Assembly (NCBI RefSeq): GCF_907164915.1
Contig: NC_061866.1
Location: 43,092,320 to 43,156,319, forward strand
DNA length: 64,000 nt
From: Impatiens glandulifera
Lineage: Eukaryota; Streptophyta; Magnoliopsida; Ericales; Balsaminaceae
Reading direction: 5' to 3'
Position numbers and translations under genes: made by a program. The notes beneath the pieces are model-generated. The model was not told where the DNA came from. It did no database searches and worked only from the letters and a program-made list of their open reading frames with translations. How positions within the stretch are numbered: position 1 is the stretch's first letter; each line of letters starts with the position of its first letter. Positions 1 to 64,000 of this stretch are shown piece by piece.

Positions 1-211
1 TCAATTTCATCTGAAAACGCTTTAAATTGAAATGGGATTCATGTCTATAAGGTGTTATGTTAGCTCTCCTTAATTAAAAAAAATATATTTAATTCGTTCT
101 CATTAATTAATTTTCTTAAGCTTTAAAGACTTTTAAAAGTAAAATATATATATATGTATATATAGATTTCCCTACACCTAAAAGAAAGACCACAAAAATT
201 ATTTTGTTTTA

Positions 212-2444
<2,233 letters not shown>

Positions 2445-3106
2445 ATGGCGGCAGCAAAGACAACATACCTTAACCACATATCAAGAGAATCATCGGATGT
2501 CAAACGTCTCGCCAATTTCTATCAAGAGGTATGTATGTATTTCAATTTTCTCCTTTTTTCTATCCATGCATATGATGAAATTTGAATCGGGTTTATATAG
2601 ATATTCGGGTTTGAAAGAATAGAGAATCCCAAGTTCGAATTCGAGGTTATATGGCTGAAATTGGGTGATACGATGCTTCATCTAATAGAAAGGGATCCAG
2701 TTACGAAGCTTCCAGAAGGACCATGGAGCTCCGAATCCAGTTCTGTTATCAAGGATCCAAAACATCTCCCTAGAGGACATCACCTCTGTTTCTCTGTACC
2801 AAATTTTGACTCTTTTGTTCAAACCCTTAAGGTTCCTTTCTTCTTGTTTTATGTTTTATCTGTAATATGGATTATATTTGAGAAGATGATTTGGGTTTTT
2901 TTATAACAGGAGAGGGGAATTGAAGTTAATCAAAGGAGTTTACCAGATGGGAGCATAAAGCAAGCTTTTTTCTTCGACCCAGATGGTATATATCTCAATA
3001 TCCCCAGATTTTGATCATTTGATTTGAGGTGTAATTTGTGGGTTATATATGATCAATTGAATTTGTAGGTAATGGGTTGGAGGCTGCTAGCATGGTACAG
3101 CAATAA
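2445..3106 (+). CDS. Glyoxalase I / VOC-superfamily small protein
   Basis: Four exons (2445-2528, 2601-2831, 2910-2985, 3069-3106) join into a 142-aa protein with GT-AG introns and a consistent frame. It is a single vicinal-oxygen-chelate domain. Metal-ligand-like residues are His11 in LNHIS, His55 in MLHLIER, His88/89 in GHHLCF and Glu135 in GNGLE. The FDPDGNGLE signature near the C terminus is typical of the plant lactoylglutathione lyase/glyoxalase I-like family, and the overall shape resembles Arabidopsis At2g32090. True glyoxalase I isomerises the hemithioacetal of methylglyoxal and glutathione, but many small one-domain members lack proven activity, so the substrate is open. No transit peptide is obvious, which suggests a cytosolic protein. 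The start codon follows a CT-rich leader. Confidence 0.88.
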
Positions 3107-3682
3107 ATAAACAGGATTTATATATGTATACAAATCTTGTAATCTAGTATGTCTCTGCTCGAATCTGTTGTTTTTCATTGGATTAAGGCAATAAGTTTCA
3201 GGTTATAGAGAGGGTCAAGACTCAAGATCTTGAAATGAATGTGTTACGACTTGTTTCGTAAGGTGTGTTTTCGGGTGTCGATAAAGGTTGCTGGAATTTA
3301 TTTTAGGACCGAGGCCCTTGATGCGTAGGCCTAACAGAATGTTATTTTGATTGATAACTTATAAGTTCACTCAATCTATTTGCTCTAACATAACCTAAAT
3401 TGTTAGTAGTTTGGGGGTTCTAATCAATTAAGTTAAACTTAACTCATTTAGACTCAAAACAACTTAAATGATTTGAATCAAGTTTTGAATTTTAAAATGT
3501 AAGATTTTAGTTTATTTTTTAATTTGTGAAGCTATCAGTTTCTTATAATCAATCAACCGCAAGTCGGGCTCATTTTGAAGTAAGTTGTTGAGGGTTTTGC
3601 AGTGGCAACAAAGTGCCTTCTGAGGCTTCTATTGGGCTTGTGTTAAGGCCTCTATCGGGTATATGTTACGGGCTGCCCCTGA

Positions 3683-3750
3683 ATCCACCGAGCCCTTAGG
3701 AACGTGCTGTGTTTGTATCCACCGAGCCCTTAGGAACGTGCTGTGTTTGT
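3683..3750. repeat. Exact 34-bp tandem duplication
   Basis: Two identical 34-bp units (3683-3716 and 3717-3750) lie side by side in non-coding DNA downstream of the glyoxalase-like gene. Each contains the core CCGAGCCCTTAGGAACGTGC. Perfect identity suggests a recent slippage event. Confidence 0.95.
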
Positions 3751-4434
3751 CGTTAGTTTTTGCTTGGGGAAGGACAGAATGCTAAGAACTGCTCGAACAT
3801 AAACATACGCCTTTTTTTGTTTTGCCATACTATAATTGGCGTAGACCTCGTTATGGGCTTGTCTCATATGAGTTATTTGGGATTTTACTCCTAAATCAAA
3901 TCATTCTATTTATTAAACAAAATATTAAATTATTTATTATTTAAATATTTTATTATTTATTAAATATAAAAATATTTAAATAATATACATAAAAAAAATT
4001 CGGAATCATATCAAACTGACTTTTTTTTAACTCAGTTTTTATCTCCAAATAATTAAGATCAAACGAGCTATATGGGTAAGTTTTGTATTGACAATGCTTT
4101 ATATTTGAATTATTTTGTCTTAATTTATTTTAACTCACTAGTGATAATCTGGTTCAATTCTCACTAATTTTTTTTTTATTTTTTTTTTCTTACCTTAAAC
4201 AAATTAATAATTGAATTATATCTTAAAAATACTATTTTTTTTAATTATTTAAAGTTGTGGCTTGATATATATATTTATATATATATAGGGACTCTTCTAG
4301 CTTTCTTAAAAATAATAATCTTTTGTCTATCAAAATATAGTAGAAAATAAAAGGTTATAATAAGATTATAATCTTGCATTAGGACAGGTGTCATACGCCG
4401 CTAATGACATGGCTGTGAAATCCCTATCTTTTCA
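3751..4434. other. Intergenic AT-rich DNA upstream of the LEA gene
   Basis: No coding potential is visible. The stretch is AT-rich with poly(T) and poly(A) runs and grades into the LEA promoter. Confidence 0.6.
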
Positions 4435-4498
4435 CCACGTGTCAACTTAATGCATTTAAGATCACAACACGTTTCATATTTGTTATCCACGTGTCAAC
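4435..4498 (+). promoter_or_regulatory. Paired ABRE/G-box elements of the LEA promoter
   Basis: The 12-mer CCACGTGTCAAC occurs exactly twice (4435-4446 and 4487-4498), 52 bp apart, or about five helical turns. Another ACGT core (ACACGTTTC) lies between them. CACGTGTC is the classic abscisic-acid-responsive element bound by ABI5/ABF bZIP factors, and paired copies are typical of ABA-induced seed genes. The elements lie about 115-180 bp upstream of the ATG of a seed-maturation LEA gene, which fits. Confidence 0.8.
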
Positions 4499-4520
4499 AA
4501 TTTTGCCCCTTCACCTAAAA

Positions 4521-4529
4521 TATAAACTA
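4521..4529 (+). promoter_or_regulatory. TATA box of the LEA gene
   Basis: TATAAACTA lies 92 bp upstream of the start codon and about 25 bp downstream of the second ABRE. Both spacings suit a plant core promoter. Confidence 0.6.
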
Positions 4530-4612
4530 TGCTTTTTTCATTTCAATAATTTCATCCTTGTTTCTTCCAAATTACTACATAAAAAAAATAAAAACTACGT
4601 CATCTAACAAAC

Positions 4613-5468
4613 ATGAGTCAAGAACAACCACACCGGCCAGACGAGAAGGAGGAGGCCGTCAAATACGATCTATCCGATGAGCTTATCAAACCGCAAGATG
4701 CAGCTATGATGCAGGCAGCTGAGACGTGCGTCTTTAGCCGGAATCAGAAAGGCTTTCCGGCCTCCGCCATGCAGGCCGCTGCTACAACCAATGAAAGAAT
4801 CGGTGTCGAAGATGTTACCGATTCTCTTGAGGCCGAAGGAGTCACCGTCACATCTCGTGTCATAACTCAATCAGTTGCCGGAGAGGTATATTTTCTAAAC
4901 ATTCTCGGGTGTTAGGCTAGTTCTTCACAAAGATATATTTAATTTTGAATATAGGTTGTGGGACAATACTATCAATCAACCTCCTCACAAGAAGAGGTGG
5001 CCGGGCCGATTACTATAGGAGAGGCACTGGAGTTGACTACGCAGATTGCCGGAAACAAGCCGGTGGAAAAGAGCGACGCAGCTGCAATCCATGAGGCGGA
5101 GGCGAGGGCCACCGGTAGAAACATCATGAAGCCTGGCGGAGTTTCAGCCACGGCTCAATCGGCTGCAGCTTATAATGCGGGGGTGACTTGTGAAGATGAT
5201 AAGATAAAACTTAGTGCTGTACTAAGGGTAAACATCAATTGAATTACAATTATTTGGGTTTTAAAGTATAACTATAACTATTGATATTTTGATGGAGGCG
5301 GTGACGAGGAGACTGTCGGTTGACAAGGCGGCGACGAGGGAGGACGCGGAGGAAGTGGTGATGGCGGAGTTGAAGAACAACCCGAACTCGACAACTCATC
5401 CAGGCGGGGTGGGGTCATCCTTGGCGGCAGCGGCGAGAATGAACGAGGGGAAGATGGATAACCCATAA
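4613..5468 (+). CDS. Seed maturation protein (SMP-type LEA protein)
   Basis: Three exons (4613-4885, 4955-5227, 5298-5468) join in phase 0 into a 238-aa hydrophilic Ala/Glu/Thr-rich protein. It contains three SMP modules (the PF04927 family): roughly residues 20-85 (QDAAMMQAAETCVF...), 105-170 (ITIGEALELT...SDAAAIHEAEARATG) and 182-235 (ATREDAEEVVMAELKNNPN...THPGG). SMP-type LEA proteins accumulate in late embryogenesis and are linked to desiccation tolerance. At 238 aa it is close to Arabidopsis members such as At3g22490/At3g22500. The third exon is assigned after the AG at 5296-5297, the only nearby acceptor that keeps the SMP frame. The two exact ABREs upstream suggest ABA and seed control. 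Confidence 0.9.
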
Positions 5469-6283
5469 ACATAGGGATATGATAATCGGGTTTGGTTTAG
5501 TGTGTTTTGAATTTTGGCATGGTCTAGTCAACTGTTTTCATGTCTACTTACAATGGAACAGTTGGCGGGTTATATGTATATTTAACTGACATGGAAATAT
5601 ATAACGGCTATTAATTAATTTCCTTTCTAAAGTTGGAAACAAATAAACAATCAAATATTTGTAATAGTTTTGATGAGAATTAACATTTACATGAGATGAG
5701 GTTTGACTATGGTTTTAACTTCCCTAAACCTAATTTTGATCAACTATATCCTTAGATATGATTAAAAGTGAAACCCTAATTTCATTTTGAAGATACTAAT
5801 TCATGGTAGAGAAGAAAAACATTGGATACCTAAAGGGGCAGAATCAGACAAAGATAAGACATAAGTAAGAACAGGGCAGAGCATAGTACACACCATTAAA
5901 GAGTTTCTCTTCCTTGGATGCCAAACCCTGTCACCCATCATCTTTCCTCAAAGTAAAAAATAAAGCTTCAATTCTCAAAAACAGCTTTCTTTTTTACCAG
6001 ACCCAAAAGGAATAACTAACAGTGACAACAAAACTATGCCCATCATCATCAATTCATCATCATAGTTTCTCATTCATTCCATTGTTAAAAGTGAGATACT
6101 ACAACTGATCATACTACTAATCACCTTTGTTCTTCTTCTACTTAGTCTATAACCAACATTAGCAGAGAAAAACACAAGATTTTAAGTTCCCCATTAAAAA
6201 CAAAACTACAGCAGCTACCATTAATAATAGAGATTATTTCTTAAGGAAGTTACCTTTTATATTATCATCAGTAGTCATCATGT
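5469..6283. other. Intergenic region between convergent LEA and FRL4 genes
   Basis: The two genes converge, so this 0.8 kb should hold both 3' UTRs. I see no further ORF, repeat or RNA gene. Confidence 0.6.
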
Positions 6284-7944
6284 CTATCGATAGTAAGCCT
6301 GTTGGTAGATAGCTGCCATATACCCACCACCACCGTATGGGGAATAGTTCAATGGAGGAGGAGGAGGTGGAGCAAATTGGTATGATTCCGGCGAGTAACA
6401 ACCATAACCAGTCACAGGCAGAGCCCCAGGAGGGCTGCTTCTACTTCCATACATCAAGGGAGAAACTGGGTAATGGATAGGAGATGGAGATTTGATGAAA
6501 GCTGGGGCAACAGGGAAAGACGAGACATATGCATTTGTAGACCGGCCAGCCTTAGCCGGCGGCATAGGACCTCCACTGCTTGCTCTTGTTCTCTTATTAG
6601 CAGGGACAGTGGCCGGCCTCTTTCTCTCACTCTTCACTGTCTTCTCCAGCTGGTCAATGCGTTTCTTCAGATTCTCTGGTGGGAATTCATCTTCTAGCTT
6701 GTATTCCTCAATGCACTTTACAACAGCCCTAAGCGCTGACTGCTCCTTCTTGGCCACAGCAGCTCGGCTGCCGGAGTTGTTGTTATGATCTTCCAAGATT
6801 GAATTTGCAGATTTCTTTGAATCTTTGAGAAATGCTTTAAGAAGAGGGACTGGTGGGTACTTGTCTATAAGACCAACTTCATATGTGAAATGAACTGCAT
6901 CAACTTGCTGTCCTTTACCGATCAGTTCTTCAATCATCTCTGTCCAAACCATTACAAACATAAAGATTAAAAGAAAGACTTGAAAACAGTTAAAACAAGA
7001 AGTGAGTGAAGATTACCCGGCATTTGATCAGTCAATCCAAGTGAAACAGCAAGCTTAGGCATTTGCTTCCTCCAAGCAGAACCCATAACAAGTTTCCTAT
7101 ACAAATCAAAATCTTCCTTCTTAACAATACCAAAAGTCACCAAATGCTGCAGAAACGTGTGTACGTCAGGAGTTTTAACGTTTTCAATCCCTCCACGTTC
7201 ATCCAAGCTTAACTTCCATGTCTCAGCTATATCTTTAGCTCTTTCCTTCATCATAGGAGTCACCAACATCCGTAAATTTCCAATAAACGGATCAACCATT
7301 ACTGGAATCAATGATTCCAGTATCAAAACACACGCCCAACCTAAATCATTCCATCTATCATTCTTCTCCGTTCTCTTATCCACTGGAAAAACCTTAGAAA
7401 TCGCCTCCAATACAAACCTAGCCGGATCAACACATAAAGACAAAGCCGACGGCATTTGAGCCCTCATTAACTCTAATTCTTTCTTCCTCACGATCACAAA
7501 CCCCCAAAAACCATTTGAATCCATTCTAGTACAGAAACAACGTAATTTCAAAAGCAAACCTTCTCCATTATCAACCTCTCCTCCAATAACAATACAATCA
7601 TCATCTTCTTCGAGTGTTGTACTATTCAGAGATGTAACTGCAGCTTTCATTTTCTCAAACGCAATTGATAATGAACCGTCGATAGTAGTTTCTCGTTTCT
7701 CGAGGAAATCGAGTGATTCCTTCGTCTGATTATCTAGGTTAGTGATCTTTCGCTTGATCGCGTCGGATTTTCTCTGAAGGTCTTGCTCGAGAGAGGAGAA
7801 ATGATCGGAGAGTTCTTTCCATAACAGAGTGCAACTCGTCATGAGAGACGCTTGTCGTTGAAAGTCGTCAAAACTGGTCATCGGAGAAGATGAAATCGGC
7901 GGCTTGTCGTCAAATACGCCGCCGGGATCTGGAATGGAGCTCAT
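6284..7944 (-). CDS. FRL4: FRIGIDA-like protein (FRL4 type)
   Basis: Two exons (7944-7017 and 6939-6284) separated by a 77-bp intron encode 527 aa. The junction codon G|AG gives the conserved MPEMIEELIGKGQQVDAV block, which confirms the splice. The N terminus (SSIPDPG) is followed by a predicted coiled coil at about residues 45-110, then the Frigida domain at about 120-400. The C-terminal ~130 residues are disordered and basic, then Pro/Tyr-rich (PPPPPPLNYSPYGGGGY), ending YYR. Length and ends match Arabidopsis FRL4a/FRL4b (about 530 aa). FRIGIDA-family proteins act as nuclear scaffolds; FRIGIDA itself promotes FLC transcription, while the role of FRL4 proteins in flowering is less clear. An ACACGTGT palindrome lies about 105 bp upstream of the ATG. 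Confidence 0.93.
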
Positions 7945-8149
7945 CGGAGAAGATGAAGTTTTAGAGAGAGAAAGTGGTTGAGAAGAGAGAGAGAATCGAT
8001 AAAGCAGAGTTTGCCGGGAGAAGGTGACGTATACGTATATGTATCATAACACGTGTAAGAGAGACCCCATGTGATAACGTGCGCTGCGTTACAGTGGAAA
8101 CCAGCACACAGCATTTGAATTTTTTTTTTTTTTACTCCGAATATTAAAA

Positions 8150-11100
8150 AAAACAAAATAAGTTTGAATTATATATTGTTATGACTTGTGAAAATATTTG
8201 GATTTATAATGTTAAGACAATATTTGGATTTTTGTTATTTGAATAATTTTATTTTTTTTAGGTTTTTAAAATATGAATTATTTTTGGATAAAAAAAATAT
8301 TTTAATATTTTGATTAAGTAATTAAATATAAAAAATATTTAATTTTAAAATAATTTCAAAGAGTTAAAACTTATCATAATTATGTTAAGCCATTTGACTC
8401 TTCTTATTCCAATTTACATCAATTTATTATGTTTTTCACAAACAAAAACTTATTAAAAAAATAAATACAATCCAACCTTTTATCTGGGGTTTAATTTTCG
8501 TAGTAACAGTTAAACTTGGTTTGATCAAGATTTGAACTCTCAATCAAAAATAATTTTATGTTAATCATTTAACACTAAGCTAGAAATTTTTTTATTAAAA
8601 AATATCAAAATATGTATATAATTAGTTCGGTCAGTTTTTATCGACTCGGTTCAATTTTTTTGATTTTGTTTGCAAACTTTAATAGCCATCAAAAAGAACA
8701 TTTGAATGTGACAATTTTTTTTTTTTATTGAAAATCCTCATGGAAGTTTTAACTATTCCCCATAGCTATAGATATGCAAATAAGATTACATTTTGAAATA
8801 AGATATAAAAGTAAACATGGAATAAATTGAATGTAATTAAGAGATTCATAATAGAGAATGAACTAGGGTATTTGGGTGGGTAGAAAGTTGTGGTTGCTTT
8901 AGTTGGAGATCAAAGATGAGTAATTAGGGTTGGTGGAGTATGAGGATTAATTGCCCCCACAGCCATTTCCTCTTCACATGATTTTTTCTGACATCTCTTC
9001 CTCCCCTTACTCTAAATTATGAAAAAATGTATATCATTCTCTAAATAGCTTCTAAAACATTAATTATAACCTAAAAGGGTATGGTTTTTTGCATTACTAT
9101 TTGTTGTCATGCAACAAATTATATATGTTATTAATTGAATATACTCTCACAATCTCATTTTCAGGTTGAAAAAAAATTATTAACAAATATATGTATAATA
9201 AGTTAGGTTTATAATATTATCTTATTTAAATCAATATTCGAATAAAAAAGTTATATTTTTTAAATTATCGAACATTTATTAATTCAAATTTAACTTTTAA
9301 TTTCGAATTCAAATATGTCAAAATATATGATCACAAACATTTAAAAAGAAGTATTAAGGATAGCAATTAGTACACATTACTCATTTGTTAGTAATGGTAT
9401 CCAATTTTGTACCTGATTTTAATATCCAAAAAGTACCTCATATTCAATTATCATTCCCAATAACACGAGTATTATCACGTATACCCCAAATAACCGATAA
9501 TATGATATTTATCTCCTCAATTTTATCTTTGTCAACTTGAATTATAAGAACGAAAAATCATACAAAAGAAGGTTAAACGTACATATAAGAGATGCAGGAA
9601 AATATGAAAGTTATAAATATTCCTTAGGATAATTCTAATATATTTTGAGGCTGATTATCAACCACTTACATGTTCAAGAATCGGAACCAACATATATTTT
9701 CTGTTGTTTACTGTCTAACTCCAACCCCAGACTCGATTTGAAATTATTCATCCCCGGTCTCGTCCGAGAATACTTGCAGATATCATGTTTTTGGGTACCC
9801 ATTCTCATCAGCTGCTTCTTCTAACATGTTATGTACACAATTTTGTATATTTGAACAGATTCAAGAAATCAAGAATAAATTAATTACAATTAATTGATCA
9901 TTGATGATCATCAAGTAACATATATAATATAAAATATTATGTCTAATCTTACTCAAAACAGGGGAGGCGTGTCTTGACTCTTGATTATCTGCAATAATAT
10001 ATTCTAGTGTTAGTGACAAAATTATAAAGTTCAAAAAAAAAATTAAAAAATAGTATTAATGTATAATATAATGTTTTCATATATAAGGTAAGACTAATGT
10101 TGAAATATGTTTGTGCATACTGCATAGAATGAGCAAAAATATAGTGCATGCGCATGTGCAATTAATTGTGTGTATATGAAGTAAAACATCATGTAGCTGT
10201 TTGGGTGACATGATGAATTATTTGCAAACAATTAATATATTTTTTTCTTATTTTATAATAAGAAGTTGCTTTTAAATGTTACAAAATTACATTTAAATAA
10301 ATAGAAAGTGTTTAATATGTAATAGACTAATTAATAACATTTTTCTATTAAAAATGTGTTAACATGAAATGAGTTTTTTTTTTGTTAGGAAAGAATTAAT
10401 ATTTAAATAAAAAATAGGTATTTGAGTGGCATGGGCTATGGAATCTTTGCAATTGCATCACCATATGTGTCATGTGATGACAACTTTTATAAACTTATCC
10501 TCTCACTCTCAATAAAAAATCCTCTTGGTTCATGATTGTAGGCATAGTTAATGTCACTCAAGAACAATATTTTTCATAGAAAAAAAAGGAAAATATTTAT
10601 CTTTTAATGGATAAAATCAATTTTGTAAATGAGGGCATTAATTAATTAACAATTGTTTCTATTCTTCAATTATATTTCCAGCTAGTTAATTATTTATCTT
10701 GTTCCTAGTATTATTTGTTTTAAAATTGATGATGGTCTAGTTTATATGAGTGTAATAGATTTGGTTTAATCAGTTTTCATTGAAAATATCATTTTAATAA
10801 TAGTGGTCTGTTTTTCAAAATATCCAACCGTGAGTTGACAATTAAATGTTTATTTAGTTAGATCGGTCATAAGATCAAACTAAAATAAAATTTATTAAAT
10901 TAAATAAAGAATAACTATTTAATTTTTAAAAAATTATTAAAATATTAATTAAATCAAAATAAATTTAAGGAGAAATGAAACACAAAATATTAAATTTATT
11001 TGTCAAGATTTAAAACATTAATCACGCTCATTTAAAGCTCATTTAAACCGTATTAAAAAAAATTAAATTACGTGTATATATAAATATATATATATATATG

Positions 11101-11260
11101 ATTGGTTATTATTTTTTATTTTGGTTGAGAATTAGTTTTACTTCCCATAAATCTGAGACAAATCTAATCCAGCTTTAACTTTTTAATTTAAAACGATTTA
11201 AAACGTTTTCAGATAAAATCAAATTTAAGAATTTTTTAAAATTTTAATAAATTATTGGAA
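8150..11260. other. Gene-free AT-rich stretch left of the large MULE
   Basis: No exon-like coding stretch is visible on either strand. The DNA is AT-rich with poly(T) and poly(A) runs. Before the MULE inserted, its rightmost part would have adjoined the Psb27-H2 gene, so it may contain that gene's displaced promoter. Confidence 0.55.
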
Positions 11261-11269
11261 CTTAAATTA
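11261..11269. repeat. Left 9-bp target-site duplication of the MULE
   Basis: CTTAAATTA directly precedes the first base of the left TIR and is repeated exactly after the right TIR at 20067-20075. A 9-bp duplication is the hallmark of Mutator transposition. Confidence 0.95.
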
Positions 11270-11663
11270 GGGAAATTTGATGAAATGGCCCCCATAACAG
11301 GGGAAATTCCAAAAAGGGCCCACGCCTACTAATGTTGGCAAAAAGGGCCCTTTTGCCCTGCGAAATGTCAGAAATACCCCTTCGGCGCCATTTTTTACGC
11401 TCAAAGACGCGAATTACCAATCACGCGATTTAATCTAAATCGCGTGAGTTCATCACCACGATTTAGAAGAAACGCGTGATTGGTAATTCGCGTTTTTAAA
11501 TGTACGTGAATTACCAGCCACGCGTTTCATCTAAATCGCGGTGATGAACTCACGCGATTCAGATTAAATCGCGTGCATGGTAAATCGCGTCTTTAGTCGT
11601 ATATATAATTTTCCAGCCCTAATTTTAAACAAAACCTCCCCGATTCTCCCTCCCACTCCGACT
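11270..11663 (+). repeat. Left terminal inverted repeat with an array of CGCG palindromes
   Basis: About 394 bp matching the inverse of 19675-20066 with only a handful of differences by eye. The first ~130 bp are unique. The inner part consists of successive near-palindromes of 22-25 bp such as 11422-11446, of the type CACGCGATTTA...AAATCGCGTG. Past the TIR, similarity to the other end continues more weakly for roughly 100 bp. TATATATAA near 11601 may serve as a TATA box for the BRCT transcript. Confidence 0.95.
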
Positions 11664-11819
11664 GCGGCCGACTTTCCATTCCCACATCCATCAAGATCAT
11701 CGTTCATCAACATCAGCGTTCCTCAACATCATTGTTCCTCAACATCATCGTTCCTCAACATCATCGGGATCCTTCCAACATCATCGTTCTTCAACATCAT
11801 CAGGTCAGTTTAGGGCTTA

Positions 11820-12440
11820 AGGTTTAGACTTAGGTTTTGATGTATATTTACCGTTTATATTCATGTATATGGATGTATTTAGGGTTAAAGGTTTGTTTTT
11901 GATGTATATTATGTCGTTTCCTATGTATATCGAAGTTTTTGGGTTTATGGTTAGGTTTCGATGTATATTATACCGTTTATATTCATGGATATTGGTGTAT
12001 TTAGGGTTAAAGGTTTGTTTTTGATGTATATTATGTTGTTTCCTATGTATATCTAAGTATTTGGGTTTAGGGTTAGGTTTCGATGTATATTCTACCATTT
12101 ATATGGATGTATTTAGGTTTAGGGTTTGGTTTTGATGTATATTATGCCGTTTATAATGGATATTGATGTATTTAGGTTTAGGGTTAGGTTTCGATGTATA
12201 TTTTGCCTTTTATATTGATAGATATTATAGTATTTATGTTTAGGGTTAGGTTTCGATGTATATTCTGCCATTTATATTCATGGATATTGTTGTATTTAGG
12301 GTTAAAGGTTTGGTTTTGATGTATATTATGCCGTTTCATATATACTGATTGATTGTTGGTTTTCCTATATATACTGATTGATTGTTGATTTTCAATTACA
12401 TGAATATTGTATGGTTAGCTATTGATGTATATTCTGCTGT
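11820..12440 (+). repeat. ~60-bp minisatellite in the 5' leader of the BRCT gene
   Basis: The motif GATGTATATT recurs at 11839, 11901, 11960, 12023, 12082, 12134, 12193, 12255 and 12318, that is every 52-63 bp, with a tenth at 12424. Between copies lies GGGTTTAGGGTTAGGTTT-like sequence. The opposite arm near 19430-19510 carries about one copy in reverse, so the array expanded only on this side. Confidence 0.85.
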
Positions 12441-12510
12441 TTGTAATGATGGATATTGTAATATTTAGATCAGGAGCTGCCGTTGTGGTTTTCTCAGTTC
12501 GTTCAACAAA

Positions 12511-13500
12511 ATGGTATGTAATAAAATGGTTGTTAATAAAATGGTTTTCTTAGTTCGTTCAACTCCTTTTTTTTATAATATGCAGGCAACAAACACTGTT
12601 ATGACCTTATGTCCCAATCAATTATCACCTGAAAATAATGTATGTTCTATTCTCTCTACTATGTCCATATTAACTAGTTTTGTATGTAATAACCATTATA
12701 TTATTGTTTTACAGAGTTGTTGATAGTTGAATTTGCTCGCACTTTTGGTGCAAGGGTGTCTCCGAAGTGGAGAGAAGATGTAACCCATGTTATTGCTTAC
12801 ACTGATCCCAATGGTGCATGCGGCCGAACTCAAAAAGTATTGAAGGCAATTCTGAACGGGAAATGGGTCCTTACTATTGATTGTGAGTCTTTGTTAACAC
12901 GATTATTTTCATACATATGTCTGTTAAATTAGTTTAAAAATTGTTTTGTTTAGGGATAAAATCATCATTGAAAACCGAAAACTGTGTTGATGAGGAACCT
13001 TATGAGGTTAAACATGATAATCATGGAGCCCAAGGTGGTCCTAGAAAATGCAGACTTCTGTTGTTGAATAATGTGAGTTTGGTCTTATTCCTCCTATTTG
13101 TACTTTTTCTTATTTTGCATGATAACTGAAATTATCTTCTTTGTTGGTTTTTCAGCGTTCGAAACTGTTCGACGGTTACATTTTTATATTTGTAGGGAAT
13201 TTCAACACACTTTACAAACAGGATCTCATTGAGTTAATAGTTGCTGGAGGTGGTAGTATTAAAGAATCAGATAATCCAGATTATCCATTTGCTGAGCCAA
13301 GGGATGCGAAAACTATAATAGTATACTTCGAGATAGACAGCAGGTATCGATCAATTGAAAAGGATTTTGATGTTCTCCCCGACAATTGGCTTTTTGAGAC
13401 AGCGCCTGCTATGTCATGCATATTGGATGAACATGTTGTTCCTCATACAAAGTTGCTTCAATCTGTTGCTGCTTGTGATTTGCAGCATTTGCTTACTTAA
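12511..13500 (+). CDS. Double-BRCT protein inside the MULE (BARD1/BRCA1-like C terminus)
   Basis: Five coding exons (12511-12513, 12586-12639, 12717-12882, 12954-13072, 13156-13500) give an uninterrupted 228-aa protein. The first BRCT (about residues 5-85) has the THVIA block, the NGACGRTQKVLKAILNGKW block and the invariant Trp of the TIDW motif. A conserved linker follows (DEEPYEVK...HG). The second BRCT covers about 115-220. This arrangement matches the tandem BRCT C terminus of plant BARD1/BRCA1, which binds phosphopeptides in DNA repair, without the RING and other N-terminal parts. The single-codon first exon (ATG|GT) mirrors the MURA gene in the same element (ATG G|GT). The most likely origin is capture of the 3' exons of a host gene, with the open frame retained. 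Expression is unknown. Confidence 0.85.
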
Positions 13501-13698
13501 TTTGGAGTTGTTTAGACTTATTGTTCTTCTTCTATTTATGGGTTATTTATGATATTTATGGTTTATAACAATACTTAATTTGGATATTTATGATTTATGG
13601 TGGTTTATATTACTGAATATTCTTCTATTTATGGTTTATTACTTATGTTAACAATATCATAACTTATCCTCATAACTCACGCGTATTGTGTATAATCA

Positions 13699-13820
13699 AA
13701 CAACAAGGAACAAGGAACAATGTTGTTATTCGCCACATAACTCAAACAACAAGGAACAATGTTGTTATTCACGCATATTCGCCACATAACTCAAACAACA
13801 AGGAACAAGGAACAATGTTG
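13699..13820 (+). repeat. Short direct repeats (CAAACAACAAGGAACAA units)
   Basis: CAAACAACAAGGAACAA-type units followed by TGTTGTTATTC recur three times just before the internal TIR-like segment. No coding sense is visible. Confidence 0.7.
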
Positions 13821-13825
13821 CTATT

Positions 13826-14005
13826 CACGTGTTTCATCTAAAACGCGTGAATAAACTCACGCGTTTTAGATGAAACGCGTGAATGCATTTCACATTAAAA
13901 CGCGTGAGTTTATTCACGTGTTTTAGATGAAACACGTGAATAACAATTCACGTCTTTCATCGTATATATTATTTTTGTGCCCTAATTTATAACAAAACCA
14001 CGAAT
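13826..14005 (+). repeat. Internal TIR-like segment inside the MULE
   Basis: This stretch repeats the architecture of the inner left TIR. It has successive palindromes of the type CACGCGTTTTAGATGAAACGCGTG, then a CACGTC...CGTATATATTA segment, then GCCCTAATTTATAACAAAACC, which matches 11590-11633 in order. It is diverged from the outer TIR. It probably served as the original 5' end of the transposase gene before the BRCT segment was added outside it, which would make the element composite. Confidence 0.75.
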
Positions 14006-14172
14006 CCTTAATTTCCCCTTCTCTCTTCTCTCGCTTTCGCCACTCCGACTCGACCCTCCCCTGAAGAACTCGACCACGAGCAGCAGCAGCGGACGACTAC
14101 GACGACACCACGATACCCTGAAGAACTCGACCACGAGCAGCAGCAGCTTACCCACTACTCTTCGTTCTCAAA

Positions 14173-15722
14173 ATGGGTATGTTTATTTAATATTTAAAAT
14201 GCTATTCAAATAAAGTAAGGGTAATTTGTGGATGATTGAAATGATTTGATTAAATCTAAATAACCCTTCCTCAAACGAGGCCTTGATTTGGGTATTAGCT
14301 TTGTTTTAGTTCTTAGAAAGTCTTATTGAGTTATTGTCTTGGAATTTGTTTATCAGTACGTTGTTTAAGTTCCACAGTTCTTGAGTTATCTTGTTATTCT
14401 AGTATTAAGGTTTAGGGTTTGCATGCTGGCATAGTGTAGTTGATTTCACTCAATACTATCTTGTTATTCTAGTATTGAGGTAGAGTTTACTGGTATGTTT
14501 CGTGGAGATACAATGTTCCAAGAATTAACCACAAGTTTGCTTCAATGGACCTATTGGATAGGGAGCTCTTATCCCATTAGATTCATTGAAGCAAACTTAT
14601 GGTAAAAAGTTGCGGCATTGGATTTCCTGAAACTCTACAAGCAAACTCTCCTCGGTTATGGTAATGTTGTTGAACTTTTTTCAATTCTTGTGATGTTGTT
14701 GAACTGTTTTCAATTCTTGTGATGTTGTTGAACTGTTTTCAATTGCAGCTCAAGTACCTGTACTTCTTTACTTTGATGGAGAGTGGAAAACTACGGATGA
14801 TCTTACTCATTTTTCTGCAAAGTCAAACAGCGGTATGATTGTTCCCCAAAATTCTACTTATGCCCAATTAGTTGATCAAATTTATTCTGCTACCGATGTT
14901 GACAAATCTAGATATGATTTATATCTTCAAGCCAAGTATAATGCTCCTGGCATGATTGCCAAATTTTCTTATATAACTGATATAAAAAAAGATGTGGATG
15001 TGGAGTTCTTTTTACATGAAGCAGTTTCAGTCCACAACCGCACTCCATTGTGTGTATCCTTAGTAGAGAAGTCACTACCAACTCAAGAAAGTGTAGCGGT
15101 TCCAGAAATTGATGACCCCAACCTCTTCCCGATGCAGTGTGAGGTTTTCTTTGAAAATGACATTGAAGATGAACATTTGCGTCTGAATGTGGGGGATGAT
15201 GCTGATGATGATTGGGTTCCTATTACCCAACCTAGTAGTTCTGATTGGGTTCCTAGTACCAATCCAAATCCAAGCGGTTCTTGGGTTCCTAGTACACAAC
15301 AAAACAATGTTGTTGTTCGTACTCAACCAAGCTGCAGTGAATGGGTTGCTAGTAACATACCAAGTAGTGAAAATCCTTTACATGAGGCAGTAAGTACCGG
15401 AATCGGATTGGAAGTCGGTTCTTTGTTTGAGAATAAAAAAGAACTTCAGCTGAGGTTATATAAATATGCCATGACTAATCATTTTGAATTCAAAGTGGTG
15501 AAGTCAAAAAAAGAACTTTGGGTTGTGAAATGTTTGGATAAGAATTGCAAGTGGAGACTGCGTGCTGTCAGAGTAAATTCCTCGGAAATGTTTGAGATTC
15601 GTAAATTCGTAAAAGATCATACCTGTTCAATTGTCCACCTACACCCCCTTCCTACCCCTCTGCACCCCCTTCCTACCCCTCTGCACGAAGAAATCATCGT
15701 CCACCTACAAAGAAATCATTGA
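14173..15722 (+). CDS. Truncated MuDR-type (MURA) transposase, N-terminal part only
   Basis: A first exon contributing only ATG G (14173-14176) joins exon 2 at 14749, giving 325 aa. The start MAQVPVLLYFDGEW is typical of plant MURA-like proteins. An acidic linker with repeated DWVPS/GSWVPS motifs spans about 140-190. Residues about 205-295 form the MuDR N-terminal DNA-binding domain (PF03108 type; GSLFENKKELQLRLYKYAM, then CLDKNCKWRLRA, then a DHTCS block). Directly after CS, near 15630, the frame runs into sequence antisense to the last exon of the DUF1985 gene and stops. The DDE catalytic domain and SWIM zinc finger are missing, so it cannot transpose by itself but could still bind TIRs, perhaps as a competitor. 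Confidence 0.85.
14533..14598. other. Long imperfect hairpin in the transposase intron
   Basis: Perfect 15-bp arms (14533-14547 AAGTTTGCTTCAATG and its complement at 14584-14598) continue inward with only a few mismatches to a GAGCTC-centred turn near 14570. The ~66-nt fold-back resembles a small-RNA precursor. It matches no known miRNA that I can recall, and RNA expression is unknown. Confidence 0.6.
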
Positions 15723-17423
15723 ATTAGGCAACAAAAGCCCTTCAATTAGTCCAAATTCAAGAATTGCATACCTCATCTTCATTATCCTCCACCCTCTGCA
15801 CCCCCTTCCTACCCCTCTGCACCCCCTTCCTACCCCTCTGCACAACGAAATCATCGTCCACCTACAAAGAAATCATTGAATTAGGCAACAAAAGCCCTTC
15901 AATTAGTCCAAATTCAAGAATTGCATACCTCATCTTCATTATCCTCCACCTTCTCTTCCACCTTCTCTTCCACCTTCTCTTCCACCTTCTCTTCAACCTT
16001 CTCTTCCACCTCCTCTTCCACCTCCTCTTCCACCTCCTCTTCCACCTCCTCTTCCACCTCCTCTTCAACCTTCTCTTCAACATCATCTTCATTATCTTCC
16101 ACCTGCTTCTCCACCTGCTTCTCCACCTGCTCCTCCACCTGCTCCTCCACCTTCTCCTCCAAATTCCCAACATTCTCCATTTCCTACAAAAACCAGAAAA
16201 GCACTTCAATTAGTCCAAATGCAAGAAATAGGCAAAGTGCGCGAATTGCACCAAATGCAAGAAATGCATACCTCAGTATTGTTTTCCCCATCTTGAACTG
16301 TCTTCTCCATTTCCAACAAAAGCCCATCCTACAAAAACCAGAAAAGCCCTTCAATTAGTCCAAAAGCAAGAAATAGGCAAAGTGTGCGAATTGCACCAAA
16401 TGCAAGAAATGCATACCTCAGTATTGTTTTCCCCATCTTGAATTGTCTTCTCCATTTCCAACAAAAGCCCATCCTACAAAAACCAGAAAAGCACTTCAAT
16501 TAGTCCAAATGCAAGAAATAGGCAAAGTGCGCGAATTGCACCAAATGCAAGAAATGCATACCTCAGTATTGTTTTCCCCATCTTCAACTGTCTTCTCCAT
16601 CTCCATCAAAAGCCCATCCTACAAAAACCAGAAAAGCACTTCAATTAGTCCAAATGCAAGAAATAGGAAAAGTGCGCGAATTGCACCAAATGCAAGAAAT
16701 GCATACCTCGAAATTTTTTTGCCCATCTTCAACTGTCTTCTCCTCCAAATTCCCAACATTCTCCATCTCCAACAACGGCCCATCCTACAAAAACCAGAAA
16801 AACCCTTCAATTAGTCCAAATGCAAGAAATAGGAAAAGTGCGCGAATTGCACCAAATGCAAGAAATGCATACCTCGAAATTTTTTTCCCCATCTTCAACT
16901 GTCTGCTCTTCATTTTCATTGTCCTCCCCAACAGTGGTTTTCTCCAAGAGCCCAACAATGTCTTTCTCCTGTCCATCCTACAATAAACAGAAAAGCCCTT
17001 CAATTAGTCCAAATGCAAGAATTAGGAAAAGTGCGCGAATTGCACCAAATGCAAGAAATGCATACCTCAGTATTTTTAACACCATCTTCAACTGTCTTCT
17101 CTTCATTTTCATTGTCCTCCTCAACATTGTTTTTCTCCACAAGCCCAACATTGTCTTCCTCCTGTCCATCCTACAATAAACAGAAAAGCCTTCAATAAGT
17201 CGAAATGCAAGAAATGCACCAATTATACAAATGCAAGGAAATGCAAGAAATACATACCTCAACTTCATTATCCTCCACAAGCCCAACATTGTCTTTCTCC
17301 AAAATCAGCACATCATTGTCTTCCTCCTGTCCATCCTACAATAAACAGAAAAGCCTTCAATTAGTCGAAATGCAAGAAATGCACCAATTATCCAAATTCA
17401 AGGAAATGCAAGAAATACATACC
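15639..17423 (-). repeat. Tandem exon-intron repeat array of the DUF1985 gene
   Basis: Units of roughly 145-190 bp repeat, each an exon of 57, 78 or 105 bp plus a near-identical ~88-bp intron. Introns start GTATGCATTTCTTGCATTTG and end TTTTCTGTTTATTGTAG or TTTTCTGGTTTTTGTAG. Exons of the central block start GATGG and end GAG. At the low-coordinate end are a 12-bp minisatellite (15950-16155) and 21-bp units (CACCCCCTTCCTACCCCTCTG on the + strand) encoding the heptapeptides. Confidence 0.92.
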
Positions 17424-18970
17424 TCAACTTCATTCTCCTCCACAAGCACATCATTGTCTTTCTCCAAAATCACCACATCATTGTCCTCAATGTTCACCTC
17501 AAAATCCCCCTCGTCCTTTTCTTCTTCATTCTCCTTCTTTTTCTCCCCTTGTTGTAGTTGCTTTAACATCCGTTTAATGAGAATTATGTCATCTCTCATT
17601 TCGGTTTTGATGAGACTTATTTCATTTCTCATTTCAGTTTTGAAGAGAGTTATTTCGTTTCTCATTACAGTTTTGAATTCATTTAGCTCCTTCGAAAGTT
17701 GATCAAATCTACATCTATCGTGGGGAGTTGTTGCTGTTGGAGTTGGGGGAGAGGATTCTTCGTCTTCGTCTTCGTCTTCTTCTTCTTCTTCGTCTTTTCT
17801 ACTCGTGGCGCTCTCGACAGAATAAGAGCTGTTGGTGCTGGTGCTGGTGCTGGTGCTGGGGGCAGGGTTGCGGGTTCTTCTTCTTGTGGAAGGTTTGTCT
17901 TTGGCTGGAGTAATTTGTCTTTTCTTCCTCGTGACAGTTTTTTTATGAGGAACTCCATCGTCAATATCTCCAAATTTCCTCTTTCTGCAGTCAAGATCAA
18001 AAAAGACATCATAAACATTACCTCTCATATCTTCAAAGTCATCCCCAGCATATAAGATCTTCTCTTCTTCAGACAATTCCATTTTCTTAACAATCGTGCC
18101 TTGCAGGGCAGTGTGAAGATCAGAGGCAGTGCTCTTCCTCTTTGATTTGTACTGTATTATCCTTGGGCAGACAGGCTCTTCAGTTTGAAGCGTCGTTTTA
18201 ATTGCAAGATTGGGGACAAACGTTTGGATCACCTCATAAGTCCACACTTGTAAGGCTAGTGCGAACCCATATACGGTATAAGAAACATCGACATCTTTGT
18301 CTTTGTCTTTGTTCTTCTTCCCCGAGGCGGCATCCTTCTTCTGCAGATACAGCTTCCTGTAGCGATCAAGGTCTTTGGTCAAACCCTTCATGGTTGCTCT
18401 AAAGGCCACCTTTCCCCATGGAAAATTGAGGAAGGTGTCGATGTCATCGACCATGCTGAAGAGTTTCATATTTATTATCCTCCTCGGGTCAAGGGCAAAG
18501 AGATAATGGGAAACAATGTATACCAGCCCCAATTTCCATGCATCTTCCCTATCAGAGCAGGACAGGAATTTTGAATGAAGGTCTCCTATTCTAATAAGTG
18601 GAATACGTTTAAAATATTTAAGAACCAAAGTTGGAGATTCTTCAACCTGGTTGAAAATTGTTTGCTCCGTAGGGAATCTCCCAAAATTGAGACCTGTAAC
18701 CAATGCAAACTCCCTCATCCCGAAGCACAGCTCTTCTCCATTCACAAGGAACTTCATCTCCATAGAATTTGAGCTGGACTTCCTGAGGAGCATGTGGTGT
18801 ATAATCATTCCTGAGAAACGCAGTAACGGGTGCCCTTTGAATAAGAATCTGAATTGGGTTTCCTCTACCCTTTCAGTTAGATTCATCTTGGCAAACTTGG
18901 CAGCAATATTTCTCATATTGGTTTTCCAGGATACCCTCCCAGCAAACTCGGGTATTGTAGTGGACTCCAT
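15639..18970 (-). CDS. DUF1985 protein with a serially duplicated acidic exon array
   Basis: Eleven exons join without a stop into 831 aa: 18970-17423, 17335-17258, 17170-17066, 16977-16873, 16784-16707, 16618-16562, 16473-16417, 16328-16272, 16183-15929, 15861-15772, 15704-15639. Every intron is phase 0 and every exon a multiple of three. Exon 1 (516 aa) holds the DUF1985 domain (about residues 60-210) and a basic, NLS-like segment near 335-370. Exons 2-8 are paralogous acidic cassettes beginning Asp-Gly. Exon 9 is an 85-aa VEEK/VEEE/VEEQ tetrapeptide array. Exons 10-11 carry QRGRKGV heptapeptides. The ATG follows an acceptor directly (TTTTGTAG|ATG), and a donor near 19527 suggests a 5' leader intron. 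DUF1985 is often fused to Ulp1-like proteases in plant MULEs, but none is present here. The function is unknown. Confidence 0.85.
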
Positions 18971-19674
18971 CTACAAAACAAGGAAGAAGATGGGAATAAG
19001 CAAATCGAATTAACCATTGAGAAATGCTTGCAAATTTCTTAATAGATTAAGGTGCAGTAAATGTGCAGTAATACATTAAGGTGCAGTAATGGACAGTTCT
19101 AAAGACATTAAGCATATGATGTGTCATTTCTTAGATCAACAACTCATCCTGTCTCATTGAAATTCTATTAAACGTAAAGCAGTAAAGTAGAATAAGAACA
19201 GACGAAAATGAAGCAGTAAAGCAACAAAACAGATAAACCCTAAGCCTACACCGTCAAAGAAAACACAGAAATACCATTTCTTCACAAGAACATAACAAAC
19301 ACGGAAATGTCATTTCTTAAACGAGAAATGAATGAATAAGCGTGAAATGCATGCATGCAGAATAAGAACATTGATACAATACTCGTCATATACACACTAA
19401 AAGCATTTACACACATCAACGAAACGAGAACCAAACCCTAAACCCTAAATACATCAATATAAATCAATATAGACGGCATAATACACTTCTAAACCCTAAA
19501 CCCTAACACTGAAAGCCCTAAACTTACCGGAATATGTCGAATAGACGGCGGAAAAAGACGATGATGTCGAATAGAGTGGAAAGTCGATGACGTTGAACGA
19601 GGAACGATGTTGAGTGAACGATGATCTTGATCGATGTTGAAGGAAGTCGGCAGTTGAGAAGACGTGGTTTTGGA
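18971..19674 (-). other. Leader region of the DUF1985 gene
   Basis: No coding stretch is visible. On the minus strand a CCG|GTAAGT donor near 19527 and a TTTTGTAG acceptor at 18971 would define a leader intron of about 0.55 kb. AACCCTAAACCCTAA motifs near 19434-19507 are the inverse of the leader minisatellite on the other arm. Confidence 0.5.
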
Positions 19675-20066
19675 AGTCGGAGTGGGAGGGAGAATCGGGG
19701 TGGTTTTGTTTTAAATTAGGGCCGAAAAATTATATATACGACTAAAGACGCGATTTACCATGCACGCGATTTAATCTAAATCGCGTGAGTTCATCACCGC
19801 GATTTAGATGAAACGCGTGGCTGGTAATTCACGTACATTTAAAAACGCGAATTACCAATCACGCGTTTCTTCTAAATCGCGGTGATGAACTCACGCGATT
19901 TAGATTAAATCGTGTGATTGGTAATTCGCGTCTTTGAGCGTAAAAAATGGCGCCGAAGAGATATTTCTGACATTTCGCAGGGCAAAAGGGCCTTTTTGCC
20001 AACATTAGTAGGCGTGGGCCCTTTTTGGAATTTCCCCTGTTATGGGGCCATTTCATCAAATTTCCC
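19675..20066 (-). repeat. Right terminal inverted repeat of the MULE
   Basis: About 392 bp, the reverse complement of 11270-11663 with only scattered substitutions and 1-bp indels by eye. It ends AAATTTCCC immediately before the target-site duplication. The same CGCG palindrome array is present. Confidence 0.95.
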
Positions 20067-20075
20067 CTTAAATTA
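20067..20075. repeat. Right 9-bp target-site duplication of the MULE
   Basis: CTTAAATTA, identical to 11261-11269. It lies 168 bp upstream of the Psb27-H2 start codon. Confidence 0.95.
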
Positions 20076-20242
20076 AGTGGGTTTATAATAACTTTTTGGA
20101 AGGTTGGAATTGAATGGACAGAAATGTGCAGAAGACATCCAACTTCCAATCTATCTGATTTTATGAATGAATGAATATGGACATCCATGGCGGCGAACTT
20201 AGAGACAGAGCGCATCAATGAGCTTATGAATGCCCTGCCAAA

Positions 20243-21976
20243 ATGCTAACTTCTCTTTCAGCTACTACACGTCCCTGTATAATCTTCAATTCATCTGTCG
20301 AACCTTCAAGATCAATCGATCAAGGTAACTTTTCTTTCTGTTTTCACTCTTCACGGAAACTATCTAGCTTTTTATTCAGCAATTTTCATCAAATTAAACA
20401 GAAATGTAGATCCTGATTAAGTATATATGGAGGATTCTACCTGCTAAACCTTGTTATTAGGTTAGAAATTCTTAGATTCATTCATGCTGTTCATTCTGTT
20501 ACTGCTGCTTGTTCAATCTAAGTAGTCTTTATCCAGTTTTACGCTAAGCCCAGCTGCAGATTTTCTGATTCAGTTCATCAATGGAGTTTCTTGACATTAG
20601 TTGTCTATAATGCTGCAACAAGTTCTTCATTAGTCAATTAGGGTTTCCTTGAAATGTTGAAGTTTGTAAATGAAATATGGAGGAGATGAAACACCTCCAT
20701 ATCAGGCTAGTTAATTAACCTTCAAGAATCATGATTATAGACTAATTCACTCGACTACATAACAACACAACCATTTCCAATCTATCTTTAAGTTCGATTC
20801 CTATTAAGAACGCCTTAAGAATTCGGAAAAAACTGTGGTTATAGACAACTTTCTTCACAATTCCTATTACTTCTAGTCTTCTTCTCAATCATATCGATCA
20901 AATTGAAGTAGTCCATGTTATTCCCTGCTTTTATTGTTTAGATGATCTCTTGACTAGTTTATAGAACAGGTAATCTATCTTTAAGTTCAATTCCCATTAA
21001 AAACGCCTTAAGAATTGGGAAAAAACGGTGGTTATAGACAACTTTCTTCACAATTCCTATTACTTCTAGTCTTCTTCTCAATCATATCGATCAAATTGAA
21101 GTAGTCCATGTTATTCCCTGTTTTTATTGTTTAGATGATCTCTTGACTAGTTTATAGAACAAGTAATCTATCTTTAAGTCCGATTCTATTAAGAACGCCT
21201 TAAGAATTGGGAAAAAAACTGTGGTTATAGACAACCTTCTTCAGAATTCCTATTACTTTTAGTCTTCTTCTCCATCATATCGATCAAATTAAAGTAGTCC
21301 ATCTTATTCACTGCTTTTATTGTTTAGATGATCTATTGACTAGTTTATAGAACAGGTAATCTACCATCCAACATTGTTCGCGTCGCACTGTCGTCTGAAA
21401 AGAAAGATTCCACTTGTGGTCGTCGATATGCCATGTCATGCTGTGGTGTTTCCATGCTTACCCTTTGCACAGTCAACAGTTGGTTAATGGCTAAGCCTGC
21501 TTGGGCAGGAAATGGGGAAAAGGATCAAGATGATGATGGTATTGTTGGTGCAGTGAAATCGTTGTTTGATCCAAACGAAGTGACAAAGTCGGGTAAAGTA
21601 CTGCCAAAGGATTATTTGAAATCGGCGAGAGAGGTGGTTAGAACTCTGCAAGAGTCGTTTAAGGAAGATCCAAAGGATAATTCTAAATTCAGGAGGACTG
21701 CAGATTCCGCTAAAGAGTCTATTAGAGAGTATATAAACACTTGGAGGGGCAGACAAGAAGTGACCAAAGAGGTAATTAAGTATGATTTCATTGATCAAAT
21801 TTAACTCTTTTATATAATATAATCCCGTTTGAATGTAGGAATCTTATGTCATGATCGAGAAAGCCATAAGATCGCTAGCAAAGTTCTATTCGAAAGCTGG
21901 TCCATCTGCGCCACTTCCGGAAGATGTCAAGTCTGAAATACTCAAGGATTTGAACATGGCTGAAGAATTTTTATAG
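20243..21976 (+). CDS. LPA19: Psb27-H2 / LPA19, PSII D1 precursor processing factor
   Basis: Three exons (20243-20324, 21356-21771, 21839-21976) join into 211 aa with matching phases. The N terminus is Ser/Thr-rich without acidic residues until Glu20, like a chloroplast transit peptide. Residues 50-78 form a thylakoid-lumen signal with twin Arg (GRRYAMSCC), a hydrophobic stretch and an AWA cleavage motif. The mature part (about 79-211) is the Psb27 four-helix domain, with GAVKSLFDPNEVTKSGKVLP and GPSAPLPEDVKSEIL blocks close to Arabidopsis Psb27-H2 (At1g05385, LPA19). That lumenal protein assists C-terminal processing of the D1 precursor during PSII assembly. Short upstream ATGs, including one at about 20184, precede the chosen start. 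The original promoter has been pushed 8.8 kb away by the MULE. Confidence 0.92.
20779..21357 (+). repeat. Three 193-bp tandem repeats at the end of LPA19 intron 1
   Basis: Units start at 20779, 20972 and 21165, exactly 193 bp each, and differ by few substitutions. Each ends in TTTATAGAACA(G/A)GTAATCTA, the sequence of the true splice acceptor (AG at 21354-21355) plus the first bases of exon 2. The duplicated unit therefore includes the intron's 3' end. The first copy keeps a possible acceptor at 20970; the second is changed to AAG. Confidence 0.95.
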
Positions 21977-22214
21977 GAGTAGTGAAGAACTCAAGGCTTG
22001 GAAGCTTCATTAGCACTTAATCCAGACATTTTTGAGGTTAAGTAATAAAACTTGACAATATTTTATTCGAATATTAATTTATATGAGATAATATTCATTC
22101 ATTTAATAACGTTTTTTCATTCAAAATCAGCTTTGAAACCAAGTAAATGCTAATAAAATCAAAATACATAACAAATGAATGAATGAAATAAATATGTTAG
22201 TTTCATAGTACTAA

Positions 22215-22400
22215 CTATTCTTTTCTTAACCTCTTAGACAACATAATGACCATCCCAACTATTCGAAACCTTCGGTTAGGTGGTTCGATAAACGCTTCAT
22301 CGTCATCTTCAACTCTCCTCAGTCTCTTAAAACCAAATCTTCGTCTTGCGGTTCGAAACAGACCATATACATAAGGCAACACACCAGTGTATGTTTCCAT
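22215..22400 (-). CDS. Small hypothetical basic protein (61 aa)
   Basis: A single open frame of 61 aa starting METYTGVLPYVYGLF, then Arg-rich (RTARRRFGFKRLRR), an acidic patch (EDDDEA) and a second basic stretch. Codon use looks more coding-like than the surrounding AT-rich DNA. I do not recognise the family. It lies about 240 bp downstream of the LPA19 stop on the opposite strand, with no clear promoter, and could be a chance ORF. Confidence 0.25.
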   Translation of the reverse strand: METYTGVLPYVYGLFRTARRRFGFKRLRRVEDDDEAFIEPPNRRFRIVGMVIMLSKRLRKE

Positions 22401-25400
22401 AAATGGTTTTATGTCTCTGCCCCCAACAAATTAAAGTACCTTATCTATATAGGTTCTAAAGTTTAGGTTAGTTTGGTTTGGTCCAAAACAGCCTAGATAC
22501 ATGCTTGCACGTTCTATATGGAGTTGATCCCACCACGAAAAGAAGTGGATCTGGTATTACTGACTCTTGTGGTCTGTTTGGGTTTTATTATAATAGTCAT
22601 GAAAAGAAAGTAAAATGTATTAGATAGTGGAGGCAATAAATTAAAGATTTCAAACTTTTTTTTTAATTTAATTGTGATAAGAATTGTTTAAACACAACAA
22701 CAATGTAGATACTCAAGAAAAACGAATAATTTCTCGACCAACTCTATCGGTTTCCGGGACGAGATAAGAAAATGTTATAATACTAACGTTATGAATGATA
22801 AGCATCGGACGAATACGATCGTTGAAAATCCGAATTTTACGGCAACTCCGAAATACTCTGATATCATTTAATGAATTTCAATCCCACCCTACAAAAGATT
22901 ACATAAGTAAACCTATTCCAAAAATACAACATGTCTTACCTAATACCATTTTTTTTAATGAAGCCACAAGAATCCCAATTAAACAAAAATTTGATTGCTA
23001 GTTAATCAGATAAATTTCTAAAAACCAAATCTTTTATAAAGGACAAAAAGATTGTCCATACTTTTCTCTTTTTATTTTTATATTTGTTTGCTCCTTATTT
23101 AACTCAGATTTTAATTAAACTCAAGGTATACTATTAACATTTATGTTTGTAATGGTTTAATGAAAATATTTGCCTAAAAAGTAAAATTTTCCACTAAAAT
23201 TCAATTTACTATTACAAATTTACTCTTTACAAAATTTTAGTGGGTTAAATCATTTTAATCTTATATACTCTTACAATTCCATTTTACAGTCCATTCTTGG
23301 AGGCAATCTAAATAATAGGAGTTTACATCTAACTTTGACTAATTATACCCTCAAGTTTTATGAAGTTGGAAGATTTTGAAAAGGGTAATAAAAGAATGAG
23401 ACTTCGTTTAGATGCTGATCTAAACTCTTTTCGACGAGTAATTTCACTTTGAACAAATTTCAGAAGTCTTTTTATTTTTCTGAGATTTTTGTTGATTTTA
23501 TATTCGTTTAATTTCGGTTTGTGATTAACTTATGACCATCAATGTTATAATTTGAATGATATTGTTTTTGTTGGATGTTTCTCAGAAATTTGATATCTTT
23601 TGATAATTCAGTTTAATGATTATTTTTTCAACCAAAAAAAATGAACATTATAAGTTACTCCTAAAGAGGCCATGTGACACCTGCCAATGTCATCCTTTTT
23701 GGTTGATGAAAGAAGGATGTAAATTGGGTTGGAATGGGCATTATTAAAGTTAAGTGTTTCTTTTTCAAATGTTCACAAATCTTTCAAGGAGTGGCTGTCA
23801 CTTGTGTGGCCCAACATTAATTTTCATCCCAATTCAGCATCTTTCTGATAAAAGTAACATTTTCATGGCTGCAAGTAGTAGATCTTTGATATCAGAATGT
23901 GTTCTTCAATTCATTCTCATTCTCTTATATTCTAATCTTATTAGCTGCATAAAAACTGGTTAAAAAAAGGGTTTTTCCTTACAAAGATATATCCATGTTT
24001 AGATTCAACTTCATTATTATATATACAAGAGGAGTACTAAAAGATGGAGAAGTTTTATCGTGTGTTCTTATCGACGATAACTGGCAAAGTAGGGGATCGA
24101 GATTCGACTATAATTGACCATAACATCTGCACATCCTCACACGGGCATGATTTGACATCTTCATACAATAAGTATATACCACTTTCTGCCAATCAAAAAT
24201 CGAAACCATGAACTCTTGAGAAAGGAAAAAGGATGAAATGTTGGTAAATTCTAGGATGCATTACTTACTTGTCTTCCTTTGTGCCAAACTAAGACGAAAC
24301 CATAGCTTCTTCAATGGTGAAAAAAGGGATTGCAGCCAATTATTACCCATCTGGTTAGTTCATTGAAGATCAAAAATTGATATTATTATTTTTAAGAAAG
24401 ATTTTGCTTAGATATTGAAATTGTTCTTCAACTTAAAGAAATGAATTTAGGTCATGGTTGCTATGTCAATGTCATATATTTTCTACTTGTAGCAGAAGAT
24501 GCCATCTTACCTATCTATACTTATTATTAATAGCTTAAATTGAACTTGTCTTCATCTTTCTCATTTAAATATTTCTTTTTGTTCAACCTTACAATTCCAC
24601 ATGTACAGATATCACTAGCTCTAGGGAAAAAATAAAAATCAAATAAAATCTTTCACTTTAATATTAGACAGATATGCCCATCAAAATATTATTTTTATGT
24701 TTCTCCATATTAAATTACCAATTCTACCGACAATAGGATTATTCTTAAGACACATTGCATTACCTTCCTTATTTGTTACTTTTACATTTTTTTGGAAAAT
24801 CAAAACAAATCATATTTTATAAAATAAATTACTTTTTCATTAACCTTGTCCAGAGCTCATGTTCCTCTTATCAGAGGTAAAGAGCCCTATGGCTAGTTTG
24901 TTTAAGTTACTTTGGGAACTCAATTTTTCCGCTCTAAAGAGATTCCGTGAATTAAATTTTTCACCGAGATTGAATTTATGATGGAATTTGCAATCTAACG
25001 TTTCCTTTCCTTGGTCTATGATTTGAAAGAACTAAAAAAATAATCATAGGACAAAGTACAAACTAAAAACAACCGAAATCATTCGATTGAAATCCAGATA
25101 AGAAATAGTCGGTTAAAATTTCACCTAATTTAGTTAAATAATTTTGTACTAAATGAAAACAAAATTATTTTCATTCTTACCATTTGAAGAGATGATTGTG
25201 ACTATGATCACGATACAATACTAAGTTTTAAAATGTTTAAATGTAATATTGATAATGGATTCAAATTTTGTTTCGTTTGGTATTGATATTTACTAATACA
25301 CTATTAACAACCAGTGAAAGGTCTTACAAATGTATATAATTTTATCCCCTCTTTTTGTTTTGCGACAATAAAAGGTGGATACTAACCCTAAATTCCTGGG

Positions 25401-25428
25401 TTCTAGCTAATCAGGCGGTAAGTTCTAC
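22401..25428. other. Gene-free AT-rich stretch
   Basis: I see no exon-like sequence, RNA gene or clear element. Short open frames near 22795 and 23754 have no family features. The composition is ordinary AT-rich intergenic DNA. Confidence 0.55.
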
Positions 25429-26530
25429 ACTTTTTTTTAGAAAACAACTTAGTGCCATTTCATTAAAAAAAAACAAAAAGAAAAAAAAACATACAAAAGT
25501 TTAAGATCAGATCTAGACAATTTCTAGATTTGACAATGAAACAAAAATTGAATTACAAACAACAACAATCAATTAGCGCCTATAACATTTTTATTTTGAT
25601 TATGCTTGTGACTTTCTCAAACGAAATATTTCATATCTGACGGAGATTTATATTCTCTTCATTGCTTTCGATTCCTCTCCATGAATGAATAAGTGCATTT
25701 TCATCTGAAGTTATATCTCCCCAGATATCTTCAATAATTCTACTTCTTCCACTGTAAGTTCTTGAATTTCTTTTTTTCCAGATATTGTAGATTACTATTC
25801 CAAAGTAACATTTCAACATACTTACATGGAAGGACCTTCCTTTTGCTTTATTCTTCATCCATTCTTAGATTTCTTCCCATGTTCTAGAAAAGTTGATGAT
25901 GTTCATATTTGCAACATACCTCCTCCAAAATTATATTACAAAAGAGCATTCCCCAAATAAATGAAATAAATGGTTTATGTTTTTCTCAACTCCCGAACAT
26001 AGGACACGGTTGATATCAGAAATGTTTATGTATTTTCAAATTATATCTTTTGTTGTCAACATTTTCCTATATACCAGTCAGAGAATAAATTGGTGACGAT
26101 AAATAATCTTTGGAGACCATACCACATTATGTCAATCTACCTCATGTCCTCTTATTCTAATCATTTCCCATGACTTTCATGTATTGAACTTTTTATAACT
26201 TTCTGTTTTCTAGCATATTTCATCATTTATTTTATTGAGTTGGTTCTGCCTCATTAGGTTTAGGAGTCTATCACCTTCTGAAATACGCCCCAGAAGTGAA
26301 TCAATTTACCTTCATAGACGTCTCTAAATGAGTACTTGATGCATTCTCTTCTAATTCTGCATCCTTGCATTTCTTCTTTGAATATAATGAGAATATTATC
26401 CAGCCAAGGATAATGCCAAAATGGTATCCCTCTTCCATTTCCAATTGTGGTTTGCACCATTTGAAAGACATTTTTTTCTTGTTTTTAGGATCTTCTTCAA
26501 TGACCATGTCATTCATTCATTGATGTTTCG
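25429..26530 (-). mobile_element. 5'-truncated LINE (L1-type) remnant
   Basis: On the minus strand, decayed reading frames resemble the C-terminal end of plant L1 reverse transcriptase. First comes a GNGRGIPFWHYPWL block (about 26440-26400), then a zf-RVT-like region with frameshifts, then IYNIWKKRNSRTYSGRSR (about 25790-25740). A T-run at 25429-25440 on the + strand could be the 3' poly(A) tail. It is clearly a dead copy, and closely related to 55543-56287. Confidence 0.8.
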
Positions 26531-28716
26531 TGTTTAGATATTCTGCTCTTCTTTCATAAATCTTGTATGCACCCATTTGACCCACAAGGAGTCCACTTTC
26601 TACTCCAACTCCCATAAGCTCTCTTGATGGTGAGAGTTTTGTTCCATTCAACAAAGTTTTGTGCTTTGTTAAATGGTTAAGTGTGTTTGTGGACTACATA
26701 CTTAATCCGTTGTTCCATTTTTTTTTTGGTTTTTTTCCCAAAAATATGTATATAATTTTTTTTTAAGAGTGTTTGAAATTCGATTCTCATTAACAAAGTA
26801 AGTGATAAATATAATGATAGTTTCTAATTTATTTTGAAAAATAAACTTTTATTTAAAATAATAATAATAAATTAAAAAATGATTTGTTCTAAAAGATGGA
26901 TATTTTTTAGTAGGCAAAGTGAAGTCCAATTATAAAAAAAAAAATATACATAAATTTTGAAGTAAAGTGTAGTTTGGGACCTTGGGTTAAGATTTGGGCC
27001 GCCATAATGCTACTGAGATAGATCTGATTATAGGCCCAATTGATTATTACTAAAATCTAACCAAATATATTGGGCTCATTCACAAAAAAAAAAAATCTAT
27101 ATAAATATAAAATTATCGTCCCAATTTTTTCTTAAAATGTTTAATAAAAAAAACTAATGTTTTGCAGTGTGTTGTTGGCTATTGTTATTTATTTTTAAAA
27201 TTTTGTATTAATATTTCTATATTTTATAATCTAGGATTTTAATTTGAATTCAGAATTTGAGAGGAGGTAGATATACTTTAATTAATGATGTGCTTGTTTA
27301 GTTATATTTATACATTTTGTTTTCATTTTTTTAAAATCAAAATTGTGAAATTTAGTTTAATTAGACTGGTTCATTTAACCTAGACCTGGGACTTGTTTGA
27401 GGAACTGGGATTTTGGATTTTATTTAGGCTTTTCTCAAAAAACCTATGTTTGATGAAACTCAAAAAAATCAGTTTTTAATATAACATAAAATATTTAAGT
27501 ATAATTTTGATATTTAAATTATTTAAATGATTAATTAGATAAATAATATGATTGTTAAATTTTAAGATAAAACTTAATTTTATCTCAATAATCAACCATC
27601 AAACAAGGCCCTAACCTTAATTGGTCGAAAATTTGTAAAATAAAAAATAACAATGCAGAGAAAAAGTTGCAATCATAGTCCTTTGACTGAAACAAACGTA
27701 CTAATTTGTTTTACATTAATTTTATTTTATTTTATTTTTTACTAAAATTTGAGTTTAAGAATTCAAAATTCTCAATCATTCGATTTTGTTGATGAAATGA
27801 GTATGGACTTTCTTAACCCTACATTTAAAAGAAATAATAATTAATAAAAAAACAAACAGCCCTTAATAAAGATAGCAAAAAGAGTGATCTTGAGTGTGTT
27901 TGTTTCTGGTCAACTATAAATGTCTTCTGTCACAACTTTTGTAATACTCATTAATCATTGCTATTGCGTGATGAAAAAAGTTGCATAATTTATTATTCTT
28001 TTATTTAAGAATTTTAATTGATTTTGTTTTTAATTATTTCATAAATAAAGTTGTTTAAAATTTTAATTGTTATAATAATTTTTTTATATGTAAAATTTAA
28101 ATTTTATAAAAATAAAAATAAATATTTTGATATTTTAATTAATAAATTACATAATTAAAAATAAATAAAATGTAATAAATATTTTTCTTACAAAATCACT
28201 AAATTCAACATAAGAGAAAGATCTTGTGATTGTTTTTATATGGGTTTTGTCCAAAGAAGAAAAAAGTATGGGTTGAAAAATTAGTGTGACTTTTTAATTT
28301 ATTAAATTACTATTGGAAATTTTTTTTAAAATAAAATAAATGTATTTTAATATTTAAGTTGATAAAATAAGTGATTTAATAGTTAAAATAATTTGATTTG
28401 TTAGTTAATTTAAAATGAGGTGCACTTACAAAATAGTACTTGTGATGGGCTTAAGAATAATGGACAAATTATAAATAGAATTAATGAATAAATGTAGGTT
28501 TTGTTATTTTTTTAATAATTAGAGAAAAAATAGTGAATTAAATTAAAAAATTAAAAAATTAAAAAATTATAGGATAATGTCATAATTCATTAACGTAAAA
28601 AAAAAGCAAGATAGGCTATGCCCTAAGATAAATCCTCCGAGTATGTGATAGAGATAATTTATAAATTTTGATAAAATTCTAAAGTAATCTAAAAAATCCA
28701 CATCCAAGAGCTCTTA
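26531..28716. other. Gene-free AT-rich stretch with small repeats
   Basis: No coding evidence. It contains a MITE-like element (27388-27612) and a degenerate copy of the dispersed repeat seen at 1105-1336 (about 28465-28650). Confidence 0.55.
27388..27612. mobile_element. 225-bp MITE-like element, hAT-type ends
   Basis: The left end GGGACTTGTTTGAGG and right end CATCAAACAAGGCCC are imperfect inverted repeats. The interior is extremely AT-rich without coding potential. GGGCCTTGTTTG-type ends are common in plant hAT MITEs, though the class is inferred. No clean target duplication was found. Confidence 0.5.
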
Positions 28717-29032
28717 GGGAAATTTGATGAAATAACTTTAAAGAATTACTTATTTGCATATGTGGTCACCCCATAATTTTTATTACTTTGGTGATTATTT
28801 TATTTTTTTGGACGAAAATACCCTTATCGCGAAAAATATGAAAAGTCCAGAATACTTTTACTATTTAATATAACTTGGGCATATTTTTTTAATTTCTTTT
28901 CTTCTCTTTCTCTCTCTTCCCGCTCTTCTCCTCCTTCTCTCTAACCCTAAACGGCGGCAACGATCTTCGACAATGGCGACAGCGATATTCGACGACGGAC
29001 AATGAGCACGACAAGCACGGGAACTGTTCCAC

Positions 29033-29614
29033 ATGGTACGTTTGTTGTTTGTTGTTTATTGTTTATTGTTTATTTAATTGAAATGGACATCCTGTATTCG
29101 ATTCTAAATCACATTCACTGTTGTTGTTTATTGTTTATCCGATGAGACTTCACGTTTCGCGAAGGGCTTCATTAATCCAATCTTAGGCGAAGATATTGAA
29201 AGAAATGGGTCTGGATTCAGTGAAGAAGTACTTACATCAAGACGGAAATCGGCTAAGCACCGACGTTATAGATGGTATGCCACCAAAATTCATCGAGCCC
29301 TTCATTATGCAAGGTCTCCATCTCAATCTTGTAGAGGCCAGATGAATCGTCTGTTCCATGAAAGTACCCCCTCGTTTATTGGTACGACTTCTTAAATATA
29401 TAATTAGGTGTTTCCTTATCTCCGTTTAGATTGATCGATTCTTCATTTATTATTAATGAAGAACACTGGGAATTTCTTGCACGGAGGAACTACTACTGCT
29501 CTTGTTGATGTGGTTGGTTCGGCTGTTATATGCACCGTCGATACATCTCATACCGGAGTTTCTATTGAAATCAGTGTTTCATACTTGGATTTTTTCTTAT
29601 GTTGGTGTGAGTAG
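29033..29614 (+). pseudogene. Captured acyl-CoA thioesterase (hotdog fold, ACOT13-like) fragment
   Basis: Possible exons are 29033-29035 (ATG|GTACGT), 29187-29381 and 29462-29614. Exon 2 encodes a block around MPPKFIEPFIMQGLHLNLVEA, then an in-frame TGA (29343-29345), then IVCSMKVPPRLL. Exon 3 encodes NTGNFLHGGTTTALVDVVGSA with the HGG motif of the 4HBT/PaaI-type thioesterase family, then SIEISVSYLD, before running into non-homologous sequence and a stop. The premature stop and lost C terminus make it non-functional. Retention of exon-intron structure indicates DNA-level capture. The family call rests on motif recognition. Confidence 0.8.
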
Positions 29615-30099
29615 TTAGTTTTTTCTCCTCTTTGATTTCATTTTGTAGATAGGGTTTCTCTCAATAGTCAATACAATTGAGTTGTTTTCATTTAGGTGTT
29701 ATATAATTATATGTTAAAGGGTTTTTTTTGTAGAATTGCATTTTGAAAGGGGGGAGACATAGAAAAATTAAGATTGGACTTGTATAAACTTCCCTTCATA
29801 TTAGGGGCTTTAATCCAATTTACATTATTAAACCTAATCCTAATGGAAATCAAAATAAGCTATAATAAAACTAACATAATTATCCTAAGTACTATTACTA
29901 ATGATCGACCTATCAAAACCCTAATCTCTATTTCATATCAACTTTTATTTGTTTGTTAGTAGAAAAGCTTAGAAGTGCCATTTGCTTTCATTGATTCTAA
30001 GTTAGCAATCTTCTAATACCTGGTTTGATAAGCTTTTATTAGATAATGTTCTATTTGTTTGTTCAATTGGTCTATTGTTGATAAAATTACAAGATTTTC

Positions 30100-30222
30100 T
30101 TTCACGGCTTTGATCATATCCTCAAGATGAACATCGCTTAAACCAAAGTCTTTGCACGCATGTTGAAGCTCGTCGACAGTTATGAGACCGCTTCCATCTT
30201 TGTCAAAGTAGGAAAACGCAAG
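30100..30222 (-). pseudogene. Captured CDPK EF-hand exon fragment
   Basis: On the minus strand the frame reads [19 protein letters not shown], followed by [19 protein letters not shown]. The loop [12 protein letters not shown] is a canonical 12-residue calcium-binding EF-hand (Asp1, Asp3, Ser5, Glu12), in the context typical of plant calcium-dependent protein kinases. Only this short piece is present, without kinase domain or further EF-hands. It lies opposite in strand to the thioesterase fragment, which suggests a separate capture. Confidence 0.75.
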
Positions 30223-30779
30223 ACACCAAATTATCTTCCCTTTCTAACTTGTTCAAGTACTAGCACCAACACTATAGATGTCCATGCCTTCTCAGAGCTG
30301 TATTCTCCAGGACTGTATCATATGATCCATCCCATTTCTTCGTTGTATTTTGGTCTAGACCTTTCACCATACATCTCATTCTTTTGGGGGAACAATAATG
30401 CAGGATGCTGAAGTTGTAAGCTACATGTCTAATTTCAATGTTGATAGATGGAACAATATGGGGACTTATTTGCTTACTCGAAAACCACCTGTTAACTCTT
30501 CTTCTATCACTAGAAGGCTGGCTATCATATATTCTAAAGTTGGTCCCAATGATATCCGAACTGTAAAACCATACAATAACCAACAATTTATCAGCAAAAC
30601 ATCACCCCCATATACATTTTTCACTAACCGGACCTTCCTTACCTTATCTTTCCAACATAGGTATTACTTCCTTGAGATATTTCATCAGCATTAAGCGATA
30701 TAATATACTCAGTGTGCCATGGTTTTTTTCTCTAGTTGCTGGTAATGGAACAAAGAGAAGTAAGAACCAAAAGTAAATC

Positions 30780-30850
30780 CCTTCGCGAAACGTGAAGGCC
30801 CTTTGCGAAACGTGAAAACCCTTCGCGAAACGTGAAGGCGCTTCGCGAGA
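30780..30850. repeat. Subterminal CTTCGCGAAACGTGAAGG repeats
   Basis: Three tandem CCCTT(C/T)GCGAAACGTGAA units and a partial fourth lie in the right half of the second MULE. A related CACGTTTCGCGAAGGG occurs near 29152 on the left side. Confidence 0.8.
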
Positions 30851-31875
30851 AGCCCAATCGCGAGAATCAAGTGAATCTTCTCTCAAACGGAACCGAATCA
30901 GAGCATCATCAACTACAAACATCATCATCGACAAGATAACAAACCAAGATGAATAGTAAGATGAATAATAAGAAAACCTAATGGTTTAAGGTTTAAAGAT
31001 GAACATAATGAATATAAGAACATAAATCGATCCAATCACCTGATATTAGAACGGGTTTTCGTTGTCGATCTGTATAATGTATTCGTTTAGGGTTCCGTTG
31101 CCGTACCGTCGCAAAAAGAGAGAAGAGAGAAAAGAGAGAAAGAAAAAATAACGAAATGAAAAAATTTGAGTATTTATATATATAAAAAATCCTTTCGCGA
31201 AACGCGAAGTCTATTCGCGTTATGCGATAAAGGTATTTTCGTCCAAACAAAATAAAGTGGTTAACAGAGCAATAAAAATTAAAGGATGACCACAAATGCA
31301 AATAAGTCATTCTTTAGGGAAATTTCGTCAAATTTCCCAGCACTTATAGTTCTTAAACAAACAAATCATAATTTTAACTGTGATATATATTTTATTATTA
31401 TTTTAAATTAGAAAATTAACATAATTCATAATTCAATATCAAGGGGCGATGAAGTTTCCTAGTTTCGGATATTACAAATATAATTCATATGCAGTTTTTA
31501 TTATCAGAATTGTCACACGATATTTTTCTCCGACTAGTTGTTGTTGTGTTATTTACCCTTAAATATTAATAAACATAATTAATTATATCATATCATTAAT
31601 ATATTTATTTATTATTCATGTTTTATTACTTTTTTTTAATAGTATACATTTTCAATGTATTACCATCGATGTTCTAAATGGCGGTAGACGGTAAATGACT
31701 GTCTACTACCTTGGTTGCCTAAGCGGTTAAATATTTTTACTATATAAGTATAAATAAATTTAAATATAAATATAATATAAATATATTCTATAAGTATTAT
31801 TTCACCAAAAGTTCAAATTAATATTCATAATATATTTAACATAGTATTTAGAAGAGGTGATTCATGAGAAATCAA

Positions 31876-32145
31876 GGCCTTGTTCGTATTTGGGTTTTCA
31901 AAATAACCCAACCAAATCAATTGTCACTTCACTCCCCCTCTCATCCTTCAAATCAATTAAGTCATTAACCAAAATACTAAAATACTATCTATTTTAAATT
32001 ATAATTATTTATTTTATTTATATATATCAATACCCTTTAAGTCTTTTTACCAAAAAACATCATCATTTCCTCAAAATTATCACCAATCATTACCAATAAT
32101 CATTTTTCTCTCTTTCCAGGTTCTTTAAATAACCTGAACCGAAAA
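31876..32145. mobile_element. MITE-like element (GGCCTTGTTCG ends), copy 1
   Basis: The left end GGCCTTGTTCGTATTTGGGT and right end AATAACCTGAACCGAA are imperfect inverted repeats around a non-coding AT-rich core. Much of the core (CCAAAATACTAAAATAC..., TAAGTCTTTTTACCAAAAAA) recurs at about 37633-37890, which supports a repeat family. Confidence 0.45.
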
Positions 32146-33724
32146 TGATTGATGTTTTTTGGACCATGGAGATAAAACAACGAAAAATGAATATATATAT
32201 ATATAGCGGGTGTAGGACATTCTACTGTGAGTTAAAACTTTTACAAATTGAACATTAAAATAATTTGAGTTATTTAAGAAGTGAATGGAATAATGGTGAG
32301 GAAGTGATTTGCTTTTTAATTGAAAGACATAAAAATAATTAAAAATATAAAATATTTTAGTATTTTAATAAATAAATTGAATATGTAATGAATAAGAGAA
32401 TAAAATAATGTTTAATTATATTGTGATTATTTAAATAACTTAAACCTAACCAGATCTTTATATTTATTTTTAAATCTATGTCAAAAAATTATTTAAATTC
32501 AATAATTATATAAAAAACACAAATTCATATTATTTCTTTATCTGCAATAATAATAAACTGAATTTGTCTAGCAATATTTTTATTCACTCTTCATATCTTT
32601 TATTACTCTCTAATAAATTAAATTGTGAATAAATTCATACATATTTAAAAGAATAAGTTGAATCTTATTCCATTTCTTTCATGCAACGGTTCGATTCCCT
32701 TGAAGATTAAAGGGAAAAGCTAATAAGATCATATTTCTTTGTTACTTTGTCCATGTCTATAGCCTATTTGGAATAATTTTATTTTGAATTTTGTGGCTAC
32801 TTTATTTTTATTTTTAATCAAAACACTAGTCGTTCATGATATGATATTATGATTATTTTTTTTATTGGACATAACACAAAGTATTCTATGCATTGATGTT
32901 TAAAATGACTTATTGAAATGTATGTCAATAACAAAAATAATAGTTAAATGTAATAAGTTCTTAATAAATAAATATGCTAACTAATTAGTACAATTTAATC
33001 ATGACTGTATATTTAAAAGTATAGGTTAATTAGGGTTTGTAAGAATGTTAATTATTAATAATTAGTTGGTAAGAACACTTTATAAGTTAAGTGGAGTCTT
33101 GTTTACAACTAATTAATATCTAAATTAAATGATTACTTTCCTTTTTTGCCATCACACTTTCCCTTTCTCCAACGTTAATATTTCATCTTTCCACTATCTA
33201 TTAAAATTCAACTCATATGTCACTTTTCCCTCATAAAATAAAAATTAAATCAGCTTTATTTGTTTTCCATTATTATGCATATATAAATTTGTTATTTTTA
33301 ATACGTTTAATAATATTCATTTATTTGAATCATTTTTACATTTATTTATTTCAAACATTTACTATATAGAATAAGATTAAATTCTTATTCGATGTCATCT
33401 TCGTTACTTCCCAAATGAAGAGGTTATTGTGAGCCTTCTAAAGAGTCCATATCCCTCTAGCCGGTGGAGTTAGTTCTTACCTCTTCTTTTGCTTACTGTT
33501 TTAGGAATATAAAGATTAGTCTACATACTAGATGAAGAGCCCTTGTGACGCCTAGTCTTCAAGTTCTTCTTCAATGTCTATTGTAACTTACTCCAATGTC
33601 ACCTTGTTTTTATCTTATTTTTGAACCAGAACATCGTTTGCGCTGCTGTGCCTAACTAAAATCTCTTGACTGAGCTCAAAAAGGAAGAAGCTTGCAATAC
33701 TTTCGGGGTGTTATTCTTAGACTT

Positions 33725-33925
33725 CAGGGACGAATCCAAGATTTATAATTGGGGAGGGTTTGAATAAATTTAGGAAAAACTTAAAAAAACAACGAGCAAA
33801 TTTTAGATAAAACGAGTTGATAAAAATAAGTTTTACCATTTTTAATGATTTGATAAATAAACAGTGAAGAAATTAAGAGGTGATGTCACATTTCTATAGT
33901 AATATTTTTTTTCCCGGTTAATTGG
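33725..33925. repeat. Second copy of the CAGGGACGAATCCA dispersed repeat
   Basis: Starts CAGGGACGAATCCAAG and shares the order of motifs (GGG...AAACTTAAAAAA, GATGTCACATTTCTATA) with the copy near 1105-1336. Non-coding and degenerate. Confidence 0.35.
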
Positions 33926-34700
33926 AAGGTTCATATAGTTTTATTTTGTAGGAGATGACAAAATATCAATAAATAAATAAAAAGACCCGAAAATAATGTT
34001 TTGTAAAGAAGCACGTGAAGACATTTAAACTAAAGTTATTAGCATTTGTCTTAATGATTGTCATTTTTCCTTAATATCGGTCTATTCTTTTGGGAAGTTA
34101 AGATGACTCGTATATGTTATATTTTATTTATATGGAATAATTTATTCGATAAAATTATTTTAATAATTTATTACGCAATTTTGTCAATTCTATATAAAAA
34201 AGAATAATTTTTTTTATGTATTCATATGATTAAAAAAACGTGGGATTTGAATTCATCGCTCAAATATTAATTAGAAGGGACAGTATATTAAATATTAATA
34301 TTATATTTTTTTTTATTGAAAAGGAATTAGGGAAATAAGAAAAATCAAAGATGACTAGCAAAAAAAACAGTTTATGAGGAAGTAATATATGGTAGCGTTT
34401 GTTAGATGGTATTAGTTATATAGGTATTAATTGTATGTGTTATAAGTTATAAGGGGTATTAAGAGGTATAAGTTATATATGTTATTTGTATTTGGTTGAA
34501 AGTATAAGAGGGTTATAAATTGTATAAATTTTATAAATTTTTGTTTGGTTGGTAGTATAAAATATTGTATAAAATGTAAAAGACATTTTTGCCCCTTTAT
34601 ATTTATATAAATTTAATTTAATTGTTAAATTAATATTTACTTAATTTTTTTTATTATTTCTCTTTATTAATTTTTTTTATTATTTCTTGTAATGCTTGTA

Positions 34701-34841
34701 ATTTGTGAACACATTTTGTGTTAGGTTATAAAATAATATTATCATAAATTTGTGAACACATCTTGTGCTATGTTATAAAATAATGTTACCATAAATTTAT
34801 GAACACATTTTGTGCTATGTTATAAAATGATGTTAACAAAG
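34701..34841. repeat. Three 47-bp tandem repeats
   Basis: ATTTGTGAACACATTTTGTG-type units start at 34701, 34748 and 34795 (period exactly 47), with a few substitutions between copies. They lie inside the 34391-35679 element. Confidence 0.9.
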
Positions 34842-35541
34842 ATAGTTCTTTGTTCAGGTTCAATATTGAAACTTTATTTTTTACCTATAGTTTTTTTTTT
34901 TACTTATTTGTTCATGGGAAAGTCTTACACTCTTTAGGATCTCGTTTAAGAATTAAATTTATTACCACTATATTAAATCATGACTATAGTAATAAATAAT
35001 TTTCTTTTATCTAATTTAAAAATATATCTAGTTGATAAAATAAAATGATTGACAACCAAGTTGCTCACACTACTCACATAATTAATAGGATTGACACCAT
35101 ATATTATTTTCTTTAATAACAAAGTTAAATAGATTTAGCAAATTATAATTAAAAATGTGTATTTAACATTAACATGTCAAATACAAATTATTTATTTCTC
35201 TTATCTGGTTTTTCTTTTTCTACATCATTAGTTCTTGCATGAACTAACCTTGATGTAGGCTCTTTTCCAATATTTTCATACTCTATATCATTAACTCGAT
35301 CTTTTTAAAATACAATACACCAATCTTCGTAAAATGGAAGATACTTGTCTATCGATCAATAATCAATGTACATTAGATCAATCTATTCAAAATAAAATTA
35401 TAAAATATAAAACTAAAATATAAAATAAATTAAAATATAACAATTTAAATATAAAAACAAATTTAAATATAATATGAAAAAAAAAAATGAGAAACGAGTG
35501 GGATAAATTTGAAAATAAATTTTTATACTATAACTGGTTTG

Positions 35542-35565
35542 ACTAGGTACAAATTTGTACCTAGT
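35542..35565. repeat. Perfect 24-bp palindrome
   Basis: ACTAGGTACAAA followed by its exact reverse complement TTTGTACCTAGT. It lies close to the right end of the 34391-35679 element and may be a subterminal binding site or a cruciform-prone spot. Confidence 0.95.
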
Positions 35566-35677
35566 TTGATATATAAAATATATAACCTCTAAATACTGTT
35601 TATATAAAAAATTTAACCAAACACTTAATCAAATATACTGTTTGAATTATTATCCTAATACTGCTGAACAAACACTG

Positions 35678-35811
<134 letters not shown>

Positions 35812-35816
35812 ATACA

Positions 35817-36021
35817 TGGACGGATCTAAGTCGTTGATCAAACAAATAAGGTGGTATTATTTTCTAATTTCTTATTATTTTTTAATTTAATATGTACACT
35901 ATTTTATTAATATAATTAAAAAAGAAATTCATAGTTGTATTTATAATTTCTTCTTTAAACTTTGTAGGACATTTAAAAAAATATTCAAGCATACCACCAT
36001 TTTATTTTATAGATCCGTCCA
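35817..36021. mobile_element. 205-bp MITE with perfect 12-bp TIRs
   Basis: TGGACGGATCTA (35817-35828) and its exact reverse complement TAGATCCGTCCA (36010-36021) bound a 205-bp AT-rich segment. Inverted similarity continues inward (GGTGGTAT). It has no coding capacity. The superfamily is uncertain. Confidence 0.7.
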
Positions 36022-37632
36022 TACAGATTTGAATAAATGACGATAGAAATTTTCTAAGATGATCCAATCGTCTTTTTTGTTTGTTGGACCGTCTTCTCTT
36101 TTGCTCCCGTTTTTTCGATTTCTTCTATTTGACAATGATTTTGTATTTATTTTGGTTAGTGTTTTTATATTTTAACTTGGGATAAATTGTATTTGTGTTT
36201 ATTTGGTTTGATTTCATCATTGGTTGCAAACTCGACTGAAACAGGGATATGTTTAGATTTTTTTTTTATTTAATTGATTATATATAACACTTCCAATTCT
36301 TAAAAACTTTTAATTTATTTTCTTCCTTTTGCATTTTTTTTTATATTGTTATTTGTATTGAAATCACTTTCCTATTAATATTTAAAAAATAAGTTAGAAT
36401 AAATAAATTTTGCATAGTTTTTCACTAATTAGATTGAACTTAATTAATTAGAGGTTGATCATTTCATTTTCATTGCAATAAGCTTCAAACATATTCCTAG
36501 TATGTCGCTATTAATTTCTGTCGTTTAGCATAAAAACGAAAGAAAAAAAAAAGGAGCACATGACATCACTATAAATATTACCATTTTATTACTTCAATTA
36601 TTATTATTTAAAAATATATATTCATTAAAACTCGTGATAATTTGAATAACTATAATTAAAAATAATTGATAACAAATAAAAATAATTGTTTTAGTTTAGT
36701 ATTTAATTTTTGTAAAAAATATAATATTTTATAAAAAATAATTGAATTATTTGATTGAAAATCTATATATATACCCTAAATATATAAAGAAGCTCTTTAT
36801 CATAAAATTAAATTACTAAATCAATCTAGTGAAATATAAAAATACTGTGCCTTGTTTTATAAAATTTAATTTTAAAATATAAACAGTTAACCCAAATGAA
36901 TTTGTTCATCGTTAAACTAAATTTTGAATTCATAACTTAATTTTTATTTTAAAAATAAAGATGTTAGACAAAAATAAGTGTACAAATATAATTTGGATGG
37001 ATATGATTTGCCTAGTTTTGATGTGGACAAAGATCCTACTTTCACTGTCCTACTATCCATCTGATATCTATACATTTATATATATTTTTCAGCAAAACAA
37101 AAATACATTTATATGCTTCCACCAACCACTTGGGGGATTTTTTTTTTTTTATGTTGGGTTATTCTATTTGGAAAATATTGTTTGATAAAAAAAAGATTTT
37201 TTGAATTTTAATTGGTTAATTTTTAAAATTTATAAAAATAAGAATATTAGAGGGTTAAAAGAAAATAAAACATGAATGTAATAAATGATAATTTAAAAAA
37301 AAAACATGTTTCAACCTAAATGAGTTATTGGTTAGTTTGGATTGAGACGGCTAATATAAGAGACCTATATATTTGAGTTATCATACCCATTATTTTTTGA
37401 TGAATTATCTAGTTTAAGAGAATTCGTTAAACATTGTAGTCGTTTAATGCTTATTATTCATAATGTTATTATATATTATGACGTTTGTTAAGATTCGTTC
37501 TGAAAAGTTGGTTATTTCGGTTGAAGAGTTAATCGTTTTTTAAAATATACGAGCTACATTCGGTATAGTTGTGTGATTAAACGATTTTTTAAAATCATTT
37601 TTAATATCTCCAACATATTTATCACATCAAGA

Positions 37633-37890
37633 CTTGGTTCGTTTGAGGTTATTCAAATAACCATAACCCAAAATCATCGTATCATTCTCTATCGCTTTCA
37701 TCACATCATTCAATTCATTACTTAAAATACTAATATACCCTCTCTATTTTAAATTATTATTTTATAATTATATATTAATATTTTTAAGTCTTTTTTACCA
37801 AAAAAAAAAATCTACACCTCCTCAAAATTATCATAAATTATTATTTCTAAATAACCATATTTTGATTAATTCCAATCCTAATAACCCCTC
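37633..37890. mobile_element. MITE-like element, copy 2
   Basis: Starts CTTGGTTCGTTTGAGGTTATT and ends near CCTAATAACCC, sharing its internal motif order with 31876-32145. Non-coding and diverged. Confidence 0.4.
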
Positions 37891-40800
37891 TTTTTCAAAT
37901 ATATAATTATTTATTGATACATAATTGTAATTATTTACTAAACTGTATTTTAATTACAATCAAACTCAAATCCAAAGAATCTTTTTACATTTTCACCTTA
38001 AAATGTATAGATTGAAATGTGATCATAATTTTGAAATCTATAAATATATGGAGAGAAACAGAGAATGGGAGGATGTTCAAATTTTGAAAAGAGAGAAAAG
38101 TAATAAAAAGATGCCATTTGGTTAGGTTGCAAGTAGACTTTTGTAAATTTTGCTTGGCCCCATATGCTCAACAATAATATAACCTAAGTCCTTTTTATCT
38201 ATTTTTAAATATCTATTATAAATTTATCTAGATTCAATGATTTGGGTTTATTTTCCATTACATATTTTAAAAATAAATATTTGATAGAAAACTAGATTAT
38301 TTAAATCAAATAATTAAACTATCATTATCATTCAATATTATAATAAGTAAACTTATTCTTATATAAAAATACTATATTACAGTGTTTGATAAAAAATAAT
38401 TGTGGAGATATTTGAGTTGAATTTAAAATTAACTATGTCTATTTATAAGATAATTTTTTATATTTTAATTTTTATAAGGTAATAAATTACTTTCATTTAA
38501 TATGTTTTAAGTTAAATTCAAACTCATTAATTTTATTTTGCAAAATTCTCTTATAATTTATTAAGAGATAATTTAAAATGAGTTATATAAATATTTTTCA
38601 CCCTTGATTTATGTATCATCATTTTTTTTAACTATTCAATAAGTCACTTTATCAATTAAATGTGATTTTTATTTATAAAATTAAAATTTTAAATATAAAA
38701 AACATTTAAGTAATTTTACTTTTAAACTAATATTTTTAAAAAAAATTAAAAAAATCATAGAAATTATTATTCTAAGCCTTAAATGTTGCAGACAAAGCAC
38801 AGTCGGAATATTGTACCCCCTATATCTCCCTCAGCTCGAATATATCCCTATTATGTGATTTTTATTTCATTTAAATAAATCATATCATTTTATTACTCAA
38901 TAATATTTAAAATTTAACTAAAACATAAAAAATATTATTTAATGAATATATTAGTACTTTATCCAAAATAACTCAAATATATATTTTTTAACAAGTTTTA
39001 TTTCATTTTATAAATATAGAGTTTAATGAAATCAATGACCTAAGGTAAAATATCTATATAGGTACTATTTGACTCTTAAATTAAAGACAATTCGTTATAT
39101 CATTGTCACTTGTCACGTTTCAAAAACAAAACATAAAGAGCAAAATGAATTAACAGCAAGACTTGTACCGAAAATTTAACGATATCATTGTTAAGGACAA
39201 ATATTCGATTCCAAGGACGAATACTTGACGAACAATTACATCTTAACTAAAGATGAATCCTTAGTCAAGTTCCTGCAATGTCAGGTGATGGGGAAGTGAT
39301 TGTCTATATATTAATCCACTAAGGAAATAAGTTCATCACTTTGAATCTTAATAAAAGAATTATGAAATACGGTAATTGACATTCATTTATATTGCAAAAA
39401 TTTTATTTCTTTTAAGTTAGATACATCATGTTTTTTTGATATATTTATTATTAGTATACTAATCTTTATTTGTTTAAAAAAATGGTCAAGTACAATAAAA
39501 CTAAGCATAACAAAAAAAAAATTAACTAGCACGAAAGTCCTCTAAAAAATGACAATGCTCCCCAACCAACTCTACATACTTTCAAAAACAAATATTCGAA
39601 ACTATCGTAATAACAATGTTGTGTATGATGCACATTTGTTAGCCGTTCATTTTCAACTATAATAATAATAATAACACAACGATTCAAGCTCACCATATTT
39701 ATCGCATGAATTCAAATATTTCAACAACCACCGAGAAATTGGTAATCACACACTAGATTTCAGTAATGCTCCAAAAGAAATTTCAAATATCTTTTACTCT
39801 ACGACAATACAAAAAAATGCGATACGTCGATTCAATCTTCATATAGGTGGAGTCCAATTGTTTTTATTTCTTGACCTCCATTTGTTTGACTTGGTTGATA
39901 GAATCTATTCATATTATAATAGAAGTTTCTAACCTTTTGATGTTACATTAATTCCATGGCCTCTTTTCGGCAAGCGATTTTTCTTGTTTGTTTGGATTAT
40001 CATATGAATTTCGCTTGTATTAGTACTAGTATGTATGAAATCGCAACATATATTTGCATGTTTAATGGTCCGTCATAGACTTTCTTACTACCATTTAAAT
40101 CTTTATATTTGTCATTAACATTTAGTTGACTAGTTGTGTAATAACTTCCACTATTTAGAACTTCTTATATATATTTTGATCATATTTATATGAATTAAAC
40201 TTGATGTTTATTGAAAAATAGGAGGTGCCTAATATTAGTTTGATGTTTCTTAGCATCTAATACACCCTTATTAAATATAATTGATATTAGAAATGAATAT
40301 ATATAATTTTGGTGGGTGGGAGAGAGAAAGTGAGGAATCTAATATAAAAGTGAATGTGAGTGAGGACAAGTGAAACATGTAATTCACTAAAATCCCATTT
40401 TTGATTTTATATTAATGTTATTTTCTTTAGTATCACGAGAAACCTTAATCCCAAGCTCCATATATGTTTCACTAAATCCCCCACTTTTGATTTTTATTAA
40501 TTAATAATGTTATTTATTTTATGTATCACGAGAAAACTTAATCACCTCCTCCACTATACATGGGTCAACTTTGATTCATCTCAAATCTCGCGATTATATT
40601 ATCACAGTAATTTTATACTTTTTTTAATTCTAATCACAAATAATTTTTACATATAATCATTATTTAACTAAAACTAATCTTAAAGTACCAACCGAGTTGA
40701 ACACTAAACTGATTTGAATCGTTAAACTGTTTTTTCGACACAATTTGAATGGAAAAATATTCGATTAGCTAATTAGTTATAAGGCATGATATAAAAAACT

Positions 40801-42699
40801 CGATTATCATTACAACATATGGAGTCTTTTCAAATAATCAAACTCATTCTAATTATAACGTTTTAATTTTGTGATTTTTTTATTTTATTTTCTCACGTCA
40901 TATAATTATGATCTATTTGATTTTTTTTTTTTTATCAAATTTGCTAGACCATTTCAAAAAATATATATATTACAATTGCTTTATCAACTTATTTTTGTAT
41001 ATTTTTATTTAACAATAAAGCTTTATTAAAATGGTTATTATTATTATTATTATTGTATTTAAGTTTGTTTAATTAATAATTTTTAAAATAATTTAAAATA
41101 ACATGTCCAATGTTAGGTTCGACAATTTGTAACCCGAACCGAACAAGAAAAAACCAGATTTGAGTCATGTATTTTTGTTTGGGTCGATATCATGTCAACT
41201 TATATAAACCTGATTAATAAAAAAATCAAAATTGAGTCGACCTTAAATGAACAAAAATAAATTTGTCAACCCAATTATAAGGTTCTTTTATAAAGTTTTG
41301 TTAATTGATGCTCACTCACTCATAATTTTTTAAGTTTTTCTGTAAACGAATTTGTAATTTAGTTATATTTTTAATTTATTTTGATGTCATTTTAATATGA
41401 AATGAAGATACGTGTTATTAATTAAATCGGATTAAATGGGATTAAATTAGACTGAGTTTGAATTAATTCAAATCAGTCGAGTCAAATCAGTTGAGTTGAG
41501 TTCAAGATAATTACGAATAAACATGTTAGGTTTAGTTTAAATTTTTTTACTCAAATTACTAAATATATCACGTTCAAATTAATATCGCTCAACCGCTCGC
41601 CCACGTGAACTAGACCCTACGAATAATTATCAAATTAATCCAATATCTCACACATCTCATCATATAGTTGAATGTAAGCTCTTACTTAAGTATAATTTAA
41701 TCAATTTAAATTTATTTAAAAAAACTAATTAACTCAACCCAAATCAAAATGTTAATGAGTATAAGAATGGAGTAATTTAGAATCTTAATGTTGACTTAAT
41801 AGCATGTTTAGTGTTCTCATGTGGGAATTAGCTAGTTTGATTAAAAGGTATTTGATGTGTCAAAGAATTTGTCTCTCTCTCTCTCTCCTCCATGTTTATA
41901 AAATCTAATCTCAAGAAGGTTTTGACTTAATGAAATTATTAATATATTTAAAGTACATCAAACTATACATATATACTAGACAAGGGAATGACGTTAAGAT
42001 TAGAATCTAAATGGCGGTTTAATTGCATGGGTTCTCACAAATACTTAAATTAAGCTAATTTTATTTATAAAATTGCATTGTTTCTTTTACTTTTTTTTAA
42101 GGAGAGAGGTTGCATTTAAAAAAAAAAAAAAAAAAAAAACAAGTGTTACCTTTGACCATATGAGAATTAGTTTATTAAATAATTTATCATTATTTCATTT
42201 ATTTATTTATTAATCATAGCAATGAAATTATTTATTAAAATACCAAAATGTCCTCAATATTATGTAATTTTTTTTAATATTTTAAAGTTTTCAGGATGAT
42301 AACTCAATTTTTCAAAACCTAAATCCGGATCCAATAAAAAAAAAGATTAGCTCAAATAAATACTAAGAGCTTGTTCGGTTGTTTTTTTAATCCAATCATA
42401 ATCAAATATTTTTTTTATTAATTTTTGAATTTTAATTAATCAAAATAATAATATATCCTCTATTTAAAGAATAAATAAATAAATTTATTATTATTTTTAA
42501 TACGTGTTAAGTCTTTATATATATATATCCTTAAAATCTCACTTATCAACATTATTTTTAAATAAATAAGTATATTAAAATTAATCCAAGCCAACAAACT
42601 CTTAATCATGCATCAAATTTTTTTTATAACATATTATCTTAAGTTACAAAGTTATCATTAAAGATGTCAATTTAAAAATCGTTAACGGTAACCTAACTG

Positions 42700-43090
42700 A
42701 ATTGTCTCATTTGAGTCGGTTTTCCCCGGTTTGGACGGGATAGTATTTGTGTCCCCGGTCAGACCCGCCTAGATTTTACCCTGATTCCATCGAAACACTA
42801 TAAACGCAATTAAATATATAAAATCATCAATATATTTATTTATTCATTATATTTTATAAGAGTTTTAAATATATTTAATTATAAAAATATAAAATTTCAA
42901 TATATTACAATATAAATTATATTAAAAAATTCGTTTATATCTCATAATTTTATTATATACAATTATTTTTATAGAGAATATAGTATAAAAAATCGAACGG
43001 ACAAGGATGGTAGTAAAAAAATCCCGAAGTGAAAACAGGGTGGGGAAGGTAAATGCATTCTCCGCCCCATTGCCGTCCCTAGTCAGTATT
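42700..43090. repeat. GC-richer degenerate patch, possible transposon remnant
   Basis: Sequence such as GGTTTGGACGGGATAG and, on the other strand, GGGACGGCAATGGGGCGGAG stands out from the AT-rich surroundings and resembles GGGACGGG-rich non-autonomous elements common in plants. Ends are not resolved. Confidence 0.25.
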
Positions 43091-45342
43091 ACCCCCACAA
43101 TCATGACTTTTCATTTCAAGATAAGACATTAAAGTAAGAATTGAACTCGTAAACTTCAACCTCTTATAAATCATTTTTTTTATAAACTATATTGATGGTC
43201 ACATTTTAAATAATAGACAATAAAAAAGAACTCAATTAACACATGTCAATATTATCATGCAATTATAAGTTTGGTATATATGGTCAAATTCTAAACAATT
43301 AACAAAAATGAAGCATCAAAACTGTCATAACTTGAGTTGGAATCGAACTAGTTAGAAGAACTTTCATCATGATCTAACTCAATAGTTACTGTCAAAAACT
43401 TCAAAACAAAACAAAAAAAGGTGTATGCTACTTCTAGCTACGGGTTTCATGAGTTCATGCATGGCACCATGTGTGTTCTCTGAATGTACTGTGTTTCATT
43501 ATCTATCCATAACTCTGTTGGCAGTTACAATAGATGCCATAACTTTGTCTGTCAAGAACTTAAAAACGCATAAAGTTGGTATATCATCATCCATGATCAT
43601 TACATCTGTACATACCCATCCAAATTAAGTACTTACTTTGTTCATCAATGATTATACACCACTACTCTCATCTCTGCCACCTTTTATCCTTTTCATTCAT
43701 TATATATAATGTTAATATATATAGTCCCCACAAAATCATCCTAAAATCCCCGTGCCATTATACTCATCATCTCTTACAAATTTTACTTCTCTATTATTTT
43801 TTTTACCATTTTTCAAATTCAAACATTACTAGGGTAATTTTTGCGATTAGTCACTATAGCACGAGATTACATTGCCATTGATATTTGTGTCGGGATTTGA
43901 AAGAGATGGGTGCATTTGTCGATTTGTATAATGATTTGACTAGAATGGAGAGTTTTAACTCTAATTTTGTAATTTTGTATGGACTTTTATCATTTTAACA
44001 CAAACATCTTGTTATAGCTAGCTTGTTTGCTTGGTTTGGATAAATGAAATAAAATATTATTAGAATATATTGTTGTAATTTTCTTTTATAGGATAACAAA
44101 TTTCATTATTCTAAACAAATTCATAACATTAGTTGTCATGTTTTAATCGAAATAAAAATAACATTGAACCATAGAAAGAAAGAAAGCTCTAATTGTACTC
44201 AAAGCTTCAAGTCGGGAAAGACTTGAGATTAACTTGAAACTTGGTTTTCTTTCTTTACGATAAAAGTATTTAGATCAATTTTATCATTGATTTTTCAAAC
44301 TTTGTTCTTTTTGTTTGTGCTCTAAACAATCAATTCCTTTGACATTTTCTCGTATCGGATGACAAATTCATCGTCACTGGTTCTACAACAAATTGAAATC
44401 ATTGTTATTATTGTTAGAAGCTTATTTATAAGGTGCATACAATTTACTAATTCTTAACAAGTTTTCAACTCGATCCACTTTCATTGCTCTCCGTAGATGT
44501 TTGCTACAAGGTGGTGATGACCATTAGCATCGACATCTCCGTTAACGTTATAATCTTATCAATTGAGGATTTGTTGTTAAAAATAAACTCTAATCGAAAA
44601 GATTTAATAATCATTTAAAATTCATAATAACAAAGAATGATGTGTAACAAATCGAGCACACCAATCAAACCGTCTCGAGCTAATTTTTACCGAATAGTCA
44701 GAGTGGAAATGAAAACTATTTTTATCACAAAATTTGATAAGTAATGTCGAAAAAAATATATCAAGTGAAGATATATATATATATATATATATATATATCA
44801 AACTAGTAAAAAAACAAAATGACATCATAAGATGATACTTTTAATAATGGGTTTTTAAGTTACAAGATTAATTCAATAAATTTTTACTAGACAAATAAAA
44901 ATAATCAAATTTATATTTATCTCCATTTTCTTTGTTTAAAATAAAATAAAATTGGAGACTAAAAATTTAATGTGAACCACTAAAATTTGAAAAAACAAAT
45001 TCTAGGTACTATATATATTATGCTTAAAAAAAAGTAATTGTTTGGTCAAAGAAGAATTTATCTTTTACCCATTTGAAGATATTTTTTCAATGAAGCATTA
45101 AGTCCAATATAATAATATATATATTAATTTATTTGAAAGGTAATAATGAATAAAATATTTAAATATATATGACAAATGGGTGGACCAAAAAAAGACAATC
45201 TGTGAGTAATATTATTATTTAAAGTTAAAAAGTAGAAGGGCAAAAATGGAAAGTAAATAATAATAAACCAGCTTAGCCGGTTTACCTATTATGAATTACT
45301 CTCTCATTTTACAAACCCAACGGCTTCACTCATTCCCATCGC

Positions 45343-45350
45343 TATAAATA
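45343..45350 (+). promoter_or_regulatory. TATA box of the Sec14-like gene
   Basis: TATAAATA lies 135 bp upstream of the ATG and is followed by a long CT-rich leader (CTCTCTTTCTCTCTCTG), typical of plant 5' UTRs. Confidence 0.75.
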
Positions 45351-45477
45351 CAGCTTTCACCATTCTCTCTATCTCATACAAACAAAAACATCTCTCTTTC
45401 TCTCTCTGTGTTTATCTCTTTCTCTCTCTTCTGAAACTGAATTCTAGTGTCTTTTGTCGGAATTCTTGATAATAGAA

Positions 45478-48400
45478 ATGAAGAAAGAAAGACATGAACT
45501 TGATCTGTTGAAAGAGAAGGAGAGAGTTCAATTCGTACTTGAACTTATCCGAAAGCAAGCTCCTTTGTCTCTAAAACAGGTATTTTTTTTTTTGAAAAGG
45601 ACAAGGTTTTACAGATTTTGATTCAAATGTACTATGATGATTTATGTTTTGTTTGATTTGATTTGATTTTGACAGGAGAAATTCTGTAATAACGCATGCG
45701 TGGAGAGGTTTCTGAAATCTAAAGGAGATAATATCAAGAAAGCTGCAAAACAACTTAGGGCTTGTCTCTCTTGGAGAGAGACTATTGGTATTGGTATGTA
45801 TATCTATCATCTTATAATTTGAATTCTTAATCATCATTTTCAAAAATAAAAATGTAATCTTTTTTGGGTTTACTTTAAGCTTTTTCAGATTCTGTTTATA
45901 ATTTGAATAACTTGTTTCTTTGAATTGAAAAAAATGGTGGGTTATAGCCTTATGAGATTATTTGAATACTTGATTAATTTGAACTTAACACTTTGTTTAT
46001 TTTCAGTTAAAGTGTTTGGAACAACCCCGCAATTAATAAAAGTAGGGTTGTTTTATACGTTTTTGTGTACTTTTTTTTATTTAAATTTGTTACCGTTGTT
46101 TGTAAAATGTACAACGGTAATTTTTATTTTATTGTATTTTATTTTACTTTATTAGGAAGATATAGTTTATAATGAAAATAATAATGAATATTTTGACTGA
46201 TAAAAGTGGATTGAAAATTATTTGAAAATTCAAATTTGAATATGATATATGAATTGTTTTTTTCTTTTTTAGTTTTGAATTTGACGTTAAAGTGTTATAC
46301 CAACCCCGTAATTAATAAAAGCGAGGATTTTTAATGTAGTTTTACACTTTTCATTTTAATATTTTTTTTACCGTTGTAACAAATATTCAACGGTAATTTT
46401 TATTTTGTGTTTGACTTAATTTTATTTCTTTTTAGGAAAAAATATTTTAATTGATAAAACTATTGATGATTTTTTTGTAAGACTATTTGAAAATCCCTAA
46501 ATGTATAAGATATGACAGGCTTGTAATTTGCTTTTTCAGTTTTGAATTTTACGTTAAAGTGTTCTAACAACCTTATAATAAATATAAACGAGGTTTTCAC
46601 ACGTAATTTTACACTTTTCATTAAAATAATTTTACCGTTGCAACAAACGTCTTAAGATAATTTTACTTTTTGCAATTAAATAAAATTTCATATTTTTCTC
46701 ATTTAAAAAATATTATGCAGATAATTTGATGGCGGATGAGTTCGCCGCCGAGCTAGCAGAAGGGGTTGCATACGTGGCTGGTCACGACGAGGAATCCAGA
46801 CCCGTTCTTGTAATTTATCGAACTATTTTGATTTTTATTCGATATAAAAGTATGACTGACCAATTATTTTTTATTTTGTTATAGATTTTTCGAGTAAAGC
46901 AAGACTACCCGAAATTTCATTCACAGAAAATGTAAGATAAATGAATATTATTAATATATATATAATTAAGTTATTGAAGTTCTGAAAATTTAATTTTTTT
47001 TTTTTAGGTTTATTCGCTTGTTGGTGTTTACATTGGAGGTGGCCATCCAAACGATGCCCAGAAATGTTTCTGAATTTGTTCTGCTCTTCGATGCAAGTGA
47101 GTTTTACTATAATACCCTTTTTATGTTGAATTATTTGAATATTAATTAATAAAAAATAAAAATTTTAAATTAATTTTTATAAAATCAAATTATTTCCATC
47201 TTTTCAGAATTCTCTCTCCACAGGCTTTGACTCAGTTGTACAGAGATTGTACAGTTATTAATGTAGTTTCTTACATTCCCATGAAATGTCAAAAGATATT
47301 AAATTAATAGAATTAATTAATTTAATAAATGAAGTATAAAATGGAATAAAGTGGTAATTATTGAACAGCAAACACTTTTGTCAGATCTTGCCCGGAGTGC
47401 CCTTGATAGGTCAGGGTCCGGGAAACTAAAGTGGTCGGGTCCATAGGGTTTAAACCGTCATTATCCCCAATTATATTCTTCCAACCCCAGCTTTTTTCCT
47501 TAAAGTAAAAGTCCTCGTTTGACAATATAAAAAAAAAACACAGAACTAGATATTATTGTTTTCAGATTTTTCTTACCCAAAATTTACTTTTAACTTTTTT
47601 TTACTTGAAATGGTTACAAAAATGTTTTTGGTGATTTGAATGTTAATTTTATATATGTACTTTGTTTGGTTGGCATGATTAGGCTTTTATCGCTCGGGTT
47701 CAGCTTTCATGAACGTGTTGTTGGCGATGCTTAAGCTCGTAGCTGAGTATTATCCCGGGAGACTCCATAAGACATTCGTCATCGATCCACCCGCGTTATT
47801 TTCTTATCTTTGGAAGGTAATTTCAATTTCTCGATTATCTACCGTACATCATATAAAATTAAAGATGACCCTCAATTTCAATATGAAAATCAAACAAGGG
47901 TTTTGTGTTTGGTACATGGTCCGTGATTGGCGGTGTAGGGCAATCAATCCTAGCCGTCCAAACATACTTTTGTTTGATTGTTGATTGTCCATTTGTTTTG
48001 AATAGAGATTAGTACTAGGTTGGTTTGACATTTTTAATTATAGTTAATAGTTTCTATAAGGGCACACATTTATTTTTTTGAAAAATGAAATGCAGGGAGT
48101 GCGTCCGTTTGTAGAGTTGGCACATGCGACCTCGTTGGTGTCGTCACTCGATTACGAAGAGCCGTTGGATTCGAACAACTTCACTGCCTGTCCACGAGCC
48201 TCATCCCTCCGATTCGAATCCTCGTCCTCATCCTCCGGCCTTAAATCAACGGCCAAGATTGGATCTTGTTCATCATCCCGTTTCACTTTCACAGTCTCCC
48301 ATAACTTGGATTCCCTCAAGCCGTGGCATCTATCCTTTGCTGACTCATCAGCCTCTAAGGTGGGCCCCGCCATGATCTCGCCACTCAATGCCAGGTCACT

Positions 48401-48794
48401 CTCCTTCGCGTCCCCGCTGGCAAGGTCGACGGCGCCACGTGGCAACCTCAACTCTATCCGTAAGCCGTCCACGCCGTTGCCACAGAGGTCCAGAAGGATG
48501 GACGTGGACGTGACGTCATCCGCCGCCGTGAATAGCCACCCTAGGACTCCGATCCCGAAGCCGTCTTCCACGTCATTCTTCCAATCTCCGGCGGTGTTCT
48601 TCAGAAGGGAGAGCCACGTCAGCAAGAAGGCGGAGAAGACTCGGGAATCGTTTGGGCCGTTGATGAGGTTTTACTGTCGACCGTACGATGAGATGATTTA
48701 TAGGTCAAAGATGAGGCCGCCGCTCGGTGGACTCATCTCGATCGTTCCATCGCAACTCAAACGCCGCCACATGTCGTTATCTCAACGGTTCTGA
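45478..48794 (+). CDS. Sec14-like CRAL-TRIO phosphatidylinositol transfer protein
   Basis: Seven exons (45478-45579, 45676-45793, 46721-46809, 46885-46931, 47008-47096, 47683-47816, 48096-48794) join into 425 aa with consistent phases. Residues about 1-75 are the CRAL-TRIO N-terminal helices ([20 protein letters not shown]). About 80-215 form the lipid-binding CRAL-TRIO domain ([46 protein letters not shown]). The ~200-residue tail is Ser/Pro-rich and ends in a conserved block, [19 protein letters not shown]. The family exchanges phosphatidylinositol and other lipids at membranes; the ligand here is not known. The tail and length match, from memory, Arabidopsis At3g22410. A TATA box and CT-rich leader precede the start. 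Confidence 0.93.
46006..46680 (+). repeat. Diverged ~270-280-bp tandem repeats in Sec14-like intron 2
   Basis: GTTAAAGTGTT followed by an AACAACCCCG-like motif recurs at 46006, 46286 and 46553 (spacings 280 and 267). The first two copies contain a TTACCGTTG...CAACGGTAA inverted pair; the third is more decayed. No coding potential. Confidence 0.8.
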
Positions 48795-50775
48795 TCATCT
48801 GAGTAAAACTATTACTATTAATATCATTACATATGTTATTTAATTTCTTTTCACAGCAAATTGAGATTTGACTGACGAAATAGGGCAGTACTAATAATAA
48901 ACTTCATCTATAAATATTTATGTTTTTTTTTTTTTAATTTAATTAATATGGTTAAAAAGTAATTTATTATAATATTAATGTGCTCTTTTATTTATATAGG
49001 GAAGAAGATAGTGTGATTGAACATATTTTTTTTTTACCTAATTAAAACTCAATATTTTCAAACGATTAAAGTCTAATAAAGATTTTATCCAACACTCAGA
49101 TTAAAAATGAAAAAAAATCAAGCAGGTTTATAATACTGTCTAGATTTTTAAATAAAAAAGGATATATATTAGTTATAGAAAATAATAAAAGTGATAAATT
49201 TGAATTTGATAAAATCCAAGAAAGAAATCAATAATTAAAAAAGATGGGAGGAGCCCTAGGAGTTAATAATGAGGAATATATGTATGATTTTAGAGATTGA
49301 TGAATTGAAATTAAAATGAAAGATACAGCTGGGCTATATATTCATATGTTAGATGTTGGGAAGCCAAACAAGACTGACCCCAATTAATTAATTAATTAAT
49401 TAATCAAACTCATGTGTTTGTTTGTCTGTCTATCCTTGTCTTCTAACAAGTTGTATACATTCTATCGAGGTTAATGGACAACGGGTCCTTTCAATTCTCA
49501 CATAAAACGTTAATTTTAAGTTGAAACGGAGATTATGAGGTATTCTATCTTTTAACATTCGAAAAAGAAGAAAAATAGTTGGGTGATTTGAACAAATGGG
49601 TGAGTCACATTCCGCATTTGTAGCTGGTTATATGCATGGAAATTAAGTGTGGTTTGGAGGTTAGCCTTTGGTTTTATTCAATCAGCCAGACAGCCTTGGT
49701 CTCTGATTTTGAGGTCATTATAAAATATGATGAATTAATTGTTTAAAAACTATGTCAGCGATATTTTATGACAAATCTTTATGAAAATCATACGTACATT
49801 TTTCTTATTAATAATTTGTAATTTGTAATTCCCCACCACACACATGCATACTACCTTACAAACAGCTAACCATCAAATTCAAAACACATCATCAATCCGC
49901 CCCTTTAATGTGCACATGGATGGGATCATATATATACATGGATCGTCTAAGTAGCCTCGTGATATAGTCAATGATAAACTCGTAACTTATAATGTTTACA
50001 TTTAAAAAATAAGAGGGAAATTTAGAATGAATTAGTTAATTAGTTTGTAATTTAACATAACTCACCCACCAAATTATTGTTAAGTAATTTATTTTGTTGT
50101 TGTAAATGAAAAATTAATTATTTATAAAGTGGTTTTTACTGATGCTTTTAAATGGAATGGATGTAAAAATAGTATTAATATATATAAAAATAATTATATT
50201 TTTTTTTACAACGTGACAGAAAATGTTATTAGAAAGAGAATGTTATTAGTAATAAAATCTAACAAATATTTCCATAAAATTTATACATACAAATAAATTC
50301 GGTTATTTATGTTTTGCGAAATTATTACCACATTCAAAATATATCGTTTTCAAGCTTCTTTATTTGATGCAATGTCTCCTTCTATATATTACATAGAACC
50401 CAATAATTTTGATATATAAATTTTGCCTAAATAATCATAAGAGTCATGGAAAGTCAAAATAAAAATAAAATGAAGTTTGCTTACAAGTTAAAAATGCTAC
50501 AGGTTAAATGATAATAAATATATTTGGACATTGATTGGTTGGATGCAAATTGGATGCCTATTTAAATATTCCTTCTTAATCCATCAACAAAACACTTATG
50601 TAATTACCTTTTTTTTTTTTTAAATGATATGTATATAAAAAATATTTGTTTAAGCACAATCTCATATCTTAAAACAGAAAAAGACAATAGAGTTAAGTAA
50701 TAGAGTCACCCAAGTATGATCACTATCATTTTTAACTCAAATATTTCAATTCAATACAATTCTTCCATTTTCTTC
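48795..50775. other. Intergenic region between convergent Sec14-like and PPR genes
   Basis: The genes converge. I see no other coding region in the 2 kb between them. A short (AATT)n run lies near 49384. Confidence 0.6.
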
Positions 50776-53700
50776 TCAAATCACCTTAGAAACCTCCTGT
50801 TGAAAACTAGGCAAGATCTCTTCAACATTATCATGTTCAGAAAAAAGACACAAACATTTGAGAATTGTATCAGTAATTTCTTCGTTAAGACGAAACCCAT
50901 CAGCTGCCATCCGTCTAAGCAAACCAATTATTTCTTCCTTTTCACCCATCGCAAGAAAACCGTTTAGCAAAGAATCGTATACAGCAGCAGTAGGACCATA
51001 ACCGCAAGCCACCATCCTCTCGAAGGTGGCTTTTCCCGCCTGCCAATGTCCTAATTTCATAAATCCATTTACAAGTGTTGAAAAGGTCACAACATTAGGT
51101 TCCACGCCCATTTGAAGCATTTCCTCGAATAATTGTTCCGCCGATTGTAGATCATTCGCTCTTAGAGTTGCATGAATTATGATATTGAAAGAGAAAACAT
51201 CCGGTTTACTGTCTGTTTTGCTCATCGCTAAAAAGAAACTTTTTGCCTCCTCCAAACTACCTTCTTTGCAGAGAATTTCTAGTAACTTGTTGTAATGACG
51301 AGTTGCAAGCAGAATTCCACGATTCGTCATGTGAATCAAAAGACCTTTCGCAATGTTCATCATTCTCAATCGGCAGAATCCATTTATCAACGCTGAATAA
51401 GTGTATGAATCCAGAACTAATCCCATTTCAAGCCCATTCTTCAATAACTTCATTCCTTCACCAACATCTCCTTTCTTCAAATGAGCATGTATTAGTATAT
51501 TAAGAGGAAATATTTCTCTCATGTTCATTTCACGATGAATCTCCATCGCTTTCTTTAGACGACCTTCTTTACATAGCCCGTAAATTAAAGCTGTTAACAA
51601 TTGATGATTTGGCTCTACACGATTCTCGTCTTTCAACATCAAAGATACTAACCTCACCGCCTCATCAACCTTCCCATTCTTGCAAAGCCCCCAAGCTAAT
51701 GAATTGTAAGAAACAATGTCGATTTTATTATTATTCCCTTTAGTCATTCTTTCAAAGACTCTTAAAGCTTCGGTAACCATACCAGATTTACAAAATCCAT
51801 TGATTAGTGAAGTATATGTTATTTTGTCTGACTCTTCACCATTCTCCTCCATTAAGTCTACTAACCGCATGGCATCCATAGGCCTTCCATCTTTACACAG
51901 CCCATCGATTAAAACGCTATAGATTACCAGATTCTGTTTTATTCCTCGGTGTGACATCACATTGAATAACTCGCTAGCTTCCTCCCATCGCCTCATTTTG
52001 CAAAGATACTGTAATAAACTTGAATAAATGAATGCGTCCGGTTCAACTCCTTTTTCCAACATCATATCGTAAAGTTTCTTTCCCTCGTCGAAATTCTCAG
52101 CTTTGCAAAATCCATTTACAAGTGCACTGTAAGTAATAACATTCGGATTGAGGCTCTTAAGCTTCATGTCATCAAACAAATCTATTGCTTCTCCCATTTG
52201 ACCCTTTTCACAAAGCCCGTTCATAAGAGTGGTGTAGGTAACAACATCCGGATTGAAGCCCTTCAGCTTCATGTCATCAAACAAATCCATTGCTTCTCCC
52301 ATTCGACCCTCTTTACAAAGCCCGTTCATAAGAGTGTTATAAGTAGAAACATTCGGATTCATGCCCTTCAACTTCATGTCATCAAACAAATACATTGCTT
52401 CTCCCATTCGACCCTCTTTACAAAGTCCGTTCATAAGAGTGTTGTAAGTAAGAACATTCGGATTGAAGCCCTTCAGTTTCATGTCATCAAATAAATCCAT
52501 TGCTTCTCCCATTCGACCCTCTTTACAAAGCCCGTTCATAAGAATGTTGTAAGTAAAAACATCCGGATTGAAGCCCTTCAGCTTCATGTCGTCAAACAAA
52601 TCCATTGCTTCTCCCATTTGACCCTCTTTACAAAGCCCATTCATAAGAGTGTTGAAAGTAATCACATTGGGATTGAAGCCCTTCAGCTTCATGTCATCTA
52701 ACAAATCCATTGCTTCTCCCATTCGACCCTCTTTACAAAGCCCGTTCATAAGAGTTGTGAAAGTAATCACATTGGGATTGAAGCCCTTCAGCTTCATGTC
52801 ATCAAACAAATCCATTGCTTCTCCCATTCGACCCTCTTTACAAAGTCCGTTCATAAGAGTTGTAAAAGTAATCACATTGGGATTGAAGCCCTTCAGCTTC
52901 ATGTCATCAAACAAATCCATTGCTTCTCCTATTCGACCCTCTTTACAAAGTCCGTTCATAAGAGTTGTGAAACTAATCACATTGGGATTGAAGCCCTTCA
53001 GCTTCATGTCATCAAACAAATCAATTGCTTCTACTATTTTACCATTTTCACAAAGCCCGTTCATAAGAGTGTTGTAAGTAATAACATCCGGATTGAGGCT
53101 CTTAAGCTTCATGTCATCAAACAAATCTATTGCTTCTCCCATTTGACCCTTTTCACAAAGCCCGTTCATAAGAGTGCTGTAGGTAACAACATCCGGATTG
53201 AAGCCCTTCAGCTTCATGTCATCAAACAAATCCATTGCTTCTCCCATTCGACCCTCTTTACAAAGCCCGTTCATAAGAGTGTTATAAGTAGAAACATTCG
53301 GATTCATGCCCTGCAACTTCATGTCATCAAACAAATACATTGCTTCTCCCATTCGACCCTCTTTACAAAGTCCGTTCATAAGAGTGTTGTAAGTAAGAAC
53401 ATTCGGATTGAGGCCCTTCAACCTCATGTCATCAAACAAATCCATTGCTTCTCTCATTCGATCATTTATACAAAGCCCGTTCATAAGAGTTGTGAAAGTA
53501 ATAACATCCGGATTGATGCCCTTCAGCTTCATGTCGTCAAACAAATCAATTGCTTCTCCCATTCGACCCTCTTTACAAAGCCTGTTCATAAGAGTGCTGA
53601 AAGTAATCACATCAGGCAATACAGACCCTCTGCACCATTCATTGAAAACCTTTACAGCTCTTGAAGTATCACCATTTCGACAAAGTCCATTTAAAACAAC

Positions 53701-54126
53701 ATTTATACAAAACGTGTTAACTTGAAAACCACACTTCACCATCGTGCCCAACACTCCAAAAGAAAAATCGGGCTTATTTGAATGAAGGAAAAACTCGATC
53801 AGAACTTGCAATGATATGAAACTGCAAAAAACTTGAATACCCTTCATCTTATTGTAGATATTGATAACCATGTTATACTTCTTTGACTTTGAAAATGTTT
53901 GTAAAAGAAAATCGCATGTTGATTCAGAAGGCAGGCCGTGGATTTCAACAGCTTGATTAAAGAGGAGCAAAGCATCTTCGAGTCGGGGACTGGATTTATC
54001 ACATAATGATCTAATTTGGGTTTCTATGTCATTGAAACTTGATTCTAAGGTTGCTGAAGATAAGCTTTTTGTGTGAGGACGAAACAAGAGATAGCAATTG
54101 CTGCAAAGTTGCTTCCTAATAACCAT
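50776..54126 (-). CDS. P-class PPR protein, Rf-like, with recently amplified repeats
   Basis: An intronless 1116-aa frame. The first ~40 residues are Arg/Ser/Lys-rich with almost no acidic residues (MVIRKQLCSNCYLLFRPHTK), like a mitochondrial presequence; about 29 P-type PPR motifs of 35 aa follow. Fourteen of them (52141-53610) are near-identical, with a consensus around TLMNGLCKEGRMGEAMDLFD. Repeated NPN/NPD and FTTLMNGLC patterns, intronless structure and internal repeat turnover fit the Restorer-of-fertility-like clade, whose members bind specific organellar RNAs, often mitochondrial CMS transcripts. No PLS, E, DYW or SMR domain is present. The closest Arabidopsis type is, from memory, At3g22470. 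The frame is unbroken, so it is probably functional. Confidence 0.94.
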   Translation of the reverse strand: MVIRKQLCSNCYLLFRPHTKSLSSATLESSFNDIETQIRSLCDKSSPRLEDALLLFNQAVEIHGLPSESTCDFLLQTFSKSKKYNMVINIYNKMKGIQVFCSFISLQVLIEFFLHSNKPDFSFGVLGTMVKCGFQVNTFCINVVLNGLCRNGDTSRAVKVFNEWCRGSVLPDVITFSTLMNRLCKEGRMGEAIDLFDDMKLKGINPDVITFTTLMNGLCINDRMREAMDLFDDMRLKGLNPNVLTYNTLMNGLCKEGRMGEAMYLFDDMKLQGMNPNVSTYNTLMNGLCKEGRMGEAMDLFDDMKLKGFNPDVVTYSTLMNGLCEKGQMGEAIDLFDDMKLKSLNPDVITYNTLMNGLCENGKIVEAIDLFDDMKLKGFNPNVISFTTLMNGLCKEGRIGEAMDLFDDMKLKGFNPNVITFTTLMNGLCKEGRMGEAMDLFDDMKLKGFNPNVITFTTLMNGLCKEGRMGEAMDLLDDMKLKGFNPNVITFNTLMNGLCKEGQMGEAMDLFDDMKLKGFNPDVFTYNILMNGLCKEGRMGEAMDLFDDMKLKGFNPNVLTYNTLMNGLCKEGRMGEAMYLFDDMKLKGMNPNVSTYNTLMNGLCKEGRMGEAMDLFDDMKLKGFNPDVVTYTTLMNGLCEKGQMGEAIDLFDDMKLKSLNPNVITYSALVNGFCKAENFDEGKKLYDMMLEKGVEPDAFIYSSLLQYLCKMRRWEEASELFNVMSHRGIKQNLVIYSVLIDGLCKDGRPMDAMRLVDLMEENGEESDKITYTSLINGFCKSGMVTEALRVFERMTKGNNNKIDIVSYNSLAWGLCKNGKVDEAVRLVSLMLKDENRVEPNHQLLTALIYGLCKEGRLKKAMEIHREMNMREIFPLNILIHAHLKKGDVGEGMKLLKNGLEMGLVLDSYTYSALINGFCRLRMMNIAKGLLIHMTNRGILLATRHYNKLLEILCKEGSLEEAKSFFLAMSKTDSKPDVFSFNIIIHATLRANDLQSAEQLFEEMLQMGVEPNVVTFSTLVNGFMKLGHWQAGKATFERMVACGYGPTAAVYDSLLNGFLAMGEKEEIIGLLRRMAADGFRLNEEITDTILKCLCLFSEHDNVEEILPSFQQEVSKVI
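52141..53610 (-). repeat. Fourteen 105-bp PPR-encoding tandem repeats
   Basis: Exactly 1470 bp = 14 x 105 bp between the Val codon of the first unit and the end of the fourteenth. GTTCATAAGAGT-type marks fall every 105 bp from 52219 to 53584. Units differ by only a few bases. The order of unit types 3-4-5 recurs as units 12-13-14, a higher-order duplication. Open frames on the + strand across this stretch are mirror artefacts. Confidence 0.96.
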
Positions 54127-55542
54127 TTCACTACTTTCTCAAAATGATTTACCCAGAGAGTGAAAAAAACACTGAACGGAGACGTTTACCGGGTAGAGGC
54201 CATTCTTTCCCGTCGCCGCCGCCGTCCAAACACGGGAACGGACTGAGTCTCCGACCGAATTACTGCAGATAACTCGATGGTGGATCGAGATCGTTGTTCA
54301 ATTCCTCGTAGACCAAACCCTAGCCAGGTATTTCTCCAAATATTCCTGAAATCTTAACAGTCTTTGTTAACTTGCTCCTCTCTCTTTTTCATTCGAGCTA
54401 AAATTTTCATTTACTTTTCCAAGTGTAATTTTTTTACCTTAAGTTACTATATAATGTCTAGTTAAATCAACTGATAAAATAAATGATTTTTTTTTTTATA
54501 TTATTTGATTTTATTCTAAACTCAATTTTTATTTATTCCGAAATCAAATTATATGATCATCTTTATTTTTATTTTGGTAATACAATTATTTTTTCATCTC
54601 TTCCTAGATTTAAGAATTTTCACCATAAAAAAAAATACATTCTAAGTAATATAATGGATGGTTTAAGTGTTTTAAGAATTCGTTAATTTTACTCATTCAC
54701 GTTAAAATTTGCGTGTCTTTATATCATGTTAAATCTTAGTTGATTGAATACTTATAGATTTATAAATGTGACACTAAATAGAAATAATCATTTATACATT
54801 ATTATTTATGTAATTTTTTTTATCAACAAGTGAATTTAGAGTAGAATATATTTATTTTGCTTGTTTATATTAATGGAGAGAGTAATATCAATATAATGAT
54901 TATATTTTAATAGCGGTTAACGAAATCAAGAAGATAAAACTGATAGAGAAATGAACTTTATTATGCAATAGGGATAATAATGTTTTTATTCATGCAGTGA
55001 AAAAATGAATGTGAATGGTCTATTGAGCAAATTTTAAGATTTATATACTCATTAGAATTGCAACAATAAATTGTTTCTAATCAAGTAGACGATAAGTTTG
55101 ATGTAACAAGATAAAAAAATATATATTAGAGTCATGGTTACCCAAGGATGACATTATCTTTGTTGAGTTCCTCTAGATCAATGGTAAGAGCTTTGGACAA
55201 TGATTTCATTGGGTGTAAGAGGGTGGGAATGGCTGAATATTAGTAACTTTAGGCCAACAATCCGATTAAAAAAACTAACATAATTAATGAATATTCTGAT
55301 TTCAATAAAATAAGATGTTATGATTACACTATGATTGCTTTTAATGTGTAATATAAAGACCATATCTTTAGTGCGCGCTAATGTTATTTAATAATACTGC
55401 AGAAAAATTAATTAATTATATATATAATAAATGCGATCATTTTATATATATACAAGTTGGTTTAGACATACATATTTCATCAAATTTGGGATTTAAGCTA
55501 TCATATACCATTAGGACCATATTTATCTCATATTTATTAATT
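54127..55542. other. PPR 5' flank and AT-rich intergenic DNA
   Basis: The first ~200 bp are relatively GC-rich and probably the PPR 5' UTR and promoter. On the + strand an ATG at about 54278 with a CCAG|GTATTT donor-like site could be a first exon, but nothing downstream continues it. The rest is AT-rich with no gene. Confidence 0.5.
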
Positions 55543-56287
55543 AAGATCAGATCTAGACAATTTCTATATTTGACAATAAAACAATAATTAAATTACAGAC
55601 AACAACAATCAATTAACGTCTACCGCGTTTTTACTTTTATTCTACTTGTGACCTTCTGCTCAAATGAAATATCCCATATCTGGCAGAACTTTTTATTCTC
55701 TTAAATCCTTTCGATTCTTCTCCAGGATTGAATGAGTGCATTTCCATCTAAAGTTATATCTCTCCAAGTATCTCCAGCAGTTCTACTTCTTTCACTGTGA
55801 GTTCTTGAATTTTTTCTTTCCAGATATTGTAGATTACTGCTCAAAAGTAACATTTTAACATACTTACATAGAATGATCTTCCTTTACTTTATTCTTTATC
55901 CACTCTTGGGTTTCTTCCAATATTCTTGAAAAATTGATGATGTTCATGTTTGCAGCATACATCCTCCAGATTTGTATTACAAAAGAGCATTCCCCAAATA
56001 AATGGTTTATGCTTTCCTCAACTCCCGAACATAGGACACAGTTGATATCATGAATGTTTATGTATTTTCGAACTCTGTCTTTTGTAGTCAACATTTTCCT
56101 GTATACCAGCCAGAGAATAAATTAGTGACGAAGAATAATCTTTGGAGACCATACCACATTATGCTCCTGTCCTCTTGTTATAACCATTTCCCATGTCTTT
56201 CCTGTAATAAACTTCTCATTGTTTTCTGTTTTCCAGCATATTTCATCATTACTTTCATTGAGTTGCTTCTGCCTCATTAGGTTTAGG
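55543..56287 (-). mobile_element. 5'-truncated LINE remnant, sister copy of 25429-26530
   Basis: From AAGATCAGATCTAGACAATT onward the sequence matches the first LINE remnant closely and in the same strand. The minus-strand frame 56094-55864 encodes a zf-RVT piece with CVLCSGVEESINHLFGECSF (CxxC...HxxxxC pattern). The next part decays by frameshifts. It breaks off at CATTAGGTTTAGG, where the other copy continues, so this copy is shorter at its 5' end. Confidence 0.8.
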
Positions 56288-56562
56288 TTTATAAATTAAG
56301 TTATATTTATTAAATTAAGAGAAAATATGGATATGAGATATAGTATATTCATATTTTTACTACTTTGGTAAGCCTGAAATTCAATCAATACTAATTCACT
56401 TATTGTTTATTTTTTCTCTCATATCTCCTTTTTTTTAAGGATAATTGGATATGCATCTTAAATATGGATATTAAGCATAATTTGATCCATAATTTTATAT
56501 ATTATCTTAAAACAAAGGGGTTCTTTACAAATATGTTGTCAAATCAAAACCATCATTGATTA

Positions 56563-57369
56563 TCATTCCAGAAGAACAAGAAATTCTAGTAAAAGATTAT
56601 GATCAAAGATGGTAGAATTGGATGAACTATCTTCCCTGCCAGGCATTATTGATTTTGGAACTAGTGATATTGAATTTGCAGCCTTCTCCAACCTACATGA
56701 AACTTGAGAAGTCATTATCATCACGCAAAATAAAAGCGTGTTATTAAGAAAGGACAATGGAAACAACATCAGAAGGATGCAGACCTAGTTATTTCTTGTA
56801 CAACCTTCACTACATATACATAGGAAGAATCTGTCTCCAAAACTTGACCTCCCAACACAATTTCATCTATAATAGCATGCACCTGTAAAACAGTAAGCCT
56901 ATATATATCAAATATACAACAAAGTTTACTTAATCATAAGTTTGTATTGTCTCGAATAATGTGACTTCTTTCAATAACGAGTTCATTTCTATACATAAGT
57001 GAATATATTGAGCTTATGCAATGGCTACATAAAACGAAGAAGATGATAAAAAATTCTTCAAAAAGGGTACTTAGAAAATGTGAAATCAAGAATGAAAATT
57101 TATAACAATGTACCTTGCATAAGATCTAGCATCGCTAGTTCATTTTCGTAGGTATCAAATACAAAGACAAAGTACAGTGTTGCAAAGGTCTTGCAGACAA
57201 GCATAGCATCCTGCAATAATGGGAGTATAATATCAACCTCTACATCCAAATCAACATTTTGGATCTCATTGCTACCAAAATGAAGATGTAATACACTAAC
57301 TTGATAATCGTAGAATTTGACCAGACGAGGCTTACCTTGATCATTCATCACTATCACTGCTCGTATCAT
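56563..57369 (-). pseudogene. AP-3 complex sigma subunit gene copy lacking internal exons
   Basis: Exon-like pieces in order on the minus strand: 57369-~57301 (MIRAVIVMNDQGKPRLVKFYDY), about 57205-57113 (DAMLVCKTFATLYFVFVFD, then ENELAMLDLMQ), 56882-56785 (HAIIDEIVLGGQVLETDSS) and about 56702-56563 (LEKAANSISLVPKSI then an unusual tail). These match the AP-3 sigma adaptin, the small subunit of the AP-3 vesicle coat for vacuolar trafficking. The exons normally encoding the segment after KFYDY and the KCF...NYSK segment are absent. Splice sites remain plausible (CAA|GTTAGT, TTGCAG|GAT, TTACAG|GTG, TGTAG|G). With a GC-rich TE-like flank, it is most likely a captured or decayed copy. Confidence 0.75.
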
Positions 57370-57579
57370 TCTCTCAAGCTTTTCTCGCGACGTGACCTAT
57401 AAATCCAGCGAATTTCAGATTTCGAACAAGCCTGAAAATGCAATCTCAACACTCAAAATCCTTTCATTGGCAATCCAACTTCAATTTTTCTTTTTTCTTT
57501 TGATAAACAACTTCTATTTCTCTCTCTCTATTTGTAGATTAAACTCAAATAACAATAAAATGCAATTACTAACTATAAA

Positions 57580-58130
57580 TGGTCTTGTCGCGAGACGCAA
57601 CCGCATTCGCGAGACATACCCACGAGACGCACCCGCATTCGCGAGACGCACCTAGAATCCGCCGCAACAGAGACATTTAACCAATCAATCTCTAAACCCT
57701 AAACCTAACAAACAATGCGTTCAAAAAAAATAAACAACAAGTGAAGGACAAATGAAGCATACCAGTAGTAGCGGACATCATGGTTGCCTGCCTTCGCTGG
57801 GATTCCGACGTCCTTCGCTAGGATTCCGACGTCGTCGGGGGTCCGTCTTCTTTTTAGAGAGGAGGAGAAGGGAGAAGACGTGAAGAGAGTAAATAGAGAA
57901 AAAAAGAAAAGAAAATGGGAAGAAATTGATTTTTTTAATTATATATCAAGGGCATTGTGGATTTTTCACAATGCACTTAGTTGCGTGACGCAACTAGAGG
58001 CAACTAGAGGTTGCGTGACACAACGGGGGCATTTTTGTTCAAAAAAAATAATTGTCACCAGCGCATTTAATTTTATGCGTTAACACTTATAGCAAATAAG
58101 GCCCTTTTTAGAGTCATTTCGAGTTAGAGC
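57580..58130. mobile_element. Probable right end of a third MULE-like element
   Basis: The segment has CATTCGCGAGACGCACC repeats near 57590-57650, GTTGCGTGACGCAAC inverted motifs near 57978-58022, and an end GCAAATAAGGCCCTTTTTAGAGTCATTTCG. This parallels the end GCAAATAAGTCATTCTTTAGGG...TTTCG of the 28717-31338 element. The AP-3 sigma copy lies just inside. I could not find the matching left end. Confidence 0.45.
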
Positions 58131-58886
58131 ATCATATAGTAATTGAGTTATTCTTAACTAATGAAAATTATAATATAATATAATATATTTTAATTAGAAT
58201 AATTATTAAATAAATACCAAACAAACTAAGTCATGATATTTTAGAATAAAATATTTTAATTTTTTAAAATAAGATTAACAAATTTAATTTAAATTTGAAA
58301 TAATCAAATAAAAATTCGATTAAAAAAATCTTTACTTAAACTAATTAAAAATATTATTTATTTGATAAAGAGTTGATAATTGATTTTTAGTTTAAATTGT
58401 GAATAAAATATATGCGTATAAAATGTATTTTTAACTAGAGTTTCATTTTGTTTTGTAATTTAGTGATATTCGAGAAATGTATGAGTTAAAAACGGTCTTC
58501 ACTTTATAAAATCTTAACTTTTGAAAGTTGTTTGTATAACGTTTTATTTTAACCAATTATTCTTCATATTCTAGACATGTATATGTTTTTTTTTTGTATT
58601 TAAAAACTGCGAAAACAATATTTAAATGATGATACTTGTAGCTGATCATGACGATGATTAAGGAGAAATGTACCTAAAAAATATCAGTTAAAGACATAAG
58701 AGTTTAAAAATAAATCACAAACAAGTCCTTATTAAAATAGATTTTATGAAATATTATAAAAATATTTTAAAATCATTTTCTATTTTTTTTCTTAGATTTT
58801 TAAAAAATGATTTAGGATTCCAAACTTACAAAAAATAATTGTGAAATTAAGAAATGTAACCAAACATGCCCTAAGTCTCGTGTTCT
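58131..58886. other. AT-rich intergenic DNA
   Basis: No coding or structured feature seen. Confidence 0.55.
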
Positions 58887-59265
58887 CGGTCCTGAATGCG
58901 ATTTCCATCGGCTGGGGTGCTGAAACCCTCGGTCTTGGGTTGGAACTCCTCGATCGAGTTGGAAGAATCAACGGTCGGGGTGTTAAAGACCCTAGGTCGG
59001 ATGCAGGAGTCATCGGTCCTAGGTGCGAAGTTATCTGTCATAGGTGCGGAAGACTCTCGGTCGGGTATAGGAATCATTAGTCGGGTGCAGGATTCATCGG
59101 TCATGGGTTAGCCCTGGGCTAACTTTCCTCGGTCCTAGGTATGAATAACACTCGGACATGGGTTATCCTTGGGCTAACTTCTGTCGGTACTGAGTGCGAA
59201 GAACACTCGGTCTTGGGTTAGCCTTGGGCTAACTTTTATCGGTCCTAGATGCAAATGATTCTCGG
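58887..59265. repeat. Compound 22-bp / 55-bp GC-rich minisatellite
   Basis: From 58887 to about 59098, degenerate 19-22-bp units of the type CTCGGTCCTAGGTGCGAAG follow each other (about ten). From 59098 the pattern becomes an exact 55-bp period (CGG at 59098, 59153, 59208, 59263) with GGGTTAGCCTTGGGCTAACTTT between units; its TTAGCC...GGCTAA forms a hairpin. Open frames on both strands reflect only the periodicity. Confidence 0.9.
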
Positions 59266-61614
59266 TCCAGACTTGACCCGGTCTAGGTTTCTCAGTCCTC
59301 AAGAACATCAAACAACTACAGGTTTGATGATTTCGTTTGAGGCATGCATCCTTTGATCCAAGGGCATGGGAAGCATCTTATAGTTCCTAAGATCATTTAG
59401 AACATCATCCTGATGTGTAAACTTTTCAACTATTTTTGAATACCTTAGAATTTTTTTCCCATTCTCATTCGATCGGGATGAGGTTCCATTCAACCCAAAT
59501 ATTTTTGTCATAAAAAAACTAGTTTATGATTTTTCGGTTTTAATGAAGTGTAAAGAGTTTGTCAATAGCTTTCTTATGCTTCATATAGTTGAATGAAACT
59601 AAAACATGAACACTAGTTGTTCATTTTGACCAATTCAATAACTGAATTTTTTTATAAAAAAAATTAGTTTTGGATCCAACATGATCGGGATGGATTGGAA
59701 CTGGTCCAAATAGGTTCTCAACATCATTAGAAATATGCAAGGAAGTTTTCTGAAAACTCGATTTTGAAAATTTTCAAAATCAAATTTTGGGATTTCCAAT
59801 TTAAGATTATTTATCTAGTTTTGTTTCAACAGAAAGCTTACAAATGATTCTAGGATCATTTTCCAATCAAGAAATCGAATAATAAGTCAATGTATGATAG
59901 TGGAAAAAACTAAAATATAAAAAAATCAATTTAATCTGATAATGAGAATTACATGGTAATTGAAATTTTATTATGCGTTGGAGAACACTCCTTAACTCTT
60001 AGAGAAACTTTCTGAATGTCTGAATCAACACCTTACAGCATTACACAAAAGTTCTGAACTTTCAGAAAAGTTTAAAGAGCTTGCGGATTTATCTTTGGAG
60101 GTGATTGAGGGCTTGATATTGGATCTCTTGTCTTTGGTTTTCTTAGATAAAGCTATTTATAGCCACCCAAGATTAGTTCATCAACCAAGTGGGTTGGATT
60201 AAGTCAAACAGTCATTGATGGCGTTTTGTCTGTTCTCCGTCCAGTTGCTGGTATAGGCCATGATGATGCTCCTAGGCGTAGGGAAAATAATCACCGGAGT
60301 AGAGTGATCATGTCACATTTTTAAAGGAAGTTTAAAGGTGAAAAAACGACAAAGTTCCATCTTTGAAAAATCAAAGACATCTTTGTAAAATCAAAGATGG
60401 ATGCGGATGTTTATCCATTCTCGTCGCGAGGAATACGAAGATGCAAGGTGAAACGACGTCGTCTCGAGCTTCCACGTTTGAGCATCATGGAAGGGCCAAA
60501 ACGACAAAGCTTTGGGCGCACCGGACCATGGGCGTTCCTTCAGCGCTCAGGCGTTCCATCTGCTTGGATGAGACGGTGTTAGAGCATCTGTTTGGTGATC
60601 TGTTGCTTCGTAAATGTGTCTTCCTCCATTTAACGGGTGACACTATGTGTTCCCGAGTGTTGGATGATGATCTAACGCTCATCTGATGGCCATGGCTTTT
60701 ACTGCATCGATTCTTTCGAATTTCGGCCACACAAGATCACAAGTAATTTTTCAGCCTTGGAACTTATTTGAAATTGATTTTTTAATCCTTTTTGCTTCAT
60801 TTTCAACCTACACAATATATAAAATATTTTTAATAAATATGACATTTATTTTTCCAGTTTATTTTATTTTATTTGTATATTTTTGGGGTTTATTAAATAA
60901 TTTATTTTGGAGAAGAGGGATACAACATTTATTCTAAATTATTTATTTTAATCACATTAATTTTCTTAAAATTAATTCGAGATAAAATAACATTTGTCCC
61001 AATTTTATTTTTATTTTTTTTCTTGGCATTATCTTAATTAATTGGGATTTCATTATCACAATAATTAATACGATTAATTATTTAATCTTGTTTTGGCCTT
61101 ATTTTAATTTATTTTGATTTTATTTTCTCAAAATAATTATTTAAAATTTATAAATTGGGTAAGTAAAATTTTGGTGCTTACTAATATAAATTGTAATTTT
61201 TTCCACACTAATAATATAAAATATATATTTAATTTGATTATTTTGCATTAGTATACTTACCTGCCAAATGAACATTTTGATGTCATCTATGATAAACGAG
61301 AACCTTGTACTCAACCGATGAAGAAGGTAGAATGAAACTATGGTTATGGCTACATACGTCACACCAACAACCACAGTGGAGATGAGAGAAGTATCGCCAC
61401 AAATCCCAATTATTTTGAAAAAGATTGGAGCATAAAATATAATGACATTAACTTCGACAGACTATTGAATATTGAGACGAGGATGGACATTATCAAGTGA
61501 GGTCAATGCTAGTGTTGCAACATATTTTCCCACAAATTTCTCGCCTGCTCAATAGATTCCATGAGATTATTACATTACTAATCTACATCCTCGCCCCTTA
61601 ATCGGTAGAACATG
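59266..61614. other. Unresolved repeat-like region, no gene
   Basis: A GC-richer patch at about 60360-60730 and sequence at 59950-60300 (ending in GATGGCGTTTTGTCTGTTCTCCG) look transposon-derived, perhaps an LTR or its flank, but I find no protein motif or paired ends. Small frames near 59308 and 60363 match nothing I know. The last ~0.9 kb is AT-rich. Confidence 0.4.
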
Positions 61615-62218
61615 TGTTAGAAAAAAAATAGATCTGTATGGATACGACAGGAAAAATAAAGTTCCACAAACGATTGTATCTAAATGAACATGTTTGAAAA
61701 CTTATCGAGATAAAGTTGAGGCGTGCTGGGCACTGTCCTTAGAGAGATTTCGCCTCCTCGAGTAGATTATTCGTTGCGGTAGGATGTTAGTGACACTCCC
61801 TCTCAAAATTCAACAACTCTTCCCGTTAATGTCGCAATCTGCTTAACGAGGCTTAGAGGATAATAGCTTTGGATGCTCTCGAGAATGTTGATTGTTCTTT
61901 TTGAAAAAGTATATCTATAATCTTTTTCTACCTCTAGTATATATAGATATATAAAAATATACTGACAAAACGTTTTCAATAATTGATCACAAATATTGCA
62001 AATCAATCCCACAAATTAAGATATTAGTAACGGTAATTAAATATCTTAATTGATCACAATTAATTCAAAATCAATCCCAAACGGTAATTGAAGATTTGAT
62101 TTTGGCTGTTAATATACGTAAATCTTTAATTTGAACGTTGTAAATTAATTCCATAATTTAGGATGATTAAAATTAAAATAATAATTTAGAAATAACTATT
62201 ATTAATATTTATCCAACA
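61615..62218 (-). repeat. 3' LTR of a Ty1/copia retrotransposon
   Basis: On the minus strand the LTR begins TGTTGGATAAATA (62218) and ends ATTTTTTTTTCTAACA (61615), with short TGTTGGA/TCTAACA inverted ends. It directly follows a polypurine tract. Length 604 bp. The other LTR is outside the window or lost, so age cannot be estimated. Confidence 0.75.
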
Positions 62219-62226
62219 ATCCCCAC
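62219..62226 (-). other. Polypurine tract of the copia element
   Basis: GTGGGGAT on the minus strand immediately precedes the TG of the LTR, the expected primer site for plus-strand DNA synthesis. Confidence 0.75.
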
Positions 62227-62544
62227 ATATTTCAAAATTATTTTAAAAAAACATTTTTCTCGAGAGCGCAAAAAATTAATGCATCAGTACTAGTGTCTTT
62301 TAGACTATGAACTAGTACTTAGAAAAATAAGTAAAGACTCACAAAAATGTCGGTGAGATTAGAACCTCTATGAACCTCATTTTAGACGTGAATCAGTGAA
62401 CTTATTTGTCACATTAATTTCTCTTCCAAAGTTATCCGTCGCGGTGTGACACATTTTGGCCTTGCGTCGATCCTGCATCTCGTGAGAGCTCTAGAAAGGC
62501 TGTCTTACCCATATGAACCTACAATACGTAAATTAATTCATGTA

Positions 62545-63302
62545 CTAGGTTGGGTTACTATAATTCTCAGTTTCGTTTGTAGACATTAATCCCATCCCCC
62601 TCGATGTATTTCTCACTAGCCTCGAGCTTAGTGGTTTGGTCAGAGGATCCGCCAAATTCATCTCTGACCTTACAAAGTTTAGTGATATCACTCTATGTTT
62701 AATCAGTTGTTTCACTAAACAATGCTGCACCCGCATGTGTCGACTTTTTCCATTATAATTATCATTATTGGCTCTACCAATGGCTGCTTTGCAATCACAA
62801 TGTATCGATATAGAAGGCATGAGATTTTTCCATAAAGGGATATCTGCTAAGAAATTTCTAAGCCACTTAGCCTCAATACCTGCCAAATCGAGAGCAATAA
62901 ACTCTTACTCCATTGTAGAACGTTCTATACAAGTCTGCTTTGCTGATTTCCAAGAGACATCATCTTTTCCTATAGTAAATATGAATCCACTTGTAGACTT
63001 GATTTCATCTGAATCAGAAATCCAGTTAGCATCACAATAACCCTCAAGTACGGCTGGAAAATCACAATAGTATATACCAAAATCTATAGTTCCACGTAAA
63101 TATCTTAAAATTCTATTTAGTGCAATCCAATGATCTTTATTAAGATTCTGAGTGTATCTACTCAATCTATTAACTGCATATGCAATATCTGGTCTCGAAC
63201 AATTCATCAGATACATGAGACTCCCAACTATTTTAGCATAATCAAATTGATAAACACTATTTCCAGTATTTTTCTTTAAGTGTAAATTAGAGTCATAAGG
63301 AG
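62545..63302 (-). pseudogene. Ty1/copia pol 3' part (end of RT and RNase H), one in-frame stop
   Basis: Minus-strand frame 63302-62545. Typical copia blocks appear in order: [20 protein letters not shown], the connection region [18 protein letters not shown], the STSGFIF block, then the RNase H end with DCKAAI and HMRVQHCLVKQLI, and ADPLTKPL. A TAA at 62905-62907 falls within the normal STME-EFIAL stretch, where a Ser or similar codon is expected; the frame is otherwise open. Upstream pol is missing because another element's end abuts at 63303. It is a dead retrotransposon remnant. Confidence 0.88.
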
Positions 63303-64000
63303 TAGGGGTGTCAAAAATGAACTCGACCCACCAACCCGACACGAGTCGACCCAAAGAATATTGGGTTAGGGTTGGGGTTTTCGGGTTTTAATCATTTCGG
63401 GTTAGACCCAAAATATAACATGAAAAAGAAAATTGGGTTGGATTGGGTTTGGGTCAACCCGGGTTGCCTGCGACAGATGCATATTCGCCTGCGATAGCCT
63501 TCGACAACCTGCAACAGCATTCGACAGATCCATTTCAAACCCAAAACGATTTAGTCAGCCCAAAACCTAAACCTAAACACTAAGATGACTAAAACCCTAA
63601 ACCATAGTTCGATTTTAGCATGCATTGAAGGTAAACGATAGAAAATGGGAAAAACTCACCTTCAATGCCTCGGGAGTTCGATGCCTCGGATAGTCGTTCG
63701 TTCGTTCTAGTCGATATGCAACCTTAGTTCATTCTAGTCGTTCGATGCCTTGGATAGTCGTTCGTTCTTCTTGGATCGTCGTCGGGGGCTCGGTTAGTCG
63801 TTGGGGGCTTGGTTAGTCGTCGGAGGAGAGGTGGTGTTTGGGGGAGGATCGTGGTCGTCGTCGGGTGTTTGGAATAGGAAGAAATTGGGGATGAGGGAAG
63901 ACGGTTTGGAAATATGAAAAGATGAGAGGGAGGGAAGAAAAGAAACTAAAAGGTTGATTTTTTTTAATTTGAGGGCAAAAGAGTCTTTTGACATAGACAA
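63303..64000. mobile_element. hAT-like element end, running out of the window
   Basis: TAGGGGTGTCAAAAATGAAC followed by dense GACCC/GGGTT motifs is characteristic of the ends of many plant hAT elements. It interrupts the copia pol sequence. Inside are TTCGACA/TGCGACAG repeats near 63470-63530 and AGTCGTTCG repeats near 63690-63810. No transposase frame is visible in this part, and the other end is not in the window. Confidence 0.5.

Follow-up and report, generated by a model that had tools for sequence, protein, structure and literature searches.

Mutator-like element and its transposase gene

The window, the whole 64,000-nucleotide stretch of Impatiens glandulifera (balsam) DNA analyzed here, contains a Mutator-like element with long terminal inverted repeats (TIRs) at positions 11270-20066, which encloses a DUF1985 gene. 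The element was delimited by its ends, its inverted arms and a 9-bp target duplication, CTTAAATTA, at 11261-11269 and 20067-20075. Alignment placed the left TIR at 11270-11663 and the right TIR at 19675-20066, upstream of the DUF1985 gene; the TIRs measure about 394 bp, and one of the two arm pairs was 97% complementary (323-nt arms), the other, an outer pair, 86%. The 5' part of a MuDR-type transposase gene (DBD_Tnp_Mut, Pfam PF03108) lies on the plus strand at 14733-15635, convergent with the DUF1985 gene, and together with the 9-bp duplication it identifies the element as Mutator-like. Residues 1-284 of P0030 could be aligned with this gene and residues 285-447 could not, indicating that the remainder of the transposase is absent. 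An Rfam search returned nothing at gathering thresholds.

DUF1985 gene and its exon-intron array

Eleven predicted exons on the minus strand splice into a single frame of 831 codons, and the coordinates, exon lengths and phase given in the earlier note were reproduced exactly. Exon 1 (1548 bp, 17423-18970) encodes the DUF1985 domain that had been proposed there (amino acids 67-195; Pfam PF09331, E 4e-23), a basic, Ser-rich stretch and short repeats. A putative 5' UTR intron (GTAAGT...TTTTGTAG), predicted from the sequence and from left/right alignment, directly precedes the ATG at 18971-19527 on the same strand. The solved VANC21 chain (PDB 9lnj/9lnk) was matched with E 4.5e-14 by profile and 3.8e-7 by exon 1 alone; judged by these matches, the DUF1985 domain is homologous to the VANC21 anti-silencing protein. 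Pfam matches to the 831-aa product, taken up to E 0.1, did not include DUF287, which has been reported for VANC. The predicted structure of exon 1 had a mean pLDDT of 44.6.

The exons after exon 1 measure 78, 105, 105, 78, 57, 57, 57, 255, 90 and 66 bp, all multiples of three, and each of the ten introns is phase 0. Frame and splice reconstruction placed exon 2 at 17258-17335, exon 3 at 17066-17170, exon 5 at 16707-16784, exon 6 at 16562-16618, exon 7 at 16417-16473 and exon 8 at 16272-16328, all on the minus strand, as are the remaining exons and introns. Exon 4 (16873-16977) matches residues 368-412 of the NCBI gene model P0023 at 73% (tblastn). Exon 9 (255 bp, 15929-16183) carries a VEEK/VEEE/VEEQ block in 12-bp units and exon 10 (90 bp, 15772-15861) VDDDF and QRGRKGV heptads. 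Exon 11 in its present form (15639-15704, 66 bp including the stop) is the truncated start of the long last exon of other copies.

The introns measure, in order, 87, 87, 88 (six times), 67 and 67 bp and fall into three related classes: two introns of 87 bp (17422-17336 and 17257-17171), six of 88 bp (17065-16978, 16872-16785, 16706-16619, 16561-16474, 16416-16329 and 16271-16184) and two mutually identical 67-bp introns (15928-15862 and 15771-15705). Every one begins with GTATG and ends with TTGTAG. Both strands of the window together contain 12 instances of GAGGTATG and 17 of TTGTAGG, and the array splice sites account for 10 of each. TTTCTTGCATTTG is present in array introns 3 to 8, and T content is 46% in the introns versus 19% in the array exons.

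Because several of the short array exons are free of stops in alternative frames too, an open frame alone is weak evidence within the array. Likewise, since the units are duplicates, the phase 0 of all introns is a single inherited fact and not ten independent ones. P0023 uses two cassettes, both starting at DG and one ending at NFE, which matches the predicted borders; its first cassette ends elsewhere than the predicted border. The frames, splice signals and gene models together suggest that the array is spliced in vivo. P0023 was the sole relevant match among 17 in a search with the array tail. The other 16, all annotated with a subtilase domain (PF00082), were considered chance similarities of Glu/Val-rich repeats, P0013 being the one of them that was inspected.

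Internal deletion at the end of the gene

The frame ends at a deletion junction, TAGGTG (minus strand, 15636-15641), which contains the stop: transposase similarity extends to 15635 and the array repeat starts at 15642. An internal deletion has fused the array to the broken transposase gene and so produced this stop. Since the junction cuts the last exon, the stop of the 831-codon frame is not the natural end of the gene. No C48 domain was found in the window copy; in other copies the array continues, inside the last exon, into an Ulp1/C48 domain. The earlier note's reading of the 831-codon frame as the gene is not supported.

Array variation among copies in the genome

We compared the window copy with 20 other copies from the same genome (21 in total). 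The array was present in 20/20 of the others, and a C48 match followed it in 18/20, the exceptions being L017, which matches only the segment preceding C48, and L026, which has no match. A convergent transposase match reaching the start of the MULE (catalytic) domain was found in 19/20, antisense to the gene in all 19, as it is in the window.

The 21 copies showed 20 distinct strings of exon lengths. The same string was shared by just 1 of 105 pairs (15 copies; L010, L013, L014, L015, L017 and L019 excluded), yet exon 1 was 99.2% identical (median) over its first 600 bp. Internal exons were multiples of three in 192 of 196 cases. With each distinct length counted once, 28/32 exon lengths and 2/8 intron lengths were multiples of three (p 0.0012 by Fisher's test, introns of 68 and 105 bp being set aside as likely miscalls). 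Exons often change in length through their 9-, 12- or 21-bp repeats, so steps of three are partly built in. Introns of 63 and 83 bp also occur in some copies.

We excised the array introns from the unaltered sequences of the 19 other copies whose start could be located (L010, with no start hit, was excluded) and followed the reading frame. Three stayed open from DUF1985 through the C48 end, over 1176, 1191 and 1156 codons and with three different exon strings, and two further copies were open through the array; in 16 of the 19 the C48 end was not reached in frame. The 1191-aa product (L023) contains both DUF1985 (Pfam E 4.9e-22) and Peptidase_C48 (E 1.1e-31), and DUF287 was again absent from its Pfam matches (E up to 0.01). 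The claim of the earlier note that the tail gains and loses phase-0 exon-intron units is borne out by the 20 strings, the multiples of three and the three differing arrays that lead in frame to C48. It is these other copies, and not the openness of the window frame, that provide the strong evidence for the array. At two related loci, L033 and L034, the arrays consist of different units, several of which keep the same borders between E and DG; related families bear arrays of the same design.

Interpretation and alternatives

We consider it likely that the window gene is a DUF1985-Ulp1/C48 gene of VANC/Kaonashi type that has lost its 3' end, that the Mutator-like element with long TIRs which carries it amplified recently, and that its middle is a tandem exon-intron array whose units vary in number between copies. 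Unequal exchange or slippage could make use of the homology of the near-identical phase-0 introns, and as the array exons are multiples of three, gain or loss of units can keep the frame. Unequal exchange may accordingly be the process behind the array variation. The product would have an acidic linker of variable length, probably disordered, between the VANC21-homologous N-terminal domain and a C-terminal Ulp1-type protease domain, and its homology suggests that it may act in anti-silencing.

A less probable explanation, which still deserves weight, assigns the function of the gene to the Ulp1-type protease; the array would then be a disordered spacer that drifts neutrally and plays no part in anti-silencing. 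The C48 domain is intact in the 1191-aa product, and exon 1 beyond amino acid 330 had a pN/pS of 1.40 (0.70-3.44), which is consistent with such drift. A 2026 review (PMC13317346) notes that a thorough characterisation of the Kaonashi protein is lacking and that the role of its Ulp1 domain is unknown; it also states that KIU-carrying VANDALs induce hypomethylation, which argues against this explanation. The VANC21-homologous N-terminal domain is the sole part with a pN/pS clearly below 1 (DUF1985, 0.37, 0.22-0.69; exon 1 values from the same 15 copies as above), and the stretch running into C48 reached 1.42 (0.86-2.68). Pooled array exons 2-4 gave 0.44 with an interval that includes 1 (0.22-1.07; L014, L020 and L022 excluded, together with any exon that contained a stop or differed in length).

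It is improbable, in our judgment, that the VANC-like protein encoded by the element binds the short repeats of the array introns (TTTCTYGCAWWTG). If it did, the cassette would be two-sided: the exon a module for the anti-silencing protein, the intron that protein's DNA target, so that every duplication would give the protein one more cassette and the DNA one or two more targets. All 186 sense matches of TTTCTYGCAWWTG in the 21 copies (199,520 bases) lay within array introns, with 0 elsewhere and 0 antisense, and the window held 10 against 0.01 expected from shuffles. Among related loci L029 had 17, L033 13, L034 11, L030 2 and L032 none, often in 18-bp steps. VANC21 binds tandem motif repeats, some of them located in VANC21 introns (PMC5735166). 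However, VANC21 motifs also lie outside the VANC21 gene, whereas in the 21 copies TTTCTYGCAWWTG has none outside array introns; its matches are mutual copies and hence not independent, it is T-rich and may be merely intron-typical, and the otherwise intact-looking L026 and L027 have 3 matches each. Comparing the 8-mers of the array introns with those in the rest of the element's noncoding DNA in the window revealed no convincing overlap. Between copies, introns diverge by 0.9-3.5%, less than the silent sites of array exons 2-4 (5.5%) but about as much as those of DUF1985 (2.5%), so there is no clear extra constraint on them. For the same reason we did not accept as proof of constraint the contrast within the window array, in which introns differed less than exons, at 10/263 versus 23/228 positions (p 0.006; three chosen pairs, just one significant by itself). 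With a two-sided cassette, a single duplication would lengthen the linker and multiply the targets, and protein and targets would change jointly in each new transposon copy.

A non-coding tandem repeat whose frame is open as a by-product of composition is a very unlikely alternative: the broken state of most copies and the stop-free alternative frames fit such a view, but frames of 1156-1191 codons join DUF1985 to C48 through three differing arrays, exon and intron length changes are of different kinds, and P0023 includes two cassettes, albeit with a different end for the first.

Comparison with known systems

Among the closest parallels to the gene of our preferred reading, the truncated DUF1985-Ulp1/C48 gene, are the VANC genes (VANC21, VANC6) that VANDAL elements carry in Arabidopsis. 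Shared features are DUF1985, with direct homology to the solved VANC21 chain, the position beside the transposase in a Mutator-like element, variable tandem peptide motifs, repeat-linked exon/intron variation and short motif repeats in introns. Unlike VANC genes, the balsam gene has no detected DUF287 and its relatives have C48 after the array; VANDAL TIRs are degenerate, whereas those of the balsam element are long. Exon/intron organisation that varies with tandem repeats has already been reported for VANC genes by Hosaka et al. (PMC5735166), who speculated that the repeats help to set specificity. The balsam array is therefore not a wholly new kind of gene, and the earlier statement that no comparable transposon gene was known to have been described is not supported.

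The Kaonashi ULP-like (KIU) genes of Mutator-like elements resemble the relatives of the window copy in their C48/Ulp1 domain and their orientation reverse to the transposase, as given for KI-MULEs in PMC2528002; the same paper describes Kaonashi elements as non-TIR, whereas the balsam element has long TIRs, and the window copy lacks C48.

VANC-type proteins shift targets fast, and the balsam family offers many young copies with a strongly differing, phase-neutral array. With its relatives that carry other expanded units, it makes the question of target change testable through natural array variants, and it is a clean case of fast protein change by whole exon-intron units. Titin PEVK exons are short and symmetrical and resemble one another. 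Exons of one kind arrayed in one gene are described for titin PEVK and for Dscam in PMC7274174 and PMC1397879, respectively; unlike these, the balsam array sits in a transposon and varies between recent copies within one genome. As in other tandem exon arrays, the exons of the balsam gene are duplicated, symmetrical and joined in one frame.

Deletion scar at the end of the window copy

A Mutator-like element (11270-20066) contains the gene and was recognized by its inverted repeats and flanking 9-bp duplication. The target duplication, CTTAAATTA, is perfect and flanks both element ends, and the terminal inverted repeats (TIRs) are about 394 bp long. A MuDR-type transposase (PF03108) is represented on the plus strand by its 5' part. 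Residues 1-284 of a relative of this transposase, P0030, align to it as far as base 15635; residues 285-447, at whose end the MULE domain starts, had no match anywhere in the window.

The earlier note had proposed eleven exons forming 831 codons on the minus strand, and the predicted splicing of 18970-15639 yields exactly this frame. In 9/9 other copies inspected, the equivalent transposase site is CACAATTGAA, preceded by transposase sequence, whereas array sequence stands directly before ACAATTGAACAGG in the window copy. Judged by this sequence comparison, the stop of the 831-codon frame is a deletion scar. The window has the 10-mer GTAGGTGGAC in three places: once at the stop, and once at the 3' splice site of each of exons 10 and 11; the TAG is therefore most likely derived from a leftover 3' splice site.

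Copies in the genome

We searched the 653.9-Mb I. glandulifera assembly. With the array as query, the best 40 of 319 candidates were scored, including the window's own locus. Bases 1-981 of the DUF1985 query were matched by all of the best 40 of 967 candidates, its own locus at 100% and each of the remaining 39 at 99%; because only the best candidates were scored, copy numbers are lower bounds and 99% is the identity of the best. We infer that the family amplified recently.

Twenty other copies were fetched (9.5 kb each), and the array was present in all of them. The convergent transposase extends to the MULE domain start in 19 of the 20 and is absent from L017. Eighteen showed a match to the Ulp1-type Peptidase_C48 domain (C48) after the array, partial in some (e.g., L012); in L017 the match was confined to the segment preceding C48, and L026 had nothing there. 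An open stretch from VDDDF to RKRT.SKA leads towards C48 after the last array intron in the seven C48 copies printed (L009, L010, L015, L018, L022, L023, and L027). In L026, the second copy without a C48 match, the last exon ends abruptly beyond the VDDHF repeat (after 4062, gene sense). Since this copy is also broken off near the array, internal deletions recur there.

Array structure and its variation

Array introns of the window copy measure 87 (two), 88 (six), and 67 bp (two). All ten start with GTATG and end with TTGTAG, and nine contain ACTAATTG, which we take to be a branch-point-like word; intron 2 has ACTTATTG instead. Their T content is 46%, compared with 19% in the array exons. The introns are mutually related in alignment, so the array probably descended from one exon-intron unit, which would explain the phase 0 common to all of them.

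Using a rule requiring GT and AG, we called 217 array introns and 196 internal exons in 21 copies, the window included; 192 of these exons have lengths that are multiples of three. Multiples of three made up 28/32 distinct exon lengths versus 2/8 intron length variants (p 0.0012); a caveat is that exon-internal repeats themselves have periods that are multiples of three. Comparison of cassette numbers, which the earlier note had suggested, revealed 20 distinct exon-length strings among the 21 copies. Within a set of 15 copies, one of 105 pairs (L026, L027) had the same string, and median identity over the first 600 bp of exon 1 was 99.2%. In four copies the array starts with an additional 75-bp exon and 83-bp intron, and one 153-bp exon replaces two in L020 and L022.

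Open frames and selection

Array introns were removed from 19 other copies left otherwise unaltered, L010 having no located start. Three are open to the C48 end (L009, 1176 codons; L023, 1191; L027, 1156) and two pass through the array and stop later (L012, L016), while the remaining 14 stop earlier. Both DUF1985 and C48 were found by Pfam in the L023 product.

Average pairwise pN/pS was 0.37 (0.22-0.69) for DUF1985, 1.40 (0.70-3.44) for exon 1 beyond it, and 0.44 (0.22-1.07) when array exons 2-4 were pooled; the stretch running into C48 gave 1.42 (0.86-2.68) in 11 copies. From these values, constraint is clear for DUF1985 only.

Intron motif and related families

The motif TTTCTYGCAWWTG was found 186 times in sense orientation across the 21 copies (199,520 bases), always in array introns, with 3 to 12 per copy; in the same bases there were no occurrences outside array introns and none in antisense. 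These matches come from related copies and are not independent. Among related loci, L029 has 17, L033 13, L034 11, L030 two, and L032 none, often in 18-bp steps.

In alignment, the window protein shares 58% identity with P0009, which is encoded in the same genome and is matched by loci L033 and L034 at 57-66%. Their arrays differ, with exons such as DGIEKNNDGLVLEADVLDEKSNDGIVEKKIDDIE (102 bp) and introns called at 55-84 bp. The E|DG borders are the same in several exons, and most introns have a GTAT...TTTGTAG frame; as called by loose matching, with exact borders uncertain, some exons have lengths that are not multiples of three and some contain stops. No intron passed loose-match calling in L030 and L032. 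The simplest reading of these sequences is that the same kind of unit expanded separately in related families. The NCBI gene model P0023 of I. glandulifera (F-box CPR1-like) combines an F-box protein with two cassettes of the array and the beginning of this transposon family's C48 part; either a fusion made in annotation or a genuine chimera may account for it.

Comparison with VANC genes

The N-terminal domain matches VANC21, the Arabidopsis VANDAL anti-silencing protein, in PDB. Passages of one paper (PMC5735166) state that VANC21 binds short motifs in noncoding element parts, its own introns included, and that VANC genes have tandem peptide motifs and diverse exon/intron organisation. Another (PMC10398659) restates VANC binding to noncoding tandem repeats and describes VANDAL TIRs as degenerate. 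According to a 2026 review (PMC13317346), Kaonashi ULP-like genes (KIUs) are those VANC genes that have captured an Ulp1 domain, and VANDALs carrying them also induce hypomethylation. By analogy, our best guess is a VANC/KIU-like protein, which would have a DNA-binding N-terminus, an acidic linker of variable length, and a protease-like C-terminus. However, the DUF287 reported for VANC was not found by Pfam in the 831- and 1191-residue products, and the element is not TIR-less; for these reasons it was not filed as VANDAL or Kaonashi.

The claim that no such transposon gene had been described was not supported, as the general phenomenon is already stated for VANC genes. Searches of an open-licence library turned up no report of an Impatiens transposon in which entire exon-intron units serve as cassettes that vary between copies; the cassettes are a new form of a known phenomenon.

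Other features of the element and window

Each TIR contains its own 98-nt inverted repeat (11396-11601 and 19737-19942; 88-89% complementary, 10-nt gap), a possible small-RNA source, and a related palindrome lies at 13818-13946. The left leader contains 122/59-bp tandem repeats (11821-12432) in which GATGTATAT occurs 10 times (1.08 expected), with none elsewhere in the window; this repeat is a candidate for another VANC-like target repeat. A 29-bp tandem repeat (14664-14744) ahead of the transposase coding part shares AATTCTTG with some array introns. A BRCT-like captured gene piece (12717-13501, plus strand), whose 208-aa spliced product matches PF00533 (E 1.4e-14, Pfam), lies between the left TIR and the transposase. 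Coverage of the region is complete in L011, L017, and L026 and partial in some other copies, and the piece thus belongs to the element family.

Just outside the element is a 193-bp tandem repeat in three copies (20779-21363). Two adjoining Frigida-like ORFs (6284-7944, minus strand) appear to be a single gene interrupted by a stop or intron. A PPR gene of 1116 aa (52128-53612, minus strand) contains 14 copies of a 105-bp repeat with about 90% matches, and its units appear to have expanded recently.
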